In this document: one piece after another, positions 1 through 38,173 of the stretch
Position numbering within the stretch: the stretch's first letter is position 1
Layout: every line of letters begins with the position of its first letter
NCBI GenBank assembly: GCA_007123395.1
Contig: SKLD01000510.1
Location: 1-38,173 of the forward strand
Source: Opitutales bacterium
GTDB lineage: Bacteria; Verrucomicrobiota; Verrucomicrobiia; Opitutales; Oceanipulchritudinaceae
Length of the DNA: 38,173 nucleotides
Direction: 5' to 3'
The notes under the pieces: generated by a model
Told to the model about the DNA's origin: nothing
Seen by the model: the letters and a program-made list of their open reading frames with translations, nothing else
The model's database searches: none
Translations under genes and position numbers: made by a program

Positions 1-3737
<3,737 letters not shown>

Positions 3738-3767
3738 GGCGCGCTGGTGTGGGAGGGAAAACGGTGA

Positions 3768-7547
<3,780 letters not shown>

Positions 7548-7588
7548 GGTCGCGGAGGGTTGGATGCGTGTGTTGAAAACGTGGAAAT

Positions 7589-7630
7589 GCGAAGAGGCGG
7601 AAAGTCACCACGGACTTCCGGCCGCTTCGC
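7589..7630 (-). other. Imperfect long hairpin just upstream of rpoB
   Basis: In the rplL-rpoB spacer, outer arms GCGAAG and CTTCGC pair perfectly. Between them GGAAGTC pairs with GACTTTCC with one bulge around a 6-nt loop. No T-run follows, so it is not a classical terminator. It could be an RNase processing site or part of an attenuator in the rpoB leader; its function is not established. Confidence 0.45.
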
Positions 7631-7662
7631 ACTGGATTGGATACGATAAAACAGGCATCAGC

Positions 7663-7684
7663 GCAGGCCCGTTGCCGGGCCTGC
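7663..7684 (-). other. Perfect 9-bp hairpin with GCAA tetraloop between rplL and rpoB
   Basis: On the minus strand GCAGGCCCG-GCAA-CGGGCCTGC forms a perfect 9-bp stem closed by a GNRA loop. It can extend by three more pairs beyond one mismatch. A short TTTT lies about 9 nt downstream, too far for a standard intrinsic terminator. The position matches that of the E. coli rplL-rpoB attenuator/RNase III region, which lowers rpoBC expression relative to L10/L12. A similar role here is inferred from position only. Confidence 0.55.
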
Positions 7685-7729
7685 ACTGAAACCTGGGAGA
7701 ATGCTTGATGAAAAAGGGAAGTCTCAGAG

Positions 7730-8113
7730 TTACTTGATCTCCACTTCGGCGCCGGCGCCTTCGAGCTTCTTCTTGATGTCTTCGGCGTCCTCTTTGCTGG
7801 TCGCTTCCTTGATCGCCTTGGGCGCGCTTTCCACGAGGTCCTTGGCTTCCTTGAGGCCGAGACCGGTGATACCGCGCACTTCCTTAATTACGGCGATCTT
7901 GTTGGACCCGAATGACTTGAGGACAACGTCGAACTCCGTTTTCTCCTCTTCAGGGGCGGCTTCACCGCCTGCCGGGGCACCGGCGGCAACGGCCACGGGA
8001 GCGGCGGCGCTGACGCCCCACTTCTCCTCGAGGTCCTTAACGAGCGCGGCGATTTCAAGGACGGATTGTCCACTGAGCCACTCGATGACGTCTTCTTTAG
8101 TGATATCTGCCAT
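7730..8113 (-). CDS. rplL: Ribosomal protein bL12 (L7/L12)
   Basis: Stalk protein of the 50S subunit, recruiting translational GTPases such as the EF-Tu and EF-G encoded in this window. It has 127 aa: an N-terminal dimerisation helix ([20 protein letters not shown]), an Ala/Gly/Pro-rich hinge around residues 35-55, and a C-terminal domain with [20 protein letters not shown]. The start is supported by a purine-rich GAAAGGAAAG upstream of the ATG. The gap to rplJ is 126 nt, longer than the E. coli spacing. Confidence 0.98.
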
Positions 8114-8220
8114 TGTCTTGTCTTTCCTTTCGATGTCGCTAGCGCTACTTGCGCGGGAATGCGCTTTGGTCGTTTAAGGGGCCTTTCCCCCTAGCGGCTT
8201 CGTTCAGGTGAAATTGGTGT

Positions 8221-8238
8221 GTCCGGTTCGACCCGGAC
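8221..8238 (-). other. Small hairpin immediately after rplJ stop
   Basis: GTCCGG and CCGGAC form a 6-bp stem with a 6-nt loop starting one base past the rplJ stop codon. There is no T-tract. It lies in the 126-nt rplJ-rplL spacer, which also holds a GGGG/CCCC mini-stem near 8177-8192. It could influence processing or the L10:L12 ratio; no direct evidence. Confidence 0.35.
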
Positions 8239-8239
8239 C

Positions 8240-8758
8240 TCAGCCTTCTTTTTCCTTGTCCACCTTGGCCTGCAGGACGTTCAAGAAACCCTGCGGACCG
8301 GCGATGAGGACCCGCGCCAGCTGCGTGGCCGGGGTGTTGAGGAGGGCCAGAAGTTGCGCGCGCAGAACATCGGCGGTCGGCAGCTTGGCCAACTGCACGA
8401 CATCCTCGGCGGAGAGGCGGCCCTTTTCGAGGAAGCCGCCCTTGATCTCCATCTTCTTTTTGTCCTTGAGGAACTTTTCGAGCACCTTGGCCACGCCGGG
8501 GGCGTTGTCGCCGCCGATGATAATGGCGGTGGGACCGATGATGCGCTCCTCCATTCCGGGGAGACCACGGTCTTGGCCGGCCCGCTGGAGAACGCTGTTT
8601 TTGACGACATGAAACTCCGCGCCCTGCTCGGCGAGAATGCCACGCAGTTCTTCCGTTTCGGCGACAGTGATGCCCTTGAAGTCCGCGAAGTAGACGTAGC
8701 TCGACTTATCGAGGTGGGCCCCGACCTCGTCGATGAGAAATTGTTTTTCGGCTCGCAT
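8240..8758 (-). CDS. rplJ: Ribosomal protein uL10
   Basis: Base of the L12 stalk on the 50S subunit, 172 aa. Recognised by the N-terminal rRNA-binding domain (VYFADFKGITVAETEELR) and the FHVVKNSVL segment; the C-terminal helix that docks L12 dimers follows. The start has one of the best Shine-Dalgarno sequences of the window (AAAGGAGAG before the ATG). Only 12 nt separate it from the rplA stop, so there is no room for the long L10-binding leader known upstream of E. coli rplJ. Confidence 0.98.
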   Translation of the reverse strand: MRAEKQFLIDEVGAHLDKSSYVYFADFKGITVAETEELRGILAEQGAEFHVVKNSVLQRAGQDRGLPGMEERIIGPTAIIIGGDNAPGVAKVLEKFLKDKKKMEIKGGFLEKGRLSAEDVVQLAKLPTADVLRAQLLALLNTPATQLARVLIAGPQGFLNVLQAKVDKEKEG

Positions 8759-8770
8759 GGGGGCTCTCCT

Positions 8771-9469
8771 TTAGAAGTGGTTGTAGAGGGAAGATTCGAG
8801 GCGCAGCCCGGGCGTCATCGTGCCCGAAATCGCCGCCGACTTGATGTAACGGTGGCCCTTGAGACCGTCTGGACGGAGCTTGCCCACCGCATCAATGGCG
8901 ACGCGGATGTTTTCGACGAGCTGCTCTTTGTTGAAGGAACGCTTGCCGACAATGAGGCCGACGTTGGCCGTCTTATCCATTTTGAACTCTACGCGGCCGC
9001 CGCTCTTGATGGCCTTGAGCGCACCGGGGACATCGTCCGTCACCGTGCCCGATTTCGGGTTGGGCATAAGGCCGCGGGGACCGAGGACGCGCGCGACTTG
9101 GCGCACCTCGCGCATGGCGGCGGGCGTCGCCACGGCTACTTCGAAATCGAGCCAGCCGTCCTGGATCTTCGCGATGAGGTCAGCGAGGCCAGCCTCATCG
9201 GCGCCGGCGGCTTTCGCCTCTTCCGGATTTTCCGTGAAGACGATGGCGCGCACCTTCTTGCCGCTGCCATTGGGGAGCTCCACGACGCCGCGGACCATCT
9301 GGGTGGACTGGCGCGGATCGACGCCGAGATGCAGAGACAGCTCGACGGATTCATCGAACTTCGCCTTCGGCATCTTGCCGAGGATCTCGACCGCCTCGTC
9401 GAGCGGATAGGTTTTGAGGCGGTCGACGAGACCGCGTGCCTGGGTTTGCTTTTTGCTTGTTTTGCTCAT
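8771..9469 (-). CDS. rplA: Ribosomal protein uL1
   Basis: L1 stalk protein, 232 aa, close to the 234 aa of E. coli. It helps release deacylated tRNA from the E site and in many bacteria represses its own operon. Diagnostic segments are GPRGLMPNPKSGTVT and the RNA-binding region GGRVEFKMDKTANVGLIVGK. It lies between rplK and rplJ in the standard order. A GGAGG-type stretch lies upstream but at long spacing. Confidence 0.98.
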   Translation of the reverse strand: MSKTSKKQTQARGLVDRLKTYPLDEAVEILGKMPKAKFDESVELSLHLGVDPRQSTQMVRGVVELPNGSGKKVRAIVFTENPEEAKAAGADEAGLADLIAKIQDGWLDFEVAVATPAAMREVRQVARVLGPRGLMPNPKSGTVTDDVPGALKAIKSGGRVEFKMDKTANVGLIVGKRSFNKEQLVENIRVAIDAVGKLRPDGLKGHRYIKSAAISGTMTPGLRLESSLYNHF

Positions 9470-9531
9470 GGTTCGCCCTACTCCCTCCGTGGAGGTGTTA
9501 ACGTTGTGCGATACGGTGGGTGAAAATGCGA

Positions 9532-9957
9532 TCAGTCGATGACATCCAGCCCCATGGATCGGGCTGTGCCTTCGATCACGCGGGAAGCGGCCTCCGGGTG
9601 GCGCGCGTTGAGGTCCTTCTTTTTGATCTCGACGATCTCGGCAATCTGCTTGCGGGTCACTTTGCCGACCTTCTCTTTGTTCGGCACGCCGGAGCCTTTC
9701 GCCACGCCCGCTGCCTTGCGCAGAAGAACGGCGGCAGGCGGCGACTTGAGGATGAAGGAGAACGAACGGTCCTGGTAGACCGAAATAACCACCGGCAGGA
9801 TCATACCCGCCTGGTCCTTCGTGCGCGCGTTGAAATCCTTGCAGAAGGCCATGATGTTGACCCCGGCGGCGCCCAGCGCGGGTCCGACGGGAGGAGCGGG
9901 ATTCGCTGCTCCAGCCGGAAGCTGGAGTTTGATCGTGCCTGTGACTTTCTTAGCCAT
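9532..9957 (-). CDS. rplK: Ribosomal protein uL11
   Basis: GTPase-centre protein binding 23S rRNA, 141 aa. The N-terminal domain reads [20 protein letters not shown] and the C-terminal rRNA-binding domain has the family's GTARSMGL motif. The MAKKVTG start is preceded by AAGGACAG, a usable ribosome binding site. It begins 73 nt after nusG, so it probably shares that transcript. Confidence 0.98.
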
Positions 9958-10030
9958 TGTTGTCTGTCCTTACTTGAATCGAAAATTGAGTTTGCGGAAA
10001 CCGGAGCGAGCAGTGTTCGCGGAACCCGGC

Positions 10031-10657
10031 TTATTGGTCCTCTGAAATGCGCTCTACCTGCCAGTATTCGAGTTCCACGGGGGTAAACCGTCCGAAAATG
10101 GACACCGAAACCTTGAGTTTTCCGCGTTCGGGATCGATCTCGTCGATCCGGCCCGTGAGGTTGAGGAAGGGACCGTCTGTGATCTTCACCTCCTCGCCCA
10201 CTTCGTATTGGACCTTGGGCACTTCCTTGCCCTCGGCCTCGGCCACTTGGGTGAGGATACGGTCGATTTCGGCTTTTTTCAAAGCGGCGGGCTTTTTGCC
10301 GCCGGCGAATCCGATGACCCCGTCGGCCCCGTTGATGTAATACCAAACCTTCTGGATGATCTGCCCGTCGTCGTCGTAAAGACGGCAGTGAATGAAAATG
10401 TAGCCGGGGTATAGTTTGCGCTGACGCTGGGACTTTTTGCCCTGTTTGACCTCGGAGACGGTCTCCATCGGCACGAGGACTTCGAAGATATAGTCGTCGA
10501 GTTCGTTTTCAGCGATGTAGCGGTCAATGTAACGCTTTGCCCCCGGTTCTTTGTTGGAAAGCGTTTGGACAACATACCACTCGCCCTGCCGCAACGGATT
10601 GTCAGCAGGAGTCTGGGGAGCGGATGATTGTCCGGAAGAGTCTTCGGGCGTTTCCAT
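10031..10657 (-). CDS. nusG: Transcription elongation/antitermination factor NusG
   Basis: Binds elongating RNA polymerase and links it to Rho or the ribosome. It has 208 aa, against 181 in E. coli. The extra length is a roughly 25-residue Ser/Pro-rich N-terminal tail before the NGN domain (EWYVVQTLSNKE). The typical KLYPGYIF strand and the C-terminal KOW domain (VGEEVKITDGPFLNLTGRI) are intact. It follows secE directly, in the common secE-nusG pair. The ORF starts at the ATG at 10657. Confidence 0.98.
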   Translation of the reverse strand: METPEDSSGQSSAPQTPADNPLRQGEWYVVQTLSNKEPGAKRYIDRYIAENELDDYIFEVLVPMETVSEVKQGKKSQRQRKLYPGYIFIHCRLYDDDGQIIQKVWYYINGADGVIGFAGGKKPAALKKAEIDRILTQVAEAEGKEVPKVQYEVGEEVKITDGPFLNLTGRIDEIDPERGKLKVSVSIFGRFTPVELEYWQVERISEDQ

Positions 10658-10693
10658 GAGTCAGAGTCGGAGGCGGAAGCGACGACGACGCGA

Positions 10694-10900
10694 TTACGAA
10701 CGCACCCAGTTGGTGAGCAACTGGATCCAGTTGTAGACGCTGAAATCGGCCAAGGCGACGTACGCGCCCAGCAGCAGCGAGGCGACGAAGACGACGATCG
10801 TGCTGTCACGCAGTTCGGTCTTGGTCGGCCATACTGTCTTTTTCAACTCCTGGGAAGTTTCCCCGAGGAAGATGCGGATGCTGCGGAAGGGATTGGCCAT
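10694..10900 (-). CDS. secE: Preprotein translocase subunit SecE
   Basis: Small essential clamp of the SecY channel. At 68 aa it is the short, single-membrane-segment form found in most bacteria, not the three-segment E. coli form. The conserved amphipathic segment LKKTVWPTKTELRDST precedes one transmembrane helix (IVVFVASLLLGAYVALAD). I chose the internal ATG at 10900 (MANPFRS) because the longer ORF would read through the tRNA-Trp gene. The gap to nusG is 36 nt. Confidence 0.97.
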   Translation of the reverse strand: MANPFRSIRIFLGETSQELKKTVWPTKTELRDSTIVVFVASLLLGAYVALADFSVYNWIQLLTNWVRS

Positions 10901-10949
10901 GATTTCTGGCGGTATGGGAAGTTGGGTCGCCGGGACGGAGGGCGGTGGA

Positions 10950-11025
10950 TGGCAGGGCAGGAGGGACTCGAACCCCCAGCCAATGGTTTTGGAGACCACT
11001 ACTCTACCAATTGAGCTACTGCCCT
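10950..11025 (-). tRNA. trnW: tRNA-Trp (anticodon CCA)
   Basis: A 76-nt cloverleaf with encoded CCA tail. The acceptor arm begins AGGGCAG and closes with CTGCCCT. The D arm is GCTC...GAGT. The anticodon stem GTGGT/ACCAT encloses CTCCAAA, giving anticodon CCA. The T arm is TGGGGGTTCGAGTCCC. It lies between tuf and secE, the arrangement known from Chlamydiae and other bacteria. Confidence 0.97.
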
Positions 11026-11030
11026 GTGTG

Positions 11031-11082
11031 AAAAAAAATGAAACAGGGTTGCCGGAGACCCGAAAACGAGCCTCCGGCAACC
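11031..11082 (-). terminator. Intrinsic terminator-like hairpin after tuf
   Basis: Starting 18 nt after the tuf stop, GGTTGCCGGAG pairs perfectly with CTCCGGCAACC (11 bp, 14-nt loop). It is followed by CTGTTTCA and then eight T residues. The T-run starts 8 nt from the stem, so termination may be partial. It would separate the very high tuf transcription from trnW-secE-nusG-rplK. Confidence 0.65.
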
Positions 11083-11100
11083 GGTGAAAGAATGTCAAGC

Positions 11101-12291
11101 TTACTCCGTGACTTCGGTTATCCGGCCGGCGCCGATGGTGCGGCCGCCTTCGCGGATGGCGAAGCGCTGACCGGCTTCCATGGCGATCGGCTTCTGGAGA
11201 GCGATGTCCACGGCGAGATTGTCGCCCGGCATGACCATCTCCACGCCTTCCGGCAGGGTCATGATCCCGGTGACGTCCGTCGTGCGGAAGTAAAACTGCG
11301 GGCGGTAGCCGGAGAAGAACGGCGTGTGACGGCCACCCTCTTCCTTCGTAAGGACGTAGATCTCGGCCTTACCCTTGGTGTGCGGGGTGATGCTGCCGGG
11401 CTTGGCGAGGACGTGGCCGCGCTCCACTTCATCCTTGGCGACACCGCGCAGGAGCACACCGACGTTGTCGCCGGCCTGACCTTGGTCGAGAAGCTTGCGG
11501 AACATCTCGACACCGGTGACGACACTCTTGCGTGTGTCGGTGAGGCCGACGATCTCGATTTCTTCGCCGACTTTGACGACACCGCGCTCGATCCGGCCCG
11601 TTGCCACCGTGCCGCGGCCGGTGATGGAAAAGACGTCTTCCACGGACATGAGGAAAGGCTTGTCGGTCTCGCGCAGGGGCTCGGGGATCTCCTCGTCGAT
11701 GGCGTCCATGAGCTCACCAATGGAGTCAACCCACTTCTGCTCGCCGTTGAGCGCACCGAGGGACGCGCCACGGACAACGCGGGCGTTGTCGCCGTCGTAC
11801 TGGTACTTGGAGAGGAGGTCGCGGACTTCGATTTCGACGAGTTCGAGAAGCTCTTCGTCGTCGAGGAGATCGACCTTGTTGAGGAAAACGACAATCTTGG
11901 GCACCCCGACTTGGCGGGCGAGAAGGATGTGCTCACGCGTCTGCGGCATGGGACCGTCGGCCGCGCTCACCACGAGAATGGCGCCGTCCATCTGGGCAGC
12001 ACCCGTGATCATGTTTTTCACGAAGTCCGCGTGGCCCGGGCAATCCACGTGGGCATAGTGACGCTTCTCGGATTCATATTCGACGTGCGCGACCGCGATC
12101 GTGACCGTCTTGGTCTCGTCGCGAACCGTACCGCCCTTCGCGATATCCGCATAGGACTTGAACTGGGCCAGCCCCTTGTCGGACTGGACCTTCAAGATCG
12201 CCGTCGTCAAGGTTGTCTTGCCATGGTCGATGTGGCCGATGGTGCCGACGTTGACGTGCGGCTTGGTACGCTCGAACTGCTTTTTAGACAT
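11101..12291 (-). CDS. tuf: Elongation factor Tu
   Basis: GTPase that brings aminoacyl-tRNA to the ribosomal A site, 396 aa, standard length. The G1 motif is [10 protein letters not shown]3 is DCPGHAD and G4 is NKVD. The C terminus reads [16 protein letters not shown] took the ATG at 12291 ([14 protein letters not shown]); the longer ORF start would run back into tRNA-Thr. It is preceded by trnT (54 nt) and followed by trnW, and is not in the str operon next to fusA, as in Chlamydia. No Shine-Dalgarno sequence is visible. Confidence 0.99.
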
Positions 12292-12345
12292 GAGTTGTTT
12301 AGTATTTTTGGTGTACGCGGTTGAAAGAAACCCGAAACTACGAAC

Positions 12346-12421
<76 letters not shown>

Positions 12422-12468
12422 CTTCCGAATCATAGATCCAGGGGATTGGTTTTGAAGCAAAGCGGCGA

Positions 12469-12497
12469 ACATTGAGGGTCTGGAATTTTGGGGTCAA
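12469..12497 (-). promoter_or_regulatory. Candidate promoter of the trnT-tuf cluster
   Basis: On the minus strand TTGACC (-35) is followed after 17 nt by CAATGT, about 48 nt before the mature tRNA-Thr 5' end. The -35 is good and the -10 weak. The -35 resembles that of the other promoter candidate, before rplC. Prediction only. Confidence 0.4.
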
Positions 12498-12568
12498 GCA
12501 CTTTTGCCACGAAAAACCGCCCTTTTGCCGGAACCTCACACATCCCCGGAAAGACCATGGAATCAGCT

Positions 12569-13321
12569 TCACGGGACAAGCGTCACACGGAAATATCCGG
12601 GCTCGAGCCGCCGCGCAAAATCCGCTCCCGCGAGGTGGTGCCGCAGCGCAGTGTCCAGATCCTCAACCCCTGAAGAGCGCGACAAAACCGGCGCTCCCAC
12701 CATTCCGGATAGCCCGATATGGAGGAAAAACACAGGTGTCTCCCAAAGACCTCCGGGTACCGCTTCGGCGACACTCTCCGGCAACTCCAGCCGCTGTTCG
12801 CTGGCCGCCCCGTCGGGTGCCAGGGGCTCGGCGAGGATACGCACGGGCCGCGGTGCGGGCGCCGATCCGACCGCGGCACTGTCTTTTCCGAAGCCTTCCG
12901 TGCCGCGCAGCATGCGCACGTCGCGCAACGGATCGAGGGCTTGAGGGCGGAACCGCGCGGCGAATTCGCCGATGGGCGCATCCACCGCGTCGATGCGCAG
13001 GCGCGGGCGAAAGGGCCCGTAAAGCTCCGCCTGCTCCTCGAGGCTTGCGACGCCGTCAACCGCGCTCGCCGAGTTCCATACCGTCGGCACAAATAGCGGC
13101 GCGGAATCAAAGAGCAGCGCCTGCTCGCGGATACGGGTGTCTTCATCGGCATCCTCTGCCCAGCGAACAAAAGGTGCGGCCCCGGCGGGTGAGGGTATCG
13201 CCGCTTCGGGCAAGCGCACCAGCACAATGGCTAGCACGTGTACCGCTGTCCCGCCGAGAATAGCCGCGAGCGCGAGCGGCGTCGGGCGCAGACGCCGCAA
13301 AAGGCCCGCCGCGCCCGTCAC
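12569..13321 (-). CDS. TonB-like energy-transduction protein (tentative)
   Basis: 250 aa with one N-terminal membrane anchor (LALAAILGGTAVHVLAIVLV, about residues 16-35), an acidic/proline-containing periplasmic middle, and a compact C-terminal segment. That segment (LSGMVGAPVLSRSSGVEDLD followed by FRVTLV) resembles TonB C-terminal domains. It lacks the long Pro-Lys linker of classical TonB. The GTG start overlaps the stop of the ExbD-like gene by 4 nt (GTGA), implying translational coupling and a shared function. No ExbB/TolQ gene is beside it. The family assignment is inferred from architecture and neighbour. Confidence 0.5.
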   Translation of the reverse strand: MTGAAGLLRRLRPTPLALAAILGGTAVHVLAIVLVRLPEAAIPSPAGAAPFVRWAEDADEDTRIREQALLFDSAPLFVPTVWNSASAVDGVASLEEQAELYGPFRPRLRIDAVDAPIGEFAARFRPQALDPLRDVRMLRGTEGFGKDSAAVGSAPAPRPVRILAEPLAPDGAASEQRLELPESVAEAVPGGLWETPVFFLHIGLSGMVGAPVLSRSSGVEDLDTALRHHLAGADFARRLEPGYFRVTLVP

Positions 13322-13845
13322 GGCGCACCCTCCCGGAGCGACTCCAATTCGCCGCGTCGCTCTTCCCCCGCAATTCGCACACTCTGAAACCCCGCCATGC
13401 GCGCCTCCGCGAGAATCGAAAACGTCTCCTCCAACGCCGTCCGTTGGTCGATCTTCAACAAGAGGCTGCGCTCCGCCTCCGGCAGCCTCTCCGCGTGGGC
13501 CGCCAGCGTCTCGCCCAGCGCGGCGCGCGGAATCTTCAGCCCCTCGAGGAAAAACTGTTCGTTCGGCATCACCGTGAGAACGACGGGCGGCGCGGTGCCG
13601 CCACCCGCGCCCACAGGAACTTGCGCAAGGTCGACATCCATGCCAGGCGAAAAGAGAAACCGCGAACTACCCAAGGCGAGGAGCACGAACACCAGAATCA
13701 CATCCAACAGGGGCACGGCGTCGAATCCCGCGCGCGGTCTCTCGCGGGTGAGCGCACGGAAATCGAGGGGACGCGTGATGCTCCCCGGCATCGGAACCAC
13801 CCGCCTGCCATCCACCGTGCGCACCGTTTCGCCGCCGTCCATCAT
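13318..13845 (-). CDS. ExbD/TolR-family biopolymer transport protein
   Basis: Component of proton-driven inner-membrane motors that power TonB or Tol systems. The hallmark is the short N-terminal cytoplasmic region followed by a single membrane helix with the essential Asp (VPLLDVILVFVLLALGS, Asp near residue 48). A periplasmic domain follows (ILAEARMAGFQSVRIAGEE is typical of the family C terminus). About 175 aa from the ATG at 13845; the ORF can extend to 13863 and other Met starts exist, so the N terminus is uncertain. It is coupled to the downstream TonB-like gene. The partner ExbB is not in the window. Confidence 0.8.
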   Translation of the reverse strand: MMDGGETVRTVDGRRVVPMPGSITRPLDFRALTRERPRAGFDAVPLLDVILVFVLLALGSSRFLFSPGMDVDLAQVPVGAGGGTAPPVVLTVMPNEQFFLEGLKIPRAALGETLAAHAERLPEAERSLLLKIDQRTALEETFSILAEARMAGFQSVRIAGEERRGELESLREGAP

Positions 13846-13879
13846 TATAAAGGCAGCCTGCACACCCTATGCGCAGCCG

Positions 13880-14455
13880 TCAACGCCGGGCGCGGCGGCC
13901 CGCCCATTCCCGCCGCAGAAGGCCGTAGACCTCCAAATCCACAAAGTGATCGTAAAGCCACTCCGCCTCGCGGTGCGTGCCCTCGTGCTTGAACCCCAAC
14001 CGCTCCGGCACCCGCCGGCTCGGCCCGTTACCCGTCGCGCACCGGATCACCACACGGTTGATGCCCCGCTGCTCAAAAGCATAGCGCACGGCTGCATCTA
14101 CTGCCGCCGTCATCAGCCCACGCCCGCAGAACGATCTTCCCAGCCAGTAGCCAAGGCTCGTCACCCGGTTCACCGTATCGAACCCATGGAAGCCTGCCAT
14201 CCCGGCGAAGTGCCCGTCCTCCAGCACGGCGAGGCTGAATCCCCCGCCCTTGCGGAAGGCCGCCGCGTTCGCCTCCAGAAACCGCCGCGTGTCCCGCGCC
14301 GCTCGCGTCCCATCCAACCACGGCATCCACGCGCGCAGGTGCGCCCGGCTGCGTTCGATCTCGGCAAACACCGTCTCCGCCTCCGACACCGCCGGCAGAC
14401 GCAGGACCCGCCCCACCCCCGCCTCCAATTCCAAACCTCCGCCGAACCAACGCAT
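13880..14455 (-). CDS. GNAT N-acetyltransferase, RimJ/RimL-like
   Basis: Acetyl-CoA-dependent N-acetyltransferase, about 191 aa. The core LGYWLGRSFCGRGLMTAAVD carries the acetyl-CoA loop. CATGNGPSRRVPERLGF and REAEWLYDHFVDLEVYGLL match the ribosomal-protein-serine acetyltransferase (RimL/YdaF) subgroup. The substrate cannot be told from sequence; a ribosomal protein is possible but unproven. The ATG at 14455 has GGAG directly abutting it; a TTG at 14461 is the alternative. Upstream, the open frame runs back through a GAGGAA repeat encoding poly-Glu but offers no start codon. It probably leads a small operon with the ExbD and TonB-like genes. Confidence 0.85.
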   Translation of the reverse strand: MRWFGGGLELEAGVGRVLRLPAVSEAETVFAEIERSRAHLRAWMPWLDGTRAARDTRRFLEANAAAFRKGGGFSLAVLEDGHFAGMAGFHGFDTVNRVTSLGYWLGRSFCGRGLMTAAVDAAVRYAFEQRGINRVVIRCATGNGPSRRVPERLGFKHEGTHREAEWLYDHFVDLEVYGLLRREWAGRRARR

Positions 14456-14500
14456 CTCCAAAGAATCAAACTCTTCGTCCCTCGATTCAAGCGGACATTC

Positions 14501-14560
14501 TCCCTCTCCCGCTTCCTCTCCCTCTTCCTCTCTTCCTCTTCCTCTTCCTCTTCCTCTCCC
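14501..14560. repeat. Pyrimidine tract with TTCCTC hexamer microsatellite
   Basis: An almost pure C/T run on the plus strand, with four perfect tandem TTCCTC units at 14533-14556 and degenerate units beside them. It lies 45-105 nt upstream of the GNAT start. On the coding strand the unit is GAGGAA. The second copy of the 170-bp repeat is also preceded by CCTCTTCCTC, so the tract may belong to the repeat. Confidence 0.8.
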
Positions 14561-14561
14561 G

Positions 14562-14730
14562 CCGGTGCCTCGCTAAAGCTTCAGCCTACGACCTCTCCCG
14601 CCGCAACCGCCCAAACGGTGGCGCGCCCTCCATGCGCTTCAAAGGGCGACACGCCCCGCAGGAACAGGCCGGACAGCAAGCCGGTCCGGCTTCTTTGCGG
14701 CATTCGGTAGCCGAAGCCGTCAGGCTTTGG
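14562..14730 (+). repeat. Interspersed repeat, copy 1 (about 170 bp)
   Basis: Begins CCGGTGCCTCGCTAAAGCTT and ends AGCCGTCAGGCTTTGG. It aligns along its length with 15314-15486 with scattered substitutions and a few indels (for example shared CATGCGCTTCAAAGGGC and AAGCCGGTCCGGCT). No coding potential is evident. It contains the near-palindrome GCTAAAGCTTCAGC. Confidence 0.85.
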
Positions 14731-14787
14731 ACCGGCGTTTCGGTAGTTTCCGCAGCCGACGCCGGCAGGCTTTGGTCCGGGATTTGG
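14706..14787 (+). repeat. Degenerate tandem repeat, two units
   Basis: GGTAGCCGAAGCCGTCAGGC with TTTGGACCGG is followed about 43 nt later by GCAGCCGACGCCGGCAGGC with TTTGGTCCGG. The pair suggests local duplication at the end of repeat copy 1; the second unit is absent from copy 2. Confidence 0.6.
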
Positions 14788-15097
14788 AAGAGTTCGCCGG
14801 CTCTGCCGATCCCGTCCAAACGCTGACGCGTTCGGCTCCTTCGGCCCTTGGCCCGATAAGACTCCGGCCCAAAATTCACCCCGGATTCCAGACAACACGC
14901 ATACGCTTCCACCGCATATCCCCGCCAACCGCGCCGCCACCGCCAGCGTAGTCGGATGGCTTGCCGTCCGACCGGAACTTGCCGGAATCGCAGTCGCAGC
15001 ACATGCGCCACCGCTCACCGGGATCGCCCGCCCATGTCGGCAGGGGAAGGGGGCGGCACGCCGACGAAGTCAGCGGCCCCAACGCCCGAGGCGACTT

Positions 15098-15192
15098 GCC
15101 CCAACGGGGCTGGGCAACTCAGCGAAGGGTTGGCCGAGGCATGAGGCCTACCCTGGATTCCCGCACATTCCCCGTTTCTACACCGAAGGTGT
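15098..15192. repeat. Block of three consecutive stem-loops (mobile/REP-like intergenic element)
   Basis: Three palindromes occur in 95 bp: GCCCC-AAC-GGGGC (15098-15110); GGGT/GGCC pairing with GGCC/ACCC (15127-15153); and ACACC-GAA-GGTGT (15180-15192). From memory, similar CAACGGGG / CTACCCTGG / CACCGAAGGTGTTG blocks are interspersed in Planctomycetes and Verrucomicrobia genomes, but I cannot verify that here. Confidence 0.6.
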
Positions 15193-15313
15193 TGCGCACA
15201 TTGCGGACCGCCGATCATCCATGCCACGCGAGAAACGACCACCGCGTCCCTCTCTCCCACCCCCTCTCCCTCTCACAGCGCAGCAGAGTCCCGCTGGTGG
15301 AATTCCTCTTCCT

Positions 15314-15486
15314 CCGGTGCCTCGCTAAAGCTTCAGCCTACGACCTCTCCCACCGCAACCGCGCAAACGGAGTGCGCCCTCCATGCGCTTCAAAGGGCAA
15401 CACTTCCCTTCCCACAGAGACAGGCCGGACGGCAAGCCGGTCCGGCTACTTCGCGGCACTCGGTAGCCGAAGCCGTCAGGCTTTGG
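15314..15486 (+). repeat. Interspersed repeat, copy 2 (about 170 bp)
   Basis: Diverged second copy of the element at 14562-14730, in the same orientation and about 750 bp away. The shared start is CCGGTGCCTCGCTAAAGCTT and the shared end is AGCCGTCAGGCTTTGG. It is also preceded by CCTCTTCC. It lies about 160 nt past the 3' end of map. Confidence 0.85.
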
Positions 15487-15532
15487 CGCTATGCCGTCGA
15501 GATTGCGGAGACTCCGCGCAGGTCGAGAAGAA

Positions 15533-15619
15533 GGTAGCGTGAAGCTTCAGCGAGCGCCGCGCCGGGGGCGTCCGCTCCTCGCCAACCGCATCCGTGCCTC
15601 GCTGAAGCTTCAGCCTACG
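15533..15619. repeat. Inverted pair of palindromic CTGAAGCTTCAG elements downstream of map
   Basis: CTCGCTGAAGCTTCAGCCTA (15598-15617) is itself palindromic at its core (GCTGAAGCTTCAGC). It faces an inverted partial copy, GTAGCGTGAAGCTTCAGC (15534-15551). Related cores occur in the two 170-bp repeats. The pair starts about 25 nt past the map stop, a typical place for REP-like elements. It may act as a 3' stabiliser or terminator of the ribosomal transcript. Confidence 0.6.
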
Positions 15620-15643
15620 GCGCCGGGCGAACCGTGCTTTGTC

Positions 15644-16414
15644 TCAATCCAAGTCGTGGACGGTGAGGATTTCGGGGTCGCCGGGGGTGACAAGGACGGT
15701 GTGCTCGAAGTGGGCGCTGGGGGAGCGGTCGCGGGTGAGGGCGGTCCAGCCGTCGGCGGCCATTTCGACACGGGGGCTGCCGAGGGTGATCATGGGCTCG
15801 ATGGCGAGGGTCATGTTGGGGCGGAGGCGGTCGCCCCGCTTGCGCGGGCCGAAGTTGGGGATCTGGGGTTCCTCATGCATGGTGCGCCCCACCCCGTGGC
15901 CGACGAAGTCCCGCACGATGCCGAAGCCGTGGGGCGTAACGGATTTCTCGACGGCGTTGGAGATGAAACCGACGCGGTTGCCCGCGCGGGCTTGGTCGAT
16001 GGCCGTATGGAGGGCATCGCGGGTGGCGTCGAGGAGGCGCTGCACGGGCTCGTCGACGGCGCCCACGGCGATGGTGCGGGCGTTGTCGCCGATGTAGCCT
16101 TCGTAGAGGACGCAGACGTCGACGGTGATGATGTCGCCCTCGCGGAGGATGCGGCGCAGGTCGCCGATGCCGTGGACGATCTCCTCGTTGACGGAGAGGC
16201 AGGTGAAGGCGGGAAAGCGTTTGTTGCCGGAGCGGTAGTCGTAGCAGGCGCTGTGGCCGCCGTAGCCCTCGATGAGGCGGCGTCCCTCCTGGTCGAGGTC
16301 GTAGGTGTTGACGCCGTGCGCGACGGCGCGGCAGAGCCGTTCGAGGACGTTGGCGGCGATGCGGCAGGCATCGCGCATGACGGCGAGTTCGCGGGCGCTT
16401 TTTACCGGGATCAT
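15644..16414 (-). CDS. map: Methionine aminopeptidase, type I
   Basis: Removes the initiator Met from nascent proteins; 256 aa, two-metal pita-bread fold. The metal ligands are all present: Asp in ITVDVCV, Asp in GDNART, His in GHGVGRTMHEEP, Glu in AIEPM and Glu in HFEHTV. The substrate-contacting His is in NEEIVHGIG. It starts 58 nt after secY, as the last gene of the S10/spc block, with no adk between. Confidence 0.98.
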   Translation of the reverse strand: MIPVKSARELAVMRDACRIAANVLERLCRAVAHGVNTYDLDQEGRRLIEGYGGHSACYDYRSGNKRFPAFTCLSVNEEIVHGIGDLRRILREGDIITVDVCVLYEGYIGDNARTIAVGAVDEPVQRLLDATRDALHTAIDQARAGNRVGFISNAVEKSVTPHGFGIVRDFVGHGVGRTMHEEPQIPNFGPRKRGDRLRPNMTLAIEPMITLGSPRVEMAADGWTALTRDRSPSAHFEHTVLVTPGDPEILTVHDLD

Positions 16415-16472
16415 GCCGCTGTTCGTCCGGGATCGATGAATCTCACGCGGCCGCTGCGGCCGCGCGGGGCGG

Positions 16473-17981
16473 TTACCCGAAGAAGTAAGCGTTCAGGCTC
16501 CATGCGACGGCGCCCGAAACGAACATGATGATAAGCCAACGCCAGAGCTTCTTGCCCTGGGCGATGCCGACGGTGTCGACGAGCTGGCGCACGCGCCCTT
16601 GGCTGCGGCCCTTGATGCGGCCCTTCTTGAGGAAGCCGTCGTAGTGCCGCTGGAGGAGGTAGGTCTCCACCTGCCGGAGGAAGTCGAGGAGCACGCCCAC
16701 CATGATGAGGAGACCGGTGCCGCCGAAGAACTGCGCGGCCTGGAAGGGCACGCCCGTGGCCATGTTGACGCTGTCGGGAATGATGGCGATGACGACAAGG
16801 AAGGCGGCCCCGAAGATGGTGAGGCGCGTCATGAGGAAGTCGAGGTAGCGCGCGGTGGGCTGCCCTGGCCGCACACCGGGCACGTAGCCGCCGTATTTCT
16901 TGAGGTCGTCGGAAATCTGCACGGGCTTGAACATGACCGACACCCAGAAGAAGGCGAAGGCCGCGATGAGGCCGCCGAAAATCAGGTAGTAGGTGAAGGT
17001 GCCATGCTGGAAGAGGAGCCCGAAGTTCGTCAGCCACCGCGCGTTGAGGGCGCCGCCCACTTGCGAGAAGATGGTGGTGAAGAACATGAGGATGGCCGAC
17101 GCGAAGATGATCGGCATGACCCCGGAGTAATTGACCTTGAGCGGCAGGAAGCTGCTCTGCCCGCCGAAGACTTTGCGCCCGACGACGCGCTTGGCATACT
17201 GCACGGGGATCTTGCGCGTGCCTTGGGTAACGAGGACGACCCCGGCGATGACAAGGAAGAGGAAGATGAACATCACGATGCCCTGCCCGAAGTTGAGCTG
17301 CGGGCCGCCCGCCCCGACAGGCGCGGTGAAGAGGGAGGCGGTGAGCGTGATGGCGGCCGGCAGATCGGCGAGAATACCGATCGTGATGAGGAGCGAAATA
17401 CCGTTGCCGATCCCTCGCTGGGTGATCTGCTCGCCCAGCCACATGAGGAGCATGGTGCCGCTGGTGAGGAAGATCACCCCCGTGATCATGAACCACGTGG
17501 GATCGATCAAGATGATGTTGCCGAACCTCGCAAGATCGTAGTCGGGGAAAAGCCGCTGCGGATTCTGCAGGGTGATGACGAGGAGGATCGACTGCACGAA
17601 ACAGATCCCGAGCGTGGCGTAGCGCGTGTATTGCGAGATCTTCTGGCGCCCGACCTCGCCCTCCTGCTGGAGGCGCGAGAGCGTCGGCACGGCGGCGGTG
17701 AGCAACTGGAAGACAATCGCCGCGCTGATGTAGGGCATGATGCCCAAGGCAAAAAGCGCGCCATTGAGGAGCGCCCCGCCGGTGAACATATTGTAGAGCC
17801 CGATGAGACTCCCGCCGGTTTCCCGCGCCTGCGCTTCGAAGAAGTCGCGCAGGGGCGTGGGATCGAGCCCCGGAAGAGGGATATTCGCACCGACCCGCGC
17901 AATGAAGAGCAGGAAGAGGGTGAGAAAAATCTTATCCCTCAGTTCGGGGATTTTGAAGACATTGATAAAGGCGGAAAACAT
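16473..17981 (-). CDS. secY: Preprotein translocase subunit SecY with C-terminal extension
   Basis: Channel-forming subunit of the Sec translocon, 502 aa, about 60 longer than E. coli SecY. The N terminus (IPELRDKIFLTLFLLFIARVG), the IPLPGLDP and NMFTGGAL plug region, GIGNGISLLI and the VPFQAAQFFGGTGLLI motif are standard. Where SecY normally ends (LKKGRIKGR, about residue 460) this protein continues about 43 residues, with a charged stretch and a hydrophobic segment (WRWLIIMFVSGAVAWSLN) that looks like an extra membrane helix. It follows rplO by about 70 nt; SecE is encoded about 5.6 kb further downstream on the same strand. Confidence 0.97.
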   Translation of the reverse strand: MFSAFINVFKIPELRDKIFLTLFLLFIARVGANIPLPGLDPTPLRDFFEAQARETGGSLIGLYNMFTGGALLNGALFALGIMPYISAAIVFQLLTAAVPTLSRLQQEGEVGRQKISQYTRYATLGICFVQSILLVITLQNPQRLFPDYDLARFGNIILIDPTWFMITGVIFLTSGTMLLMWLGEQITQRGIGNGISLLITIGILADLPAAITLTASLFTAPVGAGGPQLNFGQGIVMFIFLFLVIAGVVLVTQGTRKIPVQYAKRVVGRKVFGGQSSFLPLKVNYSGVMPIIFASAILMFFTTIFSQVGGALNARWLTNFGLLFQHGTFTYYLIFGGLIAAFAFFWVSVMFKPVQISDDLKKYGGYVPGVRPGQPTARYLDFLMTRLTIFGAAFLVVIAIIPDSVNMATGVPFQAAQFFGGTGLLIMVGVLLDFLRQVETYLLQRHYDGFLKKGRIKGRSQGRVRQLVDTVGIAQGKKLWRWLIIMFVSGAVAWSLNAYFFG

Positions 17982-18052
17982 CGTGGGCTGGGCGGTTTCG
18001 AGGACGGGTGCCGGAGCGGTCCCCGGCGGCGGTCCGCCGGGCGGCGGGAGGG

Positions 18053-18529
18053 CTACTCGACGTCAGCGGCGGGGGTTTCTTCGACCGACGCTTCCGGAAC
18101 AATGACTTTGCCCCCTGCCTTTTCAATCTTTTCCTTGGCCGTGGCAGAAAGCTTGTCGGCGGTGACGGTGAGGGCACGCGACACTTCGCCGACACCGAGG
18201 ATCTTGACGAGGCCGGAACTGCGGCGGATGAGGCCGGCGGCGACGAGGGAGTCCTTGTCGACCGTCTCGCCCTCGACACGTTCAAGGTCGCCGACGTTGA
18301 CGATGGCGTACTCCTTGCGGAAACGGAAGTTGCTGAAGCCGCGCTTGGGCAGCTTGCGGTAGAGGGGAACGTGGCCCGACTCGAAGCCGGGGCGCAGGCT
18401 GTGCCCCGCGCGCGCGCGCTGGCCTTTGTGGCCGCGACCGGCGGTCTTCCCGAGGCCGCCGCCTTCACCGCGCCCCACGCGCTTGCGCTTTTTGAAGCCG
18501 CCGCTTTTGACGAGGTTGTGCAGTCTCAT
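18053..18529 (-). CDS. rplO: Ribosomal protein uL15
   Basis: Late-assembly 50S protein, 158 aa (E. coli 144). The Gly/Arg-rich N terminus (KKRKRVGRGEGGGLGKTAGR then GHKGQRAR) contacts 23S rRNA; a globular domain and an acidic tail (ASVEETPAADVE) follow. It begins 49 nt after the rpsE stop, so the rpmD gene (L30) usually found here is absent. Confidence 0.97.
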   Translation of the reverse strand: MRLHNLVKSGGFKKRKRVGRGEGGGLGKTAGRGHKGQRARAGHSLRPGFESGHVPLYRKLPKRGFSNFRFRKEYAIVNVGDLERVEGETVDKDSLVAAGLIRRSSGLVKILGVGEVSRALTVTADKLSATAKEKIEKAGGKVIVPEASVEETPAADVE

Positions 18530-18578
18530 GACAAATCTTCTCTTTCTTGGATTGACCGGTTGGTAGGTTGGCCGCGCG

Positions 18579-19457
18579 CTATTCGGCGGCGCGGAGGGTA
18601 CGGATATCCTCCATGGAACGCATCTGGCGCAGGGCGTCGAGGGTGGCGAAGACCATTGCGCCCGGATTGTTCGAGCGGAGGCTCTTCGTCAGCACATCCT
18701 TGACGCCCGCGGCTTCGAGAACGGCGCGCACGCCGCCGCCGGCGATGACACCAGTGCCGGGCGTAGCGGGGCGCAGGAGCACCTTCCCGCCGTCGTGCTC
18801 GCCCACGGCTTCGTGGGGGATGGTATTGTTCTTACGTTTTACAGGGGCCATGTTCTTACGCGCCTGTTCGGTACCCTTGCGGATGCACTCGGGCACTTCC
18901 TTGGCCTTACCGTAGCCCACGCCCACCTGGCCGTCGCCGTCGCCGACAACGACAAGGGCGGCAAAGGAGAAGCGGCGTCCGCCCGCCACAACCTTGGCGC
19001 AACGGTTGATGTGAACGACCTTTTCGATGAGGCCGCTGTCCTCTTCCTCCTGCTGTTGCCCGCGACCGCGACCGCCTGGACCTCGGCCGCGTCCACGACC
19101 GCCCGGGCCGCCCGGACCGCGGCCGCCACGGCCACGGCGCTGCTGCTGCGGATCGACAAGGGGGCGGTCGACACGACCAACGACCGCGCTCACGCGGCCC
19201 TTCTTCTCGGGAGAGGCAATGATATCGGCGTCGAAATCTTCGCTGCCGTCGCCGCCATTGTCATCACCGGCGGTGGCGGCGGGTTCGGCGGGTTCAGCGG
19301 GTGTCTCCGGCACGGGCGGAGGCGCGGGGGCCTGCTTCTCGGCGGCGGGCTCAGGGGTCGCCGGCTTCTCCGGCGCGGGCTCCGGCGTCTGCGGCTTTTC
19401 CGGCGCGGAAGCCGCTTCGCTTTCGGGCAAATCCTGTTTCTTCGGTTCGTCGGACAT
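18579..19457 (-). CDS. rpsE: Ribosomal protein uS5 with long acidic and RG-rich N-terminal extension
   Basis: Decoding-fidelity protein of the 30S subunit. The S5 core is normal and begins near residue 141 ([20 protein letters not shown], then [20 protein letters not shown] and [18 protein letters not shown]). Before it lie about 140 extra residues: an acidic, Pro/Ala-rich part (residues 1-82, with PEPAPEKP-type repeats) and an Arg-Gly-rich part (about 107-133, e.g. [10 protein letters not shown]), then QQQEEED. The total is 292 aa against 167 in E. coli. The long start is well supported by AAGGAA 8 nt before the ATG, overlapping the rplR stop, and there is no internal ATG before the core. 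Eukaryotic uS5 (RPS2) also has an RG-rich N terminus; similarity of function is not established. Confidence 0.95.
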
Positions 19458-19468
19458 GATCGCTTTCC

Positions 19469-19831
19469 TTAGAAGTTGAGGCCGGTCTCGCGGGCGGCGT
19501 CGGCAAAGGCCTTCACGCGACCGTGGTAGCGGCGACCGTGACGGTCGAACACGACGCTGCCGATACCGGCGGCCTTGGCCTTCTCGCCGATGGCTTTGCC
19601 GAGAGCAGAGGCACCGGCGATATTCGCCCGGAGCTTTGCGTCGCGCTGGTCCTTTGACACGGAGGAAGCCGCCACAAGGGTACGCCCGGACTCGTCGTCG
19701 ATGGCCTGCGCGTGGATGTGGAGGTTGGTGAACGTGACGCAGAGGCGCGGACGTTCCGCCGTGCCCTTGACCTTTTTGCGGATACGCCAGATCCGGCGCT
19801 GCCGCAGGGTTTGTTTCTTTTCCAAATGCAT
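19469..19831 (-). CDS. rplR: Ribosomal protein uL18
   Basis: 5S rRNA-binding protein of the 50S central protuberance, 120 aa (E. coli 117). Motifs are [20 protein letters not shown] near the N terminus and [20 protein letters not shown] at the C terminus. The gap to rpsE is 11 nt and the rpsE ribosome-binding site overlaps its stop codon, suggesting coupled translation. Confidence 0.98.
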
Positions 19832-19887
19832 GATAACTCTTGTTTCTTACTTGCGGGAGAGGAAGGGCTCCCTCGCATGGTTCAAGA

Positions 19888-20427
19888 TCAACCCGCCTTT
19901 TTGCCTTCCTTGCGGCGGACGTATTCGCCGGTGATCGTTATGCCCTTGCCTTTGTAGGGCTCCATCGGCTTGGCCGATTTCACCAGCGCGGCAAAGTGCC
20001 CCACGGCTTGCTTGTCGGCTCCCTGCACCTTGACTTTTGTCGGATCGGCAAGAGTAACGGTGACACCTTGCGGAATTGTGTGTTCGATAATGTGGGAATA
20101 GCCCACGTTCAATTCGAGGACCTGCCCCTTGAGGATGGCGCGGAAACCGACGCCGGAGATAGTGAGGTTTTTCTCGAAGCCTTTGCTCGCGCCCTCGACC
20201 ATGCCTGCGATAATGCTACGGGCGGTGCCGTACATGGCACGGGCATGGCGACTGTCGTCGACGGGCTTGACCGTGACGCTGCCATTCTCCTCCGCAAGGG
20301 TGACCACCTTGGGGTCGAATGTCTTTTCGAGTTTTCCAACCGGTCCCTCGACACGAATCGTGCCGCCGTCGATGGCGACCTTTACCTTGTCGGGAATGGC
20401 TACGGGAAGTTTTCCGATACGGCTCAT
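19888..20427 (-). CDS. rplF: Ribosomal protein uL6
   Basis: 50S protein near the sarcin-ricin loop, 179 aa, two repeated domains. The start at the ATG at 20427 gives the typical [17 protein letters not shown]. The conserved C-terminal [11 protein letters not shown] and [13 protein letters not shown] are present. The longer ORF start overlaps rpsH and is not used. Confidence 0.98.
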
Positions 20428-20446
20428 GGTATTGATGCTTTCCTGA

Positions 20447-20839
20447 TTACCAAACGGAGCAGATGAGTTCTCCGCCGATGTTTTGCCGCCGCGCGTCGCG
20501 GTCCTTGAGGATACCCTTGGAGGTGGTGAGGATGCCCACACCCATGCCGCCGAGGGTGCGCGGGATGTCAGTGGCCTGAAAGTAGAGGCGGCGACCGGGC
20601 GTGCTCACGCGGCGGATACCGGTGATAGCGGGCGTGTCGTCAACGTATTTTAGGGTTAGATTAAGGGACTTGCGCTTGCGCTCGTCCTCGATCACCTCGA
20701 CGGCGCGGAGGTAACCTTCGTCACGCAGGATCTCGGCGATGCTTAAGTGCATCTTGGAGTAGCGGGCGGTGCAGGTGTCCTTGCGGGCCGAGTAGGCGTT
20801 GCGGACGATGGTCAGGAAATTACTGATGGAATCAGACAT
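20447..20839 (-). CDS. rpsH: Ribosomal protein uS8
   Basis: Central-domain 16S rRNA-binding protein, 130 aa, identical in length to E. coli S8, which also represses the spc operon. N-terminal DSISNFLTIVRNAYSARKD and C-terminal RTLGGMGVGILTTSKGI are diagnostic. The 19-nt gap to rplF fits one transcript. Confidence 0.98.
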   Translation of the reverse strand: MSDSISNFLTIVRNAYSARKDTCTARYSKMHLSIAEILRDEGYLRAVEVIEDERKRKSLNLTLKYVDDTPAITGIRRVSTPGRRLYFQATDIPRTLGGMGVGILTTSKGILKDRDARRQNIGGELICSVW

Positions 20840-20869
20840 GGGACGGTTTCTCCTTTTGCCTTGGCGGTG

Positions 20870-21175
20870 TTACCAGGAGGACTTCGTCACTCCGGGGATC
20901 TTCCCTTGGGAGGCGAGTTCGCGGAAGGTGATACGGCTGACACCGTATTTGCGGATGTAGGCACGGGGACGGCCCGTGATGGAACAGCGGTTGCGCAGAC
21001 GGACCGCACTGGAATTGCGGGGCAGTTTGGTGAGCTTGCGCTGGGCGGCGTAGAACTCCTCATCGCCCGTGGAGGGGTCGGCCATGACGCGTTTGAGTTC
21101 ATCCCGCTTGGCGCGGAAACGCGCGGCGAGTTTTTCACGCTTCTTCTGGCGTTCGATCATTGCTTTTTTAGCCAT
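20870..21175 (-). CDS. rpsN: Ribosomal protein uS14, zinc-free long form
   Basis: 30S head protein, 101 aa. It is the long, zinc-independent type: the C-terminal [20 protein letters not shown] lacks the CxxC pairs of the short form. A GGAG lies 11 nt before the ATG. It lies between rplE and rpsH in canonical spc order. Confidence 0.97.
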
Positions 21176-21198
21176 TGGTCAAAAGTCTCCGAAAGGGT

Positions 21199-21777
21199 TT
21201 AGGCGGTTGCGGTTGCGGGCGTGCCGGCGGCAGTCTGCCGTTTACGGAAGGGCATGCCGAGAAGGCGGAGAAGTTCGCGCCCTTCGTCATCGCTCTCCGC
21301 CGTGGTAACGATCGTAATGTCGAGCCCGAAGCCGGACTTGGAGCCGTCGCCGTGGGTCTCGGGGAAGATAGTGTGGTCGGCGATGCCGACGGTGTAATTG
21401 CCCTTGCCGTCAAAGCGCTCGCTCACCCCGCGGAAGTCGCGGATGCCCGGCAGGGCCACACCGATGAGTCGGTAGAGAAACTCATACATGCTCGCGCCGC
21501 GGAGCGTGACTTTGGACCCTATGGGCATGCCCGCACGCAGCTTGAAATTGGAAACACTCTTCTTCGCCTTGGTGATAACCGCCTTCTGCCCCGCAATGGT
21601 GCTGAGCTGCTTGGCGACGTCCTCGATCTCCTTCTTCTCGAGCGTGCTGACAAAGCCGGTGTTGAGGACGACCTTGGTGACACGCGGGACTTGATGCACG
21701 TTGCCGTACCCGCGGCTCTTCGTGAGCTGCGGAACAACCTGCTCCTGATAGTAATTCTTTAGATACGGTGTGGGCAT
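21199..21777 (-). CDS. rplE: Ribosomal protein uL5
   Basis: Binds 5S rRNA and touches S13 across the subunit interface; 192 aa with a short Ala/Thr-rich tail beyond the usual end. The start MPTPYLKNYYQEQVVP at 21777 is supported by AGGAA about 7 nt upstream; a further in-frame ATG at 21792 exists. Core motifs: VPRVTKVVLNTG, AGQKAVITKAKKS, GFGLDITIVTTA. Confidence 0.97.
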   Translation of the reverse strand: MPTPYLKNYYQEQVVPQLTKSRGYGNVHQVPRVTKVVLNTGFVSTLEKKEIEDVAKQLSTIAGQKAVITKAKKSVSNFKLRAGMPIGSKVTLRGASMYEFLYRLIGVALPGIRDFRGVSERFDGKGNYTVGIADHTIFPETHGDGSKSGFGLDITIVTTAESDDEGRELLRLLGMPFRKRQTAAGTPATATA

Positions 21778-21848
21778 TTCAGTTTCCTGCATTTCGCGGG
21801 CCGATTTCCGGCCGGCCCGCATGGCTGTAAATTATTGGCTGGCGGCGC

Positions 21849-22109
21849 TCAGGAAGCGGACTTTGCGCCGACCTTTTCGTCGTAGCGGGAGGCCAGCATG
21901 ACGTTGGAGATGTGGACGGGGTTCTCGCGCTCGGTGATCCCGCCGGGATCGCTCTCGGAGCGCGCCTTCTCGTGGTGCTTGCGGCGATTGACGCCCTCGA
22001 CGATGATACGCTGGCGGGCCGGGAACACCTGCATGACCTTGCCACGGTCGCCGCGGTGGTTACCGGCGATGACAACGACTTCGTCTCCTGCTTTGATCTT
22101 TTGCTTCAT
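21849..22109 (-). CDS. rplX: Ribosomal protein uL24
   Basis: Assembly-initiator 50S protein, 86 aa, on the short side. The KOW motif GDEVVVIAGNHRGDRGKVMQ and the NRRKHHEK segment are clear. The ATG at 22109 is just 2 nt past the rplN stop, so translation is probably coupled. Confidence 0.97.
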   Translation of the reverse strand: MKQKIKAGDEVVVIAGNHRGDRGKVMQVFPARQRIIVEGVNRRKHHEKARSESDPGGITERENPVHISNVMLASRYDEKVGAKSAS

Positions 22110-22111
22110 GA

Positions 22112-22477
22112 TTAGAGCACCTCCGGGGCGAGGCTGACGATTTTCATGTATTTGCGCTGGCGCAGCTCGCGGGCGATGGGTCCGTAGACACGGTTGCCGC
22201 GGGGCTGTCCGTCGGGATTGATGAGCACGACGGCGTTCGAATCGAAACGCAGGTAGCTGCCGTCGGCGCGGCGAATGGGGGCGCGGGTGCGCACGACGAT
22301 GGCGCGGCACACGGTGCCCTTCTTGACGGTGGCGTCCGGCGAAGAATCGCGCACGTTGACGACGATCTCATCGCCGACGGAAGCGGTGCGCTTCAACTGG
22401 CCGAGGCGGCGGATCATTTTGGCCTTCTTGGCGCCGGTGTTGTCGGCGACATCGACCATGGAAAGCATCTGGATCAT
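22112..22477 (-). CDS. rplN: Ribosomal protein uL14
   Basis: Subunit-interface 50S protein, 121 aa. MIQMLSMVDVADNTGAKKAK at the N terminus and RFDSNAVVLINPDGQPRGNR plus GPIARELR at the C terminus are family signatures. The ATG at 22477 gives the normal N terminus; the longer ORF overlaps rpsQ. Confidence 0.98.
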   Translation of the reverse strand: MIQMLSMVDVADNTGAKKAKMIRRLGQLKRTASVGDEIVVNVRDSSPDATVKKGTVCRAIVVRTRAPIRRADGSYLRFDSNAVVLINPDGQPRGNRVYGPIARELRQRKYMKIVSLAPEVL

Positions 22478-22521
22478 AGCGTGTCCTCTAAATGAAAAAG
22501 GTTCGGGCAGAGGTCCGGCGG

Positions 22522-22788
22522 TCACCCGATGAGCGGCGCCTTCTCGACGACCTCTACAATGCGGAAGCGCTTCAACTTGCTGATGGGGCGGGTTTCCATG
22601 ATGATCACACGGTCGCCGACGCCGCACTCGTTGGAACCGTCGTGGGCGTGGACGACGGTCTTGCGCTTCACCTCTTTGAGGTAGAGCGGGTGGCGGATCT
22701 TGTAGTCGTAAGTGACCTTGACGGACTTGTCACCGGAGCGGCTGGTGACGACGCCGGTGATGGTCTTGCGTTGGTTGCGGTCGGACAT
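22522..22788 (-). CDS. rpsQ: Ribosomal protein uS17
   Basis: Primary 16S rRNA-binding protein, 88 aa, OB fold. GVVTSRSGDKSVKVTYDYK and HPLYLKEVKRKTVVHAHD are characteristic, ending with SKLKRFRIVEVVEKA. The start at 22788 (MSDRNQRK) lies 34 nt after rpmC. Confidence 0.97.
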   Translation of the reverse strand: MSDRNQRKTITGVVTSRSGDKSVKVTYDYKIRHPLYLKEVKRKTVVHAHDGSNECGVGDRVIIMETRPISKLKRFRIVEVVEKAPLIG

Positions 22789-22822
22789 GGTGCGAATGGT
22801 GTGGAATGTTGTGGCGCGGGCC

Positions 22823-23032
22823 TCAGGCGGCCGGGGCGGCCTTCTTCTTTTCGTTGAGCACGGTGCGCACACGGGCGACGTCGTGCCGGAGTTCCCTCAG
22901 CAGGTGCGTGCGCTCGAGCTGGCCGGTACGCTTGTTGAGGCGGCTCTGGAGCAGTTCCTGGCGGAGATCGCGCAGTTTCTTGTCGAGTTCGTTGAGCGAA
23001 AGCTCACGGAGATCTTTGGTCTTTTCGGCCAT
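22823..23032 (-). CDS. rpmC: Ribosomal protein uL29
   Basis: Small all-helical 50S protein at the tunnel exit, where it helps form the docking site for trigger factor and SRP. It has 69 aa. LRELSLNELDKKLRDLRQEL and the C-terminal DVARVRTVLNEKK match the family. It lies between rplP and rpsQ as usual. Confidence 0.97.
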   Translation of the reverse strand: MAEKTKDLRELSLNELDKKLRDLRQELLQSRLNKRTGQLERTHLLRELRHDVARVRTVLNEKKKAAPAA

Positions 23033-23071
23033 GGTATGCGGGTCCTGTTCTTCCGGGTTGGCGGGGGCGGA

Positions 23072-23488
23072 TCAAAGGCTGTCGCGGGTGATGAAGCGGC
23101 AGCGCAGGGGCAGCTTGCCGTCGGCGAGGCGCATGGCTTCGCGCGCGGCCGTCACGCTGACACCGGACAATTCGAAGAGGACGGTGCCGGGCTTGACCAC
23201 GGCGGCCCAGAACTCAACGCCGCCCTTGCCCTTGCCCTGCCGGGTTTCGGCGGGCTTCTTCGTGATAGGCTTGTGGGGGAAGACGCGGATCCACACCTTG
23301 CCGCGGCGGGCGAGGTAGCGGTTAATGGCGACACGGGCGGCTTCGATCTGCTGTGCCGAAATCATTCCCCGGCCAAGGCACTGGATTCCGTAATCACCGA
23401 AAGCGAGGGAGTCGCCCCCCTTGGCGTTGCCGCGGTTGCGGCCCCGCTGCTGCTTGCGGTACTTAGTCCTTGATGGCATTAAAGGCAT
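23072..23488 (-). CDS. rplP: Ribosomal protein uL16
   Basis: 50S protein positioned near the A-site tRNA elbow, 138 aa. PSRTKYRKQQRGR at the N terminus, then WIRVFPHKPITKKPAETR and GKGKGGVEFWAAVVKPG are diagnostic. The start at 23488 (MPLMPSR) aligns with the E. coli N terminus; an ATG at 23479 is an alternative. No Shine-Dalgarno sequence. Confidence 0.98.
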   Translation of the reverse strand: MPLMPSRTKYRKQQRGRNRGNAKGGDSLAFGDYGIQCLGRGMISAQQIEAARVAINRYLARRGKVWIRVFPHKPITKKPAETRQGKGKGGVEFWAAVVKPGTVLFELSGVSVTAAREAMRLADGKLPLRCRFITRDSL

Positions 23489-23538
23489 GGCTGTGCGATG
23501 GGATGATGATTAAATGATTGAGGCGGTGGCGTATGAAC

Positions 23539-24177
23539 TCAGCCGAGCGAAGATTCTTCGTCGGCCACGCAGATCCAGCACTTGACGCCGATGAGGCCGT
23601 AGAGGGTGCGCGCTTCGGAGAAGCCGTAGTCGACGTTGGCGCGGAGCGTGTGCAGGGGCACCGAGCCGGCCCGGGTCGTCTCCGTGCGGGCGATGTCGGC
23701 ACCGCCGAGGCGGCCGGACACTTGGAGCCGGATGCCGAGGGCGCCCATGCTCATCGTGCTCTGTACCGTCTTCTTCATGGCGCGGCGGAAGGAGATACGG
23801 CGCTCCAGTTGGAGGGCGACACTCTCGGCGACAAGCTGCGCGACAAGATCAGGCTTCTTTACCTCTTGGATATCGAGGAGAATGTCGCGGCCCACCATTT
23901 TGGATAAGTCGGCCTTGATCTTTTCCAACTCCTGACCCTTGCGACCAATGACAATGCCGGGGCGGGCGGTGAAGACCTTGACGCGCACGCGGTTGCCGGC
24001 GCGCTCGATGAAAATGCGCGGAACGGCGGCGAAGCGGAACTTCTCCCCGAGGAACTCGCGGATGCGCTGGTCTTCGGCGACAAGGGCGCCGAAGTCCTTC
24101 TTGCGGGCGAACCAGCGGGATTGCCAGTCGCGGCGGACGGCGAGACGGAAACCGATCGGATTGACTTTCTGACCCAT
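23539..24177 (-). CDS. rpsC: Ribosomal protein uS3
   Basis: 30S protein lining the mRNA entry channel, 212 aa (E. coli 233), with a shorter C-terminal tail. MGQKVNPIGFRL fixes the start at 24177. The KH domain has ARPGIVIGRKGQELEKIK; the C-terminal domain shows GRLGGADIARTE and LRANVDYGFSEA. It starts 7 nt after rplV. Confidence 0.98.
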   Translation of the reverse strand: MGQKVNPIGFRLAVRRDWQSRWFARKKDFGALVAEDQRIREFLGEKFRFAAVPRIFIERAGNRVRVKVFTARPGIVIGRKGQELEKIKADLSKMVGRDILLDIQEVKKPDLVAQLVAESVALQLERRISFRRAMKKTVQSTMSMGALGIRLQVSGRLGGADIARTETTRAGSVPLHTLRANVDYGFSEARTLYGLIGVKCWICVADEESSLG

Positions 24178-24184
24178 GGGAAAC

Positions 24185-24541
24185 TCAGGTGTTGGCGGTT
24201 TGGGAATCCTCGGCCTTGGCGAGGACAATACGCAGGTGGCTTGTACGCTTGCGGTAGGGGTGCGCGGAGCCGCGCGCGACGGGTTTGAAACGGCGGAAGG
24301 CCGGACCCTGCTCGACGACGGCACTCTTGATGACGAGGTCGTCGGAGGAGAGTTCGTGGTTGTTTTCCGCGTTCGCAATGGCGCTCTGCAGCGTCTTGCG
24401 CAGCAGGCGCGCCGATTTGCGCGGGATGAAGGCAAGAAGCTCAAGCGCTTCGTTGGCCGGACGCCCCTGGATGGAGCGGGCGACCTCGCGCGCCTTCATC
24501 GGCGAGATACGGGTGAAACGGGAAAGGGATGTCACTTCCAT
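24185..24541 (-). CDS. rplV: Ribosomal protein uL22
   Basis: 50S protein whose long beta-hairpin reaches into the peptide exit tunnel, 118 aa. RFTRISPMKAREVARSIQGR near the start and KPVARGSAHPYRKRTSHLRI in the hairpin region identify it. The ATG at 24541 (MEVTSLSRF) lies only 10 nt after the stop of the inserted secreted-protein gene, so the two are probably co-transcribed. Confidence 0.97.
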   Translation of the reverse strand: MEVTSLSRFTRISPMKAREVARSIQGRPANEALELLAFIPRKSARLLRKTLQSAIANAENNHELSSDDLVIKSAVVEQGPAFRRFKPVARGSAHPYRKRTSHLRIVLAKAEDSQTANT

Positions 24542-24551
24542 GGGATGAAAA

Positions 24552-24902
24552 TCAGGAATTGAGTTGGAAAGTTTGGATACGCACGCGGTCGCCCGGCGCG
24601 ATGACTTGCCCGGGTACAAGGTCGGTGATGAGGGCGACGGCGCGCTGCCCCGCGACGGCGGCAAGCAGGACGGTGGCGACGTAGGTGTCGCCGCGGACGA
24701 CCTGCGCGAGCATTCCTTCGCGGAAACCGGCGTCGATACCCCCGGCAAGGACGATGAGGTCCGCGGCTTCGGTCTCCGCCACTTCCAGAACCTCGCCTTC
24801 ACCCGCTGCATGCAGCGGGGCCTTGGCAAAGCCCGGCGACTCCGCGAAGGCAATGGCCGTCGCGAAGGCGCAGAGGAGAACGATCTGGAAGATACGGAAC
24901 AT
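24552..24902 (-). CDS. Secreted or periplasmic small protein of unknown function inside the S10 operon
   Basis: 116 aa; I recognise no established family. The N terminus is a good Sec signal peptide: MFRIFQ, a hydrophobic core (IVLLCAFATAIAFA), then a likely AFA-E cleavage near residue 20. The mature part of about 95 residues is Val/Ala/Gly-rich with alternating strands. It carries GGIDAGFREGMLAQVVRGDT and VPGQVIAPGDRVRIQ, a small beta-barrel style pattern reminiscent of MreC- or FlgT-C-like domains (weak, from memory). It sits between rpsS (22-nt gap) and rplV (10-nt gap), a junction that is normally uninterrupted. Codon bias and GC-rich composition look like its neighbours. No Shine-Dalgarno sequence. 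It is probably real because frame, signal peptide and tight spacing agree. Confidence 0.8.
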   Translation of the reverse strand: MFRIFQIVLLCAFATAIAFAESPGFAKAPLHAAGEGEVLEVAETEAADLIVLAGGIDAGFREGMLAQVVRGDTYVATVLLAAVAGQRAVALITDLVPGQVIAPGDRVRIQTFQLNS

Positions 24903-24924
24903 GTCAGTGCGGAAGCGCGTCGGC

Positions 24925-25194
24925 TTACTTCTTGGTATGCGGCTGGTGGCCCCTGAACTGGCGCGTGGGCGAGAACTCGCCGAGCCGGTGCCCCACCATG
25001 TTTTCCGTCACATGGACGGGAACAAAGCCCTTGCCGTTGTGGACCTCGATATTGAGGCCGACGAATTCGGGCGTGATCTGGGAGCGACGCGACCATGTGC
25101 GGATGGGTTTGCGGTCATCCTTGGCTTGGGCGGTTTCAATCCGCTTCCAGAGCCCTGGATCCACAAAGAAGCCTTTTTTCAGTGAACGTGCCAT
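24925..25194 (-). CDS. rpsS: Ribosomal protein uS19
   Basis: 30S head protein that pairs with S13, 89 aa. [19 protein letters not shown] at the start and [21 protein letters not shown] near the end are textbook. The 22-nt gap to rplB upstream is normal; the next gene downstream is the unexpected secreted protein and not rplV. Confidence 0.98.
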
Positions 25195-25216
25195 GTTGTC
25201 GTTTGTCGAAATTGGA

Positions 25217-26059
25217 TTACTTCACGCGACGGCCGTTGCGGCGCACGAGGATGTATTTCTCGGAATGCTTGCCCTTGCGGCGGGTGGGGAAGCCTTTGGC
25301 GAGTTGCCCCCACGGGCTGACCGGGTGGCCGCCGCCGGAGGAACGGCCTTCGCCCCCGCCCATGGGGTGGTCGACCGGATTCATAGCCACGCCGCGGACG
25401 CGCGGGCGCTTGCCTAGCCAGCGCTTGCGCCCGGCCTTGCCGAGTGAGCGGTTGCTGTGCGTGGAATTGGCGACGACCCCGACGGTGGCGCGGCAATTCT
25501 CGTTGAACTGGCGGATTTCACCGGAGGGCATGCGCACGGAGGCGAGGCCCTTCTCGACGGCGACAAGCGTGGCGGAGTTGCCCGCCGTGCGCACAAGCGC
25601 GCCCTTGGTGTTGGGCCGCATCTCGATGGCGTGGATCGAAGTGGAGGGCGGAATGTTCTTCAGCGGCATGCTGTTGCCGGCCGCGAACTCCGCGACTTCG
25701 GAGGCATTGACGACCTTGGCACCGACTTCGAGCTTCTGCGGGGCGAGGATGTAGCGAAGTTCGCCGTCCTCGTAGCGCAGGAGCGCGAGATTGGCCGAGC
25801 GGTTGGGGTCGTATTCAAAACGCACGACTTCGGCGGGCGCGTCGAGGCGGTCACGCCGGAAGTCGACGAGACGCAGGAGGCGCTTGTGACCTCCGCCGCG
25901 GCGCCGACTGGTGATCCGGCCGTAGACGTTGCGGCCGCCGGAGCGCTTTTTGATCTTGGTAAGCTTCTTGACCGGCCGCTCCTTGCTGAGCTGCGGCTGG
26001 CTGTTCTGCACTTGGAAGCGCTGGGAAGGCGTGACGGGTTTCTTCGGAACGATGGGCAT
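25217..26059 (-). CDS. rplB: Ribosomal protein uL2
   Basis: 50S protein near the peptidyl-transferase centre, 280 aa. The RNA-binding core ([20 protein letters not shown]) and the conserved C-terminal loop [17 protein letters not shown], with the functionally important His, are intact. The N terminus begins [16 protein letters not shown]. Confidence 0.99.
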
Positions 26060-26080
26060 GGCGTGTTTCCTTTACGCGGT

Positions 26081-26371
26081 TCAGACGAGGTCGATGGATT
26101 CGCCCGCGGCGACGGTGATGATCGCCTTCTTGTATCCCGGCTTGCGCCCGGGATTGCCGCCGCGCATGCGGTTGCTCTTGGCCTTGGGCTTGACGTTGGC
26201 GATGTTCACGGAGCGGACGTTGACCCCGAACTGCTTCTCGATCGCCTGCTTGACGGCGATGCGGTTGGCACCGGGGGCGACGCGGAAATAGTACTGGTTG
26301 GCCTCGGAAGTGGCGGCGGTGGCCTTTTCCGTGACCAACTGGCGGATGATGATGCGTTCCGGTTCGATCAT
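26081..26371 (-). CDS. rplW: Ribosomal protein uL23
   Basis: Tunnel-exit protein that binds trigger factor and SRP, 96 aa. IIRQLVTEKATAATSEANQY and FRVAPGANRIAVKQAIEKQF are family hallmarks. The start overlaps the rplD stop by 4 nt (ATGA), indicating coupled translation. Confidence 0.98.
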   Translation of the reverse strand: MIEPERIIIRQLVTEKATAATSEANQYYFRVAPGANRIAVKQAIEKQFGVNVRSVNIANVKPKAKSNRMRGGNPGRKPGYKKAIITVAAGESIDLV

Positions 26372-27000
26372 GACTGGGATCCTCCGTCGAGGCGGCCGAG
26401 GAGTTTGCCGATGGCGCCTTCGCTGAAAATGATGCGGTCGAAGTGGCAGAGATCGTGAGCGTTGACCCCGTCGGCTTCGCGCAGGTCGAGGCGGGCGATG
26501 TTACGTGCCGCGAGGATCGTCTGGTCCGACCATGCGTCGTCGACGATGAGCAGTTTGCCCTCTGGAGCGACACGGCCGAGCGTGCCGTTGAACTCCTTCG
26601 TTTTGCCGTTGGACTCCCAACGCTCAATGACTTCGATCTCGCCGTCCTTGGCGCGGTCGAAAAGGGCGCGCTTGAGGGCAAGGCGGCGCATCTTCTTATT
26701 GATGTGCTGCGAGTAGTCGCGGGGCTGCGGACCGTGGGCGACGGAACCGTGGCGATGCTGCGGAGCAACACGCGTGCCCTGCCGGGCGATACCCGTGCCC
26801 TTTTGGCGGAAAGGCTTCTTCCCTGTGCCATGCACAGTGGAGCGGGTCTTCACGCTGTGCGTGCCGCGCCGTTTGTTCGCCATGTAGGCGAGAACAACCT
26901 GCTTGAGGGCCTGCACGCCCTTGTCCCCTTCCAGTTCCGGAATGGGAAAATCCTTTTCGGAGGCGGAAGCTCCGTCGGCGGTGTGGAATTTGAGTTTCAT
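26368..27000 (-). CDS. rplD: Ribosomal protein uL4
   Basis: 50S tunnel protein, 210 aa; in E. coli it also represses the S10 operon. GTHSVKTRSTVHGTGKKPFR and QKGTGIARQGTRVAPQ form the loop reaching into the tunnel. The start at 27000 (MKLKFHTADG) is 20 nt after rplC. The 399-aa ORF in the track is an upstream read-through of another frame. Confidence 0.97.
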   Translation of the reverse strand: MKLKFHTADGASASEKDFPIPELEGDKGVQALKQVVLAYMANKRRGTHSVKTRSTVHGTGKKPFRQKGTGIARQGTRVAPQHRHGSVAHGPQPRDYSQHINKKMRRLALKRALFDRAKDGEIEVIERWESNGKTKEFNGTLGRVAPEGKLLIVDDAWSDQTILAARNIARLDLREADGVNAHDLCHFDRIIFSEGAIGKLLGRLDGGSQS

Positions 27001-27020
27001 GTCCTGCGCTTGCTTCGGGT

Positions 27021-27659
27021 TCAGGCAGATTTGCGCTTTTTGACGGACCCGCGCACGATGACCGTGGTCCCGTTCGCGCCGGGCACGCTGCCCTTCACGA
27101 GAATAAGGTTTTTCTCTTCGATCACGCGCACGACCTTGAGGGCCTGTTGCGTGCGCCGCACATCGCCCATATGGCCGGGCATCTTCTTGCCCTTGATAAC
27201 GTGGCCGGGGAACTGGCACATACCGTAGGAACCGCCGCGGCGGTGCGTCATGTGACCGTGCGAGGCGGGTCCGCCGCCGAAGTCGTATCGCTTCATGACC
27301 CCTTGGAATCCGCGGCCCTTTGTTGTGCCGATGACATCGACCTTGGGCTCGTCCTTGAACATGGCGACGGTCAGTTCTTGGCCCGGCTCCACACCTGGAG
27401 CGTCGGCGAGGCGGACTTCCCGCACGGTACGAGACGCCTTGGCGCCGTACTTCGCGAAATGTCCCTTCATCGAGCGGGAAAGGTGCTTGTCCTTGACCGG
27501 CTGAAAACCGATCTGCGCGGCGTTGTAGCCGTCGGACTCGGCAGTCTTCACCTGCGCGACCGGGCACGGTCCGGCCTCGATCACAGTCACGGGTATGAGG
27601 GTGTTGTCCTCTCCGTAGACCTGCGTCATGCCGATCTTCTTTCCAATGAGTTGTTTCAT
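27021..27659 (-). CDS. rplC: Ribosomal protein uL3
   Basis: Early-assembly 50S protein, 212 aa. Start MKQLIGKKIGMTQVY at 27659. The central loop GGGPASHGHMTHRRGGSYG reaches the peptidyl-transferase centre, and VIKGKKMPGHMGDVRRTQQ follows. It is the first gene of its transcript here, since a terminator and a promoter candidate separate it from rpsJ. Confidence 0.98.
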   Translation of the reverse strand: MKQLIGKKIGMTQVYGEDNTLIPVTVIEAGPCPVAQVKTAESDGYNAAQIGFQPVKDKHLSRSMKGHFAKYGAKASRTVREVRLADAPGVEPGQELTVAMFKDEPKVDVIGTTKGRGFQGVMKRYDFGGGPASHGHMTHRRGGSYGMCQFPGHVIKGKKMPGHMGDVRRTQQALKVVRVIEEKNLILVKGSVPGANGTTVIVRGSVKKRKSA

Positions 27660-27833
27660 GATGCTAAGCGGCAGAGAAAACGGGCGCATGCGCCTGCGAG
27701 CCCTGCATTAGGGTGAGAAAAAAAGGGTTTTTGCGGAAAAACCGAATGGAGGGAGTTTTGAGAGCGGAGGTCCGCAGCGGTGCTGGCGGCTTTCCGGACA
27801 AAACCCCCGACGGGTTTCGAATCAAAGCGATAG

Positions 27834-27862
27834 AGGCAAGGCCTGCGCCCCACCCCTGTCAA
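27834..27862 (-). promoter_or_regulatory. Candidate promoter of the rplC-led S10/spc operon
   Basis: Minus-strand TTGACA (perfect -35) lies 17 nt before TTGCCT, about 175 nt upstream of the rplC start. The -10 is weak. It lies just downstream of the rpsJ terminator, exactly where a new promoter is needed. A leader of about 165 nt would result, room for autogenous control. Confidence 0.55.
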
Positions 27863-27874
27863 GCCATTCCAAAG

Positions 27875-27909
27875 AAAAAAACAGGGACGGCGGAAACATT
27901 TCCACCGCC
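27875..27909 (-). terminator. Intrinsic terminator after rpsJ
   Basis: On the minus strand GGCGGTGGAA pairs with TTCCGCCGTC (about 10 bp including two G-U wobbles, 4-nt loop). After CCTG come seven consecutive T residues. It begins about 20 nt past the rpsJ stop. This is the clearest terminator in the window and would end the str operon. Confidence 0.8.
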
Positions 27910-27929
27910 TGCGGAAAACGAACCGGACG

Positions 27930-28238
27930 TCAGACGTTGATCGTAATGTCGACGCCGGCGGGAAGGTTGAGCTTTTTCAGTTCGTCCACCGTCTGCGCCG
28001 TCGGCTCGACGATGTCGATGAGACGCTTGTGCGTGCGCTGTTCGAACTGGTCCATCGACTTTTTGTCGACGTGCGGCGAGCGGTTGACCGACACCTTCTC
28101 AATGCGTGTGGGCAGAGGCACCGGGCCGGCGACGCGGGCGCCGGAGCGCTTGGCCGTGTCGACGATCTCCGTCGCGCTCTGGTCGATGATACGGTAGTCG
28201 TAACCTTGGAGTTTGATGCGAATGCGTGGTCCGCTCAT
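27930..28238 (-). CDS. rpsJ: Ribosomal protein uS10
   Basis: 30S protein and NusE antitermination partner of NusB/NusG, 102 aa. [20 protein letters not shown] and [19 protein letters not shown] are standard. I use the ATG at 28238 (MSGPRIRIK); the 193-aa ORF runs back into fusA. It is attached to the str operon (61 nt after fusA) and separated from rplC by a terminator. Confidence 0.98.
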
Positions 28239-28299
28239 GGTCTGGATTGAATGGTGGGTTGGTGCGGTGCGTGCGGGATTATGCCTCGGCGCGCGGACC

Positions 28300-30468
28300 T
28301 CAGGTCCGGGCCGGGGCGCGGGATTGGGTTTTGACGATGCCCTCGACGAGATTCGGCGGGACCGGATCAAAGTGCGACGGCTCCATGCTGTAGGAGGCGC
28401 GGCCCTTGGAAAGCGAACGCACATCCGTGGAGTAGCCGAACATCTGTTCCAGCGGCACATTGGCATGGATGCGCACGAGGTTGCCACGGGTATTGATGCC
28501 CTGGATGACACCGCGGCGACGGTTGATGTCGCCCACGATATCGCCCTGGTATTCGTCGGGCGTTTCGACCTCGACCTTCATCACCGGCTCGAGGAGCTGG
28601 GGCTTCGCCTTGGCCATGGCGTCGCGGAAAGCGAAGATGCCGGCCATTTTGAAAGCCATTTCAGAAGAGTCCACTTCGTGGAAGGAACCGAAGACGAGGC
28701 GAACCTTGAAATCGACCACAGGATAGCCGGCGACGGTGCCGTTGCGCGCGGCTTCCTTGATCCCCTCCTCCGTCGGCTTAATGTACTCCTTGGGGATGAC
28801 ACCGCCGACGATCTCGTTCTCAAATTCGTAGCCCTTGCCCGCCTCGAGGGGCTCCAGCTTGATTTCGGCATGGCCGTACTGGCCGCGGCCGCCGGACTGG
28901 CGGACGAACTTGCCCACCCCGTCCGCCGCGTTTGTGACGGTCTCACGGTAGGCGATCTGGGGCTTACCAGCCGTAGCCTCAACCTTGAACTCGCGGAAAA
29001 GACGGTCACGGATAATCTCGAGGTGCAGCTCGCCCATTCCCGCGATAATCGTCTGCCCGGTCTCTTCGTCCGTCGAAACAACGAAGGTCGGGTCCTCTTC
29101 GGCGAGGCGCTGAAGACCGAGGGAAAGCTTTTCCTGGTCGCCTTTGGAGTTGGGCTCGACGGACATGCTGATGACTGGCTCGGGAAACGTCGGGGGCTCC
29201 AGAATAATGTCCTCGCCCTTGTCCGCGAGCGTGTCGCCCGTGCGCACGTCCTTCGCGCCGATGAGGGCCACGATGTCGCCGGAGAACGCGCGGTCGATGT
29301 CCTCGCGGCTGTCGGCATGCATGAGCATAAGGCGGCTCACCCGCTCGGTCTTGCCCGTGCGGGGATTGATAAGCGACGACCCCTTTGCAAGAGTGCCTTG
29401 ATAAATACGGAAGAAGACGAGCTTACCGACATAAGGGTCCGACCAGAGCTTGAAGACGAGCCCGGCGACTTTCTTGCTGTCGTCCGGCGAGACTTGCACA
29501 ACCTTCTCTTCGTCTTCGATGGAGTGGCCCTTCTGCGGCGGAATGTCGAGCGGGCTCGGCAGGTAGTCGACAACGGCGTTGAGCACACGCTGGATACCCT
29601 TGTTCTTAAAAGCGGACCCTGGGATCACGCCAACGAAGTCAAGAGAGAGCGTTGCCTTACGGATGCCGGTGCGAAGCTCGTCCTCAGTGATTTCCCCGCC
29701 CTCAAGGTACTTTTCCATGAGGACATCGTCGTGGGCCGAGACTTCCTCAATTAGCTTCTCGCGAAATTCCTTCGCTTGCTCCGCGAACTCCGCGGGAACT
29801 TCGGAAACAGTAAAGGTCGAGCCGGTGGCGTCATCAGCGTCATAAATCATAGCCTTCATACCGACTAGGTCGATGAGGCCTTTCAGATTCTCCTCCGCGC
29901 CGATGGGCAGGTAAAGGGGATGGGCATTGCCGCCGAGCTTCTCGCGAATGTCGTTGACGGCATTCAGAAAGTCCGCGCCCGTGCGGTCCATCTTATTGAT
30001 GAAGGCGATGCGCGGGACCTTGTATTTGTCCATCTGCCGCCAGACCGTCTCAGACTGGGGCTGCACGCCGGCAACCGCACAAAACACCGCCACGGCGCCG
30101 TCGAGGACCTTGAGCGAGCGCTCGACTTCGGCTGTGAAGTCGACGTGGCCAGGCGTGTCGATAATGTTGATGCGGTGCGGAATGCCCTCGAAAGGACCGT
30201 CCTTCGTCACCCATTCGGCCGCGACCGCGGCCGAGGTGATGGTTATCCCGCGCTCGCGCTCCTGTTCCATCCAGTCGGTCGTGGCGGCGCCCTCGTGGAC
30301 TTCGCCGATCTTATGGATGCGACCGGAGTAGAAAAGGATGCGCTCCGTCGTAGTCGTTTTGCCCGCGTCAATGTGGGCGGCGATGCCAATATTGCGCTGG
30401 AATTCCAGCGGGCATTTGCGCTGCGGCGAGTTCGCAGCCGAAAGCTTCTTCGTATCTACAGTGGCCAT
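28300..30468 (-). CDS. fusA: Elongation factor G
   Basis: GTPase driving ribosomal translocation, 722 aa (E. coli 704). G1 is [13 protein letters not shown]3 is DTPGHVDF and G4 is NKMD. Domain II/III shows [12 protein letters not shown], and domain IV/V ends [19 protein letters not shown]. The start [14 protein letters not shown] gives a roughly 20-residue N-terminal tail before the G domain. It is third in the str operon; tuf is not next to it. Confidence 0.99.
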
Positions 30469-30514
30469 AGGAGGAAAATCTGGGAAAGAACAGGGTGCCG
30501 GATCGCCGGAGCGA

Positions 30515-30985
30515 TTACCAGCGGAGGTGGGCGAAAGCCCGGTTGGCCTGGGCCATCCGGTGCGTGTCGTCCTTCTTCTTCACCACCGTGCCTGTATTGT
30601 TATAGGCATCGATGATTTCCGAGGCGAGGCATTCGCGCATCGAACCCCGGCGGGAACGCGCCGCCGTCACAAGCCAGCGGAAGGCGAGGCTTTGCTGACG
30701 CTCAAAGGAGATTTCGAGCGGCACTTGGTAGGTCGCCCCGCCCACGCGACGGCTCTTCACTTCAAGCTTCGGACGGATGTTCTCGAGGGCTCCAAGCATG
30801 AGGTCGACAGGGTCGCCTTTCTCCAGCTTTTCGCTGACGCGCTCAAAGGCGCCGTATACAATCTTTTGCGCAACCGACTTTTTGCCATCCAGCATAATCA
30901 CGTTGATCAACTGGCTGACGAGGGTGCTGTTGTAGCGGGGGTCGGCGGTGTATTCGCGTTTTTCGGCTCTGCGGCGGCGGGACAT
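30515..30985 (-). CDS. rpsG: Ribosomal protein uS7
   Basis: 30S head assembly initiator, 156 aa. [36 protein letters not shown] and the C-terminal [20 protein letters not shown] match the family. It starts 28 nt after rpsL. Confidence 0.98.
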
Positions 30986-31013
30986 GGTCTGAAAAAATTT
31001 AAAGTTATACCAA

Positions 31014-31388
31014 TCAGCTCTTCGGACGCTTTACACCATACTTCGAACGGCTGCGGCGGCGCTTCTCCACGCCCGTGCAGTCGAGCGTGCCGCGCACGAT
31101 GTGGTAGCGCACGCCGGGAAGGTCCTTCACACGACCGCCGCGCACAAGCACGACACTGTGCTCCTGCAGGCTGTGCCCTTCGTCCGGGATGTAGGCGATC
31201 ACCTCGTAGCCGCTCGTGAGCCGGACCTTAGCCACCTTGCGGATGGCGGAGTTCGGCTTCTTCGGAGTGCGGGTCATGACCTGCGTGCAAACGCCCCGGC
31301 GGAAGGGATTCTCCTTCAACGCGGGCGACTTGCTTTTCGCCGTGATGAGGACACGGGGCTTACGTACGAGTTGGTTGATTGTAGGCAT
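31014..31388 (-). CDS. rpsL: Ribosomal protein uS12
   Basis: Decoding-centre protein, 124 aa, E. coli length. [17 protein letters not shown] and [13 protein letters not shown] carry the Lys residues where streptomycin-resistance changes arise; both are wild type. It starts [12 protein letters not shown]. It is the first gene of the str operon, with a promoter candidate about 37 nt upstream. Confidence 0.99.
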
Positions 31389-31392
31389 ACTT

Positions 31393-31492
31393 CGGCTGTG
31401 CGCGGAAATTACAGAAAAAGGGCCAAAGTAGACCTCGCCCTACCCGACGCAAGATGTTTTTTGGAAATCTTCAACGGGCCGCCGCACAGCCG
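31393..31492. promoter_or_regulatory. 10-bp inverted repeat flanking the rpsL promoter
   Basis: CGGCTGTGCG (31393-31402) and its exact reverse complement CGCACAGCCG (31483-31492) bracket the predicted rpsL promoter with 80 bp between. The proximal copy lies about 10 nt before the rpsL start codon. It could be a pair of operator sites or coincidence; no protein is implied. Confidence 0.35.
31425..31452 (-). promoter_or_regulatory. Candidate promoter of the str operon
   Basis: Minus-strand TTGCGT, 16-nt spacer, TACTTT. Both hexamers are recognisable. The predicted start lies about 30 nt before rpsL. Prediction by eye only. Confidence 0.45.
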
Positions 31493-31737
31493 AAAAACCG
31501 CCGCCCCCCCCTGCGGCGAACTTGTTTGAGTCAGGTTTCAACGAGCCGGTCACGATAAGCGTACATCGGAAAGTAGGTGCGAGACCTTGTGTCCGCACCA
31601 CGACCTCGCCGGGACCGCGCCCCGCCAACCGCCCGCGTACGATACCACAGGCAACTACCCCAACCCCCGCAACCCACACCCCGCCCGACCTCCGACCCAA
31701 GGTCCGGCAGCTACGGCGCACCAACCGGTGAACGCCA
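31453..31737. other. Intergenic stretch upstream of rpsL and of the PEP-CTERM pseudogene
   Basis: No ORF with coding character. Short ORFs on both strands are Pro/Arg-rich GC artefacts. It carries the distal arm of the inverted repeat and would have to hold any promoter for the plus-strand pseudogene, but I see no convincing one. Confidence 0.5.
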
Positions 31738-32448
31738 ATGCCGTTGGCTACAGCCGCACACCGCGCGAGCGAAGCCCGCCGAGGAGTGCCTGTGATGCTT
31801 CGCCGCCTTGAAGAGACCGTTCAGCAGACCCAATTTCCGAAGTTCGATCCGGCGCTGGGGTCGCTCCAAAGGGTCGAGATCATCGTCACCCTGAGTTGAG
31901 ATGTCTCCGTGGAGTTGCAGGTTGTCGCCGTAGACAACGATGACCCGAATACGTCCCACGCGGTTGAGTTCGATACATTCGACAATCCGTTGTCCTTCGG
32001 ATTGTATTACGAGGAGACCCCGATCATAGCATTCTTCAACCCCCTTTCCGGGATCGTCACTGCCATCTCGAACGAAGACGTGAACATCGACCTAGCCGTC
32101 GAAGGGCTGGATTCCTCCGATCTCAGCGAAAGCATCGATTCCGACGTTTTCTCCGGTTTTCTCTCCGAGACGGTCACCGTCTACGATGCATCCAATGGAA
32201 CCAATCTCGTCTCCCTCGACGACTTTGTCGGCGACGGTGATGTCACCGCGCTCTTTGCCGGCATGTCTTTGCCCTTCTCCGGCAACTTCGTTCTGGACAA
32301 TGTGAGCGAGGCCGCAACGTGGGTGGACGCTGCCCTCGATGGCTGGATCGAGGTCCAATACGTCATCCCCGAAAGCCGCCACCTCGGCGCCGCCCTCGCC
32401 CTCGCCGCCCTCGCCCTCCTGCTGGTGCGCCGGCGCAGGCGATTGTGA
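31738..32448 (+). pseudogene. Choice-of-anchor-E type PEP-CTERM surface protein, interrupted by TGA
   Basis: One reading frame runs from about 31738 to the stop at 32446, except for an in-frame TGA at 31897-31899. Before it the frame encodes EETVQQTQFPKFDPALGSLQ and VEIIVTLS, the FDPxLGxL hallmark of choice-of-anchor-E proteins. After it come DVSVELQVVAVDND and an extracellular-type acidic domain, then WIEVQYVIPES. The end is a PEP-CTERM-like sorting tail: VIPES, a hydrophobic helix (LGAALALAALALLLV), then RRRRRL. The ORF track shows only the part from the GTG at 31909 (179 aa). No signal peptide is recognisable in the upstream part, so the 5' end is also decayed or lost. Sequencing error or recoding at the TGA cannot be excluded. 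Confidence 0.75.
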
Positions 32449-32468
32449 CACAGACATTCGTGTCTGTG
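32449..32468 (+). other. Perfect hairpin with TTCG loop directly after the pseudogene stop
   Basis: CACAGACA-TTCG-TGTCTGTG is an 8-bp perfect palindrome with a very stable UUCG-type loop, starting on the base after the TGA stop. No T-tract follows. It could be a REP-like element or a factor-assisted terminator. Confidence 0.6.
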
Positions 32469-32679
32469 CCTCGGCGAGCTTTGTCCAAAACCACCCCCCT
32501 CTCGCCGGGCGGCCAAACGTAGGCGGGCTGATTCATCGCCCGCCAGCAGGGCCCTCCCGAAAGCCAGGAACGCCCGCCGCAGCCCGCGACGCGCGCCGCC
32601 CCCGCCCGCTCCTGGGTCCGGGGATAAATCATCCGGACTACGCTTCCACACTGTTCCAAAGCTCCTCTGCACGCCCCCC
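32469..32679. other. Convergent intergenic region with two further hairpins
   Basis: No gene. GGCGGGC (32522-32528) pairs with GCCCGCC (32538-32544), and GTCCGG (32616-32621) with CCGGAC (32633-32638). Neither has a T-run. They lie between the 3' ends of convergent genes and may serve as bidirectional 3'-end structures. Confidence 0.45.
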
Positions 32680-33342
32680 TCACGCCGCGCGCAGGGCGCG
32701 TGCGAGGACGGCGAGGGACTCGACGACGGGGGCACCGGTGGCTTCGAGGCGGGCGCGGCCGTGGTGGCCGTCGGCGAGGAGGATGCAGTCGAGCCCGAGG
32801 GCATGGGCCACTTCGAAGTCATGCACGGTGTCGCCGATGAGAACGCACTCGCCGGGGGCGGTGCCGAGGGCACGCATGAGTTCACGCCCGCGCTCCAGCT
32901 TGCCTGTTGCGTGGATGGTATCGATGCCGTTGAGGGAGGCGAAGTAGCTCGCAATGCCGAAGCGCCCGACGGCCAGTTCAAGGAGATCCTGGCGGCTGGC
33001 GCTGAGGACGGACATGGCGGCGCCGCGCCCGTGCAAGGCTCGCAGCACATCTTCCACCCCTTCCCGCAGGGAGCATTCGCCGAAGCGCTCGTGGTAGCCC
33101 GCGATAAACCGCTCAGAGATCACGTTGAACGGCTCCGGATCGGTGGGGAGGCCGATGCGCTCGTAGTAGCGCACGACGGGAAAGTCGAAGTGCTCGCGGT
33201 AGCTCTGTAGCGTCACGGCGGGCAGCCCGAGGGGCCGGAGGATGCCGTTGACGACCTCGACGCACAGCCATGCGTCGTCGAGGAGCGTGCCGTTCCAGTC
33301 CCAGAGGATGTGGCGGCGGTGAAGAAGATTACCCGGGTACAT
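32680..33342 (-). CDS. HAD-superfamily hydrolase, phosphoglycolate-phosphatase-like
   Basis: 220 aa from the ATG at 33342 (MYPGNLLHRRHILWDWNGTL). HAD motif I is WDWNGTLLDD with the nucleophile Asp; an alpha-helical cap follows. Motif II is SVLSASRQ, the motif III Lys is in TGKLERG, and motif IV is LIGDTVHDFEVA. The pattern fits Gph-type phosphatases, but the substrate is unknown. It begins 20 nt after the RNase gene, so the two are probably co-transcribed. The longer 325-aa ORF overlaps that gene and is not used. Confidence 0.85.
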   Translation of the reverse strand: MYPGNLLHRRHILWDWNGTLLDDAWLCVEVVNGILRPLGLPAVTLQSYREHFDFPVVRYYERIGLPTDPEPFNVISERFIAGYHERFGECSLREGVEDVLRALHGRGAAMSVLSASRQDLLELAVGRFGIASYFASLNGIDTIHATGKLERGRELMRALGTAPGECVLIGDTVHDFEVAHALGLDCILLADGHHGRARLEATGAPVVESLAVLARALRAA

Positions 33343-33362
33343 AGGGTGCGCGTCGGTCGCCG

Positions 33363-35108
33363 TCAGCGCAATTCCTGGCTGGTCATGACATCGACGATTT
33401 TGAAGTTCTCGACATGGTAGGCCGGATCGGCCCGGAAGCTGAGCTTCACGTGGTATGTGGACTCGATGTCGACGAGCACCTCCTCGTCTTCGTGGCGCAG
33501 GCGTTCGAGGGCGTGCGGGTGGCAGAAGATACGCAGCCAATACGGCTCGCTCTGGCTCTCGATCTGCGGCTTGAGGCGGCGGATGACGCTCGTGAGGCGG
33601 CGCTGGATCTCCACGCTCATGGTGCGCGCGCTCTTTACCGTGCCGCGCCCCGTGCAATACGGGCAGGTGCTGTAGAGTCCGCTGGAGACCGACTCCTTGT
33701 GCCGCTGGCGCGTCATCTGCATGATGCCGAGCTGGGAGATGGGTAGGATGTGGCTCTTCGCCTTGTCCGACTCCATTTCCTGCTTCATGCGGCGGTGAAC
33801 GGCGTTGCGGTCCTTGCGCTGCTTCATGTCGATGAAGTCGATGATGATGAGTCCGCCGATATTGCGCAGGCGGATTTGCCGGGCGATCTCGGAAGCCGCC
33901 TCGAGGTTCACCTGGAGGATGAAGTTGTCCTTCTCGTTCTTGTTCTTGTGCGCGCCGGTGTTGACGTCGACGGCGACGAGAGCCTCGGTCTCTTCGATGA
34001 CGACCTCGCCCCCGCTGGGCAGGGGCACCTTACGCTGGAAGGTCTGCTCGATCTGGCGCTCGATATTGAAGCGCTCGAAGATGGGAATGTTTTCCTTGAA
34101 GATGGCGATCTTGCCGCGGCTGCGCTTGGAGACGCGCTCGACGAGATCCATCATGCGGTTGCCGTCGGCCTCGTCGTCGATGAGAACGCGGTCGACGGTT
34201 TCGGTGAGGAAGTCGCGCACCGTGCGCTCGATGATGTCGGGCTCGGTATAAAGGCAGGCGGGCTGCTTGGTCTTGCCCATGCGCTCCTGGATTTCGCGCC
34301 ACTGGTTCAGGAGGATGGTAAGGTCGCGCACGAAGTAGGTCCACCGCTTGCCCTCGCCCGCCGTGCGGATGATCACGCCCATGCCTTCGGGTATGGAGAG
34401 CTTGCGCAGGATGTCCTTGAGGCGCTTACGCTCCTTGTCGTCCTCGATCTTGCGCGAGACGCCGCACTGCCCGCCGTGCGGCATAAGCACAAGGAAGCGG
34501 CCCGGCAGGGCGATGTTGGTTGTTGTGCGCGGGCCCTTTGTGCCGATGGTGCCCTTGGTCACTTGGAGAACGATCTCCGACCCGACGGGATAGAGGTTGG
34601 GGATGTCCTTGAGCGTAATCTTCTCCTTCTTCTTTTTCTGCGCGTCGCTGCGGGTGTCTCGCACGTATTCGATGGAGCTGTCGGAGTCGGCGCCGGGAAG
34701 AATGTCCCAGTAGTGCAAAAAGGCGTTTTTGGGAAGACCGATGTCGACGAAGGCCGCCTTTAGGCCCGGCTCAAGGTTTTGGATCTTACCCTTGAAGATG
34801 GCACCGACGAGGCGGTCGTCGCCCGCGCGCTCGAGGTCGAACTTTTCGAGGATGCCGTTGTTGAGGACGGCAACGCGCTTCTCAAGCGGCTCCGAGTTGA
34901 TGATGATCTCGCGGTAGGGCTCGTTCTCACGCCGCATGCGGGCGGCGATACGCTGGATGAGGGGGCGCTTCTTGGCGCGCTCTTCGGCGTCGTGTTCGAG
35001 TTTTTCGGGATCGAGATCCTCAATGGGCCGCTCCTGCGGCGGATGTTTAAGCTCTGCTTCCTGATCGTCCGAGAGCTGCTGTGTGGGAATGTTGTCCGAT
35101 GGATTCAT
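33363..35108 (-). CDS. rng: Ribonuclease E/G family endoribonuclease
   Basis: Single-strand-specific endonuclease for rRNA maturation and mRNA decay. The S1 domain is present ([34 protein letters not shown]). Catalytic Asp residues lie in VDVNTG and IIDFIDM, and the zinc-link motif is CPYCTGRG. It has no long C-terminal scaffold, so it is RNase G-like in size (about 581 aa), but has a charged N-terminal tail of roughly 60 residues before the fold. The start is uncertain: the ATG at 35108 (MNPSDN), the ATG at 35147, or a GTG at 35222 directly after the rodA stop. It lies between rodA and the HAD gene. Confidence 0.95.
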
Positions 35109-35222
35109 GTTGGTAGGGACCGATGTATGGTTGATCGGGCTCTCCATTCCGGGATTCGTGCGGCTGTAACCGCGTCCGCGCGCACGCGCTCGGGACACGG
35201 GGCAAAGGCTGCGTCGCGACAC

Positions 35223-36494
35223 TCATTGAAACTCCCTCCGGTGTCGGTGAACGCTTTGGACAATGCCCTGAAGAATACAGCAGCTCAAAATGAAAGAGCC
35301 TCCGTAACTGACAAACGGCAGAGGCAAACCCGTGATGGGTGCGATCCCGATGGTCATGCCGATATTGATGAAGACATGCACGAGGAAAACCATCGTCACG
35401 CCTATACACAGGAGCATACCAAAACGGTCGCGCGCGATTCCGGCAATCCGAACCCCGTTGCCCAGTAGAACCGCGTATAGCCCGATCACGAGCATTCCGC
35501 CGAGAAAACCTTTTTCCTCCGCCAGGACGGCGAAGATGAAATCATTGTGGGCAACCGACCGGGGCAGATAGCCTAGCCGCGCCTGCAAACCTTCGCCCCA
35601 GCCCTTGCCGAGAAATCCCCCCGTGCCCACCGCCTGCTGCGCCTGGATGGCGTTCCAAGCTGAGCCAGTTCCGCGGGGATCGACCACCTCCGGCGCAACG
35701 AAAGTCATGATGCGCTCGCGCTGGTAGTCCCGCAGCCCCGGGACCCAAGATTCCTTCTGGTAGAGGTTGCGCGCCTCCAGCGCCGTGAGCTGGTTGGCTT
35801 CCAGAAAACCCGCGTAGCGATAGAGATCGACCGTGAGCACCGTTCCAAGCAACACCACCACCCCGAAAAACGCGTAAAAGTAGCGCTCGGATAGCTTGGA
35901 AACATATAAAAGGGCCAGGACCATAGGAGGGATGATTAGAGAAGACCCTAGGTCCGGTTGGAGCAAAATCAAGAATATTGGCAAGGCTGTGATACCCATT
36001 ACCTTAAGTAACACCCACACCGATTCCCGCAGATTCCGCAACTCCGAGCGCGCGAGAATGCTCGATACCATGATGAGCGTCCCGATCTTCGCCGCCTCCG
36101 AGGGCTGGAAACTGAAAAGACCGAAATTCAACCAGCGCCGAGCCCCCTCGCGCACGTCCCCGAAGGCCAGCACCGCCATGAGAAGCAGAAGCGCTCCAAG
36201 ATAGCACCAGAGGGCGTTTTCGAGGAAAATCTTGTAGTCGATCCGAGAGACCACGACATACACCACGCCGCCGATGACGATCCACACCAACTGCCGCGAC
36301 CAGAAGGAACTCGCCGCATACGCCTGCGACGAATAGATGAAAAACACACCGATCACCGCCAACAGAACCATACACACCGGCCCGATCCAATCCGTCCGGC
36401 CGGAGCGTGTGCGGTCGATGATCCGGCGCGTCGTGTCGAGCAGACGCGCACTGTCGAGCCGCCGGCGCGCATGCATGCGGCGCGCACGGATCAT
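35223..36494 (-). CDS. rodA: Rod-shape peptidoglycan glycosyltransferase RodA (SEDS family)
   Basis: Polymerises lipid II in the elongasome during lateral wall growth. About 423 aa with roughly ten membrane helices. SEDS hallmarks are present: FQPSEAAKIG, LQPDLGSSLI, the extracytoplasmic loop with the catalytic-type Asp, VLAEEKGFLGG and TGLPLPFVSYGGSF. I start at the ATG at 36494 (MIRARRMHARRR). The ATG at 36584 is possible, with GGAG/GGAGGG upstream. The ORF's first 135 residues lie antisense to the SMUG1 gene and are not used. mreBCD and pbp2 are not in the window. Confidence 0.93.
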   Translation of the reverse strand: MIRARRMHARRRLDSARLLDTTRRIIDRTRSGRTDWIGPVCMVLLAVIGVFFIYSSQAYAASSFWSRQLVWIVIGGVVYVVVSRIDYKIFLENALWCYLGALLLLMAVLAFGDVREGARRWLNFGLFSFQPSEAAKIGTLIMVSSILARSELRNLRESVWVLLKVMGITALPIFLILLQPDLGSSLIIPPMVLALLYVSKLSERYFYAFFGVVVLLGTVLTVDLYRYAGFLEANQLTALEARNLYQKESWVPGLRDYQRERIMTFVAPEVVDPRGTGSAWNAIQAQQAVGTGGFLGKGWGEGLQARLGYLPRSVAHNDFIFAVLAEEKGFLGGMLVIGLYAVLLGNGVRIAGIARDRFGMLLCIGVTMVFLVHVFINIGMTIGIAPITGLPLPFVSYGGSFILSCCILQGIVQSVHRHRREFQ

Positions 36495-36704
36495 CGCGCC
36501 GGCCTCGCTCTCCCTGACATGGACATTGCTTGGATATGGGTGAAAAACCGTGTCGGCGGCCCGGGGCCGGAAGGCATCCGTCATGACCCTCCGCTCTCCG
36601 GGCGCTTGCCTGAAGCCTTTGACCCTGCACGCTCCCACCCGTTCAGCGCAAACGCGAAAACCGCGCCGCGCCAATGAAATCACTTCATAACAAAAAAACC
36701 GCCT

Positions 36705-37427
36705 GTGACAGAAAAACTCCTCACCGCCGCCGAACGCCTTGCTGACGCTGTCGACGCCTGCCGCTTCGCCGCACCCGTGCATACCGTCTACAACCCGCTG
36801 CGCTACGCATGGCCGACCCACCAAAAGTACATCCGCACCTACGGCGCCGCCCCCAAAAAAGTGGTCTTCCTCGGCATGAACCCCGGCCCGTGGGGCATGG
36901 CGCAGACGGGCGTACCCTTCGGAGAGATCCCCGCCGTGCGCGACTGGATGGGCATCGACACCGCCGTCGGCAAACCCCCGCGCGAACACCCCAAGCGCCC
37001 CATCGAGGGCTTCGCCTGCAAGCGCTCCGAGGTGAGCGGGCGGCGCCTATGGGGCCTCTTCGCCGAACGCTTCGGCTCGGCCGACGCCTTCTTCGCCGAC
37101 CAATTTGTCGCCAACTACTGCCCGCTCGTCTTCATGGCCGAATCCGGTGCCAACATCACTCCCGACAAACTCCCCGCCGCCGAGCGCGCCCCCCTCGAAG
37201 CCGCCTGCGACCGCCACCTCGCCGATCTCGCTGCCGCCCTCCAGCCCGCCTGGATCATCGGCGTCGGCGCCTTCGCCAGCCGCTGCGCCGCCCGCGTCGC
37301 CGAAGCGCATGGTCTCCGCGTCCGCATCGGCACCCTCCTCCATCCCAGCCCCGCCAGCCCCGTCGCCAATCGCGAGTGGCCTGAACGCCCCCTCCGCCAA
37401 ATGCGCGACCTTGGCCTCTGGCCATGA
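36705..37427 (+). CDS. SMUG1-type uracil-DNA glycosylase
   Basis: Base-excision repair glycosylase removing uracil and oxidised pyrimidines. 240 aa, GTG start. Motif 1 is GMNPGPWGMAQTGVPFGEIP, almost identical to vertebrate SMUG1 (Trp where human has Phe). DWMGI, EHPKRPIEGFACKRSEVSG and NYCPLVFMAESGANITP also match the animal enzyme closely. Motif 2 is LLHPSPASP, with the catalytic-loop His. SMUG1 is patchily distributed in bacteria; Geobacter and Opitutus-type homologues are known. It is divergent from rodA with about 120-210 nt between; no clear Shine-Dalgarno sequence. Confidence 0.95.
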   Translation: MTEKLLTAAERLADAVDACRFAAPVHTVYNPLRYAWPTHQKYIRTYGAAPKKVVFLGMNPGPWGMAQTGVPFGEIPAVRDWMGIDTAVGKPPREHPKRPIEGFACKRSEVSGRRLWGLFAERFGSADAFFADQFVANYCPLVFMAESGANITPDKLPAAERAPLEAACDRHLADLAAALQPAWIIGVGAFASRCAARVAEAHGLRVRIGTLLHPSPASPVANREWPERPLRQMRDLGLWP

Positions 37428-37976
37428 CACCCCACTTTCTCCCAATCTTCCGTTCCCGATATCAACAAATATAACCATGAAATATATATGCAATAAACTT
37501 ATTTCTGAAATATTTAAATTTTACTCAACGATTTAATAAGTTTACTATTGGGATCATTTGCTTGGCGGGAGCACGGACACACCCCTTCAGTTCAAAATCG
37601 AGCTTCTCGAGCCGAGCATGTCATATGCAATGGCATCGATAATCAACCGCCTCCGATCTTCCATGCAACTTCACTGTTTATGCGGTTTGGCAGGCGGCGG
37701 AAGTTTCATTCTATGCTGTTCACCGGGCGCGCCAGGGATGTTGGCTCTTGGGAAACAGACGTGATCGAATGGCCTTCCGGCTCCCATCCGGCGAACACTC
37801 GATGCTAAGACGGAATCCAGATTAGACAGACACCCGAATGCCGCTGATCCAAACAACTAATGTCGGCCGGGCACCTTCCAGGCCTGTTTCCGGGCGACCC
37901 AACCCTCACCGACTGCGGGCGCGCAAACTTCGCTCCCGAGCGGAACCGACCGCCGGCGTGTTGCGATGAACCGGCC
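37428..37976. other. Gene-less stretch with an AT-rich island
   Basis: No ORF with coding character on either strand. About 37460-37555 is strikingly AT-rich (runs such as GAAATATATATGCAATAAAC), against a strongly GC-rich surround. The rest has average composition. It separates SMUG1 from the transposase fragment and may be a decayed insertion or an insertion target. Confidence 0.5.
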
Positions 37977-38173
37977 TTACGATGTCTTAACCGGTGGCTT
38001 GGGGCGCAGCCACTGCCGCGCGCAGGCCAGACCGTCATCTTCGGCGGGCGACGGCACCGCCTTGGGTGCCCGCTTGCGCCGGAACCGCAGACCCTCCTCC
38101 CCGCGCAGCACCGCCTCCACAAAGGCTCTCGTCCCCAGCACCAGCCCTTCGCTGAACTGCCGCGTCTTGCGCA
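37977..38173 (-). CDS. REP-associated tyrosine transposase (RAYT)-like, C-terminal part, cut by window edge
   Basis: Open minus-strand frame entering from the right edge and stopping at TAA 37977-37979, about 65 codons visible. It encodes RKTRQFSEGLVLGTRAFVEA then RFRRKRAPKAVP, which matches the C-terminal FSdGxvLGsrxFVe signature I know from IS200-like Y1/RAYT transposases of Verrucomicrobia and Planctomycetes. The catalytic HUH and Tyr part lies outside the window, so completeness cannot be judged. The ORF track shows only another frame here. Confidence 0.7.
   Translation of the reverse strand, partial: RKTRQFSEGLVLGTRAFVEAVLRGEEGLRFRRKRAPKAVPSPAEDDGLACARQWLRPKPPVKTS

Follow-up and report, generated by a model that had tools for sequence, protein, structure and literature searches.

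The window analysed here, a stretch of 38,173 nucleotides from a member of the Opitutales (Verrucomicrobiota), carries on its minus strand an S10 ribosomal protein cluster that has the usual gene order and is otherwise ordinary. Between rpsS, which codes for ribosomal protein S19 (24925..25194, minus strand), and rplV, which codes for L22 (24185..24541, minus), lies an open reading frame of 116 amino acids with an ATG start (24552..24902, minus). We call it gene X; it codes for a putative signal sequence followed by a single C-terminal beta domain. It starts 22 nt from the rpsS stop codon and leaves 10 nt to the rplV start, in full agreement with the length, strand and spacing given in the original prediction. 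Further upstream, rplB (ribosomal protein L2; 25217..26059, minus) precedes rpsS, and the gene after rplV is rpsC (ribosomal protein S3; 23539..24177, minus, the position of its start codon being approximate). The succession rpsS-rplV-rpsC ranks with the best-conserved gene neighbourhoods of bacteria.

By inspection, the N-terminus of the X protein, MFRIFQIVLLCAFATAIAFAES, is a Sec-type signal sequence (residues 1 to ~21; 24840..24902, minus). A simple hydropathy rule detected a hydrophobic N-terminal stretch in 119 of 124 X proteins, and 122 of the 124 conform to an equally simple AXA rule; among the five hydropathy exceptions, at least one (L093) has a wrong start and another (L109) falls just below the threshold. 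This agrees with the Sec signal peptide originally noted and with the envelope protein deduced from it. Given this signal sequence, X is predicted to be exported by Sec and to reside in the periplasm, and the same feature argues against its being a cytoplasmic component of the ribosome; Pfam and NCBIfam searches did not return any ribosomal family for it. A lipobox rule identified a lipobox-like motif (e.g., LAAGC) in L119 and six other X proteins, which suggests a lipoprotein form in some lineages.

The signal sequence is followed by a conserved six-strand beta domain (~residues 34-112; 24567..24803, minus), delimited by alignment, AF2 modelling and hhalign, and displaying in the alignment the motifs GFR.GM and I..GD.V. 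Modelled by AF2 from an 8-row alignment, the window protein has a mean pLDDT of 80.4 and consists of a helical N-terminus of low confidence and six strands; block pLDDT values are 81-95 over residues 31-110, with means exceeding 90 in the blocks that span residues 51-110. As modelled, the domain would fold as a small barrel that weakly resembles FlgT_C and MreC, in line with the beta-barrel factor that had been proposed. A PDB fold search with this model retrieved small barrels of F1/V1 ATPases, alanine racemase, MreC and FlgT, none of them at E <= 0.001; because all matches lie above this value and many are unrelated barrels, they do not indicate any specific function. Sequence searches of Pfam, NCBIfam and PDB did not assign X to a family, just as none had been recognised at first reading.

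The region is rich in G+C and full of long spurious open reading frames in several frames, so that the X frame by itself would be little proof of a gene. Homologues of X were found in 20 of 55 relatives (E <= 0.01), all 20 of them between rpsS and rplV. The copies from three genomes of the window's genus have the same length, align without gaps and keep the frame, with 43/67, 39/63 and 28/39 of the substitutions in the congeneric pairs falling at third codon positions, and their dN/dS (dN divided by dS from the pairwise table) is ~0.11-0.18. X is under purifying selection, its protein diverging faster than those of its neighbours (dN 0.04-0.11 vs 0-0.02). Other genomes carry it on contigs of very large size (e.g., G036:C1, G047:C1, G105:C1, G203:C1), so that it is not an assembly artefact. 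X is a real gene. The original prediction would have given way to a spurious frame, or to a recent insertion in a single genome, had relatives carried no homologue at the rpsS-rplV junction; that is precisely where the 20 homologues are. High G+C content, with its many long frames, could well produce a spurious one, and we nevertheless leave this explanation practically no probability, as it is already refuted by a protein sequence, a location and a selective constraint that are conserved in many genera.

Across the Opitutales, X lies directly before rplV in 75 of the 101 genomes scored. Of 177 genomes in the order, 86 are hit by a profile made from 20 X proteins, some of the weaker hits being paralogues elsewhere, and X occupies the space between rpsS and rplV in 38 of 40 further regions from the order; in L135 and L136, which belong to one genome (G075), the junction is interrupted by contig ends. 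Both of these ends bear X-like sequence, at the start of C227 (with rplV) and at the end of C92 (with rpsS), and correspond either to a single gene cut by a break in the assembly or, if the bin is partly contaminated, to two versions of it. In the 26 genomes of the order without X at the junction, which was located by way of rplV, the rpsS-rplV spacer measures at most 179 nt and contains no long ORF; because X-less junctions are so short and empty, the presence or absence of the gene is clear-cut. Some X-less spacers close to X-bearing relatives are longer than usual (L055, 179 nt; L065, 112; L066, 122; L071, 90) and may be gene-loss scars. Named records that carry X include Opitutales MAGs and Cerasicoccus frondis (Verrucomicrobiota; L096), 7 named loci having been found with closer alignment. 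Cerasicoccus and its relatives (L096, L101-L105) possess an X form of 183-187 aa, with an extra acidic, proline-containing linker between the signal sequence and the beta domain.

A restriction of X to the Opitutales was rejected, since class-wide coiled-coil proteins also precede rplV. In the class, the 20-protein profile finds matches in 240 of 286 genomes; those from outside the order are mostly located in open frames of ~240-390 aa. Among 30 class genomes, rplV could be located in 29: a long X stands between rpsS and rplV in 19 of them (gap 654-966 nt), and the junction is short in the other 10. Of the class genomes scored beyond the order, 24 of 34 have X directly before rplV, as do 24 of 30 genomes of other Verrucomicrobiota classes, these 30 having been picked partly for matching, so that 24/30 is no frequency estimate; in those other classes, many genomes are hit by a profile built on the long form. 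Over the whole scored set, a non-random sample of genomes, X precedes rplV in 123 of 165, with a median gap of 13 nt (<= 30 nt in 103/123), and nearly all X-less genomes have a short rpsS-rplV spacer.

The common form of X outside the order (~210-310 aa) comprises a signal sequence, a coiled coil, called from its appearance and from coiled-coil-type profile matches, and the C-terminal beta domain, whereas the window protein consists of signal and beta domain only. An hhalign comparison of window-type and class-wide alignments (99.1% probability, E 3.8e-19, 81 columns) identifies the class-wide beta domain as homologous to that of the window protein. The suggestion that the factor might be lineage-specific is too narrow, given that X occurs at rplV phylum-wide and usually in the longer, coiled-coil form. 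The short form is the rule in the Opitutales, and some members from other classes are also short (e.g., L170, L173), perhaps having arisen independently. No description of X at the rpsS-rplV junction was found in the literature searched, including parts of papers that deal with signatures of the Verrucomicrobia, the outer-membrane proteome of Akkermansia, the genome of Methylacidiphilum and the essential genome of V. spinosum.

The gene keeps its place even where the operon does not. In 12 of the 24 X-bearing genomes from other classes, rpsS is absent upstream of X and is found elsewhere, behind rplB, and in all 12 X heads the rplV cluster. Within ~1.5 kb downstream of rpsS, 11 of these genomes have no homologue of rplV or X, and in the twelfth (L211) the contig terminates at rpsS. 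The S10 operon is broken in these genomes between rpsS and X, which begins the half containing rplV and rpsC, and the stable partner of X is rplV. Such split operons occur in several families of other classes (L172, L175, L180-L184, L189-L192, and L199 with L200-L211). In L191 and L192, the gene preceding X resembles tatC.

A linkage conserved to rplV and not to rpsS, together with the tight spacing to rplV and the hydrophobic N-terminus of nearly all X proteins, would suit an action in translation or targeting, in which the nascent signal sequence of X draws S10-operon polysomes to the membrane, or X regulates there by binding ribosomes or the operon mRNA. We consider such a role very improbable: the conserved part is a beta domain, preceded by what in most X proteins looks like a cleavable signal sequence, and this would place the domain outside the cytoplasm, no RNA-binding family was matched, and operons without X are otherwise normal at the junction.

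In a tree of RplV and RpsC from 164 genomes (123 with X), the X state changes 20 times, compared with ~37 times when labels are shuffled, and well-supported branches force at least 8 changes; the tree was built quickly and contains long branches, and change counts alone cannot tell gain from loss. X occurs on either side of the deepest split, and X-less junctions form scattered clusters. Because X is present on both sides of that split, a single ancestral gain followed by repeated loss would be the simplest history and the one that fits best. Repeated loss, which extends to most of the window's own family, implies that X is not universally needed.

Concerning expression, the coding strand from rplC to rpsC does not contain any terminator-like or promoter-like (sigma-70-like) site, and the spacing around X is operon-like. 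From this spacing and the gene order, X is likely co-transcribed with the S10 operon. Codon usage, compared with background genes in eight genomes, gave z values of -0.4 to 2.8 for X and of 0.9 to 4.7 for the flanking ribosomal genes, X being clearly within the ribosomal range only in G168 and nearly so in G064. Based on few genes per genome and indicative only, this comparison argues against translation of X at the levels of ribosomal proteins in most of the genomes tested, contrary to the expression at ribosomal levels that had been envisaged.

The missing codon bias in most genomes is one of the observations that could make of X a mere passenger, that is, a gene for an envelope protein, inserted into the operon in an ancestor of the phylum and kept by inertia, or because its removal disturbs rplV expression, and whose product is not linked to growth. 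Frequent clean losses that leave the junction intact and the faster divergence of X relative to its neighbours point the same way. On the other hand, X has remained in frame, with its signal sequence and beside rplV, in deep branches and even across operon splits. Moreover, since the losses show that its removal is not permanently harmful to rplV, a constraint on rplV alone does not explain why X has been retained. A passenger gene is the main rival to the reading that we prefer, and we regard it as rather unlikely; roles in pili or secretins, or in localising mRNA, are less likely still.

The reading that we prefer, to which we give an even chance, is that X is a periplasmic scaffold or adaptor, transcribed with the ribosomal genes, old and vertically inherited. 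X would be an ancient envelope gene of the Verrucomicrobiota held directly upstream of rplV, in most cases with rpsS on its other side, transcribed within the S10 operon, and its product would be exported by Sec. The C-terminal beta barrel would act as the binding or adaptor module of a periplasmic scaffold; most of the phylum would have it mounted on a stalk of coiled coil, and the Opitutales would have the barrel alone. Because X would be made from the S10 transcript, its transcription would follow ribosome synthesis, and hence growth, with its translation set below that of the ribosomal proteins. That this amounts to an ancient, phylum-wide coupling, whereby a periplasmic scaffold encoded in the S10 operon links, at the level of the transcript, the growth of the envelope to the production of ribosomes, is a more tentative proposal, which we hold to be doubtful. 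X is a clear exception to the conserved rpsS-rplV-rpsC order, coding for a presumably exported protein that would have been there since near the origin of the phylum. It is a possible marker for the Verrucomicrobiota and might provide a handle on how envelope growth is coordinated with ribosome synthesis. These ideas could be put to the test now in Verrucomicrobium spinosum, should that species carry X, as saturated transposon data and targeted mutagenesis exist for it (PMC12283558).

Two known families, FlgT_C and MreC, were considered for X, and membership fails in both. Sub-threshold matches to FlgT_C (PF16538) were obtained for 5 of 9 class-wide X proteins (best E 6.2e-5); one class-wide protein scored in detail reached 14.3 bits, compared with a curated cut-off of 27 bits, and neither the window protein nor the other 19 Opitutales members gave a match at E up to 1. 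The fold search also listed the FlgT structure 3w1e (E 7.9e-3, TM 0.49 by query), alongside numerous other small barrels. FlgT_C shares with the X domain its small size, its beta structure, a glycine-rich motif of similar type and its place in an envelope protein that is, or in the case of X is predicted to be, exported. X lacks LysM and the other FlgT domains, and its genes reside in the S10 operon. The FlgT_C domain also occurs in the type IV pilus protein TsaP. X could be imagined as part of a type IV pilus, a secretin or a flagellar envelope ring, like FlgT and TsaP: no Pfam family is matched more often by the class-wide proteins than FlgT_C, 3w1e is among the fold matches and the LysM protein of PDB 6ve2 shows a weak profile match over the same motif (E 1.1). 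This appears improbable to us, although somewhat less so than a role in translation: every match is sub-threshold, pilus or flagellar genes do not adjoin X, and secretin genes occur in 170 of 177 genomes of the order irrespective of X. A TsaP-type protein, which combines a LysM domain with a FlgT-like one and functions with PilQ, would likewise be at odds with the lack of a LysM match and with the presence of X in G091, where no secretin was detected. MreC and secretins occur almost throughout the order, whether X is present or not, and, for this reason, their co-occurrence does not identify a partner for it.

The NCBIfam MreC model gave weak sub-threshold matches over the beta domain of 3 of 9 class-wide X proteins (best E 7.7e-6), no match to the Pfam MreC family (PF04085) was listed for X, and a true MreC is encoded elsewhere in the same genome (e.g., G000:C118). 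As predicted, the long forms of X would share with MreC an N-terminal membrane or signal segment, a coiled coil and a C-terminal beta barrel; X differs from it in having one beta domain and, in the Opitutales, no coiled coil. The sub-threshold FlgT_C and MreC matches and the fold matches agree in pointing to envelope scaffold domains, and it is by analogy with MreC and FlgT that we would guess at a scaffold role for X in envelope assembly.

As to its position, secY in the spc operon is a known example of an export-pathway gene within a ribosomal-protein operon. It is near-universal and codes for part of the translocon, whereas X, sampled in one phylum only, resembles an exported substrate. The hypothetical protein CT421.2, a signature protein of the PVC group, has been put forward as a marker of these phyla (PMC3444138). 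As described there, it measures ~53 to > 80 aa; X is larger, predicted to be exported and tied to rplV. Closer to X by profile are several coiled-coil proteins of the Opitutales (L077, 2953-3693 on G000:C316; L090, L091 and L092), which share its C-terminal beta domain; they measure 246-270 aa, have an N-terminal transmembrane segment and lie outside the S10 operon, and those of L090-L092 are encoded next to a gene resembling that of glucose-6-phosphate isomerase (Pgi). Besides X, some genomes of family f30 encode two tandem related coiled-coil proteins of ~290-300 aa, also outside the S10 operon (G260:C2:71308-72566; G235:C15:12503-13761; G195:C1:659537-660796; G249:C34). X is a protein family with a remarkable, long-held position, and of a kind already known on both counts: a non-ribosomal gene in a ribosomal operon and an envelope protein combining a coiled coil with a beta barrel.
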